Source: Dendrophyllia cribrosa (lineage: Eukaryota > Cnidaria > Anthozoa > Scleractinia > Dendrophylliidae). From it: 64,000 nucleotides of DNA. The notes under the pieces are model-generated. The model ran no database searches, had not been told where the DNA came from, and saw nothing but the letters and a program-made list of their open reading frames with translations. Below are positions 1 to 64,000 of this stretch, piece after piece (positions within the stretch are counted from its first letter, which is position 1; every line of letters begins with the position of its first letter). The stretch is taken from positions 3,711,407 through 3,775,406 of the forward strand of contig JAJLRJ010000006.1 in the NCBI GenBank assembly GCA_024195265.1, given 5' to 3'. The translations under genes and the position numbers were made by a program.

Positions 1-264
1 ATATGAAGAAATCCGAAAATTCAGTTTTGACGGCGAGTTCTCGATATTTACAGACAGCCGCTCTTAAGTACGCCGCATCAGGCCATTATCAGTGATGACA
101 AAAATCGTTATCTTTGTTAATATAAGTATTAGTTACTTTTTTATTGTATTATATCACCCTTACTTAGATAAGATGTATAGATTTTTTTAGGCCATCAAGC
201 TTGATCACTTTCTTACTAATAAACTGGTCGATAAACTATCTGATCATAGGTCTTTTCTATCATT

Positions 265-1185
265 GATGATTAAGAAGCAGTCTCCCTTAGATCCTCATAT
301 TGATTTTCGCTCCGGATATAGATTTCGCTTATAATTTTTCTGTTAACTTCTATTGGCAAGTAAGTCACAAATATGAAATTAGATCGGAGAAATTCTGCTT
401 TATAAAAATTTTCTGCCGTAAACTTTCCGCGCCCCCTACTGTCTTCGAAACTCAGTGATGAGATCGTGAATTTTGCCAAAACTACAGCTATTCGCTCTGG
501 ACAAAATAGTTCACTTGAAACCTTCAAATTTGCTAGCTATAAACAGTGACCCTTTATCGTAATAATCAGACGAATTGTAATCATAAACACTAATTAGTAT
601 AACAAAACCGAGGATACAAAGTTTATCCATTTTGGGCACTTATCACAACATGCGATTTGACCCAAATTCAGAGTAAAAAATCTCAAAAGTGGTTCGTACT
701 CACAGGCTTTCCTGCATATCAAGGGAAAGTTCCATCTATCGGCTACTAAAATCTGTTAAAACATTCGGCCGTCATCCAGTTGTTGGTCCGCAAGTGAGTG
801 CTGAACTTGTGCTACTCAGCTAAACACGGCCATATTTCCATCGGACATTTAATTGGTGAACGAATGCCAGTAATAAAACACGAAATACGTTTCTCTTCAC
901 CATATAGTTTATCCAGGCACGAAGATCAAAGTTTCTCAACCAATGTCATTTGAATGGAATCGCTGGATACGTTTCATTAAAGCAGTCATACAGCAGGATA
1001 TTTCTGTTGTCGGCGAAGGGAATTCGCAGTCCGCCATCGATGTTTTCCTAAACCGCTGGCCAGTTTTTTTGGCGGCTCACGAACCATATGTTTAGGTTTT
1101 GCCGCAAGATCAGAACACTCGACTCGGCGATCATGTTTTCCAGTTTTTCAATAAGTATGTATTTTTCTGTCTTTCGACTTAAAGA
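265..1185 (-). repeat. Left arm of a 15-kb-spaced inverted repeat
   Basis: The reverse complement of this stretch matches 16231-17127 closely along its length, with scattered substitutions and small indels. Similarity ends near 265 on the outside and fades after 1185 on the inside. Each arm holds an 85-codon open frame (270-527 minus here) that differs between arms by a few residues and resembles nothing I recognise, so it is more likely repeat sequence than a gene. The arms bracket the Penelope-like element and may be the remains of an older element or an inverted segmental duplication. Confidence 0.8.
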
Positions 1186-1396
1186 TTGGCAGTTGTTTTT
1201 AACATTTCCATATTACATGTAAGGAACCAACCTTGTTTTTTTTTTACGCAAGTCACAAAGATTATACGCATCGTAGTAGATTGGATGTTGGACAGATAGT
1301 TTTTCGTAAACCTCGTCCACCTGCTGCAACCAATCTTCTTCGTGCACCACGTCTTCCAAGTCATTTATAGTTGCTTGACGGGAAGATGACGAGTTA

Positions 1397-2262
1397 CGAG
1401 AATTTAGTTTTATCGACTGAGTCGATAAGGTAAATTGACCACCGTAAAAAGATTCAAATAGCTGACGTTTCGAGCGCTAGCCCTTCGTCGGAGCGAATCA
1501 AGGAATTGTGGGTAGTGTGTGGTTTTATATAGTAAGCGGTGGAGCTACGCTATTGGTGGAAATTTGGTGACGTGAAAAACAAATGTAGATTAGTTGAATG
1601 AAAAGCGTTCGTTGATTCCGTGGGGTTTGAGAGTGCCGATTTGAAAGATGATTTTTTGTTCTAGGTTTTTACGGCTTTCTGTGTTACCCTGGTGTAGGGA
1701 AAGGCCGCAGATTGTCATGTGTTGTTTAGAATGGTTAGTAAGATTAAAATGGCGCGCGACTGGTTTGGATGCGTCTTTGTCATTTTTTTCAACGTCTCGG
1801 AGATGTTCACGAAAACGGTCGCCCAGTCTTCTCCCTGTTTCGCCAATGTATATCTTTTTGCAAAAAGTACATGTTATGCAGTAGATAACATTTACGGAGG
1901 TGCATGTAAAGCGATCAGTGATTTTAATAGATCGTTTGGGTCCTGTTATTTTGTCCGCGTTGTGAATGAAAGGACAAGTGTTACATCGTGTGCGTGTGCA
2001 TTTGGAAGTTCCCGGTACATCGTCAGATTTCAGTGCGCTCGTAACTAGAAAGTTGCCAATGTTTTTGTCACGTTTGAATGAAATTAGTGGGGGTTGTGAA
2101 AAAATTCTGCCAGTTTCGGGGTCGTTTTGGAGTAATTTGAAATTTTTTAAAATGATGCTTTTGACTGTGTTGTTGTGTGGGTGGAAAGTGAGGGTGAATG
2201 GAATTCTCTCGTTCTCTTCCTTCTGTGGCGTTTGTAGTGCTGATTGTCTGTCGATCTGTTGA
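1397..2262 (-). pseudogene. Inverted 5'-truncated PLE copy with GIY-YIG endonuclease end
   Basis: Read on the minus strand, this fragment enters the PLE ORF downstream of the RT catalytic motif and runs to the stop at 1590, then through the 3' UTR into a partial pseudo-LTR ending at the target-site duplication. The coding part (about 1590-2262) holds the C-x5-C-x2-C cluster and the GIY-YIG-type motif (YIGETGRRLGDRFREHL). It matches the forward copy at about 10050-10724 with only a few substitutions. The junction with the forward copy is at about 2262/2263, where the two pseudo-LTRs face each other. It is a product of the insertion mechanism, not a separate gene. Confidence 0.88.
1451..1499 (-). 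ncRNA. Hammerhead-ribozyme-like motif in inverted pseudo-LTR
   Basis: Minus-strand copy of the motif described at 2288-2336, same core sequence. PLE pseudo-LTRs are known to carry hammerhead ribozymes. Confidence 0.55.
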
Positions 2263-2534
2263 AACCACACACTACCCACAATTCCTTGATTCGCTCCGAC
2301 GAAGGGCTAGCGCTCGAAACGTCAGCTATTTGAATCTTTTTACGGTGGTCAATTTACCTTATCGACTCAGTCGATAAAACTAAATTCTCGTGTTTCATCC
2401 CCCCACCGACGCAGCACCACAGTTTCTCTAGAAACTAACCCCATTCATTTGTTGTTTATTCGCTGCGACCATTAACTTTTTACATCAATATTTCTTACTC
2501 AACAGCTTTCTCACCGAACGAACCGAAGACAACG
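2263..2534 (+). repeat. Left pseudo-LTR and 5' leader of the forward PLE copy
   Basis: Bases 2263-2455 match 14570-14755 at the 3' end almost exactly, and 1397-1535 in inverted orientation. The segment contains the hammerhead-like motif and precedes the first ATG of the PLE ORF at 2535. Confidence 0.8.
2288..2336 (+). ncRNA. Hammerhead-ribozyme-like motif
   Basis: Stem I is formed by GATTC..GCT pairing with AGC..GAATC. The core reads CCGACGA, then stem II (GGGC/GCTC with a 4-nt loop), then GAAAC, then GTC followed by the presumed cleavage point. The family core is CUGAUGA, so position U4 is C here in all three copies of this PLE, which should weaken or abolish activity. Stem III is only ACGU with no loop, which could pair only between two RNA copies; dimeric action is an inference. 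Confidence 0.6.
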
Positions 2535-3374
2535 ATGCCTAACCTCAAGACACTCACCAAGGAGCTACGCCAGGAAATCGTAAGTTATCTTATTCCTTTT
2601 CCCCCCATTTCCACTAATTTAGCCTTTCGTTTAGCCACTCACATCTTTACCAAAACTAGGTTTTGTAGTCACATCAATTTCATCGGCCGTTGCCTCCAAT
2701 CCAAAGTCATTCCTAAAGGGTTTCGTTCACATTTTCACGCTTCTACATTCTCTGATTCCAATCAACAATATTTTCACGAAATTCACCATGCCCAAAATTC
2801 TTTCTCGCGTAATATTATGAGGATCACCATCAGAGCTATGTGCCTTAAACGTAACAATCTCGAAAAGGAAATTATCCAATACCGTTCCGAACTTTCCAAA
2901 ATTTGTCCAGCTGTCTTAGTCAAATCAATTCGCGCTAAAATTCAAGAACTCAATGCTAAACTGTTCAACTGACAGCCTTAACCAAATCAAGACCCAAAAA
3001 CTTGAACAGTTAATAGGTCCTCAATTATCCGGCGACCATTCATTCGATAGTCACAATGGCGTCGTTACCATTCCGGAAAATTTGCCGCTTTCTAACCCAG
3101 AGAGGTCTGTTCTTAGTAAAGGTTTAAACTTTGTTCCTATAGCGAAACAAACCAACGAATTTTCAGTCAAACAAGATGTTGAAAAATTCCTTCGCCGCGT
3201 GCAATTAAGAGCTTTTTGCCACGACAAAGAAGACAATTCTAACACCTCGGAAAAAGATGTTTTTGAAACACTCAACGTTCGCAAATCAAAATGGACTCCC
3301 CCAGAGGGCCAGTTTTCTTCTCTAGATTTTTTCGTCAAAAAATGTCGTCACGATGTCCAAAAACTTAAATTTAA
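2535..3374 (+). pseudogene. PLE polyprotein, N-terminal part (frameshifted)
   Basis: The first section of the PLE ORF starts at ATG 2535 and runs in one frame to a stop at 2970-2972. The continuation (from about 2965) is in the next frame, so a single-base indel breaks the gene near 2970. The second part runs to 3374, where the TTAA transposon interrupts it. It is the lysine-rich, helical region that precedes the RT domain in Penelope-like proteins and has no catalytic motif. The reading frame continues exactly at 8531 once the transposon and one TTAA are removed (a codon is split 3373-3374 / 8531). The complete ORF would be about 900 codons. Confidence 0.85.
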
Positions 3375-3464
3375 GGTGGCTCAAAACAGTAATATTTCCG
3401 TGAGAAGACTGGGAGCTAGCGCGCACTTCAGCGTGAGGTCGCGCGAGATTTAAAGTTTGAGAAA

Positions 3465-6400
3465 ATGAAAACAAACATGGCGGCGCAAGGCCTTCTTCGT
3501 AAAAGTTTGTTTCAGCCGAGTTTAGTGAGTTTTCTACGTTATCAGTTATTTTTTACTCCGACAACATCCGTTCGTCTGGCAATTTCGAAAGAAAAACATG
3601 TTTTTAAACCGCTGTGCTGGAAATTAAACGAAGAAATATGTGATGTTCATGTTGCGATCGATCGCGCCGGCCAATCTAGAAGACAGCAGGGGAAAAAAAT
3701 ATCTTCTGGTTTTCTTCGTTCTTTTTATCTGGCCAGTCTTACCGTTGGTTATTTATGTTACTCTTCTTCTACCGCTTATGCTGGTAACGACGACAGCGAA
3801 AAGGAAAACTCTGCTGATCACACACTTGAGCGCTGCAAAGGGCGCTTTGTGTCGAAAGGTCATCTGAGCGCCGTCAAAAAACTGGCGGAATCTAAAGATA
3901 ATTTAAAAAGACCCATGGGAAACGAACACAACGGAGAGGACAAGGATTATGAACCAGTTGAAAAAAGAATGACTAGATCAAGACAGGTGAGTTTTTTTAT
4001 CAAGGAAAATTGTTGCAAATTACCTCGCATTTTTATATACAATACGACGCCGTTGAATACTCGAACAAACAATTACTTTTTTTAGCAAACTGAAGAAGAA
4101 AAATTAGGAACAAGACTCATAAACCTGGATGTGTTGAGAAATGAACTTAAGTCTTGCTCGCACTGCCACGCAGGTAAGTCAAACTTAGAAAATCTTTTAA
4201 AGATTTTTTCACAATTAATTTCACTTAAAAACTAATAATAATAATAATAAATGTCAGAGAACTGGAGAGAATCGCATAATAATAATAAAATAATAATTTA
4301 ATTTACAATAAAAACAAAAACAAACAAAAAAGTCAACAGTCGTAACATTTTAAAATTAATGTGGTATCTTTATTTAATTTTATAAGTTATAATTTTAATC
4401 TGTGAAAATACTTGACTACATTTTTTTATTATTATTCTGCAGTTTCACAATATTTATTTCACATTTTCATTTTACAACAGGGTACGCACCATGGCACGGT
4501 TGTTCAAGGCCATGATCATGCTATCTAGGATAAAAGTGTAAAAACTTTACCAACTCTAATTTCCTTGATCTAATTTTGAACATTGCAACATGCTTGAAGC
4601 AGGTGTTTGTATACTATACCATATTTGCTCTAATTAGACCCTATCTCGCATCCCTTTTGGAAATAAAAATTTTAATAAGCCCACTCCCTCTATTTAGTCC
4701 ATCTTCCTGTGAGGTGACAGAGAAAATGAGAAAACGTCTATTTCCTACTGCAGTAATTAAACATTCTATTAAGCCCCTTTCTAATACCCCCCCCCCCCCC
4801 CCCCCCGACCCCCTTGTAAAATCGAAAACTAATTAGTCTCCAGGGGGCCTTAATAGAAGAAATATGGTATATTCTTTACAATGTTGTGACAACATGTCTT
4901 AGAGTCAGAACAATGCAACATCAAAGCTGTCTTAAAATGTTGTGTTTGAATTTTATCCTTGGTCCAAATTTTATTTTCCTTTATTTACCACTCATTACCA
5001 CACCCAAAAACAAAGGAAAATAAATTTTCAGCCAAGGATAAAATTAAACCATAACAATGACAAAAAAGGAAATATTTTCAAGTAATGTTCAGACTACAGC
5101 TCTGACAAACAAATTATTTCTCCTTCAATGATAATGTTACCCACCCCTAGTCAAAATCAGTTGGTTACACAAACATCAATCATGTGATTTTCAGGCCCCC
5201 TGTCAATAGCGAACACTGTTGGTGAAGGAAGGAGTGGATTTAGTACTTTACTCACTGTAAAGTGCACTCATTGCGGAAATCTCAACAAAGTAAATACATC
5301 TGGTCAACACAGAGCTGGAAGCCGAGGGCCCTTAGCCAGTGATGTAAATACCAGAGCAGTTCTTGGATCCCTTCATATTGGAATTGGAGAAACACAATTG
5401 AACAATCTGCTCACTACATTAAATGTTCCTCCAATAAGTAATGTACTTTTCAAAAGACGGGAAAGGGAAATCGGGAAGGCTGTGGAAAACATTGCAAAGA
5501 AGAGTTGTAATCACATTTTGGAAAAGGAAAAGAAAAATGAAGAAAAAAAATATCCAAATCAGGGAGAAAAGGATGATCTAGTTGGAATAGCAGTTTCGTA
5601 CGACATGGGGTGGCAGAAAAGGGGCAAGGGTCACAACTCTCTTACAGGTCATGGTACAGCAATGGGGCTTGTCACAGGCAAAGTTCTATCCTATGCAACC
5701 AGATGCAAGTCCTGCAGGGTTTGTGACTCAAGTAAAAGGTCAGGAAAAGTAGCTAAGAATCATGACTGCAGAAAGAATCATGCAGGTTCTTCTAAGTCAA
5801 TGGAGAGAGATGTAGCTTGCGAACTTTGGAGGAGTGCTCCTGAAGCAGGTGTTAAATTTTCTACTTATGTTGGAGATGATGACAGTACAACTCTGGCAGA
5901 TATACATTCTAAAGTGCCATATGATGTCCAAAAGTGGTCCGATACTGTTCATACTAAAAGATCTCTAACAAGTCGTTTATACAATCTCAAGGATCGCATC
6001 CAAGCATCAAAACTTTATCCAAACTGTTCTGCATTGAGTCAAAAAGTGATTAGCTATTTCACAAAATGTTTCAGCTACGCTATATCTCAAAATGCAGGAA
6101 ATCCAGATGCTTTAAAAGCAAGTCTTAACTGCATTGTGCCGCATGCATTTGGCAATCATGCATTGTGTGACATGACCTGGTGTGGCTACAAAAAAAGTCC
6201 ATTAACATACAAGCACACTGACCTTCCAAATGGCAAGGATTTGCATGGTGAGCCCTTGAGGAATACCTTAAATAATCTCTTTTTAGAATATGCTACTGAT
6301 ATTGTCATTAATAAGCTCTCCCCCTGTGCGAACTCTCAAAGGAATGAAAGCATAAATAGCACAATTGCAACAAAAAACCCCAAAACCAGGTACTATGGTG

Positions 6401-7818
6401 GCAGTGAGAGTAGCGACTTTAGAATTGCATGTGGAATAGCCCAAAAAAATGTTGGCTACAGCTATGTTAGCAGAGTTTTGGAGGCACTTGATATCGAGCC
6501 TGGGTATTTCTGTGAGTCGAATGGAGATCTCTTGGACAAAAAATTGTTGAATGACGGGAATAGGAAGTCAACAAAAAGTTTCAAATACAGACGGAACCAG
6601 TTACACAGCCAGAAAACTTCACAAATCCTTCGAAAAGAAGCTAAAGAAGGAAAAACATATCAAACATCAGTTGGTTTGAATTTAGATACCCGTGTAAGCC
6701 AGCCTTCACCAACATCATACCCTGAGATTGAACATTTCTTAGAAAATATTTCATCAAATGAATTGCAAGAGTATGAAAAACTGGTACCGCCTTATACTGT
6801 GAAACCCAATTCAGAAACACTAACCTACGACCCTACTAAAACTTATTCTTTCATTATTTTTGACACCGAAACTACCTGCACTGGAAAACACGCGGAGATC
6901 TGTCAGTTATCTGCAATCAATGAAACCAACCTTGCAATTTTCTCAAAGTACATTTTACCGACAAGCAATGTCAGTTCCAGAGCCACACGAGTCAACAAAC
7001 TTTCTGTTAAAAATATCAATGGGAATAGACAATTATTGAAAGAAAACCAACCAGTTGAAACGGTGTCCCTTGGTGAAGCGCTACAGGAGTTTCTGGCCTT
7101 CCTTGTACGTTCCTGTAGTTCACATCAGAAAGAATCTTATACAGTTTTATTAGGCCATAATTCATCCACATTTGACACTCCAATTCTTCTTCGGAAAAGC
7201 GACGCAAACTTTCACCGCAGACTAAAAGATCTAAATGTTTATTTTGCTGACAGTCACATTCTTGTCAAAGATCTGTTGAAAGGAAAACATCCAGCTCTTC
7301 AACTTCCATCAGGACAACTTTGCAAGTCAAATCAATCCTCTCTGTACTCGCACCTTTTCAACGAAAACTTCGAAGCCCACGATGCACTGGAAGATGTTGT
7401 AGCACTACACAAAATTATCTTTAAATCTCCTCTTCAGTTAAGCAAAGAAAAAATTGTAAATTGTTCTGCAGCGATTAGTATTTCACAAGCAGTTGACAAC
7501 CTTTCATACTTGGATCGGCGTCACGAACGACTTCAGACATTTGATGGCAAGCTTTTCAGCCCCACCGAAAGCAATGGAATTATATCCCAGTCGATGGCAC
7601 AGAAAATTGCTGGAAGTGGACTATCATATTCAGATCTGAGAGAATTGTACATGAAGTTTGGCTCAAAGGGATTGTTGGCAGTCCTGAGCATGCCTTCCAG
7701 TAGCAGTCAGTGTAGATCGAAGCAGCCTCGCGTAACTCGAGCCAAGCGGATTCTTGCTGCCATCTTGAATCACTTTCAAGAAACAATACCTCGAGAAACA
7801 ATACCTCGAGAAGAATAA
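3465..7818 (+). CDS. DDE transposase fused to DEDDh 3'-5' exonuclease (3 exons)
   Basis: Proposed exons are 3465-3986, 4086-4173 and 5195-7818, with GT-AG borders (GTGAGT..TTTTTTAG; GTAAGT..TTTTCAG) and phases 0 and 1; the joined product is 1077 residues without a stop. Residues about 175-600 match a Mutator-like transposase domain: an N-terminal Cys region, FKRREREIGKAVE, SYDMGW (Asp about 340), GDDDST (about 431-433) and QRNESIN (Glu about 588) as probable DDE triad, with LCDMTWCGY ahead of the Glu. Residues about 750-945 form a DnaQ-like exonuclease: FDTET (Asp760/Glu762), GHNSSTFD (Asp864), AHDALED (His932/Asp937), i.e. DEDDh. A basic tail follows. The N-terminal 170 residues have no known domain, and the true start could lie downstream of 3465; AACATGGCGGC at the start resembles a YY1-type promoter element. 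Expected role: excision and integration of this element; the exonuclease role is unknown. Confidence 0.85.
4174..5194 (+). other. Intron 2 of the transposase-exonuclease gene
   Basis: AT-rich non-coding stretch between the GTAAGT donor and TTTTCAG acceptor. It contains (TAA)n-like runs near 4230-4300 and a poly-C tract at about 4789-4806. No gene seen. Confidence 0.75.
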
Positions 7819-8526
7819 CCTCTTCGGTTCTATATACTGGTAAGTTGTAGCCGTTTCTTTTAGCCAGAAATGTAAGTTTAAGCAGGATAATTTTCAAACG
7901 GTCATGTCGAAGAAACTCGAAGTCAACACGCGTCGCGTGGAATCACAGGCTTTACTGATCAGCGGACCGCTTTCACGCATGCGCAAGGTGCGATCTTGTA
8001 CGGTCGAGATTTTTATTTGCGCGTGGAACGCGCGTGAAACTTTTTGCTGTCCACGAAGCGAATAGCTCAAAAACTGACCCGGTGACCCTACTTTTTTAAT
8101 GCAGATAATTGTTTAACATTAAACGCGGAATGCATGTGCAGAATACTAAAAAAAATTGTAGAGTAAAATTTCTCCAACTTGGAATTTTCTATTTTTTGTA
8201 ATTTAAGCAAAATCTACTCCACAGAATTTTTTATAAATTCTCCTGGTTTATCTTTTGGGTGTAATAAATAGATTTATTTAATAAAAATATGGGGTCACCG
8301 GCTTAGTTTTTGAGATAGACGCAACTGATGGTAAAAAGTGGGTCCAGTTTGTTGCTATGCAACGTGATAGTGCCACCTTAAATTATTGTGCAAACACAAT
8401 GAAAGGTACAGTGGAGAGTTACTTTAAATAACTAGCAAAGCCATTTAAGACAATGCAGTTCCAGGCCTGAGAAATCGCACTCTTCTTTTATAAGTCTCAA
8501 AAAATAGAAAACTGTATTGAGCCACC
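7819..8526 (+). other. 3' non-coding part of the TTAA transposon
   Basis: No ORF of note. Contains an AT-rich segment with AATAAA-like signals (8240-8290), a terminus-like GCCACCTTAAATT at 8371-8383, and the right terminal inverted repeat. Confidence 0.6.
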
Positions 8527-8530
8527 TTAA

Positions 8531-8982
8531 CCGCCACACCAAAATTTCCAACCTTTCAACAGGAGAATGGGCAGCGCTCAAAAGTCTTAGCAAACGACGC
8601 GACATTGTTATCAAAGCGGCCGACAAAGGCGGGGCGGTAGTTGTTTGGCGGACCGACCTTTACCGACAAGAGGCTTTTCGGCAACTTTCTGACACCGCTT
8701 TCTATGCCAAAGTTGATAAAGATCTCACTTCTACCAACCAAAAAATTGTCAAAGAAACTATCCAAGACCTCATTACTAAACAACAATTACCAGTTACCGC
8801 CAACAATCTCATCATCACTACTCCTAGAACCTCACGCGTTTATTTCAAACCCAAAATTCATAAACCAAACAATCCGGGCCGACCAATTGTTTCCGCTTGT
8901 AGCTGTCCTACCGAACTAATTTCTAGCTATTTAGACAAAATCATGGCCCCCATTGTCAAATCACTACCCTCGTACATTAAGG
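8531..8982 (+). pseudogene. PLE polyprotein, RT domain first part
   Basis: Resumes the PLE frame after the TTAA transposon. It holds KAADKGGAVVVW and KPKIHKPNNPGRPIVS, which are characteristic N-terminal RT motifs of Penelope-like elements (Neptune/Poseidon-like). It ends where the SINE inserted, inside YIK, and continues at 9301 in the same frame. Confidence 0.88.
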
Positions 8983-9288
8983 GTGGAGCCACGGTGGTCT
9001 AGTGGTTAGTGCGTCGGGCTTTCGACCTGAAGGTCGATGGTTCGAAGCCTGGTCTCTGTCGTCGTGTTGTTTCCTTAGACAAGAAACTTTACTCCACACT
9101 GTCTCTCTCCACCCAGGTGTATAAATGGGTACCGGCGACAAAAAAATGCTGGGGGTAACCCTGCGATGGACTAGCATCCCATCCAGGGGGGAGTAGCAAT
9201 ATTCCTAGTCGCTTCATGCTACAGAAACCGGGTTTAAGCTCCGGCCGTTGTGAGCCTTCTGGCTCGTGTGCGCGACTTTACTTACTTA
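8983..9288 (+). mobile_element. tRNA-derived SINE
   Basis: A 306-bp insertion flanked by a 12-bp duplication CGTACATTAAGG (8971-8982, 9289-9300) inside the PLE RT. The 5' end is tRNA-like with a pol III A box TGGTCTAGTGG (8995-9005) and B box GGTTCGAAGCC (9039-9049). The rest is unrelated to tRNA and ends in a short CTTA-type repeat tail, which suggests a LINE-dependent 3' end. It is not a functional tRNA gene. Confidence 0.88.
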
Positions 9289-9300
9289 CGTACATTAAGG

Positions 9301-10724
9301 ACACCAATCACGCACTCGAAATTTTCCGGGATTTCAGTTTTCCCAGCGAAAACAAATTAATTTTCACTATGGACATTACCTCTTTATATACCGTCATCCC
9401 CAATGACGAAGGACTTCAAGCACTAAAATATTTTTTCGACCAGCGCTCCATTCAAAACCCAAGCTCAGAAACACTGCTCCGCTTAGCCGAATTAGTTTTG
9501 ACACTTAACTGTTTTTCATTTTCCCAAAACTACTACAAACAAGTAAATGGAGTCGCCATGGGCACCAAAATGGGACCAAGCTACGCTAACCTTTTTGTAG
9601 GCCACATCGAAGACAAATTTTTTAATCAGTACCACGGAATCAAACCCGAACTCTACGGCCGCTACATCGATGATTGCATTGGCGCTACCTCTTCCAGTAA
9701 AGAGGAACTTAATCAATTCATAACTTCTGTCAATACTTTTCATCCCGCTCTAAAATATACCTGGGAAATTTCCGAAACATCAGTCGCTTTTCTTGACATT
9801 AATATTTCAATCAACGGTAACAGTTTATCCACAAGTGTGCACTACAAACCTACAGATTCCCACAGTTATCTGTTACATTCATCCTCACATCCATCGCACA
9901 TTAAAAAGGCCATTCAGTATTCTCAATTTCTCAGACTTCGACGTCTATGTAGTGATGACTCTGATTTTTCCAACAAATCAGAAGAAATGTGCCAGTTTTT
10001 CAAGAAACGTGGGTACCCTGACTCTGTTGTTAATACGGGCCAACAACGTGCACAACAGATCGACAGACAATCAGCACTACAAACGCCACAGAAGGAAGAG
10101 AACGAGAGAATTCCATTCACCCTCACTTTCCACCCACACAACAACACAGTCAAAAGCATCATTTTAAAAAATTTCAAATTACTCCAAAACGACACCGAAA
10201 CTGGCAGAATTTTTTCACAACCCCCACTAATTTCATTCAAACGTGACAAAAACATTGGCAACTTTCTAGTTACGAGCGCACTGAAATCTGACGATGTACC
10301 GGGAACTTTCAAATGCACACGCACACGATGTAACACTTGTCCTTTCATTCACAACGCGGACAAAATAACAGGACCCAAACGATCTATTAAAATCACTGAT
10401 CGCTTTACATGCACCTCCGTAAATGTTATCTACTGCATAACATGTACCTTTTGCAAAAAGATATACATTGGCGAAACAGGGAGAAGACTGGGCGACCGTT
10501 TTCGTGAACATCTCCGAGACGTTGAAAAAAATGACAAAGACGCATCCAAACCAGTCGCGCGCCATTTTAATCTTACTAACCATTCTAAACAACACATGAC
10601 AATCTGCGGCCTTTCCCTACACCAGGGTAACACAGAAAGCCGTAAAAACCTAGAACAAAAAATCATCTTTCAAATCGGCACTCTCAAACCCCACGGAATC
10701 AACGAACGCTTTTCATTCAACTAA
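9301..10724 (+). pseudogene. PLE polyprotein, RT catalytic core and GIY-YIG endonuclease
   Basis: This segment is open to its stop and contains the palm motifs FTMDITSLYTVIP, NGVAMGTKMGPSYANLF and the catalytic YIDD (about 9665), followed by a thumb region, a Cys cluster (CTRTRCNTCPF) and the GIY-YIG-type nuclease (YIGETGRRLGDRFREHL with a downstream conserved ARHF). RT primes on target DNA and the GIY-YIG nuclease cuts it in this family. The segment has no internal stop; the copy is dead because of the upstream frameshift and insertions. A 3' UTR of about 55 bp leads to the next insertion at 10786. Confidence 0.9.
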
Positions 10725-11077
10725 TCTACATTTGTTTTTCACGTCACCAAATTTCCACCAATAGCGTAGCTCCACCGCTTACTATTCGCACTGCATAAAT
10801 CATAAGCAGAGCATATAAGACCAACAAAATATGAATAAATTGTCATTCCTTCAAGTGCAACGGCTCCGTCAACATCAAAGTGTCTCTCGCTATCTGAACA
10901 CCAGCGCTGACCTTTTATCGTCTTCGGTAGCATGTACACCACCCTTTGAAGCTCATTTGGCTTAGTGACTCAGGTAAAGACTACAAAGTTGATGTATTTG
11001 ACTTGGGGAACGATTTTTCCTGCTACGAACACGAATTTTCCAGCAAGCAGAATTGACGACTGGAATTGGCACTGTCC

Positions 11078-13221
11078 ATGAACATGGCTGACCGAAGAGC
11101 TGCTAATGTACAGTTCCCGCAACAAGCGCCGGAACAAGTTCAACCGGGACAGAACCCGGCGCAAGCACAAGTTCAGCGACGACAAAATCCCGCGCCACAT
11201 GTTCGACAAGGGCAGAATCCAGTGCCACAAGTTCAGCAAGGACAGAACCCCGCGCCACAAGTTCAGCAAGGACAGAACCCTGCGCCACAAGGCCAGGGCT
11301 TGTCGACGGAGGAAAAACTTGAGGTAAATTTTCGCTTGAACACGTGTTAGTTCTGAGATTATTATTTTATTAAGTGTTGTTGGCCACGGGAGTAATACTT
11401 TCTTTTGAGAGTGATGCGCGATGGGAAATGTTATTGGCCCCGGAGTGGACTCGTGAGAGTTTTTTATTTGCGATAATGGCCATTGCGTAGGCCACAGAAT
11501 TAGGACTCCTTGTGAGTTTGTTATCGCAAATAATGGTCATGTTTTATATTGACCACGGCACTCCTGAGTTATGTGAAATGTATTGGCCGCGAAGTTGACT
11601 CGTAAGAGTCTATTGTTGGCGATAATGGCCATTGCGTCGGCCGCGGAGTAAGAACTCCTTGTGAGTTTGTTATTGCAAATAATGGTCATATTTTCGGCTG
11701 ACTACGGAACCCCTTGAGATATGTGAAATGGTATTGGCCACGGGGGTGAAACTTGTAAGAGTGTATTATATACAAATGTGAAATGTTATTGGCCACGGAA
11801 CAAGAGTTTGTTGACGCCGATGTGATATGTTATTGGCCACGAAGTGAAACGCGCAAGAGCTTGTTTATGCAGATGTGATATGTTATTGGCCACGAAGTGA
11901 AACGCCCAAGAGTTTGTTTATGCAGATGTGATATGTTATTGGCCACGAAATGAAACGTGCAAGAGTCTGTTTATGCAGATGTGATATGTTATTGGCCACG
12001 AAATGAAACGCGCAAGAGTCTGTTTATGCAGATGTGATATGTTATTGGCCACGAAGTGAAACGCGCAAGAGTTTGTTTATGCAGATGGCAGATGTGATAT
12101 GTTATTGGCCACGAAGTGAAACGCGCAAGAGCTGTTTATGCAGATGTGATATGTTATTGGCCACGGAGTGTAACGCGCAAGAGCTTGTTTATGCAGATGT
12201 GATGTGTTATTGGCCTCGAAGTAAACTCGTAAGAGATTGTTATATGCAAATGTGGAATGTTATTGGCCACGGAGGTGAGACTCGTAATTGTTTGTTATGT
12301 TCTGGAAGATGTGAATATTATTGGCCACGGATTGAAACTCGTCAAAATTTGTTATGATTTCTTAATGTGAATATTATTGGCCAAGGAAGTGAAACTCTAT
12401 AAGCGTTGGTTATGATTTTTTTCAAACGTGGTTAAGATTGGCCGCGGAAGGGGAACTCAAAAAGAGCTTGTTATTATTTTGCAAATGTGAATATTATTGG
12501 CGACGGAAGTGAAACCCTGTAGGCGTTTGTTGTGATTTTTTAAATGTGAATAATATTAGCCGCGGAAGTGAAAAAAAAAATATATATATATTGGCAATCG
12601 GGTGAGAGAATGTATTATGGGCGCAGATAGGTTGAATACGTATGAACTAGTTCTACGATTATAAAGCGTCTGAGAGTATCTTGCCTTTTCCTTTTGAAAT
12701 TATAGGCCTTACAGAAAAAGTACGATGAAATGAGAGCGGATATGGATATTTTCTCCAGTTTATCAGTGGATAGCCTCCTCAACAAAATTAAAAATCTCGC
12801 CTCCCGTCCCATTGTGGAGTTTAATAAGCACGAGGTCCTAGAGTTACTGGAAGCTCTTAAGAATACCGCTCGCGATGTACGCCACGAGAAGGAGGGCTAC
12901 TTCCGCTTGACCTACGAAGCTTTGAGAACGAAATTGGACCAGCCTAACCATATCTTCCGGAGCTTTCTCTTGCCATTGCTAGGTGATAAAGACCATGAGA
13001 AGATATTGGGTATTATGGCAAAAGTTGAGAAGAGTAACAGGAGTCAGCCGCAACCGATGCCACTGTCACATGCGAGGATGTCAAATGCCCCATATGTTCG
13101 CTGCTATAGTTGTGGGAAGCTTGGGCATATCGCTGTCAATTGTTTCAAAAGAAGGAGGGAACAGCGCGGACGCCCATCTGAACCTGCTTCCCAACCTAGG
13201 AACATTAGCAATAACAAATGA
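11078..13221 (+). CDS. Gag-like protein with CCHC zinc knuckle (2 exons)
   Basis: Exons 11078-11323 and 12706-13221 join in phase 0 through GAG/GTAAAT and TTATAG/GCC to give a 253-residue protein. Residues about 20-75 are Q/P/N-rich with a repeated unit like VQQGQNPAP. The junction runs into an ALQKKYDEM-type coiled-coil stretch, followed by a helical region and one zinc knuckle, CYSCGKLGHIAVNCFKRR (C-x2-C-x4-H-x4-C), then a basic tail. It is the nucleic-acid-binding ORF1 of a DIRS/Ngaro-like element. The intron is filled by the minisatellite at 11370-12590. Splicing is predicted from sites and frame only. Confidence 0.68.
11370..12590 (+). repeat. Minisatellite, about 53-bp unit, inside the gag-like intron
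   Basis: A tandem array whose best-kept core (about 11810-12240) repeats every 53 bp with TTATTGGCCACGAA and CAAGAGTTTGTTTATGCAG as landmarks; units decay toward both sides. Frames of up to 107 codons in the array arise from the repetition and are not genes. Confidence 0.88.
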
Positions 13222-13539
13222 ACATGGGTTATATCTAAGATCGCAAAGAACACAATTTGTTTACTATTGCGTCAGAAATTGCTGACTATGTAATGCTGTA
13301 TTTCAATAAATACTGTATAATGTGGCAATGAATCGCTATTCTACGTTTATTCACCCTTGCCTTCTCGTTTTAGGAATTTTCTTCCTCCTTTTCCTCTAGT
13401 AGAGAAGTGGCAGTTGTGAAAAAGAGTATCTAAACACACTCCCCCAGTCTATTGCTGGGTCATGACTGTCACCCCTCTGCTAACCTCGGTTCCCTTTTTT
13501 TTTTTATTAGTCCTTTGTTTTCATACCTAGATCACCACA

Positions 13540-13981
13540 AGTCTCTCCTGGGAATGGGAGTTTGACCCACAGTTCGATGAAAAAGTTGCACAATATGCAA
13601 AGATGCCGCAAAAGCCAATCACGTGGGTGGATTGGATGGGAACGTCACTGGAGGTTGGCTCAGGGGTGACAGTCCGGGAATTTTCAGAACAATACATACA
13701 CAGAGTGATAAATGGAGAAGAATTAGCGGACCCAGCAAAATTATTATTTAGAGATCCAAACGCCTTTCGCGCAGGTGAACTCCACAAACACTACGATAAA
13801 TGGTGCAGAATCGTGGGTGACAACCCTTCACCGGAACAAGTTAAGATATTAAGTTGGATTCGCGATGGAGTTTCCATTTTTGAATTTTTTTCAGCCATTC
13901 TCTGGCAGCTTTAAAGGCCGTCACTATCAATCAGACCGCCCGCCATCAGAGTCATCTGCTTTCGGCTCAACAGCTGCCTAA
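13540..13981 (+). pseudogene. N-terminal fragment of DIRS-type RT protein
   Basis: An open stretch reads WEWEFDPQFDEKVAQYAK, then the segment from 13603 with LFRDPNAFRAGELHKHYDKW and ILSWIRDGVSIFEFF. After a one-base frameshift near 13892 it continues as QPFSGSFKGRHY to a stop at 13979-13981. The WxxxGVxIFEFFxPFxGxFKGxxY pattern is the conserved region just upstream of RT in cnidarian DIRS/Ngaro-like proteins. The RT core does not follow. The same FRDPxxFxAG segment is found at about 51915-51950. Confidence 0.62.
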
Positions 13982-14561
13982 CCCATACATTTAGGCTCAC
14001 TGGAAGGAGACCCTTATTGGGGCCAGTGAGGGGGTGATGGTTGCCCTGGAAACGTTCAAGTAAACTATCAAGTTACAGACATGATACCAATCGCTCACGT
14101 TTATACGATGTAAAGCCGCTCTTGGTCGGGCGCATGGCGAGCAATTATTGTGGCCTTGGAGATAACAGTGAGGCCTGGATTTTGTGCATTTTGGGAAAAT
14201 GAGGTGTGGGGAGTAAGGTTTGGGGAGTGAGGTTTGGGAGTGAGGTTTGGGAGTGAGGTTTGGTGGTGCGCTTTGGCATGGCCAATGCAGTTGTGATGAT
14301 ATTCGGACTTCTGGGATAGGTTGACTGACATGTGTTGTTTACTGGGTGTGAATGTGCCCCTCCCTATCTTCCGGGGCACTGATTGTTACTTGATCTTGTC
14401 AGCAGACCATCAATGGCCTCTTTGGTTGGATGTAAGTTTTGGGGGATTAAGAGACCATTGATGGTCTGGATTTGTAGAGTTCAGGGGACTGAAGATGATT
14501 GGAGCCGAATTTCATCCCAGACCTTAATGCGATGCGATGATTGTTGCAGTGCGTAATAGTA
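13982..14561 (+). other. Right non-coding end of the DIRS-like derivative
   Basis: Contains a short GGGAGTGAGGTTT-type tandem repeat (14205-14265), a spaced inverted repeat AGACCATCAATGG / CCATTGATGGTCT (about 14404-14475), and the right terminus. No gene seen. Confidence 0.5.
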
Positions 14562-14757
14562 TACTATATAAAACCACACACTACCCACAATTCCTTGATT
14601 CGCTCCGACGAAGGGCTAGCGCTCGAAACGTCAGCTATTTGAATCTTTTTACGGTGCTCAATTTACCTTATCGACTCAGTCGATAAAACTAAATTCTCGT
14701 GTTTCATCCCCCCACCGACGCAGCACCACAGTTTCTCTAGAAACTAACCCCATTCTT
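14562..14757 (+). repeat. Right pseudo-LTR of the PLE
   Basis: Matches 2263-2455 nearly base for base and ends directly at the target-site duplication AAGATGACGAGTTA (14758-14771). Confidence 0.85.
14597..14645 (+). ncRNA. Hammerhead-ribozyme-like motif, 3' copy
   Basis: Same sequence as at 2288-2336, with core CCGACGA..GAAAC.GTC and stem I arms GATTC/GAATC. Confidence 0.58.
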
Positions 14758-14771
14758 AAGATGACGAGTTA

Positions 14772-16230
14772 GTTTGCTTTCTCTTTAGCACAGATAATCT
14801 TGAAAAGTAGAATTGGACCTGCTTTCTTGACAGCCACTCATCTCTCGAGAACAATCGTTTGTTATCTTCCGTCCGGGTATTTCTCATGTCAATAGCAACT
14901 TGCTGAGGATCAGCTTTACATCCTGATTCTTCACCAGCATCAAATTGCTTTCAATTAATCCTTCACTTTAGTAGAGTACCTTGTTCCACCTTCTCTTGGC
15001 TTTTGGAGTGCCCAACCCTTTAGAAGGGAAGAACTGGGAGAGGCCATTGAGGAAATGTCTGATTTCGGCCTAGGATGATTTTCGGGAACAAGAGTGGAAA
15101 ACCTTGCTGCCCAGTCACGTCGTAACTTACAGTATCATAGACCAATTCTTGGCTTGTTTCGTTTTCATGTTGACCACAATCAAGATGACATTGTAGGGAG
15201 TCAAAAGTTTCAAAGTTGAAGTTGCAGCCTTCCTGTGTGACCTCGTGTACTACATTTTGTTTTCTCCGTTCCTTTGTTGTTTTTTCGAAACACTTTACTA
15301 ACTAAAGAATCAGACCCCTACCAACATTTATCTCTTTAATCCATTGCGTTACGTGACATTCTCAAATATTGTTGGAATCTGAGAAGATGGTTAACAGGAC
15401 CAATTTTGTGCGGCCCGATTTTATTCAAAATTATATATTTTTTTCTTTACGTTTTAAAAGCCTCTTTTAGAAACGGAAAAACAGGAAACTTTGCACAACT
15501 GAAAAAAAAAATGCTTACGCGACCCAACTTTTACAGGTGTAATAAACATCATCTGTATCTTTTGTGCCATCTGCCAGTTCACGGGATTCTTACAGTACAA
15601 GGAAATTTTCCTTCTTTCGTGATTAGGATACTGACCTGTCTTCAGAGGTCGCCAATATTGCCCTAGATTGTGACGGTGCTTCGTACAGATTGTTAACTTC
15701 TCTATGTCCAGTCCAATGCAAGATTGAACTTTCCCTCCCTAGCTAGTATCAATTCGTATTCCGTCACTTTCGCGCGCGAAAGGTGACAACTCTTTAAATG
15801 ATTTGTTACATTGGAAATACACTGAATAAGGGGAACCATTTCTTCTTTTCCTCGTGATTCTCCGCATGTTATTTTCCCACTTCCAAAAAATGAACATACA
15901 ATCGGCCTATTCGGTGTGCTCACCATGGTTATCGTTTGTTTATTGTAGGTATGCTCCGTTGCGATGTATGTGATCAGCGGCCTAGCAAAAATATCTGCCG
16001 ATTTCTATAAAGGATGTTAACTTGCTTATGTTGCGTCAAAATGCGGGACAAATTGTGCTAATTTACCGTCAATTGAACAAATTCTAGCCATATTGGTTGT
16101 TTCTTGACCTACCAATGGTCATACAAGAAAAGATATCTTGGCTTTGTTACAGACTTTAGGACGCAACATAAACGAAGGAAATTTTGAATGGAAATGTTAA
16201 AATCAATCTACAATCATTTTGAAATTTCTT
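14772..16230. other. No recognisable gene
   Basis: Mostly AT-rich unique-looking sequence between the PLE and the right inverted-repeat arm. No ORF here resembles a known domain and no repeat structure was seen by eye. Confidence 0.5.
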
Positions 16231-17127
16231 TTAAGTCGAAAGACAGAAAATACAACTTATAGAAAAACTGGAAAACAGGATCGCCGAGTGTTCTGATCTT
16301 GCGGCAAAACCTAAACATATGATCCGTGAGCCGACAAAAAACTGGCCAGCGGTTTAGGAAAACATGGCGGACTGCGAATTCCCTTCGCCGACAACAGAAA
16401 TATCCTGCTGTATGACTGCTTTAATGAAACGCATCCAGCGATTCCATTCAGATGACATTGGTTGAGAAACTTTGATCTTCGTGCCTGGATAAACTATATG
16501 GTGAAGAGAAACGTATCTCGTGTTTTATTACTGGCATTCGTTCACCAAATGTCCGATGGAAATATGGCCGTGTTTAGCTGAGTAACACAAGTTCAGCTCT
16601 CACTTGCGGACCAACAACTGGATGACGGCCAAATGTTTTAACAGATTTTAGTAGCCGATAGGTGAAACTTACCCTTGATATGCAGGAAAGCCTGTGAGTA
16701 CGAACCACTTTTGAGATTTTTTACTCTGAATTTGGGTCAAATCGCATGTTGCGATAAGTGCCCAAAATGAATAAACTTTGTATCCTCGGTTTTATTATAC
16801 TAATTAGTGTTCATGATTACAATTCATCTGATTATAAAGACAAAGGGTCACTGTTTATAGCTAGCGAATTTGAAGGTTTCAAATGAACTATTTTGTCCAG
16901 AGCGAGCAGCTGTAGTTTTGGCAAAATTCACGATCTCATCACTGAATTTCGAAGACAGTAGGGGGCGCGGAAAGTTTACGGCAGAAAATTTTTATAAAGC
17001 AGAATTTCTCCGATCTAATTTCATATTTGTGACTTACTTGCCAATAGAAGTTAACAGAAAAATTATAAGCGAAATCTATTTCCGGAGCGAAAATCAATAT
17101 GAGGATCTAAGGGAGACTGCGTCTTAA
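16231..17127 (+). repeat. Right arm of the 15-kb-spaced inverted repeat
   Basis: Inverted match to 265-1185. Holds the second copy of the 85-codon frame (16870-17127). Both copies keep the frame open, but nothing else argues that it is coding. Confidence 0.8.
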
Positions 17128-17404
17128 GTGTTAAACGACCTATTGAGAATGTTTTTGTCTTATAGAATTCAGATGTTATATAGATTTTCATTTATGATTT
17201 TACTTACATTTTACACTTTCCTTTTAGGGAGCCTTTCTTATAGCATTAACCTCAAAAACTTTCTTTCTTGCTGTATTTTCAACGAGGGGTATCAGGTTAC
17301 CCCGAAGTTATTGAGGGGTATGACGTTTTATTGTCATGTACTTAGTTTTGCACCTTGAATAAACATTGATAATTAAAGCATCTAAAACAAGAAATATGAC
17401 ATTC

Positions 17405-17640
17405 GTGATTTTATTCGAGGCGGTGTACCACAGGGTAAAATAAGGCGTTTACGTTTCCCGTTTCATAGCGTTTTCTAACGGAAACGTGAATTTCCGCAAA
17501 CGAAATTTAAGTAAACGTTGCGGGAAATACATGTATACACCATGTTTCTGCTGCTGCGAAGTCGCGGAAACGCATCACTTAAACTCGTGTTTCCGTAAGG
17601 TTTCCTTTCTTACGTAATCTCTCATAGCTGTCATGTAAAT
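17405..17640 (+). repeat. GGAAACG-rich short repeat, CACAGGG end
   Basis: Starts CACAGGGTAAAATAAGGCGTTT and contains repeated GTTTCCG/CGGAAAC motifs. The inverse of the same end and motifs occurs at 30600-30795 (AAACGCCTTATTTCACCCTGTG), so this is a dispersed family, probably a MITE. Confidence 0.5.
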
Positions 17641-17890
17641 TCGGTGGAAACGAAAATCCGTTCAAGTTAACGGGGGTTCGAGTTATCGGTTATCTACTTC
17701 AGTGATAAACATCGCTCAATTTGCGTATGGTAACAAGAAATTCCAAAGATTATGATTTCGAGCTAAGTGTAACTTTAACAGCTTGGTACATGTTTTTGCA
17801 ATATAAACGAAGTTTGTAGTGTATTACTAGCTACAGTCCAACTAAATACAAAACAACACTAAAGAATTGAAGTAACCATGTCTGTTTTCC

Positions 17891-18447
17891 TACAGTGGAA
17901 CCTCCATTTAACGAAACTCTATACAGTCTATACAGCTGTATAACGAAGTCCTCGGTATAACGAACGATATTCTTCAGCCCGGAAAAATTACAAGTAAAAT
18001 GTATGGAACAGAACCTCGATATAACGAACGTCGATATAACGAAATCCTCGTTATAACGAACACAATCCGTCAGCCCAAACGTAAAATCTACCCCGACATA
18101 ACGAATAAATGTCAACGCGCGACAAAAGTTAAAGATGAATGCTGAACAGGCCAACAGTGTATGCTGAAAGGGCAAAGGTATAACCTGTACAGTTTTTTAG
18201 TGACGTAGTTATATTTATAGTGTACTGTAGCTTCATACAGGCATTAAAGTGCAAATGTTATTTGTTGAAATGCGGAAATACGTAACACCGTCACAAAATA
18301 ATTATTAACTATACCTCGATATAACGAACATTTTGGCTGTTTTCCCGCAAATTCGTTATAACGAGGTTTTCGATATAACGAACTATCGATATAACGAACC
18401 AATTTCCACAGTCCCTTGGCACTTCGTGAGATCGAGCTACCACTGTA
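17891..18447. mobile_element. Tigger/pogo-like MITE with GATATAACGAA subterminal repeats
   Basis: Termini TACAGTGG (17891) and CCACTGTA (18447) are inverted with flanking TA. The inside is packed with CGATATAACGAA / CGTTATAACGA motifs in both orientations. No transposase. TA target and termini fit the Tc1/mariner (pogo/Tigger) group. Confidence 0.65.
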
Positions 18448-18495
18448 TTTTCACTTCTGAGGCAAACGACATCGCATCTGGTAGTGACTGATAAC

Positions 18496-18837
18496 CCCGG
18501 GGGGAGGGGGGGGGGGGGGTACTCGCAGAAACATTGGGTAGGGGTGTGCGGCCCGCTTCCCAAAACCCTTACCCTATTTATGACCAAAATCTGCGATTTT
18601 CCCTACCCTATTTATGACCTCACCAAAGGAGGGGGACATGATAAGGAAGTACCTTCTTCTAAAAAAGTGCATTCAAGACTACAGTGCAAAAATCGTTACC
18701 CTATTTATGACCAAAATGGCGGCAAAATAGCCAAAATCGATACCCAATTTATGACCAAAACGGCTGAAAAACGCTACCCTTTGGGGCCGCACATACCTTT
18801 ATAGCCCATATTAGGGAGTACCCCCCCCCCCCCCGGG
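18496..18837. mobile_element. MITE with poly-G/poly-C inverted ends, 8-bp TSD
   Basis: Starts CCCGGGGGGAGGG.. and ends ..CCCCCCCGGG, each followed inward by GTACTC/GGGAGTAC. An exact 8-bp duplication CTGATAAC flanks it (18488-18495, 18838-18845), as in hAT elements. The interior repeats a motif like TACCCTATTTATGACC four times. Confidence 0.8.
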
Positions 18838-18947
18838 CTGATAACATCGTAAAATGAATGTTAAATACGTGATCAGTCCGAAGTTACAATCAGATAACAA
18901 GCAGCCTATTTTCTTGATGTATTTTGAGAAGTCATAACAACTGAGTT

Positions 18948-19132
18948 CGAGTTATCGGGGTAAATGTGTACCAAGGGAAACGAAAGATAGTTCGAATTAG
19001 CGGGGAATTCGAGTTGTCCGAGTTCGAGTTAGCCGAGTAAAAATGACTCAAATCCAAGGGAAATCGAACTTAGTTCGAGTTTAAGCGGGGAGTTCGAGTT
19101 ATCCGAGTTCGAGTTAGCGGGGTTCTACTGTA
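18948..19132. repeat. Half of a second pogo-like element with GAGTTCGAGTTA repeats
   Basis: Repeated GTTCGAGTTAGCGGGG/GAGTTATCCGAGTTCG motifs lead to a terminus GGTTCTACTGTA at 19132. A similar GGGGTTCGAGTTATCGG lies at 17668-17690, but no clear left terminus was found. Confidence 0.5.
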
Positions 19133-19489
19133 CTTTTAAAGTATATTTTTAATGTGCACATGAAGTGAAATGTCACTACCGTTTTGTTTTAGGGTTTTAT
19201 TGTTGTTTATATCACCTTTATTTCATTTTCAGTCGTTTTCCTCTTTTGCGCGAAGAGGATCACTATTTTTAGTGGTTTGAAAACTCCCGCCGGGGTCTGA
19301 AATTTGCGACATTTTGAGCACGGCCAAAGAGGTACAAACACAGTATTTGTGATGTCGTTCGTGCGTTCGATCACAACAAAACCTGGCGGAGAAAGTGACG
19401 AACCCGGGGCTAAAATACGCGTCGCTTTCAAACATATTTAATCGAAAGAATCCTTCCACAAGTTACCAAAACTCCACTGTAAAACAAGG

Positions 19490-19785
19490 GGTGTTTCGAA
19501 AACGAAGGCCGAAGACCGAAGACCAAAGACCCCTCGAAAACGAAGACCCCCTCGAAAACGAAGACCCCTCGAAAACGAAAACCCCTTGAAAACGAAGACT
19601 ACGGTTACCGATGCTCCGACTTGGACAACATCAAACTCGAGCCTTCGCCTCAGCGGACTACGACATCAATCTCGAGCCCAGAGTCTACGGGGTCCTCGGA
19701 CTGGATTGAAATAACACTTTACGTGACGCAGTCAGTTACGTCTTCTTCTAAAAATGTAGAGCTGTCAACACCAAGTACTACTGTG
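19490..19785 (+). repeat. CGAAAACGAAGACCCCT minisatellite plus unique arm, left
   Basis: Tandem copies of about 17-18 bp (GAAAACGAAGACCCCTC) at 19525-19600 are followed by about 185 bp ending near the AGAGCTGTCAACAC segment. The whole block is repeated inverted at 23930-24240. Confidence 0.75.
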
Positions 19786-19918
19786 TAAAAAAAAGATTGT
19801 GCTATGAAGAGATTCCCCTACTTCAACAGCAAATACTTCGACATCACAGAACAAATCTATGCAAAGCTGAAAGATGCCCATAGAAACCTCATGAAAGAGG
19901 CTGTTGAACTGACTAATC

Positions 19919-20090
19919 AAGGGCGGATCCAGGATTTTTCTTAGGAGGGGGTGCACCTCTAAGGAATGACGTAACTGAAGGGTGACGTAAACAAATTTTA
20001 AAAGCGAACGCAGACTAGGTCATCTCAGGGGGGGAGGGGGGGGGGGGTGCGCACCCCCTGCACCCTCCCCCTAGATCCGCCCCTGCTAAT
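19919..20090. mobile_element. Small MITE, GGGCGGATCCAGGA ends
   Basis: GGGCGGATCCAGG near 19920 and CTAGATCCGCCCC near 20075-20087 are inverted ends; flanks ACTAATCA / GCTAATTG are an imperfect 8-bp duplication. Poly-G and CACCCCC runs lie inside the right end. Confidence 0.6.
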
Positions 20091-21528
20091 TGTATCCCAG
20101 CTCGCTTTTTAGCTTTCAGTTCAGAAGAAAAGAAAATTAAATGTGTGAGAGAATTGCTTTTGCGTAAATTTATTTCTGTTGTTTTCTTCGTGATTATGGC
20201 CCAACAATTGATATTTGATATCTGCAATTAAATAATTACACCGATCGACGTTTGAACTGGGCCTAGCAACAAAGAAAAAAACGATTGCAATGAAGTGTGT
20301 CGATTTCATGCAGTACTTGCATTCTTAACTACTGGTTTCTGCGAATTAAGCTCGACGCAAAAACGCCTTTTAATCAGCCGTCGCTCCAAACGTATTTTCG
20401 CAATAGAACGGTCGTTGTGATTGGGTGAAAGCTGTCGTCTCGCCCAGTCATGATTGGTGAAAACAATGACAACAAAACAAAATAGGAAATTTGGTCTCAT
20501 TTTCTCTTCCTAGCATATGAGAATGTTAGCTTTCAAGCTGAACAAATGGCACTTAGTGGGAAGATTATTGTATCACAAATCGTTCAATTGTTTTGTAAAT
20601 GACGCAAATGATGAGGTTTGGAGGTGAGAATTTACCAATCAACTGACTGACCAGGAAGAAATAGGTACGGCACCACAAAGCCCAATCGCCAGTCTCTGAG
20701 ATCGTCCCGCGTGATTCAGATACAGCTACAAACGAGATTTTTTGTAGTTGAAAGAGCGCAGTTTTAACAGGCGGAAAGTACAGCTCTTTCTTAAAAGGGG
20801 TAAAACTTGAAATATCCAGACTGACTGCTTTTTGTCAGTCTTGAACTTGATCAACAGGATTATTTCTGAACAAAAATAGTATTCAATCACGAATGCTGAA
20901 AATGTTTAATCTTAAGGAATAGTACAAGCTGCGCTTGAAATGTATAAAAATGCTTTTAATGGTTTGGACGACAGGCTAACTGCCCTTTGTTGTTTTCTTT
21001 TTTATTATTTGTTGTTTTCGTTTTCCTGCATGATACTATAGTTACGTTTAGCTTACGTTTTGTTACTTGAAAAAATAGAATCGGCGAAATTAAACTCAGT
21101 TAAAGTGAGTTGTTCCAAAAATAGTTGGACCTCTGTTAAAGGGTTCCTCTCAACCAGTGTGCATTGCGACCGTATGTTACTTCTATTTGCCTTGAAGCTT
21201 GATATTTTTCATCGTACAAAGTGTGATAAGGTAGATAAGTTAAAAACAAAATTTCGTTATTTTATTATTTCCTTGGTGTTTTGTTACGTTAGAAAACGAT
21301 TGTTTCCTTCAATTGGAAAGTAATTTTCTAAAACAGGAATGGACTTAAAATGTCATTATAGATTGAAGTGAACAAATATAAAGTTAATAATTTCCTGTTA
21401 GTTTAAATAAAGACAGTTAAAATATCATTTGTAATGTTTGATTTTCCTTAATGCTACAATTGAAACCTAGTTTAATCCAGTTCAGAGTCCACTGAGTTGA
21501 AGGCTCGAGATTAATGTCGTCCAAGTCG
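20091..21528. other. No recognisable gene
   Basis: AT-rich sequence without a convincing ORF or repeat structure. Short open frames of 60-90 codons show no known motif. Confidence 0.5.
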
Positions 21529-21690
21529 GAGCGTCGGTAACTGTAGTCTCTGTTTTCAAGGGGTTTTCGAGGGGTCTTCGTTTTCGAGGGGGTCTTCGTT
21601 TTCAAGGGTCTTCGTTTTGGAAGGGTCTTCGTTTCCGAGGGGGTCTTCGTTTTCGAGGGGACTGGTCTCGGTCTTCTTCGACACAAAGAA
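21529..21690 (-). repeat. GGGGTCTTCGTTTTCGAG minisatellite (middle copy)
   Basis: Minus-oriented tandem copies of the unit at 19525-19600, preceded by part of the adjoining arm (AACTGTAGTC, CCAAGTCGGAGCGTCGGTAA). Confidence 0.7.
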
Positions 21691-22437
21691 AGAAAAGTCC
21701 TAATTGGGGGTCTTTTTGTGCTTTGTATAGGCTTACTTTTCCTTTATCGCAAAAATGCACAGAGATGGATTCAACACGTCTTTAGAAGGCCAAGATGTTT
21801 AAGGACAACTCTAAATAAAAGTCGAGTCTCTTAAGGTGGGGTACTGGAGGCTAATTTGACCATTTTTTGCCACAATCTATGTGCATTAAAACTGACAAAA
21901 TAATTGTTCAATCTTGATAATATTTTCACATTTAAAACATTATTGCATGTAAATTCGATTAATTTTTTTTTCAATCTGAAAAAATGAAAGGAATTCCTGT
22001 AATCTGATATTGTAAAGGGTGTGGTCAAAACCTTCATATGTCACCTTTTGCCATATTATGCAAAGAGAAATCATTCCACTTCAAAACGCTTTGGGCAATG
22101 AATATATAAGGTTGAAACCTAAAATTGTATGGGAGTACGTCATGGAAAAGTGAAAGTAAATTAATATATTACCAGAAATGTAATCGCATATCGTTATAAA
22201 ATATGCGGTTCCACTGTGGGACCCACATTCGAAAGCATTTGACGTACTCCCACAAAAAAGTTCGTACGCATATGTAAATTACGTCTGCCAAGTTTCACGT
22301 CCTCTTGATAAACGTGCGAAAAGAAATATGAATTTACATGCTCCCACCTTAGAAATAACATGTTCTTAACTGCACAAAATCAAGCTAAACTGCAAAGAAA
22401 TCGCTGTGAAAGTTCATGCATCGAACTGTTTTCAATA

Positions 22438-22803
22438 GAGTACCGAAGTGTGACGTCACACTTGCGAAATTATGGGATTTGATTAGATATTCGGAAAGGG
22501 CATGACGAAAAATGCCCGCTTGCCAAAAATCAGCATCTTATTGCATATTGGCACCGTTATGCTCTGATGACTCCATACAAACCTTTCTAATTTTTGCCTT
22601 GGTTCATTAATGAACCAAGGCAAAAATTAGAAAGGTTTGTATGGAGTCATCAGAGCATAACGGTGCCAATATCTCACCCCCAAATTGCAATAAGATGCTG
22701 ATTTTTGGCAAGCGGGCATTTTTCGTCATGCCCTTTCCGAATATCTAATCAAATCCCATAATTTCACAAATTTAGTTTTTGTGACGTCATCACTTCGGTA
22801 CTC
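22438..22803. repeat. Near-perfect palindrome, arms about 170 bp
   Basis: Centred on GGTTCATTAATGAACC (22601-22616). The right arm has a roughly 15-bp insertion (TCTCACCCCCAAATTGCAA region) and a few differences; the rest pairs base for base out to GAGTACCGAAGTG / CACTTCGGTACTC. It could fold into a long hairpin and is probably a foldback MITE nested in the 2-kb element. Confidence 0.88.
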
Positions 22804-23075
22804 TATGGCAGCCATATTGTTATTGTCTACAATAATAGTTTCCAGCGGTAAAACGTCGAAAATGGCCCAATTTTGGGCCCTTCTTTTCTTTTACGGGGAG
22901 CTATTTTTCCCGCGAAACCAATCAGAAGAGGCGATTATAAACAATGACACCTCGCATAACAACGGAACCCGCAACAAATGCGAGAAATCTAACAGAAGAA
23001 ACGTGTGATCGAAGAAAATAAGCTAAATACGCGTAGATCAGAGCGAATAGTTTAAAAAAGAAAAAAGTTGAAGTG

Positions 23076-23387
23076 ATGCCGCCGAAAAAGCGGTTACACA
23101 TGACAAAGGAGAAGTCAGACAAGGGCAACGAGACTCGTGGTCCAGGCTCGCAGTCGAGAATAGTGCTAGATTTTGATAAGTCGAAGGAAACTGGCTGGAC
23201 AATAACACAGGACAAACGATCGTCTTCATCGGGAGTGAAGGTTTACTTTCGCTACATAAACCCTGGCGCAAAGACAGTTAAAAGTGCTAAAGAAGTAGGG
23301 CGGGAACTGAGAGATGAAGGGATCTTCGAGAGATTTCGAGTAACACATGCAAATGAAATCCCGCGCCGGAGCCGCGCCAAGAAGTGA
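23076..23387 (+). CDS. Small MBD-like (methyl-CpG-binding domain) protein
   Basis: A 103-codon ORF from ATG 23076 (preceded in frame by GTG) to TGA 23387. It opens with a basic MPPKKRLHMTKEK. Residues about 38-85 read GWTITQDKR, a Ser-rich loop, KVYFRYINPGAKTVKSAKEV: the GW, the VYxxxINPxGK-like strand and the KSxxEV helix start match the layout of MBD domains (GW..R..R.G.S.GK.DVY..P.GK.FRS...L). A basic tail PRRSRAKK ends the protein. The domain is shorter than the usual 60-70 residues at its C-terminal side. It lies inside a TTAA-flanked element, right of the palindrome. Function is inferred from similarity by eye only. Confidence 0.5.
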   Translation: MPPKKRLHMTKEKSDKGNETRGPGSQSRIVLDFDKSKETGWTITQDKRSSSSGVKVYFRYINPGAKTVKSAKEVGRELRDEGIFERFRVTHANEIPRRSRAKK

Positions 23388-23929
23388 AATCACAGGCAGA
23401 TGCTTCCCTCTCCGAGGACTCTGACTTAAGTTGTTATAAAAGGTAACAAGACTAGCACAAATCTGCTCGTTGCTAAAAGCATTTTAGCCCAGATTTTAAA
23501 TAGGTCTACCCCAAGTACGTGCCTGAGAGATTTTTCCTTTTAGATCAAAATAAAGATATAACAGACCTGTTGTTCTAAATGTTGTCGATTCTTTGATCAG
23601 ATTACACGGTTTCATTTGATTGAGCTGTCAACAAGGCCATCCTTGGGGAGATCTGCAGCAGGATGCAACTGCATTTAACGCAGTATGGTGTTCGTATTTT
23701 TACCGCGAAAACAGTCTTAGAAACGAAACTTTGATTGTCCATATCTCAAAAGGGTTTGATTATCCTGGCCTAAAATTTGGCGTGCGCATTTTTTTTTTTT
23801 TAGATTATCTTTGACCTGTAAAAAAATCGCTGCAATCCAAAAACATCACTTTAGCCTCCAGTACCACATTAAACCTGCCGCGACTCAAATATGTAGCACA
23901 TTTATGGTATGTTAAATTCCCAGGGGGTC

Positions 23930-24240
23930 CAGCAGTGTTGACAGCTCTACATTTTTAAAAGAAGACGTAACTGTATGCGTCACTAGTGTTATTTCAATCC
24001 AGTCCGAGGACCCCGTAGACTCTGGGCTCGAGATTGATGTCGTAGTCCGCTGAGTCGAAGGTTCGAGATTAATGTCGTCCAAGACGGTCGGTAACCGTCG
24101 GTAACCGTAGTCTTCGTTTTCAAGGGGTTTTCGAGGGGTCTTCGTCTTCTAGGGGTCTTCGTTTTCGAAGGGGTCTTCGTTTTCGAAGGGGTCTTCGTTT
24201 TCGAGGGGGTCTTCGTTTTGGAGGGGTCTTTGGTTTCTAA
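23930..24240 (-). repeat. CTTCG minisatellite plus arm, right inverted copy
   Basis: Inverse of 19490-19785: AGCTCTACATTTTTAAAAGAAGACGTAACTG, the CCAGTCCGAGGACCCCGTAGACTC segment, then tandem GGGGTCTTCGTTTTCGA units (24110-24235). With 19490-19785 it brackets 4.1 kb that includes the TTAA element. Confidence 0.75.
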
Positions 24241-25063
24241 TGAGGTCACTAGAACCCAGGTCCTTGTCTTATATGCCAAACTTGTTAAAATATGTTCCCG
24301 CCACTTCAAGTGACTTATTTACCTATAGTCAGGGAGCATATGTCGCGATTTAAAGTCCCGTGGGATTTTCTTGAAGATAACAAGCCACCTATCTAAAAGT
24401 GTTAAGGGGACCCTTAGGAACACAGAAAATGTTGTCGGCAATTTTGCTTCTTGCACCGGCAGCTGCTACGGTGGTTTTAAAATAGGCCCCGTGTGGCTCA
24501 GCATGGGAACGAGGCTGAGAATTAAATTGCTCATAACTATCGATCATTGCAACCAAATGACACCAAACTTGCTCAAATTTATTATGGTATGATATCTAAC
24601 ATGACAATACTTATAATGATAGTTAACAAGGTCACGTGACCATGTTGACATGGAAGCGAGGCTCTAACATTAGATGGCCTATAATTATCGCTTATTTGAA
24701 CCAATTGTCACCAAACTTGGTCAGATTGGTCATGGGATGGTATCTGACATGTTGATAAACATTAAAGTAATACATATAGTCACGTGATCTTTTTGACATG
24801 GAAGCGAGGCTCGAACAGAAAAATGTTTATATCCGGCATAATAATATGTACATTCTTTCAAAAATTACTGTCACTGTTTCCCAATGATACCTGCTTTGAT
24901 ACTTGCTTTGAATTCTGATATAATAATCGAAATTAACATAATTGTTGGTCAGCGGCTTTTTATTCGATAATTTTGGTCAGCGGTCTTTTTCATCATTTTA
25001 GCGACCCGCCATTTTGAATTGCCAGTCAGTGTAGTGAAGCTACTCACACTGTCATGATCTTTT

Positions 25064-25443
25064 ATGGCGAATTTATATGTTTCTGCTTCTCTAGATCCCG
25101 AAAAGACAAATCTAGAATTTGATTTGTGCATTATTTGCCAGAAAGGAGAGAAGGAAAGTCTTGTTTGCAAACCTTCAATCGATTTCTACGGAAAAGTTTT
25201 AGATTTTGTCAAAGAATGAGCTAGTTATGGCAATAAAGAGTACTCGGAGGCTTGGGTTAAGCTGCAGGATATTTCAGTGAAAGATCTTTAGGGAAAGGGT
25301 TCTTCATGGCATCGATCTTGCTACAAGGGTGTTGCCCACACAGGAATGATCAAGATAGAGAAGCAGATGTATGAAAGAGAGTTATCTGGCCCAAACGAGT
25401 CCAGGAGTAAGTCTCAATCAGGAGCTGATAATATTACTTAAGA
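25064..25443 (+). pseudogene. Cys/His zinc-finger-like ORF, left-arm copy (stops)
   Basis: Starts with an ATG at 25064 and reads LCIICQKGEKESLVCKPS.., then meets in-frame stops near 25219, 25291 and 25439 in positions where the right-arm copy is open. The conserved CIIC and WHRSCYKGVAHT motifs are intact. Confidence 0.65.
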
Positions 25444-26126
25444 ACGTTCTCAGCTGACTCGGTCGCAAACAAACAAAGCTGCTTGATTTTTTTGTGATGG
25501 CCAAGCAGGTTATAGGGAGATGCTATTTAATGTTAGGACACTATCTGGCGGAGAATCGCTGCGTAAAGCCATCACTTTGTCAGGTAACAAGAAGCTCGCC
25601 GTTAAGCTAATACCGCCATTACCTCCAATGATGCGCATCCAATCAACATCGAGTACCACAAAAACTGTTGATTGAACAGCGTGACCAATATTTTGCGTAA
25701 GCCCACTTCCCGCTTCTGGGGTCCCTGTTAGAATGGCCAGTGAGATAGCAGCCAAGATAGAATTCTTAACTTTAACTGATATTACTTTAAAGTGTTGGGA
25801 AGATTGTACCGATTTCTCAGTTACAAGCTGCATACAAAGAAATTCTTAACGCAAACAACGTCGCCAATGAAACCATGAATCGTAAGGTATTGAAGCAACT
25901 ACTCCAAAATGAAATTGCCCGCGACATAGAGTTTCACAGGCCGAAGCGAGTTAACGAATCGGAAAGGGTAAGCACGAAGGAAGGAAGAGATAGAGCGATC
26001 CAAAAAAACTGATCAGGATGATATGAAAGATGACGAGATAAAGACACTGATTAGAAAGTCTATCCGAAAGTGTAGAAGAGGGTATTTACCGGCTCCCTTG
26101 ATAACATCACTGTCGAAAATTTACCC

Positions 26127-26590
26127 ATGGAACTCTTCAGCTTTTTTAGGTTGGTAATACAGGGCCCATTTGACTTGCTTGCGTTAGAGAATAAGTCCAG
26201 TGAGGTACACAAGCGTGCAATGAGCCTTACTCAAAGTACCGTGGCCATGTGTCTATCAGATCGCCAGGTGAAGCACAAGAAGTCAGAAACTACTAGGATG
26301 ACAGCTGAGGTGCCTCAACGACTGGCTATTGGACTTGCTGTCCATCAAGCTGTGCGCAGCAAAGAGTTAATCAGCTTACTCCACGGGTTTGGGATGTCAG
26401 TAGATTACAACCGAGTGCTAAGAATAGAATCCCAGATCGAATCAAATGTCCCTTAACGAATGGAGCAGAATGTTAGTGTCTATGTCCCTCCAGACATCGT
26501 TAAGGGACGGCATGTGTTCTTTGCGATTGATAACGTCGAATTCGCCGAAGATACTCCCAATGGCAAGCGTACGTTCCATGGCACTGCTGG
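26127..26590 (+). pseudogene. Transposon-type ORF, plus-strand half, in-frame stop and inversion break
   Basis: Open from 26127 with SDRQVKHKKSETTRM and LISLLHGFGMSVDYNRVLR, a TAA at 26454-26456, then same-frame continuation VYVPPDIVKGRHVFFAIDN and NGKRTFHGTA to about 26588. There the reading jumps to the minus strand. FAIDN may be a catalytic-type Asp strand, but I do not recognise a named family. The matching continuation is on the opposite strand at 26442-26895. Confidence 0.55.
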
Positions 26591-27221
26591 TGATCTTCTT
26601 CGGTTGAGTATCTAGCTGCTCAGTTGCCTCGACAGCTTGGGAGTTGTCTGCTTGGATTCTTGTCACATTTCTCCCAAGAAGCCACGCAGCATCTTGCATC
26701 CTTATCTGGATTGGAAGTTCTTTCACGGCAAGACTGAACTTGGCATTAACAGGACCTTTGGGCTTCAATGGCGGGGCAGGGCATTCCACGAGGCTGGTAA
26801 TGGAATCTGGCAGATCTTTTATTGAACGGCTTTGCGGAGTTGGGTCGACATTAACATGAACTACCTGGTAAATCGCCATTGCAGTGCCATGGAACGTCTT
26901 TATCTCGTCATCTTTCATATCATCTTGATCTTCAGTTTTTTGGATCGCTCTGTCTCTTCCTTTCTTCGCGCTTACCCTTTCCGATTCGTTAACTCGCTTC
27001 GGCCTGTAAAACTCGATGTCGGCAATGTCATTTTGGAGTAGTTGCTTCAATGCCTTACGATTCATGGTTTCATTGGCGACGTTGTTTGCGTTAAGAATTT
27101 CTTTGTCTCTTCCTTCCTTCGTGTTTACCCTTTCCGATTCGTTAACTCGCTTCGGCCTGTGAAACTCTATGTCGCGGGCAATTTCATTTTGGAGTAGTTG
27201 CTTCAATACCTTACGATTCAT
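26442..27221 (-). pseudogene. Same ORF on the inverted segment plus tandem N-terminal repeats
   Basis: A 259-codon frame that is a chimera. Its first about 95 residues are two tandem copies of a unit with LKQLLQN, IEFxRPKRVNESERV and NANNVANETMNRK, matching the broken plus-strand sequence at 25835-26015. Next, TFHGTAMAIYQVVHVNVDP and a Pro-rich stretch are the natural continuation of the plus-strand ORF that stops at 26588. The last part (from about 26610 downward) is antisense to that ORF. Thus about 26590-26890 is inverted between copies of GTTCCATGGCACTGC. Confidence 0.5.
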
Positions 27222-27670
27222 GGTTTCATTGGCGACGTTGTTTGCGTTAAGAATTTCTTTGTATGCAGCTTGTAACTGAGAAATCGGTACAATCTTCCCA
27301 ACACTTTAAAGTGGTATCAGTTAAAGTTAAGAATTCTATCTTGGCTGCTATCTCACTGGCCATTCTAACAGGGACCCCAGAAGCGGGAGTGGGCTTACGT
27401 AAAATATTGGTCACGCTGTTCAACCAACAGTTTTTGTGGTACTCGATGTTGGTTGGATGCGCATCATTGGAGGCAATGGCGGTATTTAGCTAAACGGCGA
27501 GCTTCTCGTTACCTGACAAAGTAATGGCTTTACGCAGCGATTCTCCGCCAGATAGTGTCCTAACCGTTAGGTTATTTAATGGCATTAAATAGCATCTCCC
27601 TATAACCTGCTTGACCATCACAAAGAAAGCAAGCAGCTTTGTTTAAAGGTGAAGTTTGCGACCGAGTCAG

Positions 27671-28000
27671 CTAAGAACGCTCTGGAGTAATATTATCAGC
27701 TCCTGATCGAGACTTCCGCCTGGATTCGTTTGGGCCAGATAACTCTCTTTCATACCTCTGCTTCGCTATCTTGATCATTCCTGTGTGGGCAACACCCTTG
27801 TAGCAAGATCGATGCCATGAAGAACCCTTCCCCTCAAGATCTTTCACTGAAATATCCCGCAGCTTAACCCAAGCCTCCGAGTACTGTTTATTGCCATAAA
27901 AAGCCCATTCTTTGACAAAATCTAAACCTTTTCCGTAGGAATCGATTGAAGGTTTGCAAACAAGACTTTCCTTCTCTCCTTTCTGGCAAATAATGCACAA
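27671..28000 (-). CDS. Cys/His-rich zinc-finger-like protein, right-arm copy (open)
   Basis: A 109-codon frame starting MCIICQKGEKESLVCKPS, with SWHRSCYKGVAHT near residue 62, giving C-x2-C and H-x3-C metal-ligand pairs, and a charged tail. The family start is probably further upstream: the left-arm copy begins with an ATG about 17 codons earlier, which is lost here. Proteins with this CIIC..WHRxCY pattern accompany repeat elements in cnidarian genomes as far as I know. Function unknown. Confidence 0.5.
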   Translation of the reverse strand: MCIICQKGEKESLVCKPSIDSYGKGLDFVKEWAFYGNKQYSEAWVKLRDISVKDLEGKGSSWHRSCYKGVAHTGMIKIAKQRYERELSGPNESRRKSRSGADNITPERS

Positions 28001-28787
28001 ATCAAATTCTAGATTTGTCTTTTCGGGGTGTAGAGAAGCAGAAACATAAGTTCGCCAAAAAAGATCATGACAGTGTGAGTAGCTTCATTACACTGACTGG
28101 CAATTCAAAATGGCGGGTCGCTAAAATGATGAAAAAGACCGCTGACCAAAATTATCGAATAAAAAACCGCTGACCACCAATTATGTTAATTTCGATTATT
28201 ATATCAGAATTCAAAGCAGGTATCAAAGCAGGTATCATTGGGAAACAGTGACAGTAATTTTTGAAAGAATGTACATATTATTATGCCGGATATAAACATT
28301 TTTCTGTTCGAGCCTCGCTTCCATGTCAAAAAGATCACGTGACTATATGTATTACTTAAATGTTTATCAACATGTCAGATACCATCCCATAACCAATCTG
28401 AGCAAGTTTGGTGACAATTGGTTCAAATAAGCGATAATTATAGGCCATGTAATGTTAGAGCCTCGCTTCCATGTCAACATGGTCACGTGACCTTGTTAAC
28501 TATCATTATGAGTATTGTCATGTTAGATATCATCCCATAATAAATCTGAGCAAGTTTGGTGACATTTGGTTGCAATGATCGATAGTTGTGAGCAATTTAA
28601 GTCTCAGCCTCGTTTCCATGCTGAGCCACACGGGGCCTATTTTAAAACCACCGTAGCAGCTGCCGGTGCAAGTCGCAAAATTGCCGACAACATTTTCTGT
28701 GTTCCTAAGGGTCCCCTTGACACTTTTAGATAGGTGGCTTGTTATCTTCAAGAAAATCCCACGGGATTACAGATGCTCCCTGACTAC

Positions 28788-29555
28788 TATTAAAATAATT
28801 TTTAAAACACCTATTTTCAGAATATCGAAAAAAATGGTAGTGAAATTTCACTTCATGTACACTTTAAGAGCGGATCCGTGCAAGAATCAAACAAAATCGC
28901 AAATCTTCGACAAAGCTGAAAAAAATCAAATTCGTTCCTCTTTTGCATATAGATAGCCTATAGTAAGTATATGAATGCCATGTAGTTTTTTCCTTAAAAT
29001 ATGTTTGTTTCCGAGAAAAACGATCGAAGAAAGTCGATCGTTATCAACTGAAGGCACAATTTGGCGATCCCAAAGACATGCAAACAGTATTGAAATAAGT
29101 CATGATTCACTCGACTCGCGTATTAAAACTACTGCGCTAGAAAACGCTGTCATAGTTGCAATTTGTTGTATAACTTGTCATAGTCTAAACACCATGATTT
29201 CATAAAAATTGGATTAATCTGAGTATTCAAGGGATGTCAAAAGCTTATGGCTCTCCCGTGCTCCGTAAAATGGTAGGCGAAAACAAAGATTATTTTGAGC
29301 ATGTGCCATTGTTTAAAATTTCGTAATACTGTATTAAGAATGACAATACTAGAGTTGACAATCTTTCAAAATATGTAAAGTTTAGTTTGGGGAAATGAAT
29401 TTGGGATTTTTAAGAATTTGTTAAATTCTGTTACAGCGCAACATCAACACTATTTTGTTTATACATCAGACCAGGAGCCTATTACTTCTGTTCGGACCAA
29501 TTTTTAACCCCGAGACAACAACGGTAAGAACTTCAGACTGAAAATTGTAGTTTGG
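28788..29555. other. No recognisable gene
   Basis: AT-rich, no ORF with a known motif and no clear repeat. Confidence 0.5.
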
Positions 29556-30546
29556 GCCGGCCAAAAGGAGGATTTTTCAGGTATCCCATGACGCCTAGCG
29601 CGTAATTATCGATCCTGGTGTGTCAATTTTCCTGCCATGGCGAGTACACGTGTTAAAATTTAACTGATCTTCGCGAGACTTTTTCTTCGTTTCCAACGCG
29701 ATAAAAGGTGAATCAAATCGTTGTTTGGTTTCTATGTACATTAAAGTTTACTTAGATATCATTTGATCCGAGGCTGTTTGTCTATGTATCGCAATATTTT
29801 TGTCTTTGTTTCGAGTGGCATACATGGCTGATCCGCTTCGTTTCTTTGCTGTGTTTTAACCCTTGATCTGTTTTGCCGTGTTTCGTTTTTAATCCTGGGG
29901 ACATTGGCATATAATCACGCCTGATAGTGCCCGGAGATGACTCTTTTATAATTTAAATGCAATACAAGATTCCGTAAAGTCCCCACGTTTTGTAGGAATT
30001 TATGACCGTTGAATTTTGGTCAAAATCGGCGCCAAAACGTTATTAAAATTCGCTTTGATCGCGTATATTCTTTGCTTTGGTTTTTACAGTCGAAGGAAAT
30101 ATCGTATTTAGTGCAATTGCAGCTTCCTTTTATGAGTTTGGTCAAATCGTGTGATCGTTTGACACTTTCCTTCGGTTCGAAGCTAATAAATCGCTTGATG
30201 TTTATGTTTTTACAAGTGATATGGAAGATGGCAATATTTTTTCATCTGCCGGAAATCCGGAAATCGAAGTCTTAATTGTCATTGATGCCTTTCAGTTTGT
30301 CCGTGTTTAGAAATAGACAAAGTCGCCGCTCTTTTTACTTTTTGGGGAAGCAAACGTGTACTAAATACCGTTAGGAATCTACAACAAGCCATATTAGACG
30401 ATGTGATATATGTTTGACTGCTAAAATCTACGCAGTGGACGATGCGCTCGCTTCGAGCAACTCCATGGCAAATGACTGGTTTCAGTTGATAATATAGTTC
30501 ATTCGCGTGGCATCATGGGATACCTGAAAAATCCTCCTTTGGCCGG
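29556..30546. mobile_element. 1-kb element with about 40-bp terminal inverted repeats
   Basis: GGCCGGCCAAAAGGAGGATT.. (29557) continuing to TATCCCATGACGCC, and its inverse GGCATCATGGGATACC.. to CCTTTGGCCGGCC (30546). The interior is AT-rich with no transposase. The target duplication could not be fixed. Confidence 0.7.
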
Positions 30547-30559
30547 CCTGAAGTTTTTG

Positions 30560-30800
30560 CAAAATGTACGATATAAAACAATAGGAATCAGTTGGGAATA
30601 CGCGAACTTAAACACTACGGAAACGGTTGTGTTCGTATCCGTGAATGGAAACCCTGCGGAAACGCGTAGAGAATTAATTAATTTCTTGTTACGCGTTTCC
30701 CGCTGTATCCGCCCTGCGGAAACGCAACTGAAACTCAAATTTGATGTTTCCGTAATTTTTCCGAGTTACGGAAACGCCTTATTTCACCCTGTGACGTGTA
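30560..30800 (-). repeat. GGAAACG-rich repeat, second copy
   Basis: CGGAAACG motifs recur (30617, 30656, 30717, 30769) and the right end AAACGCCTTATTTCACCCTGTG is the inverse of 17418-17440. Confidence 0.5.
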
Positions 30801-32381
30801 GATGCGCCATTGTCAAACATGACTCCCTGGCTATGTTTCGCCCGTCATAGTTCACCAATGATCAGAAAACTGTGAAATCAATTCAATTTTGACCATTGAT
30901 AAAGGGTTGTAAATTCTAAGGGAGGCGGGAATGGAGGTTAACAAATAAGAAGGGAGGATTATTGGAGTCCGCTACGTACTTACTTTCTAAGGTACAAACA
31001 TCAATAAAGAAAAGTAAGATCTCAAAATTTCCCTCAGTCTTCTTGCTATCATAGGAAAATCATGCTGCAAACCCCCGAGTCTTTTTTATTCTGCGTTTAT
31101 TCTGCCACCTTTTAGTTGTTGAAAGAGAAACGAGCCATTACCTGAGGTATCGTGAAAATATTTTCAAACAGCGTGATGGAGCTCCATCGTTCTTTATTTC
31201 TTGTGATCGTGTTAACCATTCCTTCATGCTCCAAAGTTGCCTTGACTCTACCAGAAAGCGGCCAATGAAGAAAACAAGGACGGACCACTCTAACCCACTG
31301 AATGCAATGGTTGACGGTGATAGGCAAAGTGCATAGTGTAGGAAAAGCAGGATTAGGTAGCTCAGTGTATCACGAACAAACTTGTAGTAAGGAGATTCCA
31401 GGTAATTCAGATATAACTGTGCTACTGATTGGCCCTCTTAAAATAAAACAGTATAATTATATAATTATGATAAGAAGTTTTCGAAATAAACAAGAGAATA
31501 TGATGTCATATAGTTAATTGTATTCAATTTGTCGCGAACTTGGGACACTAAACAAAACATTCTAAATACACGAAAAGTCTTAAACCAATGGCTACAATGT
31601 ATAGACAGTCAAAGGGACATACGTATTCGTCACTTTCAAGAATGGCGCGTGAAAATTTCACTCGCGTTTGCGCGCGCTTAATAAAGTGCGAAAAAAGCTG
31701 AGGCCGGCCGCGCCATTTGTCATTTTAGGCGGGAGAATTTGGTGAAAATGTAAAAAAGCAAGAGACTTCCAGAAGTTCCAAAAAATAAACATCGAAAGTT
31801 AGCCCCGGACAGAAAGTAAATATGAGTGGTTGTTGAAGACATAAATCACCTCGCGTTTCCTTTCTAGTAACACTTCGAATTGGGGTGATAAAATATTGAT
31901 AATTTTTTTATATTTTAGTTTTGAAAAATGTTTTTTAACGGCCATGGGCCAAAAAAGTGTTGAACCGACCACAGACACGAAGGAAATTATCGTTACTTTT
32001 GTCGGAATCCGTGAAAAACAAAATTGAACAGTCAAGACTATTCTGACTGTTGAACATTCCAAAACGAATGACTATGATAATCCGGCACAAGCATTGCAAA
32101 CAACCGCCATCGAAGCAACAGGCAATGGCTCGGTAGAGAATTTGAAGCGAAGAGGAAGGAAAATAAGTTCACAAACAGAGACATAAATGCTAAAATTCGT
32201 CTGCCCCCCCCCCCCCCCCCCCCCCATTCGTAAAAAATATAGTATTATTCGGGCAAAACTGGTCGACTATTCGGGAACCACAGACACAGAAAAAATACTG
32301 AATTATTTTGTGATTCAATGTCTTAAATTAATTGTTTTTATTTCGTAACTCACATTACTCACTTAACTTTCTAACTAAGCT
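30801..32381. other. No recognisable gene; poly-C tract
   Basis: No supported gene. A run of about 23 C lies at 32203-32225. Short open frames show no domain. Confidence 0.5.
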
Positions 32382-34814
32382 CTATACTACATCGATCATG
32401 TCATTGATGCGATAGCTCCATAAAATGCTATTCTCACTACATAATTAATTAGCTCGTAGAGGAAGTTTTTAAAAGTAATCTCTTCGCATTCCCCCGTGAT
32501 AGCGCACGCTTGTAGTGGTAGTAATGCTTTGCGCTCCTTGAGTGTAAATTTGGTCGCTCCGCCTAAAACGTGGTCCTTTCATCGGTACTCCGGGACGACA
32601 GTCGCCTTTCGCGACCCACCCACCCGCCCCGCTGGTGGCGGTTGACGAGCTAAGTGTATATCCTCGCTAAGATCATCCTAGCGCTAGGATCATCCGAGCT
32701 CCATGTAAACGGCCTCGGGAGCCCCAAGGTTATCTTCGCTTTTGTTATTGTCGCCTACCGTCTTGCTTTGCAACCGCGCCGAACTCAAAGGTATCGGGGC
32801 CATACTGCCGAATTTCACGTAAACCAAATGAAAAGTTGATCCTGGATACCGCATTTACGCGTGTAAATTAAATGAACCTTCTAGGATCATCCTAGCACTA
32901 GGATAATCCTCTTTCCATGTAAATAGGGCCATAGAACGACAAATTTGTGTTGTGGTCCGCCAAAGGTGGGAATGATATTGTAGACCGCGTAGGGACTGAA
33001 ACTAAGTACAACATTTGGCGACCATCTTACTTAGGACAGTATGTGTGGTTGGTATCTGGTCGTTCAAAGTATGTCTTCGTCGAAGTCTCGTAAAATATAT
33101 CTTATCGGTACCGTGTGAAGTGCGAAGAATGCGAGATGTAGAAGCTCATTCTCGCATCGTTCACAGCGGTAGAAAAGTAAAATGTCAGCGAGTGCTAGAA
33201 TCATCATCATGACGAATAAACATGACGTCACGAGTTTCATTCGGGCAAATTAAGTTCAGCACCCCCGACAAAATTTTTCCCGTACGCCGATGTCACAGCG
33301 AATGGCTAAACGAGTGCAAAGCAGACATTCAGCAAGGAAACTGCGCAAAGGGTTTAACTTCAGAAGCTTTGAAGGATGAAAGGAGGTCAGCGAAATAGAA
33401 AGTGGTGGTGCGGGAATAAAATCTGAAAAGAACGAGTGGAGAGGTGTAAAGAACAAAAAGGTCAAACAATAAACTAGAACTGGAGAAAATTGATATTTTC
33501 CAACGAAAGTCGGATTGTGCTTGGGACAAACAACCGTGTTTTATTTGGCGGAAAGACGACGTAAATTATACAGTCGATATGTAATTTGTCCGCGCAAAGT
33601 CTCCAGGAAATAATTGGCTGTACACTCTATCCCTGATCCACTGTACAATATTAGTAAAATGACGAGCGAACTCACTAAATATTGCAAACCTAGATTTCAG
33701 GTAAACTGTTCTAAAACTAGCGGGCGGAAAAATGTAAACAACCGCCGCCGCATTGAAAGTGAAACTATAAACTTAAGTTACTGATCCTAGTTTTACGCAA
33801 GACTAAACTAAATGTAATGAATGTGTTACCTAGCTCGAATTATCTCACGCTATCTCGAAAAAATATTTCTGTTTATATTGTAGCCTGCGAATACAGCCGC
33901 CTCTCATCGCTCCCGGCCGCTAGGGGCGTTCGCGTCTAAGATATGGTCGCCAGTTGCGAGGATTAATCTTATCTGTCGTTAGAAAATGTTCACCTCTGTG
34001 TTCAATCTATCTGTACTATGTTTAATATTTTGACGTAACAAGCAAGTCAGCTTCAGGCTCTTTATAGTTTTATCGGCGGTGAAGAGGTTTTTCTGTTTTT
34101 GCCAATTTAGCCGATCGGATATCGCGCAACTGAGTTACTGATATTTTAAACGGCGTCACTCCTGCACGTGTGGATGAATGAACATTTATCGGCGATACAT
34201 GGGAAGAAGAATATTGTAATTGTCATCATCAGCCTGCTTTTAGCGGAAAGACTACCTTCAGAATCACGGCACCACAATGGCCGCGGACAAAAACGGCAGT
34301 TTCTTTCGCTAATATTTTAACGGCAAAGATGGAAACAGAAATAATAAACCATTGCACTAAGAAATAAATGCGCGCGCAAGAAAATGTTATCATGTGTGTC
34401 TACATCCTCATGGACAAATGAATCACAACCTTTGCTCAGACGGATCTATAAAGAACCTCCCCTTATTTCATACAAAAGGGGTAGATTTTTAAAAGACTTA
34501 AAAGACATACTGATCAGGGCTAAACTGTAAAACTCAAACCAACCTAAAACCGATTGAACAAAAATCATAAAAAAAAAAAAACACGCCAGGCGCTAGTAGG
34601 ATTTGTGATAGACCTGTCAACACATTTCATTTCATTTGGTTTCACTGCATACACATTTTTAAAATTATACGAGATTAGCGACGGTTGATTTACGTCATCA
34701 GTACGAAATTTCTCAAAGTAAATCGTAGGCGCTTTCTCGCGCGAACTCCCCTAGCGGCTGGTAACGATGAGAGGCGGCTGTATTTGCAGGTTATTTATAT
34801 TGCTGCGTAGTAAT
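32382..34814 (+). repeat. Repeat family R, copy 1 (DIRS-like derivative)
   Basis: Nearly identical to 44611-46992 and 54403-56774. The first about 220 bp (TATTCTCACTRCATAATTAATTAG.. to GGTGGCGGTTGACG) resemble the A repeat of the tyrosine-recombinase element at 50318, so R is probably a coding-free derivative of that group. It contains an ATCCTAGCGCTAGGAT palindrome (32676-32691) and, at its right end, the MITE at 33881-34793. Copies 1 and 2 share an extra about 45 bp at the left. Frames conserved among copies simply follow DNA identity. Confidence 0.85.
33881..34793. mobile_element. MITE in R copy 1, 9-bp TSD
   Basis: Inverted ends TAGCCTGCGAATACAGCCGC / GCGGCTGTATTTGCAGGTTA and a 9-bp duplication TTTATATTG (33872-33880, 34794-34802). 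A 9-bp duplication fits the Mutator group. No ORF. The same insertion is in R copies 2 and 3, so it predates their spread. Confidence 0.78.
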
Positions 34815-36639
34815 TAACAACTGGCGATGTCCCGCTTTGTTAAGCACCATTTTTTCCCTTTGATTAAAAACACTATATATTACTGTAACAAGATAGTAGT
34901 AATCATAGATTATAGTGCGTCTCCTTATAAATTATACCGTAGCACCTCGTCTTGACCTACGTAGTACTCATGAGATATGTCACGCAGGCAAAAACGTCGG
35001 ACCGACGTCAAACAAATTCACGCTCTCGCCGTGGAAAATCCTTCAATTCTGCCGTGTACGTTGTGTACTCCGAAAGGTCTCAGATTTTTCCGACATAAAT
35101 AGTATATTTGTCTTGATTTCATTTCGGTTTATATTTCTCCGATTCTGAAATGATGCGCCTCAGTACTTGGTGTGATATCCGCAAGGATTTTACCGACTAA
35201 ATAAATGTAGATATCTCAATGTCTGGAAGTTGCATTCGGCATATGTTTAATCAGTTGAGCATGGACAAAGGTTCTTCTCCGGAGCTGATTGCTGTGAAAT
35301 CAACCCAAAAGTTGTCATAGTTTTCTCTCTTCTACGAACGTAGTTTGCTTTCAATGCTGTCACGTAATTTATAATATAAACACGCGCAAGCGATCTCAAG
35401 GTCAAGCTACATGTAGGTCACGTACGCGAACAGTATTAGCTAGTAGTTATTTTGATCTGTTTTGAATGAAGTCCAGAAATTTTCATTGCTCTCTCTCAAG
35501 CGAATATTAATCCTTGCAATGAGACAAAGGACGAGTCAGTTGAATTCTTAGATGGGCAGGCGTTCGCCTGGCGCGGCCGGCAAGACATACAGCGAATCGC
35601 TCCATAGAACATCGCGAAGAAGAGACGTCGGTATTTAGGTGAAAGCTTTCTAAATCAGGCAAAGAACCACAGAAAAATAACGTCTTGTTAGATTCCAAAG
35701 AAACCCAACAACTAACTTGGTCCGAAGAAGAACCTTCGTCCATTTCCACTGTGTATACTTTTAGACATTAAGATATTGAGCCGTACCGTACGATTTCAAA
35801 ATCGGGAAAATATCCGAAACTAAATCAAGACAAATAGGTTATTTACATTTGACATTTCGGAGCACTCAGCTCCCCAGGTTTAAATGGATTGTGCCTGATT
35901 TCCACGCGCTGGAAATGCCGGATACTATTGTGACGTTTCAAGATGGCGTAGACTTGCACACAAGTCGACTGCGAAACGGACTTTGAGAAAGTCTAAAGAT
36001 GGCGCAGATTTGGTACCGACACTTTCCTCGATTCGTTCCGCCTAGACGACGCGCTAAGCATGCTGGATACTATTGTGACGTTTCAAGATGGCGCAGATTT
36101 GGTACCGACACTTTTCTCGATTCGTTCCGCCTAGCCGACAAGATTAGGAAGCGTCTCCTTCGTCGACGCAATATGAAACCTCCCAGAATCTTTTGCACCC
36201 TTTGCTCTTAGATTGTTGGAGTGAACTGAAATCTCCTCCTTCCTCTCCTCCTTCCTATTATTTGTTTTAATAGTTTCACAAACCTTCCTCCTCCTCCTCC
36301 TCCTCCTCCTCCTCCTCCTCCTCCCCCATCGCCTTCCTTTTGCTTCCACGTACTCCTAAAAAATCACCAAAAAAAATCACAAAACATTACGTAACATTCA
36401 TCTAAAAACTTATGATGGCATTTATGATTTGGTTGTTGTTGCTACTCCGGTGGGGGAGCGAAACAGAAAAATTCGGTATCAATTAAGTTGTACTCCCTGA
36501 CTCCTTTCTTATATGTCATAGATAGGCGAAAACGAGAAGATTGTTACACGAGTTTTACGTACAAGTGGACCTTTTAAACTTCCAAGATTTGGAATTACCA
36601 CTGAATTGAAATTGATCGAGTACATTGTTCGCCGGAAAC
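34815..36639. other. No confident gene; local tandem duplication and microsatellite
   Basis: An 80-codon minus frame at 35507-35749 (starting MEMDEGSSSDQ) could be a first exon but has no known motif. A segment with ATACTATTGTGACGTTTC and TTGGTACCGACACTTT..CTCGATTCGTTCCGCCTAG is duplicated in tandem (about 35918-36060 and 36062-36138). A (CTC)n microsatellite runs 36283-36324 and creates an artificial arginine-run frame on the other strand. Confidence 0.5.
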
Positions 36640-36905
36640 ATATTCAAAAGCTGACGTTTCGAGCGTCTACCCTTCGCTAGAGCTGCAAATAAATAAATTG
36701 AGGAGTTGTGTATGGTTTATATATCGAACAGATCTAGAGGAGCTACGCTGTTGGTGGAAACATGGCAACGTTTAGTAGCAATGCTGTATTGCCCTGATAA
36801 TGCAAAATGAGGCCCCATACAATTATGTAAAGGGTTGTAAATGTTATGTCGAGAAACTGGTTTAGATGCGTCTTGTTTTCATCGGCCCTCGAAGTCGCCT
36901 AGGTG
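36640..36905 (-). pseudogene. Decayed PLE 3' end with hammerhead-like motif
   Basis: On the minus strand, CGAAGGGTAGACGCTCGAAA (36654-36675 region) is a variant of the PLE hammerhead core, and GAGCTACGCTGTTGGTGGAAA and AACTGGTTTAGATGCGTCTT match the 3' UTR and GIY-YIG end of the PLE at 1545-1780. It is an old, diverged fragment. Confidence 0.65.
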
Positions 36906-36983
36906 TTAAGGGTACTCTCAACTTTCGCGGGTGTCCTTTGGAAAAAAATCGTACCTGCGCCAGCTTCAAGAGTAATACACGTA

Positions 36984-37041
36984 TAACAAACCATTTATCA
37001 ATACAAAGCTTTTAAGCTTTGTATTGATAAATGGTTTGTTA
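36984..37041. repeat. Short palindrome
   Basis: TAACAAACCATTTATCAATA.. pairs with its inverse through the AAAGCTTTTAAGCTTT centre: about 28-bp arms, no visible mismatch. Confidence 0.85.
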
Positions 37042-38623
37042 TTACATTTGTTAAAACAAATGAAGTTTGCGATAGAAATATCATTTTAGCAACTTTATCT
37101 TTTTACGAAGAGCCAGAAGTCGATAAACCGCCAAACGACCGAGGGTTGTTCAATTTAATTGATTGGGTCACAGGGCGCCCACACAATCTGTTTGTGTAAC
37201 ATAACCGTTTGTAATTTTATAGTCTGTCTCAGACCGATTTATTTTTAGCCCACCGTGGGCGAAGCGAACGTGTGCGAGTGCGAGCGCGTAGCGCGAGAAC
37301 GAGCCCCTAGGGCGACAGAAAAAATAAATAGGGTCTGTGGACTTCTTAAAAAGGGTGTCTGTAAAACGCGGACCGGATGGCAGCGGATGGCGGATAATAA
37401 AGTGCGGATAATAAAATGCGGATGATAAAATGCGGATGGAAAAAAAAATTGCAAAAAATTCCTTATGACTTTTACAAAAAAAAAATAGAAATATATTAAT
37501 AATAATAATGACAAATAAGCAATAATAATAATGACAAATAAGCAGGAAACAGGATCTTTATTGTTGAAACTGCATGTCGTAAAGTATTTAACAATGAAAA
37601 ATTAAATTTCAACTTGCATTCGCCTTTCATGTTCTCAGATAAAGCATTTTCTATTTCACCCTATACTAGTTACTGAGCGTGAAGGGTCCATAACCCAGGA
37701 TCACAAATCCCATTTCCCACACACACACACACATTCATGACCAGCAAAGCCGCGTAATCAACTGGCTCGAACTCACACAAGCGTGCAAACATACATCGAT
37801 TACCGTTACTCCTTGTTTTTATATTGCATTACATAACTTATGATATCGTAAAAAGTTCGTACAGGTCACAACAAGTCAATATTTATTCCAATGTTCTGAA
37901 CGAAAACAAATTCAAAACTGTAACTGCAACACGAACGTAACTGTGTTTACCGTATACACGGGGGGGGGGAGCTTATATCCGGGAAGGGGACTGATAACCA
38001 AAATTTTTTCCAGGTAGATGGACCTATAGAATGGGGTATTAAAAATTGGCCGATTTCTAGAGCGGGATATAATTTTGAATGCAATATTCTTTCAAACTGA
38101 CAGGGTCCAACTTTGGAGACCGGGGCGGCATATACCCACCTAAAACACACCCGAGTAGCACACTCACTTTTTCTTATCAACTGCATCACCTTCCTGACTC
38201 TTCAACGAACCAGATACAAACACGAATAAAAAGTCAGCAAAGATTGTTTGTGAAGCAAATTAACAGGTGAAGTTCAATCGAATTTAAGAACTCTACTAAC
38301 TTACCGTTTCCTAAACACAGATTTTAAAAGCCCGTAATCGTCAGACTCGCCGGACTCCATCCTCAAACACGTGCAGACTGCACAATTGGTCAAACGTTAC
38401 CTAGGGAAGGGGCTCGAAACGCAACATTCATATATTTTCTAACTAGGGTTGAGTGAGGCATGACGTGGAACTTGAAGAAAGTTTGGACAATAAAGTTACT
38501 GTTTCGTGTCATTTTAAGTTATTTCTGTTTCTTTTCTTTCTTTTTTTTTTTTTGTAAAAATCATAGGGATTAATTATTTTTCTATTTTTTTTTTCTATCC
38601 GCATTTTATCATCCGCATTTTGT

Positions 38624-41600
38624 GACAATGGAAATTTTTGATCTAGTAGATATTCAAAGAGTACGCCATCCAAATTTGAAAGTATATTCTTATGTATCTA
38701 AAGCTTTCAACGTCAAATCTAGATTAGATTTTTTCCTAATTGCAAAGAACTTGTCAAAACATGCTAAAAACACAGGAATTAAAACCTCGATAGCCCCGGA
38801 CCATAAAACAGTTTATCTTTGTTTGTCGTGGCCAGACAACTCCCCAAGGGGACCGGGGTTTTGGAAATTTAATAACACCTTATTGGAAGACGACAATTAT
38901 TTATTTAAAATTCGTGAACTATTGCCACGACTTCGTAAGAAATATGATTACTTAGAAGACAAAAGATTAGTATGGGAATTAATCAAAATGGAAATACGTG
39001 AAAACACCATTTCTTTCACTAAAAGGAAAGCTAAGGCTGCTTTTAAAAGGGAAATGGAAATTTCTAAGCGGTTAGACGAGCTAGATCACAAAATTTGCAA
39101 CAGTGATAACGTATTTGATATGGATCAGACTTTAAATGAATACGAGAACCTTAAAACGGAGATTCAATCAATATATGAAGAGAAGGGGCACGCGGCAATC
39201 TTTCGATCGAAATGCCGATGGGTGGAAAAAGGAGAGCGACCAACTAAATACTTTTTTAATCTAGAGAAGCAAAACTATAGTAAGAAGACCATTACCGAAC
39301 TTGGTGACGATGACACAGATGTAACAATAAAGGAAGAGGCCATAATCTTAGAAACAATCGAGAAATTTTATGAAGATCTATATAGCTCCAAAACAACTGT
39401 ATCCCAAGAGGCTTTCGATGAATTCATTAAGGATACTGAAATCCCAAAACTGAATAATGAAGACCAGAATCAAATAGAAGGGCCTCTCACCTTGGGGAAT
39501 GTGAAAAGGTGCTGGAAACATTCAAGGATAATAAATCACCAGGTGTTGACGGTTTTACCGCCGAGTTTTATAAGCATTTCTTCGATTTGATAGGAATCGA
39601 TTTAATAGAAAGCTTAAATCAAGCATTTAAGGATGGAGAGCTCTCCATCTCGCAGAGAAGGGGAGTTATAACTTTGATACCCAAAGAAGATTCAAATTTA
39701 CTGGATCTACAGAATTGGAGACCTATCACTCTATTGAACATCGATTATAAAATTGCATCTAAAACATTGGCTAAAAGAATAGAATCAGTACTTCCAAAAC
39801 TTGTTCATACGGATCAAACAGGTTTCATGAAAGGTCGATACATTGGGGAGAACTTACGGTTAATAAATGATGTAATGGAATATACAATGTCAGAGAACAA
39901 AGGGGGAATTTTAGTATCATTAGATTTTAAAAAAGCGTTTGATACCTTGGAATGGGAATTTATAATGAAGATATTAGACCTTTTCAATCTCGGTGATAAT
40001 ATTAAAAAATGGATCAAATTGTTCTACACAAATATTGAAAGCACAGTATTGAATAATGGATTTGCCACTAACTGGTTTAAACCAACAAGAGGCGTCAGAC
40101 AGGGCTGCCCGCTCTCCCCCTATTTTTTCATTCTGGGATCAGAAATACTATCAAATAAACTTCGCCAGACAATCGAAATTAAAGGAATTAATTTATTTGG
40201 AACCACCGTCAAGGTTAGCCAATTCGCAGATGACACAAACCTATTCTGCGCTGATGTTACTTCTGTAGAAAACGCCCTTATCACGGTTACCAGATTTGGA
40301 TCTATCTCAGGTTTAAAACTAAATGTAAAAAAGACTAAGGCGATGTGGTTGGGGAAGTGGTCTAAGAACAGAACCACACCATTACAATTAAAGTGGGTAA
40401 ATGAACCTGTCAAAATATTGGGGGTTTACTTTTCGTATGATGAAAATAAGAACAAGCATTTTAATTTTGATCTAAAGATCCAAAAATTACAAACGAGGTT
40501 GAATATGTGGAAAGGACGAAATTTAACACTGCTTGGAAAAGTTTTAATTATAAAATCTCTTGGGTTATCACAAATGGTCTATTCAGCATCTAACGTCAAC
40601 GTTCCTACCGAAACGAATCGCACCATCAAAAGCAAACTTTTTGGTTTTCTCTGGAACAATAAAAATGATAAAATCAAAAGAAAAAGCCTGTATCAAGATT
40701 ATGATAAAGGAGGAATCCGAATGGTCGATGTTGATTTAATGATTAAGGGACTAAGACTTTCATGGATATCAAGACTCTTAGATTCCGATGGTCAAAATTG
40801 GAAATCTATACCGGATCATTTCTTTAAAAAACTTGGAGGATTAAACTTTCTGCTTAGATGTAATTACGATGCAAAATATGTAGACCCTAAACTACCTTCT
40901 TTTTATAAAGATATTTTATCCTTTTTTGCGGAACTCAAGTCTCAATACAAATATGAGCAGGGTCACGAAACAATCCTTTTTAATAATAGAGCTATACTAA
41001 TCGAAGGAAAGCCCTTCTTCTTACGGGAATGGTTTTCTAAAGGAATTATTTGCATCAAGGATCTTCTAAACGAAAATGGACAAGTTATGCCCTTCCATGA
41101 ATTTCGAACGAAATATGGATGCAACACTAACTTTCTAAACTTTTACCAAGTAATTAAGGCCATCCCTGAAACACTATTGACCAGGGCTCGTAACATGGAA
41201 CCCCCTATTAAAGAACATTTTTTAGGAAATTATACTAAGCTTCAGTTAGCTGAAAATATTTCGATAGATCTGAGGAAGGCTAAGGCAAAATAATTCTACT
41301 GGCTATTAAATATCAAAATCAATAACACTCTTCCTTCTGGCCCCCAAAAATGGAGTAATAATTTAAATCTAAATCAGTCCGAATGGGAGCACATTTTTAA
41401 ATCATTAAACCGTCAATGTAAAGAAAATAAAATGAAAGAGTTTAATTACAAATTTATACACAGAATCATAGTTACCAAGAAAGAATTATATCGTTTTGGA
41501 ATCAAACAAGATAGTAATTGCTTATACTGTGGAAATGAGGATTCTATTGAACATACTTTTATATTCTGCCAATTTTCTAAGGCTTTCCAGCGTAGGGTCA

Positions 41601-41815
41601 TAAAGTGGTTCAACGAGGCCAATCATACCAACCTACAGCCATCTACGAAAGAAATTTTATTTGGATTATTCCCCAGTACATCATTTGCCAGTAAATCTCT
41701 TTTAAGATTATTTAACTACACCTTGCTATATATGCACTATTATATTTACACTAATAAACTCCATAACAGATCAATCACTCTCCTAGATTTTGTGAATAAA
41801 GTAAGTACAAAATAG
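38624..41815 (+). pseudogene. LINE ORF2: endonuclease end, reverse transcriptase, C-terminal CCHC
   Basis: The open part starts with the end of an APE-type endonuclease (SRLDFFLI, APDHKTVYL), followed by a helical linker and WVEKGERPTKYFFNLEK, a motif of the L1/Tx1 group. A one-base loss near 39508 moves the frame. RT motifs follow: NKSPGVDGFTAEFYK, TLIPKED, NWRPITLLNIDYKI, VSLDFKKAFDTLEW, RGVRQGCPLSPYFF and the catalytic SQFADDT (40220). After a TAA at 41291 the same frame continues to a CLYCGNEDSIEHTFIFC zinc motif and the stop at 41813-41815. The loss of the 5' half, the frameshift and the stop make it dead. Confidence 0.92.
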
Positions 41816-42123
41816 AAAATAGAAAACATAAACTAGAATCTAATTCTCTTATTTAATTATTTAACTATTGAAAATGCTCCTAAAAGAGATCGTCTTAATA
41901 AACTTACGATTATTTTTGCCAACGTCTTGTAAGTAAAGAAATTTATGTATGTACCTGATAGTAATAATGTAAATTTTGTAAGTATTATTGTATGTATTGT
42001 AATTAGTAGTAGTTTAAGTTCAAGTTGTTATTGACTTTTTTTCCTGTAAGTGTTGTAAAATGTTTGTACCTGCAAGCAAATAAAAATAAAAGTTACCTAA
42101 AAAAAAAAAATAAAAAAAAAAAA
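38624..42123 (+). mobile_element. 5'-truncated L1/Tx1-like LINE
   Basis: Inserted in the right TIR of the Mutator-like element with a 13-bp duplication ATCCGCATTTTGT (38611-38623, 42124-42136). It begins inside the endonuclease region and ends in an A-rich tail with AATAAA (42079-42123). Typical of target-primed reverse transcription with 5' truncation. Confidence 0.93.
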
Positions 42124-42342
42124 ATCCGCATTTTGTTATCCGCATTTTATTATCCGCATTTTATTATCCGCCATCCGCCATCCGCCGCCATCCGGTCCGC
42201 GTTTTACAGACACCCTCTTAAAAAAGTGAATTTAGGTTTTTCCTGAAAAAGAAAAGTGCCATTGGCTAAAAGGCGATTAAACTGTCATCAAAATGTCAAC
42301 GGCCATCAGTTGCGCGTCATATGATTAACAACAACTGCTATC

Positions 42343-44367
42343 CATGTACTCATAGGGATAGACGCCCTTGCGGAGTAATAGGCCTCTTTTGGCTTGGTTA
42401 GTTATAAGCCGCTTTGTGATATCGAAGTCCTCTGGCTTATTGGAGCCTACAAGGTTGTCTAGGCTAGAGCACATGAACTGCAAGCTGTCAATGAACCTGA
42501 GTCTGCCGAGAGAGAATGAGATGTATTTCTCCATATTGTTTGGGATGCATCTCAGATTGGGTGTGCCCTCGATCTCGGCGATGTGCTGCATCAGATGGTG
42601 AGCGTCGTAGCCTTTCAGATTATAAAAGACAACCGGAATGATTGTTTTCTTTGGGTCGATTCGGAAGTAGCTCCGGTTACAAGCATTGTGGGCTGCACCG
42701 CGATACTTACCAGTTATGTGGCAGTGATCTCTGACAGCGTCTCTGAATTGTGGGCGTAAAAGAGGCTGGCCACATTCAATGCAGTCACTCTCTTCTTCAA
42801 CATCGTCTGGCTTAGGCTGCCTCTTGGCCCACTTGCCGTCATCTGGTTTGAATCGATTGTAGAGTTCGAAAAAGCAAGGTATTCGGCTACCAGGATATTT
42901 TGTGTGCCTGTGAGCCTTGCCGATGTATTCACCCGTGTCTGAGTGAAAGAAATCGACCTCATCACGTTGGTTGTGCTTGACAAGGTCCTTCTTGCAGATG
43001 TGACAAATGGTTGCAGTGTAGAAGTCATGCCGGTCTTGTCCTGTTATTTGCAGCGGCACCTTCTGCTTTAGTGATTCCCTTAACTCGAGTTCAGTTTCAA
43101 CAAGAGCAGCAAGAAACCTTTGCACACAGTCTTCACCTTTGCACACAGTCTTCACCCCGGTAAAGGAAGTCTTTCACCACCTCTCCATCAGATCGTACAG
43201 CAATGAAGGAAAAGCCACAGGGTTTGTGGATCTCTGTCTGCGTTGTGCTGCTTTTGCCGGGTGCTGGTATGCATATGTCAACCTTCTCGATGATGCTCTC
43301 GCTGTCAGCGTAGATGATAAACGGCGCCTTCATCTGCCTCTGGTAGTTTGTGAACTGCAGAGTGTTTTTGCCTTTCTCAGGCATATCGATTCTTGTTGGG
43401 CGAGAGGCGGCTCCTATGCATAGAGTGCGGTGTTTCTCGAGGACTCCTTCCGATGTGTAGCCCTGCAAGCACCTAGTGCAGAAGTGCAAACGGTGGCCAA
43501 TGCATTGTTGTTGGCTATAAAGAAGCCTGCTTAGGCTCTTTATGTAGCAGTAGTGAAACTTCGTATTGCCAGTGTGGTTATCAGTCTTTGTGATGAGCAT
43601 GAGGTTGACACTTGGTATGTCAGGGACATCCATCTCGCTCACATGATAGATCACTACCTTACTGCCATCCCAGCCTAGAACGTTGATTGCAATGTCGTTC
43701 TGCTTCTCGATCTTTGGAATCTCATGCAAGGGTGTTGGAAAGGAGATGTCTGTGAAGTTGAAGACGTCTTCTCGAGGATATTGGCTTGGCCTGTCAGAGT
43801 GTGCAATGGCAGGGAAGAATGCTGCTTTCAAAGCCCACTTAATACAAGCATCATCTCTATTTTTGCCGTTTATGATGGCTTGCTTTGCCTTGAGCTTTGG
43901 TGGGAGAGGGATATATGAACCGCCTCTTATTGGATTGTTTCTAGAGAAGTCGAAAAGACAGTTCTGATACCATCGAAGACCCATCCTGAACCTCTTTCTG
44001 TCCAGCCAGCGACTTTCTCTCTAAGTTGGTCTATTCTATCCCTGAGTTTTCTTTTTACTTCTTTGCGATTGAAAACGTTTTGGATGGTTGGGTTGCCATC
44101 TCCTCCTACGTAGCATTGTTCCCTCACTTCACCTTCGTCTGTCTGCTTCTTAATGTCTAGTAAGACTGTGTATTGAAACTTCAAAGGTCCAAGATCGTAG
44201 GATTGCTCTTCTATGACGTCGAGCATATTGTCAAAGACTTCATTCTGAAACAGAAGAAGATCCTTTTTACCAAGATCAGGTGGAACATCCATTCGGTAAC
44301 TGGCAAGCCATCCGTGGTAACCTCCATGTGCTCTGTTGAAGTTGGGTGCAACGTTTGCCATTGCCAT
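42343..44367 (-). pseudogene. Protein-primed type-B DNA polymerase, N-terminal two thirds (copy 1)
   Basis: The likely start is the ATG at 44367, aligned with copy 2, although the frame is open from 44403. Breaks: a one-base deletion near 43966; a 19-bp tandem duplication at 43118-43155; truncation at 42343, so the polymerase palm motifs are missing. In order: N-terminal region, zinc finger CTRCLQGYTSEGVLEKHR (C-x2-C..H..C), Exo I YADSES, CHICKKDL and an endonuclease VII-like DHCHITGKYRGAAHNACN, Exo II NLKGYDAHH, then KYISFSLGRLRFIDSLQF and a YPYEYMDS end. This layout is that of Polinton/adintovirus-type PolB in animal genomes. It would replicate a linear, protein-capped DNA. A palindrome and promoter-like block lie upstream. 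Confidence 0.82.
43118..43155. repeat. 19-bp tandem duplication disrupting PolB copy 1
   Basis: CTTTGCACACAGTCTTCAC is present twice, head to tail (43118-43136, 43137-43155). The extra 19 bp shift the frame and repeat the GEDCVQR codons, splitting the gene into two overlapping frames. Confidence 0.92.
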
Positions 44368-44373
44368 GTGGGG

Positions 44374-44408
44374 GTTATATACACAGGGTTTACGTTTCTT
44401 CAATTGGC
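44374..44408 (-). promoter_or_regulatory. Conserved upstream block of PolB copy 1
   Basis: On the minus strand: CCAATTGAAGAAA, a 3-4-nt gap, AAACCCTG, then TATATAAC about 7 nt before the proposed ATG. The same order occurs at 50076-50107. The TATA-like box is too close to the ATG for a usual 30-nt TATA-start distance, so transcription might begin inside the ORF and use the conserved Met about 25 codons in. Confidence 0.5.
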
Positions 44409-44491
44409 TATACCAGGCCGGTGTGGGTTGTGCTGCCGGGTTTGGGTAGTTGAAAAATTGGTAGTCTAAACAAAGTCTTTCGCTCTAGTGA

Positions 44492-44611
44492 GTAGTTAGT
44501 ACAGTGCTAAACCGGGGTAACCCCGACATATTAAAATAAGGGGTCCGAGCCGGCGAGGACCCCTTATTTTAATATGTCGGGGTGGCCCCGGTTTAGCACT
44601 GTACTAACTAC
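44492..44611. repeat. Palindrome upstream of PolB copy 1
   Basis: From GTAGTTAGTACAGTGC to its inverse GCACTGTACTAACTAC. Arms of about 55 bp with a 2-base mismatch and a small GC-rich centre (GAGCCGGCGA). Outer 8 bases GTAGTTAG are shared with the palindrome at 49884. Possible terminal hairpin of the PolB element. Confidence 0.88.
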
Positions 44612-46992
44612 TATACTACATCGATCATGTCATTGATGTGATAGCTCCATAAAATGCTATTCTCACTGCATAATTAATTAGCTCGTAGAGGAAGTTTAAG
44701 TAATCTCTTCGCATTCCCCCGTGATAGCGCACGCTTGTAGTGGTAGTAATGCTTTGCGCTCCTTGAGTGTAAATTTGGTCGCTCCGCCTAAAACGTGGTC
44801 CTTTCATCGGTACTCCGGGACGACAGTCGACTTTCGCGACCCACCCACCCACCCCGCTGGTGGCGGTTGACGAGCTAAGTGTATATCCTCGCTAAGATCA
44901 TCCTAGCGCTAGGATCATCCGAGCTCCATGTAAACGGCCTCGGGAGCCCCAAGGTTATCTTCGCTTTTGTTATTGTCGCCTACCGTCGTGCTTTGCAACC
45001 GCGCCGAACTCAAAGGTATCGGGGCCATACTGCCGAATTTCACGTAAACCAAATGAAAAGTTGATCCTGGATACCGCATTTACGCGTGTAAATTAAATGA
45101 ACCTTCTAGGATCATCCTAGCACTAGGATAATCCTCTTTCCATGTAAATAGGGCCATAGAACGACAAATTTGTGTTGTGGTCCGCCAAAGGTGGGAATGA
45201 TATTGTAGACCGCGTAGGAACTGAAACTAAGTATAACAATTGGCGACCATCTTGCTTAGGACAGTATGGGGGTTGGTATCTGGTCGTTCAAAGTATGTCT
45301 TCGTCGAAGTCTCATAAAATATATCTTATCAGTACCGTGTGAAGTGCGAAGAATGCGAGATGTAGAAGCTCATTTTCGCATCGTTCACAGCGGTAGAAAA
45401 GTAAAATGTCAGCGGGTGCTAGAATCATCATCATGACGAATAAACATGACGTCACGAGTTTCATTCGGGCAAATTAAGTTCAGCCCCCCGACAAAATTTT
45501 TCCCGTACGCCGATGTCACAGCGAACGGCTAAACGAGTGCAAAGCAGACATTCAGCAAGAAAACTGCGCAAAGGGTTTAACTTCAGAAGCTTTGAAGGAT
45601 GAAAGGAGGTCAGCGAAATAGAAAGTGGTGGTGCGGGAATAAAATCTGAAAAGAACGAGTGGAGAGGTGTAAAGAACAAAAAGGTCAAACAATAAACTAG
45701 AACTGGAGAAAATTGATATTTTGGGACAAACAACCGTGTTTTATTTGGCGGAAAGACGACGTAAATTATACAGTCGATATGTAATTTGTCCGCGCAAAGT
45801 CTCCAGGAAATAATTGGCTGTACACTCTATCCCTGATCCACTGTACAATATTAGTAAAATGACGAGCGAACTCACTAAATATTGCAAACCTAGATTTCAG
45901 GTAAACTGTTCTAAAACTAGCGGGCGGGAAAATGTAAACAACCGCCGCCGCATTGAAAGTGAAACTATAAACTTAAGTTACTGATCCTAGTTTTACGCAA
46001 GACTAAACTAAATGTAATGAATGTGTTACCTAGCTCGAATTATCTCACGCTATCTCGAAAAAATATTTCTGTTTATATTGTAGCCTGCGAATACAGCCGC
46101 CTCTCATCGTTCCCGGCCGCTAGGGGCGTTCGCGTCTAAGATATGGTCGCCAGTTGCGAGGATTAATCTTATCTGTCGTTAGAAAATGTTCACCTCTGTG
46201 TTCAATCTATCTGTACTATGTTTAATATTTTGACGTAACAAGCAAGTCAGCTTCAGGCTCTTTATAGTTTTATCGGCGGTGAAGAGGTTTTTCTGTTTTT
46301 GCCAATTTAGCTGATCGGATATCGCAAGTTACTGATATTTTAAACGGCGTCACTCCTGCACGTGTGGATGAATGAACATTTATCGGCGATACATGGGAAG
46401 AAGAATATTGTAATTGTCATCATCAGCCTGCTTTTAGCGGAAAGATTACCTTCAGAATCACGGCACCACAATGGCCGCGGACAAAAACGGCAGTTTCTTT
46501 CGCTAATATTTTAACGGCAAAGATGGAAACAGAAATAATAAACCATTGCACTAAGAAATAAATGCGCGCAACAAAATGTTATCCTGTGTGTCTACATCCT
46601 CATGGACAAATGAATCACAACCATTGCTCAGACGGATCTATAAAGAACCTCCCCTTATTTCATACAAAAGGGGTAGATCTTTAAAAGACTTAAAAGACAT
46701 ACTGATCAGGGCTAAACTGTAAAACTCAAACCAACCTAAAACCGATTGAACAAAAAACATAAAAAAAAACACGCCAGGCGCTAGTAGGATTTGTGATAGA
46801 CCTGTCAACACATTTCATTTCATTTGGTTTCACTGCATACACATTTTTAAAATTATACGAGATTAGCGACGGTTGATTTACGTCATCAATACGGAATTTC
46901 TCAAAGTAAATCGCAGGCGCTCTCTCGCGCGAACGCCCCTAGCGGCTGGTAACGATGAGAGGCGACTGTATTCGCAGGTTATTTATATTGCT
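44611..46992 (+). repeat. Repeat family R, copy 2 (contains the MITE at 46081-46981)
   Basis: Over its length nearly identical to copies 1 and 3. It lacks about 24 bp present in the others near 45722. Its left end touches the palindrome at 44492-44611. The MITE with CCTGCGAATACAGCC ends (from 46081) is in the same position. Confidence 0.85.
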
Positions 46993-47305
46993 GCGTAGTA
47001 ATGAAATGTTCAACTATACGGTGCGTCAAATGTGATTGTTTTATATTACTGAGTTAGGATTTTGTTTTAAAATAAGATCCACTCTAGGCATTTCGATATG
47101 CTACTGTGAAGATGATGAGTCCGCTATATGAAGGTGCTAGTTAAACGGCGATTGCGCAATATGTATGTGATTGAAACGTTAACTTCGGCTTGGAATGGAC
47201 TAAACGCCCACCGTTTTTCGATGTGCATGCAGCATGATCGATTGCAGCTGTGTTCAAATACGAGACCCTATTTGCTAATGGCAAAGTAAGGAAAATAACC
47301 GTTAC

Positions 47306-48007
47306 CTGACGGAAAACCCAAGAGTTCCATCCTCACGGAAGTATGGCCATGATACGTTTTAGGATGCAGACGAATGTAGCGTGCAATAATGGGTGTTGAG
47401 AAAACGTGCAAGACCACGGTGTTGCGGTCTTTGTTTCCCTGTAACACCTGCAGGTTTGAAAAACAACCATAACATTCCAATTCAAAGTAACTCAACGGTA
47501 TTTTTTCCTTGGTATACATAATTATTAGGAATACCGGGAATGATACTTTCGTCTTTCCTTCGTTTGGTCCGATTCACTTTAATTGGCTAATTGCGTGATT
47601 TGCTTTAACTGCGATTGTCGAAATCATAAGTACTGTGGTTGGGTTCGAAGAAAGTTGTTGAGAAAATCCTCCCTCTACATAAAGTTCAATAAATGGACTT
47701 CATATCGTGTTTTGTTTATAGCTTGTGGAGATAGTGCCGTCATTGCTGTAGGATACAGTATAGCTCGTAACCCATTGGTCTTCGTCTTGTCGTCCCTGGG
47801 TCTTCACTCCTGTCACCTTTGTGCTTTGTCCAAGATCCACCTGCAGCCATTGCTTGCCGTCATTGGCCGCGGCGGACCACGCGCCACTTTTTCCTCCTCT
47901 AGGATTGAAATTAAGTCTGCCATTGGACGCGCCGAGTGCAGCGTTGTACTCGCTCGAAGCTGTGATCTGGGCATCGGGTATGTCTTTGTTTTCCATCCCG
48001 AGAGGAT
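47306..48007 (-). pseudogene. F5/8 type C (discoidin) domain gene fragment, two exons
   Basis: Minus-strand exon from 48007 (after acceptor TATGTTCAG) reads DPLGMENKDIPDAQITASS.., GAWSAAANDGKQWLQVDLG and KVTGVKTQGRQDEDQWV; the second exon 47447-47306 (acceptor ACCTGCAG, donor GTAACG) reads VLQGNKDRNTVV, ARYIRLHPKTYHGH and MELLG. Together they make one discoidin domain, normally extracellular and carbohydrate- or lipid-binding. The first exon ends in a stop (at about 47700) with no visible GT donor where one is expected, so the gene may be broken. Further exons were not seen; the acceptor and donor imply there once were some on both sides. Confidence 0.7.
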
Positions 48008-49883
48008 CTGAACATACAATATACAAACAGGAGAGTACTTTATAGGGCCTTTTGCTAGTTTAAGATCAGTTGTGCAGTAATTGCTCGTAAATTGATCACA
48101 CGACCTCATACTACTAATTCGGGGAAGAACTCCACCAGGCGCGCACTCGTTGTCAAATAAAAGATTTTTGGCTTTCCCAAAAGTCATGCCTAGTACAAGT
48201 TAGATTAGGGTGTTTACGTACAAATTAGGTACAAAAATAATTTGAGATCATAGTGACCGTAAAATATTGGTTATAGACTAACCTGGTTAAAGCACTAAAA
48301 TATTTAAGTAATGGTCCAGCTAAGAGGTAGGCAGGCCGACGGCAAAACTCATTAAAAAGTGTGAACTATTAATTTTTAATTTCAATGAAATCGGCGAATT
48401 TGATTGGCTAACATCGAAAAATCGCGAAAAAATGAAGGAAAAAGTGAAAAAAAAAAATTTTTTATTACATATTCTTGCCCATGCTCTTGATCTTTACCTC
48501 ACGGTCAAATTTGGGCATTGTTCTATGCGCCAATCAAAAGTTAGAGACCAAAACATGTTGACCGCGCGATTGCCTACTCAACGCCATATTGGATTTTTGA
48601 TCGAAGAGAACTCAACTAGAGTTCTGCTAAAGCGAAAATCTATATTTTATAGTTACGAAATCCATACATCATAGTTTTATCAAATCTATATATTATATTT
48701 AGATCAAATTCATAGTATTTTATCGTCGAAAAACCCTCTTGAATGCCTTTCAAGAAACTGTGTTGCTGTCCACAACATGTCGAATGGGGACACTGAGATG
48801 CGAGCATCAAGCGACTATATAACCTCACTTATGGAGATTAAACGTTCTGTGGTGCAGGAAAGAGGAGTTCTGTTGGACACAAAGAACGAAAGAGGAAAAT
48901 TTGTGTATTCTGCCGGAATATAATTCAACTTGAAAGAAAATGCGAAACACTTGAGGTAAGCTTTAGCTCGAAGAAGTTCTCACACCTCTGTGTCAGTTTA
49001 TTCCTCACATTTCTGGAGAGATGTCCTTGAGGAGGCAATAACATGTGGCAATGACTTGCATGACAAATTATTTGACCATGAGGGTGTGAATGTGCATGTA
49101 CATGAGGCAGTGGAAATGGTAGGAGAGGATTGTGGTGGTCTATGCTTGGGGCAACAAAAGGATTTGTTTGGTTCTTCAAAGCAGTTACTTGCAGAGTACC
49201 TTGATGAGATATCAATGAGAACACAAGAACATGTCACTTATTTTTCCCTTCTGGAAGGACCATGTTCTTGATGGCTGATAACTGTGGACATTTGTACTTT
49301 GTAGATTCGCATTCTCACAGTGACTGAGATTATCTACAGCTGAAAAATATCTAGTGATATATACCAGTACATCTATTTTTAGCAGTAATCAACCATAAAC
49401 ATTAGACAGACAGCTTGGAGCTTCTAATTATTAGCATAATACTTGTATGAGCATAACCCTGTGACCAATTTATTCACCACGTCACCACTAAAGGTTGATA
49501 AAAGTTTTTCATATTTTGGTTTATGCTGTTAACCAATAGTTAGTCACTGGATTATGCTAATATATTATTCTGCAAGATCAATAGTCCTGTTTCAAGTTAA
49601 CCAAAACATTTGTACTCGGTTAGTCTCAATCTGAAATAAAAATATTCGCAAATACCAGTGAGAAGATGAACGCTGTGAATTGTTTGATTTTAGGGTTCAG
49701 TTCGTTCTCGCTGTTATACAGTATTTTACTTTAGATTGAACCTACATTGTACCAAGGCTGAGAGTTGTATTAGTAATTTATTTATTTATTTCCCATACGA
49801 CTTGGAGCCAAGTTATATATTTTTTTATATTTCAATCTAAAATAGCCGTTTGTAGCAAAAATAGCCTTTTTGTATTGACAACA
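48008..49883 (+). other. No confident gene; unidentified coding-like stretch
   Basis: About 48723-48909 reads as an open frame (CLSRNCVAVHNMSNGDTEMR.., ending YSAGI), and 48990-49271 is a 93-codon frame with SHFWRDVLEEAITCGNDLHD and VNVHVHEAVEMVGEDCGG. Composition looks protein-like but no family is recognised. The rest is AT-rich. Confidence 0.35.
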
Positions 49884-50044
49884 GTAGTTAGGAGCGTTGG
49901 TGATTCGGGATCACCAAAAATAAGGCCCCAAATGCCCGAGTTACGGCCTCACACGAGTCATTGTCATTCCTCGTGTGAGGCCGTAACTCGGGCATTTGGG
50001 GCCTTATTTTTGGTGATCCCGAATGCACCAACGCTCCTAACTAC
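49884..50044. repeat. Palindrome upstream of PolB copy 2
   Basis: GTAGTTAGGAGCGTTGG.. to its inverse ..CCAACGCTCCTAACTAC, arms of about 75 bp with a single 1-base indel and a short AGTCATTGTCATTC centre. It ends 63 bp before the PolB start. Confidence 0.9.
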
Positions 50045-50075
50045 TTACTGTGAACGCTGGTCCGGTACGAGATCA

Positions 50076-50107
50076 CCAATTGAAGAAAATAAAACCCTGT
50101 ATATAAC
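50076..50107 (+). promoter_or_regulatory. Conserved upstream block of PolB copy 2
   Basis: CCAATTGAAGAAA, AAACCCTG and TATATAAC directly before ATG 50108, in the order and spacing seen at 44374-44408 although the palindromes beside them differ in sequence. Confidence 0.5.
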
Positions 50108-50310
50108 ATGGCGGCTCAACGTCTTGACTTCAATCCAAGGAACCACGATTACTTCGGTAATTGGTTACATGGTTATAAGATGAACGTCCCTGGTGATTAC
50201 CCCATCAAGGACCTCAATTCATTTTTCATAACTAATCGGGCGGCTTTTCTCCAGAAAATTGCACGCGAAGTCACAGAGCTTGGCGGGGTGATGATGATGA
50301 TGATGATGAT
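50108..50310 (+). pseudogene. PolB copy 2, N-terminal piece
   Basis: From ATG 50108, about 60 codons align with the start of copy 1: LDFNPRNHDYFGNWL / YKMNVPGDYPIKDL against FNRAHGGYHGWL / YRMDVPPDLGKKDL. The similarity ends at an ATG microsatellite (50288-50311), next to the left end of the tyrosine-recombinase element. Roughly 280 codons present in copy 1 are absent between this piece and its continuation at 53427. Confidence 0.75.
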
Positions 50311-50527
50311 GCTCACATATTCTCACTGCATACGTAATTAGCGCATCGCGGAATTCATCTTTTATCCCTCAAATTCCACCGGGCGTTTATGCTTTTTGGC
50401 AAGCATGATGTTTTGCGCCCCCCTTTTGCATAAATTCCGTGTTTCGGCCTCGATCGTCCTCATTTGGCCGGCGTTCCCGTCGAGGAAGCATCTATCTCTT
50501 TTTCTAGTCAACCGGCACCAGCATACT

Positions 50528-50671
50528 ATGGCTGATCTTCCAGACCTTCCTCCTCCGCCTGCTGCTCCTGTTGCTTTAGAAGAACCGGCCGGCGCTGTTC
50601 CCGCCGCTGAAGTGGCCGTAGAAGTTGTTCCAGCTGCCCCGGCGGTTCAGCCTCCAGTCGCTGACGCTTAG
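50528..50671 (+). CDS. Pro/Ala-rich short ORF of the recombinase element
   Basis: Begins MADLPDLPPPPAAP and ends PVADA followed by TAG-GTATTT, 47 residues. It is low-complexity and corresponds in position to the Gln/Pro-rich first exon of the gag-like gene at 11078, which is also followed by a donor-like GT and a minisatellite. It may be a truncated or alternatively spliced ORF1 start. Confidence 0.45.
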   Translation: MADLPDLPPPPAAPVALEEPAGAVPAAEVAVEVVPAAPAVQPPVADA

Positions 50672-50689
50672 GTATTTTTTCTTTCCTGC

Positions 50690-51480
50690 CATTTTGTTAT
50701 GTCTCCTAGTCTTTCCACGCGTTTTGTTCGCAGCTTCATTTTCGTCTCTTTCGTTTGGTTATTTTTGCTATTTTCTAGCGAGGTGCTACCGCTTTATGGC
50801 GAGAAATATTGTTTTATCTGCTAATTTGCTTTCTTTGTTTTCCGCTTTGTAAGCGACGTGTTAGCGTGTTACCGCCCTAGGCGAGGAATGTTTATTTGCA
50901 TGTTGTTTTGCTGTGTTTATTGTTTCCGCTGTTAAGCGAGTTGTTTGCCGCTACATAGCGAGGAGTTTCATTTTGCCGCCGTTTTGCCGGTTTGTTGTTG
51001 TTTCCGCTTGTAAGCGTAGTTTTAATGTGTTACCGTCGTAGGCTAGGAATGTTCATTCGCATGTTGTTTTGCTACGTTTTTTGTTTCGATGCGTACGGAG
51101 GTGTTTGCCGCTATATAGTGAGGAGTTTCATTTATGCCCTGTGTTGCTCATGTTTGTTGTTTCCGCTTTGTAAGCGAAGTATTAGCGTGTTGCCGCCATA
51201 GAGCGAGGAGTGTTCTTTTGCATGTCATTTAGCTGCGCTAATTCCGTTATTGTTCCCGCTTCGTAGGTGAGGTGTTTGCCGCGGGATAGCGAGGACTCTT
51301 TTTATTTCCGTGTTGTCTTGCTTATATTTGTTGTTTCCGCTTTGTAAGCGAAGTATTATCGTGTTACCGCCGTAGAGCGGGAAATGTCATTTGCTTGTTA
51401 TTTTGCCGCGCTTATCGTTCCCGCTTCTAAGTAAGGGTGTTGGCCGCTGTATAGCGAAGGGTTTTTTATTTTCAGTGTTT
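50690..51480 (+). repeat. Degenerate minisatellite in the recombinase element
   Basis: CCGCTTTGTAAGCGAAGT and TTACCGCCGTAGAGCGAGGA alternate with GTTGTTTTGC linkers; spacing between like motifs is about 80-90 bp, with a roughly 165-bp higher-order unit. At least six degenerate units. Confidence 0.78.
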
Positions 51481-51770
51481 TGAAGTGTAACTCGCCTTAG
51501 ATTTGTTTTGTTGGCGCAGCGTGTACTCTTTATTAAACGTTTATTTTTGGTGCATGTTTGTGTTTTCTGTGCGTCCTTTTCTTCGCCATTCCCGTCGTTG
51601 ACCCTGGGGGGCCTTCTCAGTGTCTCTAATATCTGGACCTGGTTCGGATTCTGGGGTCAACGGGGGGTTGGTTTCCCTGTCGCCGCCTTATCAGTTTTTG
51701 TTTCTATTTCCCATTTTATTTTTTGTTTGCACCCATTTAGGCTTATCATTCTCTATTCGCCGCTCGGATT

Positions 51771-51960
51771 ATGGCGGCGTGGGACTCATTTATAAACAAG
51801 AGTGGTCCTGTTCCTGTATGTTCTATATCACAGGGAACCCAACCCTTCGTTGGCCCCCTGGCTTCTCCTGATATGGTAGCCTCACGTCCTGAATTGGGGG
51901 TATTGTGTCAACTTCGTTTTCGTGACCCAGACCATTTTCTAGCTGGCACTATTCACCTAT
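51771..51960 (+). pseudogene. Fragment of DIRS-type RT protein N-terminus
   Basis: Frame with LRFRDPDHFLAGTIH that parallels LLFRDPNAFRAGELH at about 13740. The reading then leaves the DIRS protein, and the recombinase ORF starts on top of it, marking the internal deletion junction at about 51950-51965. Confidence 0.55.
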
Positions 51961-52816
51961 GTTTGCCGGTATGGGAGCACCTCCTAATGGCCTTGGTCGC
52001 CTTGACCAAAGCAACCCCGTTGCACATCCACGCGTTAAGGAGTATTTAAAGTTCGTTCGCGGGGAACAAGCAAGCCTGGCCGTTACCCCTTCCCAAGCCG
52101 TGCCCCTTTTCTTTGTTAAGTTCCAAAAGTTAGTCGCTCATATAAGGGGAAAGATTGCTAATAGTAAAACTCTTTCCAAGATCAGTAAGTATATTTTGGT
52201 TCGTGATACTACATTTTTTGTCGTTGATTTCTTTACTGGCGATAGAGCGTCCGATTTGGGTCGTCTGTTAGCCGACCAGGTTTTTCACTTAAAGGACCGT
52301 CGGGGTTACTTGTTGCGTTTTACCCTAACAAAAACCCTGCGCAAGGGGAACTCTCGTTCTTTCGCTTTAATTCCTTTTCGCTATTCGAACGTGTGCCCGG
52401 TTAATTGGATAGCTTATTATCTTTCAGTGTGCGGTTTGCTTAAGATTCGCCTGGCCCCAGGTTTTTTCTTTAGAACGTCTAGCCGCAATAGGGATGTCAG
52501 TCCCAAGCCTTTTTTGGGCTCAGCCGTTAATAACCGGCTCCGTGGGTATCTCGTGGAGGCAAACATCCATGGTGGGGAAACCCCACACAGCTTTCGTGTG
52601 GGCCTGTCTAACACTTTAAGATTGCTAGGCTGTTCTCAGGATGATGTAGCGCAATATATAGGGTGGCAGAGTGGGGAAATGGCAAGCCGTTACTCCCGGG
52701 TATCTGACACAGCGGGCTCTCTAGCTATCCTGGAGAAAGTCCTCCCAGAAGCAGTTGGCTTAGACAAGACCCCGGTCTCTCATCCTGGGAATCTCCGACC
52801 CGCATGTGACTCTTGA
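51959..52816 (+). CDS. Tyrosine recombinase of DIRS/Ngaro type
   Basis: A 285-codon ORF without stop. The N-terminal about 80 residues resemble a SAM-like core-binding region (PRVKEYLKFVRGEQA, PLFFVKFQKLV); the catalytic domain has Arg96 (TGDRASD), His210-x2-Arg213 (TPHSFRVG), Trp236 (IGWQSG) at the usual His/Trp site and Tyr245 (SRYSRV), i.e. the R..HxxR..W..Y set. The family integrates circular DNA intermediates without making typical target duplications. The 5' end of the frame lies at a deletion junction, so the start may be artificial. With RT lost, the element could move only with help from a relative. Confidence 0.85.
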   Translation: MFAGMGAPPNGLGRLDQSNPVAHPRVKEYLKFVRGEQASLAVTPSQAVPLFFVKFQKLVAHIRGKIANSKTLSKISKYILVRDTTFFVVDFFTGDRASDLGRLLADQVFHLKDRRGYLLRFTLTKTLRKGNSRSFALIPFRYSNVCPVNWIAYYLSVCGLLKIRLAPGFFFRTSSRNRDVSPKPFLGSAVNNRLRGYLVEANIHGGETPHSFRVGLSNTLRLLGCSQDDVAQYIGWQSGEMASRYSRVSDTAGSLAILEKVLPEAVGLDKTPVSHPGNLRPACDS

Positions 52817-53426
52817 ACTTTTAATATAGCTTCGGTTCATTTTGTTTTTGTTTATTCTAGGCGTTTTGTCTTCGTTATTATTTTCTGGGCGCGTTTTCAT
52901 GAAGGTAAAGGGATTTCTGAGAGTTGGGAGAGGTTACATTAAAGGTTGTGTTTCGCACGGTTGTCTTGCGATTTACTTAGCCTGAGGGTGTCCTTTTCGG
53001 TTATAGTTGGGTAGCTGTTATCCAGCGTCGCGGGTTGGAGCGGACTCCTCCCATAACTTAGTCTGCCGCGATGTGGTAATAGGGATGCAGTGAGAATAAT
53101 TTACTATTCTCACTGCATACGTAATTAGCGCATCGCGGAATTCATCTTTTATTCCTCAAATTCCACCGGGTGTTCATGCTTTTTGGCAAGCATGATGCTT
53201 TGCGCCCCCCTTTTGCATAAATTCCGTGTTTCGGCCTCGATCGTCCTCATTTGGCCGGCGTTCCCGTCGAGGAAGCATTTATCGACCCGCCCACCTCCCC
53301 TGGTGCCGGTTGACGGCCCTTATAGCTTTTCTTCCGCTGCATACCTGCTACCACAGTAGTCGCGGACTCCTCCCATAACTTAGTCTGCCGCGATGTGGTA
53401 ATAGGGATGCAGTGAGAATAATTTAC

Positions 53427-54402
53427 GACACACATACATCGCATTATTGTTACATTAAGAGCATGAGCAGGCTTCTACACAGCGAGTTCAACGCTGGTCG
53501 CTGCATGCATCACTGTGACAGGTGTCTCCAAGCCTTTTCATCAGAACGGGTTCTCACCGATCATCTATTCTATTGCAGAGGAGTCAAAGGCAGGCCGGCA
53601 CGAGCTGAAATGCCAAAAGAAGGCGAAAACTTCCTCTACTTCAAGAACTTCCAGAACCAGATGAAGAAGCCTTGGGTCATCTATGCTGACTTTGAAAGCA
53701 TTGTCGAAAAAGTCCACGGCTGCATACCAGATCCCCAACAGAGCAGCACCACTGCAACATCCCTACATAAACCCTGCGGGTTCTGCATGTTAGCTGTTCG
53801 CTCTGATGGAGAGACAAAGGGCCCTTATCTTTACAGAGGAGAGGACGCTGTGCCAGTCTTTCTCGACAGCCTTCAACAGCTAGAAGGAGTGATCAGAGAC
53901 GAGCTGCAACACAAGGCACCACTCACCATGAGAAGAGCTGACTGGGCAGAGTTCGACCATTCTACAGATTGCCACATCTGTGACAAGCCTCTCATCAAGG
54001 ACAACTTCAGGGATGCTATTGCAATCTATTCCCCAGACATTGGAGAATACGAGGGCTTGGTTCATAGGTTCACCAACGAATGTTACAAAGACTCATTCAA
54101 AGTCTTTTGCAACACCCATGACAGTGAACCAGATGAGCACCAATTCGTCGGGCCATGGAACCAAAAAAAGGCAATTCCAGAGGACCTACCAGAGCAGGTC
54201 GATTGCCTCTACTGCCATGAGCCCCTCATACAAGACTCTGTTCGAGACGCAGTCAAAGATCATTGCCACGTCACAGGCAAGTATCGAGGCACGGCTCACA
54301 ATTCTTGTAACATCAACTATTTCCGAACCAACCCGAAAACGGAAATAATCCCGGTTGTCTTTCACAACTTGAAGGGCTATGACGCACACCACATCATGAT
54401 TG
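53427..54402 (+). pseudogene. PolB copy 2, zinc finger to Exo II piece
   Basis: Continues PolB after the recombinase element, starting near THTSHYCYIKSMSRLL. It contains CDRCLQAFSSERVLTDH (zinc finger), Exo I YADFES, CHICDKPL, the endonuclease VII-like DHCHVTGKYRGTAHNSCN and Exo II NLKGYDAHHIM, and is open throughout. At 54403 R copy 3 cuts it off; the rest of the exonuclease and the whole polymerase core are missing. Compared with copy 1 it is clearly related but far from identical, so two lineages or an old duplication are likely. Confidence 0.82.
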
Positions 54403-56774
54403 AAATGCTATTCTCACTGCATAATCAATTAGCTCGTAGAGGAAGTTTAAGTAATCTCTTCGCATTCCCCCATGATAGCGCACGCTTGTAGTGGTAGTAA
54501 TGCTTTGCGCTCCTTGAGTGTAAATTTGGTCGCTCCGCCTAAAACGTGGTCCTTTCATCGGTACTCCGGGACGACAGTCGACTTTCGCGACCCACCCACC
54601 CACCCCGCTGGTGGCGGTTGACGAGCTAAGTGTATATCCTCGCTAAGATCATCCTAGCGCTAGGATCATCCGAGCTCCATGTAAACGGCCTCGGGAGCCC
54701 CAAGGTTATCTTCGCTTTTGTTATTGTCGCCTACCGTCTTGCTTTGCAACCGCGCCGAACTCAAAGGTATCGGGGCCATACTGCCGAATTTCACGTAAAC
54801 CAAATGAAAAGTTGATCCTGGATACCGCATTTACGCGTGTAAATTAAATGAACCTTCTAGGATCATCCTAGCACTAGGATAATCCTCTTTCCATGTAAAT
54901 AGGGCCATAGAACGACAAATTTGTGTTGTGGTCCGCCAAAGGTGGGAATGATATTGTAGACCGCGTAGGGACTGAAACTAAGTATAACAATTGGCGACCA
55001 TCTTGCTTAGGACAGTATGGGGGTTGGTATCTGGTCGTTCAAAGTATGTCTTCGTCGAAGTCTCGTAAAATATATCTTATCGGTACCATGTGAAGTGCGA
55101 AGAATGCGAGATGTAGAAGCTCATTTTCGCATCGTTCACAGCGGTAGAAAAGTAAAATGTCAGCGGGTGCTAGAATCATCATCATGACGAATAAACATGA
55201 CGTCACGAGTTTCATTCGGGCAAATTAAGTTCAGCCCCCCGACAAAATTTTTCCCGTACGACGATGTCACAGCGAACGGCTAAACGAGTGCAAAGCAGAC
55301 ATTCAGCAAGGAAACTGCGCAAAGGGTTTAACTTCAGAAGCTTTGAAGGATGAAAGGAGGTCAGCGAAATAGAAAGTGGTGGTGCGGGAATAAAATCTGA
55401 AAAGAACGAGTGGAGAGGTGTAAAGAACAAAAAGGTCAAACAATAAACTAGAACTGGAGAAAATTGATATTTTCCAACGAAAGTCGGATTGTGCTTGGGA
55501 CAAACAACCGTGTTTTATTTGGCGGAAAGACGACGTAAATTATACAGTCGATATGTAATTTGTCCGCGCAAAGTCTCCAGGAAATAATTGGCTGTACACT
55601 CTATCCCTGATCCACTGTACAATATTAGTAAAATGACGAGCGAACTCACTAAATATTGCAAACCTAGATTTCAGGTAAACTGTTCTAAAACTAGCGGGCG
55701 GGAAAATGTAAACAACCGCCGCCGCATTGAAAGTGAAACTATAAACTTAAGTTACTGATCCTAGTTTTACGCAAGACTAAACTAAATGTAATGAATGTGT
55801 TACCTAGCTCGAATTATCTCACGCTATCTCGAAAAAATATTTCTGTTTATATTGTAGCCTGCGAATAAAGCCGCCTCTCATCGCTCCCGGCCGCTAGGGG
55901 CGTTCGCGTCTAAGATATGGTCGCCAGTTGCGAGGATTAATCTTATCTGTCGTTAGAAAATGTTCACCTCTGTGTTCAATCTATCTGTACTATGTTTAAT
56001 ATTTTGACGTAACAAGCAAGTCAGCTTCAGGCTCTTTATAGTTTTATCGGCGGTGAAGAGGTTTTTCTGTTTTTGCCAATTTAGCCGATCGGATATCGCG
56101 CAACTGAGTTACTGATATTTTAAACGGCGTCACTCCTGCACGTGTGGATGAATGAACATTTATCGGCGATACATGGGAAGAAGAATATTGTAATTGTCAT
56201 CATCAGCCTGCTTTTAGCGGAAAGACTACCTTCAGAATCACGGCACCACAATGGCCGCGGACAAAAACGGCAGTTTCTTTCGCTAATATTTTAACGGCAA
56301 AGATGGAAACAGAAATAATAAACCATTGCACTAAGAAATAAATGCGCGCGCAAGAAAATGTTATCATGTGTGTCTACATCCTCATGGACAAATGAATCAC
56401 AACCTTTGCTCAGACGGATCTATAAAGAACCTCCCCTTATTTCATACAAAAGGGGTAGATTTTTAAAAGACTTAAAAGACATACTGATCAGGGCTAAACT
56501 GTAAAACTCAAACCAACCTAAAACCGATTGAACAAAAATCATAAAAAAAAAAAACACGCCAGGCGCTAGTAGGATTTGTGATAGACCTGTCAACACATTT
56601 CATTTCATTTGGTTTCACTGCATACACATTTTTAAAATTATACGAGATTAGCGACGGTTGATTTACGTCATCAGTACGAAATTTCTCAAAGTAAATCGTA
56701 GGCGCTCTCTCGCGCGAACTCCCCTAGCGGCTGGTAGCGATGAGAGGCGGCTGTATTTGCAGGTTATTTATATT
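54403..56774 (+). repeat. Repeat family R, copy 3 (contains the MITE at about 55855-56766)
   Basis: Starts directly at the A-repeat-like ATGCTATTCTCACTGCATAA inside PolB copy 2 and ends at TTATTTATATT. It lacks the extra left and right flanks that copies 1 and 2 share, so it may be the more exact element boundary. Confidence 0.85.
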
Positions 56775-57299
56775 ATTATAGTTATCAAAATGTCCTGACA
56801 CCGTTTTGTTTGTCATTATCCCAGGAATGATTGGCCACACTTAACGAAAAATCCTTTAAACCTACGTTCCCTACGAATTCGTTCAAAATCGACATATTCT
56901 CCCAAAAATCAAGTGTGAAAGTTTTGTAAACATCAAGGCGTTTCCACGGGAGATTATATCACCACTAAGGCACTTCTCGTCAACTACATAAAATGTAATT
57001 ATTTCCGGGGAAATTCAGTCATGTTTTTAAAATTGCTGAAGTGCGCGCGGGGGAAAATACACCAAAAATTATCCAACGCGCGAAGACAAATCCGAGGACG
57101 CGCGAAGACAAGTCAAATGGAGCGTGCATCTCATTATCACAACAGAACACAGTATTATATGACGCATCGTACGCTCCGCCGGTACGGTCCGTACGGATGT
57201 TCGTCCTTGCTTACGGTCCTAATATGCTGAAGTTATACGGCGTGTGCATCTTATTATCACACAGAACACAGTATGACGCTTCGCACGCTTCATACGGAC

Positions 57300-57895
57300 C
57301 GTCAACCTTGCTTATGCGAGAGGAAACAAGCAATCAAGACGTGTGTATACCTCGTTCTGTCAGCGTGAAGCCGAAAATAACGCGCAAGGACATCGAATTT
57401 CTATCTTGAAAAGTTAATTAACTACAATCAATGCGTTCCTTTAGCCAGGTTCTCGCGCCAAACAAGCAACACAGATAATGTGTGCATTAACCTTTTTCTC
57501 TAAGCTTAAGGCCGAAAATAACACGCCAGCTTATAAAAGGACATCAAATTTATATTTTGAAAATGAGAGTGCATGTCTTCAAAAAGGTTCGCGCTCCAAA
57601 GAAACAACACATCCAGATAATGTATATATACCTTAAAAATGGCTGACATCAAATTTCTATCTTGAAAGAGAGAATTAACTAAAGTCGGGAATTTATGCAT
57701 ATCGTCAACAAGGTTCACAGGCCAAATAAGCAACACAGTAAATGTATGTATACCTCCTTCTTGAGCCTTGAAGCCGAAAATAACGCGCTTAAAGTGCATA
57801 AAATCGTTTTATCTTGTAAGCGAGAAAATGCGCTACGTTCATGTGCCAAACAAGCAACACAGATAATGTATGTACAATCTCGGACAGAATAAAAT
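57300..57895 (+). repeat. Degenerate tandem repeat, about 130-140 bp
   Basis: CCAAACAAGCAACACAGATAATGT, GAAGCCGAAAATAACGCGC and GGACATCAAATTTCTATCTTGAAA recur in order about five times (near 57370, 57460, 57600, 57725, 57850). The 57041-57300 stretch to its left has a smaller duplication (CATCTTATTATCACA..AGAACACAGTAT). Confidence 0.65.
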
Positions 57896-58840
57896 GAGAA
57901 ATAACACCTCCCCTCCCCCCGATTCAGTGATGGATTCGCGCGAAAACCAAAACGCGCCATTTTCCCATCTTTGAACTGGGGGGGAGGGGGGTATTAATTT
58001 TTCATTTGAAATGTCCAAGATTGTAGCTTACGTGCTAAATACATTATATTCTTTTCACGCTTATTTGTCTAAAGCTCACACTCCATTACACCACTCCATT
58101 ACACCATAACAGTGTTCACTATTTCATTTGTCGTCGAGGAAGTTCTTTATTGGTCACACGTACGCTCGTGACCACTTGATTGTTTTTTTTTTCTGCCGAC
58201 AAGTCTTTATTGATTTGTACGTTGTCACGCAATTTTATTTATTTTATTTTATTGGCTTCACCGAGGAACAAATAATCAATACACAAATAAATAACATCAG
58301 TTAATAAATTGGCTGGGTGACCGCAACAGCGTGGAGACAATTACCTGCCGATGATAAGAAGGGAACGGTTTTTGTGCCATGCGAGTTGGTTCGCAGATAG
58401 AATGCTTCAAAATCACTGGATAGTCATTCAATGTTTCACGCCACCGATATCTGGTATAATTTTAGCATGACGTAATAGTTGCTTTGAAGTTGTACAAGTT
58501 TTAAAAGTTTATACGTTTCGGTCATTTTCGACTCGATTTAGGTGCCGATCAAGCGATCATTGTGTTGATTTTTGTTGTTGAAATTTTTGAAATGACGCAA
58601 TTTTTAGCAAAAAATACTCCCAAAGCAAAACCTAAAGGAAAACATATCAAGAGTAGAGAAGACAATCAAACCACCTCCACGCATATTTAATGGTTGGCCC
58701 GTAATAGTGCGACGTTTTGAGTCTGCAAAATGATAGTTTTCATTGTGATGCGATCAGTATGTTTGAGTCTCTGCGTTCAGGGTTCGAGCTCTGGAGGACT
58801 TGAAATTAATTTTTCAATGCCTGGATATAGTTCTAGACCT
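57896..58840. other. No recognisable gene; small C/G-rich inverted pair
   Basis: CACCTCCCCTCCCCCC (57906) and GGGGGGGAGGGGGGTATT (57978) form a small inverted pair about 95 bp long, probably a MITE end. Otherwise AT-rich with no supported gene. Confidence 0.45.
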
Positions 58841-59807
58841 GGGATCGGATTCACGAAACCCTCCTAAGTATTGTTTCTTAACAATAGTCTATTGTCATTC
58901 CAACAATAGGCTATTGTTAAGAAACAATACTTCGGCCCCGTCCACACTAATGCGTTTTCGTTTGAAAACACGTGCTTTTTTTATCCGTTTTTACCGATCG
59001 TTCACACTAAAACGTTAAAAAAACGGAGATGTTTATCTATGAAAACGGAGGTTTTGGAAAACGCTTTTCAGAGTGGAGACTTTTGAAAACGCAGGTCTAT
59101 CGTTTTAGTGTGGACGGCAAAAACGGAGCTTTCTGAAAACGCTTACGTCACAAATAGTAGCGCGTAGTATCGCTGACGCTATTGAAGCATGCGTATTAAA
59201 AAGAAAAAACGTCTGAGCAGAGCCTGGTGATGAAAACGCATCTTTGGATCATCGTTTTTCAGCCCCTAGTGTGGACGGTCAAAAACGATGTGAAAACGCT
59301 AGTGTGGACGCAGATCTTTTTATCCGTTTTCGGGGAACCAAAAACGGAGGTTTTCAAAAACGCATTAGTGTGGACGGGGCCTTAGGATACACCGAATGCA
59401 AATATGGCCGCCCAACAATGTTTTGTTTGGACAGGTTCTCAAGAAAAGAAAAGCAATTGGATAATGATAAAGATCAGATCAAAATAAGTCATTGTGTGCA
59501 TTTTCAAGGCCATATTCTTATTTTAGGAGAAGTTATAGGCAATCAAATTTTGGGAAAAACACGAAAGTGAAGCTAGTGAGGATAGAATGTCTTTTCTCAT
59601 ACAAATGCTTATAATTTCAGTGAGCCATAACTTTGCAACCATTTAACCAAAAACACTCAAACTTTGCAAGATGGTACACTTTGCAGCACTTGTTTACGTG
59701 ATATTACTAATTTCTCTGAAAACTTAGCCAAACAAAAAACTGCCTGACGGCCATATTCGCATTCGGTGTATATGTCTTAACTTAAAAGGGCTTCGTGAAT
59801 CCGGCCC
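58841..59807. mobile_element. Foldback MITE with a nested second MITE
   Basis: Outer inverted ends GGATTCACGAAACCCTCCTAAG / CTTAAAAGGGCTTCGTGAATCC bracket an inner inverted pair (ACACCGAATGCAAATATGGCC / GGCCATATTCGCATTCGGTGT). The inner MITE 58934-59382 has its own ends GGCCCCGTCCACACTAATGC and inverse. A separate 63-bp hairpin (58868-58930) adjoins. The 108-codon frame at 59244 overlaps MITE sequence and is not regarded as a gene. Confidence 0.75.
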
Positions 59808-59812
59808 CTGAA

Positions 59813-60420
59813 GCCCAGGCGTTTCTGGTGGGCATTGCTACAGTCAATCGCTGTTGACCACGCACTTTTAGGGCGGGATAACGAGAATTCCGTTTTGTGT
59901 TTCTCTTCTCAGGGCAGTCAGGGCTGGTCTTCCAAGATTCTGAAATGGGACTTTTGGGCTATCTGTTGTGTTTGTTAAAATTTCACCCGGTCCCCTCTTT
60001 TTAGGTTAAGCGTCCATGGAAACCCACTCGACGCTGCTCATCCTACCTTTACCCAAACGATTCAGACGCTAGTAATTGTCAAGTATGGGGAACGCCAACC
60101 CGACTTCAGCATGCTGCCTCATCCACTTTTTGTGTTGATGATCGAAACTGCGATCCAAGCGCGGTTTAAGGAATTCCAGTCAACTATGCGCTCAAAGCCT
60201 TATATTTACCAACAGCAGTAATCTGCGTTGGAATAGCAACTTATCCGTGTCATGACATGGCTAGTTCCCAGCTCCCCCAATTGCATGTACTTAGTCATTG
60301 CGTGGTTCCTAAGCTGTACTCGTGTAGTCTTCATCTTGGATTACTGTACTAGTAAATGTTGTGTTTAGTTATCCTTGTGGATCCTCTCTGATTTCTTAAT
60401 AGTCGCCCAATACTTTTACA
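59813..60420 (+). other. Probable 5' LTR region of the Ty3-like element
   Basis: The stretch ends in ..TTTTACA just before a primer-binding-site-like TGGTGGCAGCGAAG (60421-60434), the normal position of a 5' LTR. Without the 3' LTR inside the window the left boundary cannot be set. Confidence 0.45.
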
Positions 60421-60578
60421 TGGTGGCAGCGAAGAAACGAACAAACACGCCAAGTGCCTTTTTCGTGACTGGAATATTGTGATGAACCCGATGGACGAGG
60501 ATTTTTAACGTCAAATGTTCGTAGCATGAAACTACTTCGCTGAGTTCAATATCTTTACCGGTCAACACTTCTTCAAAT

Positions 60579-61400
60579 ATGGGCGAGTTATCTGGAATCA
60601 AACCGCCTCACATGGATTGGAATGACACTAATTTGCCAACCGCTTTTAAAACTTTCAAACAATATTGTCAGCTTATATTTAACTGACCACTAAACAAGAT
60701 AAAGGAGGAGGAAAAGGCGCCCTACATTCTGTTCTGGATCGGCGAAGAAGGCCTCGATTAATCTTTAACTCTTTCGAGCTAAGTGATGAAGATTAAGCGA
60801 AAACTGACACAAGTTTTGACAAGTTCACTATGTACCTGGAGCCCAAGCTGAATTTTCGGATTGATCGATTCCAGTTGCAGGGTTTCAAACAAACCAATAA
60901 TGAGTCAGTAGATGCTTTTATGGCAAGATGAAAACTTCAAGCGCAGAAGTGTCGCTTCAGCGAGGTCGAGTTATAGGAACGTTTAATTGAACAACTCATC
61001 ATCGGCACTCGAGAGCGAAAAGTACAAGAAGTGCTATTAGGAAAAGACGATAAACTGAAACTTGACAAGGCAATGGATATTGCTAGAACAAGGGAAGCCA
61101 CCATTAATGACATGAAATCCCTAGCACTACAAAGCGCCTCTGCTGTTGAGATGCTGTTAGACAGAGCTCCAACATGCAGTGTGGAAAATGTGGACTTCAC
61201 CATGGAAACAAATGTCCAGCATATGGCACACGCTGCAGGAAGTGCAATCAAAACAACCACTGGGAGCAAGTTTGCAGGAATAGACAAGTGCAAGATAGAC
61301 AATCCAGACCATCGTCTTAACCGCAATTTTAAGGCCAAAAAGCCCATGACAAGGCAAAGAAGAGCAGGATACACTCGGTAAAAGAAGTAAGCTCGGATTT
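60579..61400 (+). pseudogene. Ty3-type Gag with zinc knuckle, frameshifted
   Basis: Starts MGELSGIKPPHMDWNDTNLP at 60579. Several stops and shifts interrupt it before 61031. The part RLIEQLIIGTRERKVQEVLL (about 60985-61040) is the conserved Gag C-terminal helix, and in another frame CGKCGLHHGNKCPAYGTRCR (61166-61226) followed by KCNQNNHW gives two zinc-knuckle-like Cys/His clusters as in cnidarian Ty3 elements. Confidence 0.8.
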
Positions 61401-61407
61401 TGAGGAG

Positions 61408-62002
61408 TTGTTATTCGAGACCATCAGGGTCGATAGTACTGACATTGGCGTAGAGAGAGATGAAGCCTTTGCCAAGATCAAGGTGAAACTGCCGGATATT
61501 GACAATCCTAATGTTATGCTGAAAGTGAAAGTCGATACTGGGACACAAGGAAACATTTTGCCTTTGAGAATCTATGGAAATATGTTTCCAAATCACCTGG
61601 ATGAAAATGGTTTTCCAACAGACATAAAACCAACCCAAACCAACCTTACTGCTTATAATGGCACGACCATAGCCCAACATGGCATATGCTCCATCCAATG
61701 TTCATATGATGACAACGAAACTGAGGCTAAGTTTTTTGTTGCTGATGTCAGCGGCCCTGCGATCTGCGGTCTGCCTACTTCATGTAAGCTCAAGCTGGTG
61801 GAGTTACACTGTGAGGTAACTACAAGCACCAACAGGGCGCCTTACACAGCACCTACAGTAAATAACAAGGGTGATCTTCAGATGTTGTATCCTGACCGCT
61901 TCAACGGCATTGGAAAATTTGAAGGTGAATACCACATTGTCACTGACCCCAAATGTGCTACCAGTGATTCATGCACCACGGAAATGCCCTATTCACATTA
62001 AA
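61408..62002 (+). pseudogene. Ty3-type aspartic protease region
   Basis: A 197-codon open frame with VDTGTQGNILPL (DTG active site at about residue 46) and a later ICGLPTSCKL flap/helix-type motif. Cleaves the Gag-Pol polyprotein in intact relatives. It flows into the RT through a frame change around 61960. Confidence 0.82.
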
Positions 62003-62640
62003 GATGACATTAAGAAGGAACTTGACGAAATGGTCAGTCTTGGAGTTATAAAGCCAGTAACTGAGCCCACCGACTGGGTGTCAAGTGTCGCATATTCCCA
62101 GAAGTCTAATGGGAGATGGAGAGTGTGCCTAGACCCTAAGGACCTAAATCAAGCCGTTAAGAGAAGCTATCACCATACTCCGACTTTTAAAGAAATCACC
62201 CACAAATTCAATGGCAGCAAAGTATTCTCGAAATTAGACGCCCGTCATGGCTACTGGTCCGTAGTAGACTGACAAAGAGTCATCTTACCTTACAACCTTC
62301 AACAGCCCATTCGGAAGGTTCAGATTAAAAGATTAAAGATTTACCCGTCTGCCCTTTGGACTGTGTGTTAGCCATGATATCTTCCAACAGAACATGGATT
62401 TTATTCTTGAGAAATGCCCTGGAACAGTCGGGATTGCTGACGATGTCGCAGTGCATGGTCCAACTGAAGCAGAACACGATGCGAATTTACACAACCTGAT
62501 GATGGTTGCCAGACAACATGGCCTCGTTTTCAACCTAGATAAATGCAAGATTAAGGAGTCCAGGATTACGTTCTTTGGAGTGGTGTATGACGCAGAAGGA
62601 GTTCAGGCACCCAGACCCAGAGAAAGTAGAAGCCATTAAG
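61960..62640 (+). pseudogene. Ty3-type reverse transcriptase, several frameshifts
   Basis: RT begins with VIKPVTEPTDWVSSVAYSQK, RVCLDPKDLN and KLDARHGYWSVV, then a stop at 62270. The stretch to 62395 is readable only by switching frames, including a local AGATTAAAAGATTAAAGAT duplication. The catalytic motif is IADD (62433 region; Tyr is more usual at the first place) in frame 62394-62639, and GLVFNLDKCKI follows. Confidence 0.85.
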
Positions 62641-63459
62641 GCCATTCCAGAACCACAGGGTAACCAGGAGCTCCAATCGTTTCTTGGCATAGCAACTTAC
62701 ATGGCCCCTTTCATTCAGAATCTATCTGCAATGTCAGAGCCTCTGAGAAACTTGCTTAAAAAAGATGCTGACTTTCAGTGGTCTTCATCCCACAGTGCAG
62801 CTTTTCAGGCTATCAAGCAGTCAATCTGTCAGGAGGTGACGCTCACCTGCTTTGATCCTCAAAAGGAAACAGTTGTTCAAGTTGACGCCTCTCTTAGGGG
62901 TCTCGGAAGCGCACTAGTACAGGTAGGCAAGGTTGTTGCATTCGCATCCAGAGCACTTACAGACACTGAGAAACGATATGCAAATATCGAGCGTGAAATT
63001 CTGGCAGTCGTTGTGGCTTGTGAGAAATTTCATTCCTACCTATTTGGCAAGAAGTTCACAGTAGAATCAGACCACAAACCACTTGAAATGATCCAATTGA
63101 AGAATTTAACAGCTGCACCTCCACGACTTCAGCGAATGTTACTCAGGTTACAAGGGTATGATATGACAATCAAGTACAAGCCTGGTACAGAAATGGTTCT
63201 AGCTGATCCAATATCAAGGCTCAATCCCTTACCCACTGAAGACACATTGGACCTACACAGGAAGGTGTGCCTGGTACAGTTCTCCGACGCTAAATTGGAC
63301 ACTTTCAAACAAGACACATCTGCAGACCCTGTGCTATCAGCCCTGAGAGAAATCATCCATGCTGGCTGGCCCGAGAAACGGAAGCAAGTTCCAGTGCCCC
63401 TAAGAGAATATTGGGCCTATCGCGATGAACTGTCCATTGAAAATGGACTTTGTCCTTAA
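62600..63459 (+). pseudogene. Ty3-type RT connection and RNase H
   Basis: Open stretch with LQSFLGIATYMAPFI, then RNase H: QVDASLRGLGSAL (Asp), YANIEREILAVV (Glu), VESDHKPLE (Asp) and LADPISRL (Asp). All four carboxylates are present. It ends in a premature stop at 63457-63459 just before the integrase. Confidence 0.87.
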
Positions 63460-63479
63460 AGGAGCTAGAGAGAGTGATT

Positions 63480-64000
63480 ATTCCAGAGTCATAGAGAAGC
63501 GATGTCATTGAAAGGATACATCAGGCTCATCAAGGTGTTGACAAATGCAGACTGCGAGCAAAATATTGTGTGTTTTGGCCAAACATTAACAAGGACATTG
63601 AGTCCAGGGTACAGGGGTGCGAAATATGCAAAGAAAGTCAAAACTCGCAGGCACATGAAACGCTGGAGCCACATGAAATACCCACAAGGCCTTGGCAGGT
63701 CATAGGAACTGATTTGTTCTTCTGGAATGGAGACGAATATCTGCTTATATGCGACTATTACTCCAAGTTTCCTATCGTCAGGAAAGTGCCCAGCGGACAG
63801 TCCACGTGCAAAACTGTTGTTGGTCTTACCAAATCCGTATTGTCAGAACAAGGAGTACCAGAAATTATTGTCTCGGATAATGGACCACATTATGCCTGTC
63901 AAAGCTACAAGGAGTTCTCTAAGGTATGGGGTTTCCAGCACGTAACATCCATCCCAAGATACCCGCAGTCAAATGGGTTTATTGGACGACAAGTTCAGAC
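63480..64000 (+). pseudogene. Ty3-type integrase, partial, catalytic Glu lost
   Basis: Split over frames: HQAHQGVDKCRLRAKYCV and GCEICKES give the HHCC zinc domain; the core has VIGTDLFFWNGDEYLL (first Asp) and VSDNGPHYA (second Asp). At the third catalytic position the sequence reads SNGFIGRQVQ, Gly where the family has Glu. The window ends inside the core domain. Confidence 0.83.

Follow-up and report, generated by a model that had tools for sequence, protein, structure and literature searches.

The window, the whole 64,000-nucleotide stretch of the Dendrophyllia cribrosa genome analysed here, contains a DNA transposon of 5,152 bp, which spans positions 3371-8530 when the flanking TTAA are included (Table 1). 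Its 16-bp terminal inverted repeats match at 15 of 16 bases (the arms are 20 nt long when TTAA is counted) and enclose an internal part of 5,120 bp. A preliminary description had noted both the TTAA on either side and the 15/16 match, and the sequence bears them out. The termini have the form GG...CC, which fits the 5'-RR ... YY-3' pattern given for Kolobok in the published main text (PMC9587614). The transposon interrupts a retroelement open reading frame: with the element and one TTAA removed, a single frame runs from 2920 through the junction for about 308 residues. The retroelement appears to be Penelope-like. Two 3' parts of such an element, both with weak GIY-YIG matches, lie at 1593-2306 (-) and 9159-10721 (+); the second, which matches RVT_1 and falls slightly below the cut-off for GIY-YIG, would be part of the copy that the transposon broke.

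The transposon carries one gene of three predicted exons, which join without a stop, as previously described. The length of 1077 residues given earlier is likely to be slightly too great: translation more likely starts at ATG 3477 and yields 1073 amino acids, because this codon is kept in 11/11 near-full-length genomic copies of the element, while the upstream in-frame ATG 3465 occurs only in the window copy and reads ATC in the other 10. GT-AG borders flank intron 1 in 11/11 and intron 2 in 10/11 of these copies. The second junction is also supported by the transposase match, which lengthens after splicing: exon 3 alone matches PF20700 from profile position 32 (332.5 bits) and the spliced protein from position 1 (342.5 bits).

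Pfam profiles matched by the spliced 1073-aa protein include PF20700 "Mutator" (3.4e-102, residues 178-529), Exu_RNase_H_like (4.4e-7), RNase_T (4.9e-6, 753-940) and, above the Pfam cut-off, PML_C (PF25244; 1.8e-10, residues 993-1062). The PML_C domain at the C-terminus had been missed in the preliminary description. A search with the exonuclease part returned 52 long proteins, all with the PF20700 label and 49/52 also with an exonuclease or PML_C label; named coral and oyster proteins are among them, and the closest named relatives are from stony and soft corals. We aligned exon 3 of the window with 22 proteins chosen from these 52 (23 long proteins, 3 of mollusc type). The DDE residues, both fingers, the DxxH motif and the DEDDh residues are kept in all rows that have letters there (22/22 for D136, D227/D229, DxxH and E384; 23/23 for D556, E558, D660, H728 and D733). 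The earlier statement that all identifiable catalytic residues are present holds for both the DDE and the DEDDh set, and a complete DEDDh exonuclease is supported alike by the Pfam match, the conserved residues and the predicted fold. As for the "Mutator-like DDE core", "Mutator" is simply the name that Pfam gives to PF20700. Features typical of Kolobok are the TTAA, the GG...CC termini and the zinc fingers.

Table 1. Features of the transposon in the window (residues in exon-3 numbering).
Feature	Position	Strand	Remarks
Left target-site duplication TTAA	3371..3374	.	Sequence
Left terminal inverted repeat GGTGGCTCAAAACAGT	3375..3390	+	Sequence
Exon 1	3477..3986	+	Likely start ATG 3477
Exon 2	4086..4173	+	After splicing, the PF20700 match starts here, at about 4107
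Exon 3 with stop	5195..7818	+	Transposase core, linker, exonuclease, PML_C/SAM-like domain
DDE region	5602..6348	+	Putative catalytic assignment, from motif order
D136	5602	+	First D of DDE
CCHC zinc finger C173-C191 (C173, C176, H189, C191)	5713-5769	+	23/23 rows
D227/D229	5875/5881	+	Second D of DDE
DxxH D249-H252	5941-5952	+	Between second D and E
Finger-like H316/H321/C324/C329	6142-6183	+	23/23 rows; putative zinc binding
E384	6346	+	E of DDE
DEDDh exonuclease domain; D556, E558, D660, H728, D733	6841..7431	+	pLDDT 93; 23/23 conserved
PML_C domain (PF25244), inside five-helix SAM-like part	7573..7782	+	Pfam; five helices
Subterminal end-motif copy GCCACCTTAA	8372..8381	-	No excess over chance in the window at 2 mismatches
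Right terminal inverted repeat GGTGGCTCAATACAGT	8511..8526	-	Sequence
Right target-site duplication TTAA	8527..8530	.	Sequence

The element is very probably a KolobokD DNA transposon that is autonomous and has moved recently, and we place the probability of this explanation at roughly 0.9; the exonuclease step proposed below is much less certain. The assignment follows from six compared features that agree with the published description, and is thus set by features and not by a tree. Besides the termini, these are the TTAA duplication (11/11 near-full-length copies), a DDE triad, assigned by motif order, with C/DxxH between the second D and E (22/22), a putative zinc finger between C/DxxH and E (23/23), a CCHC finger after the first D (23/23) and a DEDDh exonuclease, predicted to be active, recognized by Pfam, conserved residues (23/23) and fold. 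MuDR target-site duplications are longer, at 8-11 bp, and the 4-bp TTAA in 11/11 copies rejects membership in that group. MuDR does have the C/DxxH motif in common with the element, and piggyBac the TTAA duplication, according to PMC9587614; piggyBac termini differ, and the 1073-aa protein matches PF20700 and no piggyBac transposase domain at E up to 1.

The preliminary description had implied that an exonuclease lies outside the standard picture of Kolobok. The fusion itself was correctly recognized, and it is not new: a Kolobok DDE transposase with a DEDDh exonuclease, a second CCHC zinc finger and TTAA duplication has been published as KolobokD (Kojima and Bao, 2022; PMC9587614). That paper reports KolobokD from mollusks, arthropods and cnidarians, places the CCHC finger that follows the first D in KolobokP, E and 5 as well, and suggests that degradation from 3' ends occurs in the course of transposition; likeness to our element was judged by this description rather than against the published consensus sequences. 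The name KolobokD was found only there in the literature search. The main text makes no mention of PML and contains "sam" only within "same"; new relative to it is PML_C (PF25244) downstream of the KolobokD exonuclease.

The 20-nt end, at up to 2 mismatches, has 1055 + 1080 = 2,135 matches in the genome (627 Mb, 22 contigs), whereas the reversed control has 2 + 2 = 4. Retrieval of the 26 that match exactly gave 24 loci, which comprise 11 near-full-length elements (4,874-5,384 bp), 7 relatives that are incomplete or carry internal deletions (matching the element over 243 to 4,293 bases) and 6 with no similarity to the element within the retrieved stretch, where the inward sequence compared was about 830 bases at L015 and about 2,500 bases at the first site of each of L027 and L028. 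TTAA and GGTGG/CCACC are kept on both sides of 11/11 near-full-length copies, which had been picked by their exact left end, and the flanks differ among copies. The preliminary description had named further copies with both termini as a check, and gene copies lacking GGTGG or TTAA as grounds for seeing a captured host gene. That the locus is a host gene flanked by TTAA through chance is refuted by the 11 copies at unrelated sites and by the interrupted open reading frame that rejoins once the element and one TTAA are removed; nothing was found in favour of it.

Pairwise substitutions among the 11 near-full-length copies range from 0.06 to 1.51% (median 0.59%), and the frame is free of premature stops in 6 of them. 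On these sequence grounds the family has moved recently and includes several intact source copies; present activity, which had been raised earlier as possible, is plausible. Five copies show 12, 21, 5, 4 and 6 nonsynonymous vs 4, 10, 5, 5 and 4 synonymous changes, small counts that give no selection signal. In the right flank of L029 and the left flank of L032, the TTAA of the element adjoins a second GGTGGCTC-type end, and one TTAA appears to be common to two elements. Among the matches listed, the commonest one-mismatch end is TTAAGGTGGCTCACAACAGT, which is commoner there than the exact end and perhaps marks a larger sister or non-autonomous family.

PML_C follows the exonuclease in 33/34 proteins scanned (E up to 0.01). 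PML isoform 1 and Exuperantia have the same order of exonuclease and PML_C/SAM-like domain, and of these three only the element has a complete active site. The N-terminal part of PML consists of RING, B-box and coiled-coil, none of which Pfam detects in the 1073-aa protein at E up to 1. Sequence profiles returned only PLEX-type PML-like exonucleases and Exuperantia from the PDB at E<0.001, zebrafish Plex9.1 and its kin being the best matches; TREX1 and TREX2 gave no such match at E up to 10 and are the next best folds when the predicted structure is compared. As described in a 2026 paper on PXL (PMC12934764), TREX1/TREX2 are without a SAM-like domain, the PXL of PML-1 is an EXO fold followed by a five-helix SAM-like bundle, PXL binds RNA/ssDNA without nuclease activity, Exu is termed a pseudo-nuclease, and the pairing of EXO and SAM-like domains is said to occur in no other nuclease except Exu. 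The element thus differs from PXL, in which the active site is lost, and from Exuperantia (PDB 5l7z, 5l80), whose SAM_Exu profile matches just 1/34 relatives of the element protein. That paper has no word beginning with "transpos", and no paper was found with both "promyelocytic leukemia" and "Kolobok" in the literature searched, which did not include the NAR 2023 PML/PLEX paper.

Read from the sequence, the gene once spliced codes for zinc fingers, DDE transposase, linker, DEDDh exonuclease and PML_C/SAM-like domain in one protein. We propose that the DDE domain would bind the GGTGGCTCA ends, excise the element at TTAA and join it to a new TTAA, a cut-and-paste route suggested by what is known of the family. 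The SAM-like domain may hold the fused 3'-5' exonuclease at the break, where it would trim the 3' ends remaining at the donor; refilling of the gap from a sister or homologous copy would then tend to replace its closure, and copy number would rise. Donor-end trimming that favours gap repair is our leading guess for the exonuclease step, and a tentative one. With an exact TTAA duplication around each of the 11 near-full-length copies, the exonuclease leaves no visible erosion at insertion sites and probably acts little on inserted ends. The next reading, although rather unlikely, is that the exonuclease serves no role in transposition and instead degrades other DNA; reportedly, going by the title of a 2023 PML/PLEX paper, degradation of cytosolic or retroelement DNA is the role of PML-like exonucleases. 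The PLEX-type exonucleases are the closest solved relatives by sequence, the TREX1/2 folds come next, and DEDDh conservation would fit degradation of competing DNA equally well; however, relatives from coral and from oyster both have the exonuclease fused to the transposase, and their linkers can be aligned. By analogy with the pseudo-nucleases Exu and PML-1 PXL, the SAM-like domain might instead bind nucleic acid, with the exonuclease as a mere platform, but this is improbable given DEDDh residues kept in 23/23 aligned KolobokD proteins, unlike in PXL and Exu.

The same domain order raises the question of descent. Exon 9/PXL of PML isoform 1, the fish PLEX exonucleases and insect Exuperantia may all be domesticated KolobokD tails, with the active site lost in PML-1 and Exu; we regard this joint reading as possible, somewhat short of an even chance. 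Close to even odds, in turn, is that the transposon captured the exonuclease/SAM module from a PLEX-like gene of its host, and that this host family, rather than the transposon, gave rise to vertebrate PML/PLEX and Exuperantia. Trees were built from 15 hand-picked rows and others chosen greedily out of the 215 exonuclease domains that are full-length in a set of 286 sequences; group labels reflect the search that returned each row (P0280 is of mollusc type by likeness only), KolobokD is represented by cnidarian-type and mollusc-type rows, and the PML side by PLEX. A quick tree with Exu and DnaQ left the base unresolved. PLEX groups with mollusc-type KolobokD both in a tree of 41 rows without Exu/DnaQ (support 89/66, not decisive) and in one of 42 rows with the SAM part and P0124 (95/70, not decisive), which speaks against host capture; the root is unsure because the TREX1 outgroup is a long branch. 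Host capture gains from the fact that KolobokD as a single clade with PLEX outside is not rejected (p-AU 0.44 with 41 rows, 0.23 with 42), and from 107 of the 108 new proteins listed on the PML/PLEX side, which are without the PML_C label (none of the 108 has a transposase label). Cnidarian KolobokD with PLEX is not rejected either (p-AU 0.22 and 0.32, respectively).

Similarity scores lean towards an origin within KolobokD. P0124, a sturgeon-labelled protein with exonuclease and PML_C, matches the oyster KolobokD proteins P0277 (97 bits; 2.6e-29, a local E-value against 286 sequences, as are those below) and P0278 (92 bits) better than mollusc-type P0280 (57 bits) or cnidarian-type KolobokD (at most 43.5 bits among the matches listed). 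When only the tail is compared, the E-values are 1.4e-7 for P0277 and 9e-7 for P0278, and P0280 (0.0015) does not outdo the top cnidarian-type row (0.0014). P0124 is the sole fish-labelled row with PF25244 and its source record is flagged UNVERIFIED_CONTAM, which slightly lowered our confidence in descent from KolobokD tails. P0178, a bowfin protein with a single domain, reaches about 104 bits against mollusc-type exonucleases, and its highest score against cnidarian-type ones is 68 (median 42). The P0277 exonuclease has a median of 112 bits to the fish set, compared to 49 for the cnidarian one, even though transposase and linker are common to both KolobokD groups (all of these sets include fragments). 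Identities between the window protein and P0277 extend across all parts (transposase 39%, linker 28%, exonuclease 34%, tail 37%), as expected if the fusion predates their split. Together these scores and identities favour PML/PLEX arising within KolobokD, and an origin of PML exon 9/PLEX from KolobokD is accordingly favoured rather than demonstrated.

A precedent exists in KolX of the same superfamily, which the published text credits with the P2X7 ballast domain (PMC9587614). The PML_C module in the KolobokD tail hints that part of PML may stem from a transposon, and since one protein combines the full DEDDh set with a PML_C/SAM-like domain, phylogeny and synteny can be used to test where PML exon 9 came from. 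If true, a transposon's tool for trimming DNA has ended up in a tumour suppressor (PML) and in an RNA-localisation factor (Exuperantia). The element itself, a KolobokD that is intact, has moved recently and is present in several nearly identical copies, is a good place to begin when asking what use a transposase has for a 3'-5' exonuclease.

Elsewhere in the window, two open reading frames that look alike match Endonuclease_7 (42328-43173 (-) and 53379-54488 (+)), and one for a phage-integrase-type recombinase (51926-52813 (+)) lies near one of them; these may be pieces of larger mobile elements. Reverse transcriptase (RVT_1, 2.1e-40) and retroelement RNase H open reading frames are found at 39461-41290 and 62539-63456.
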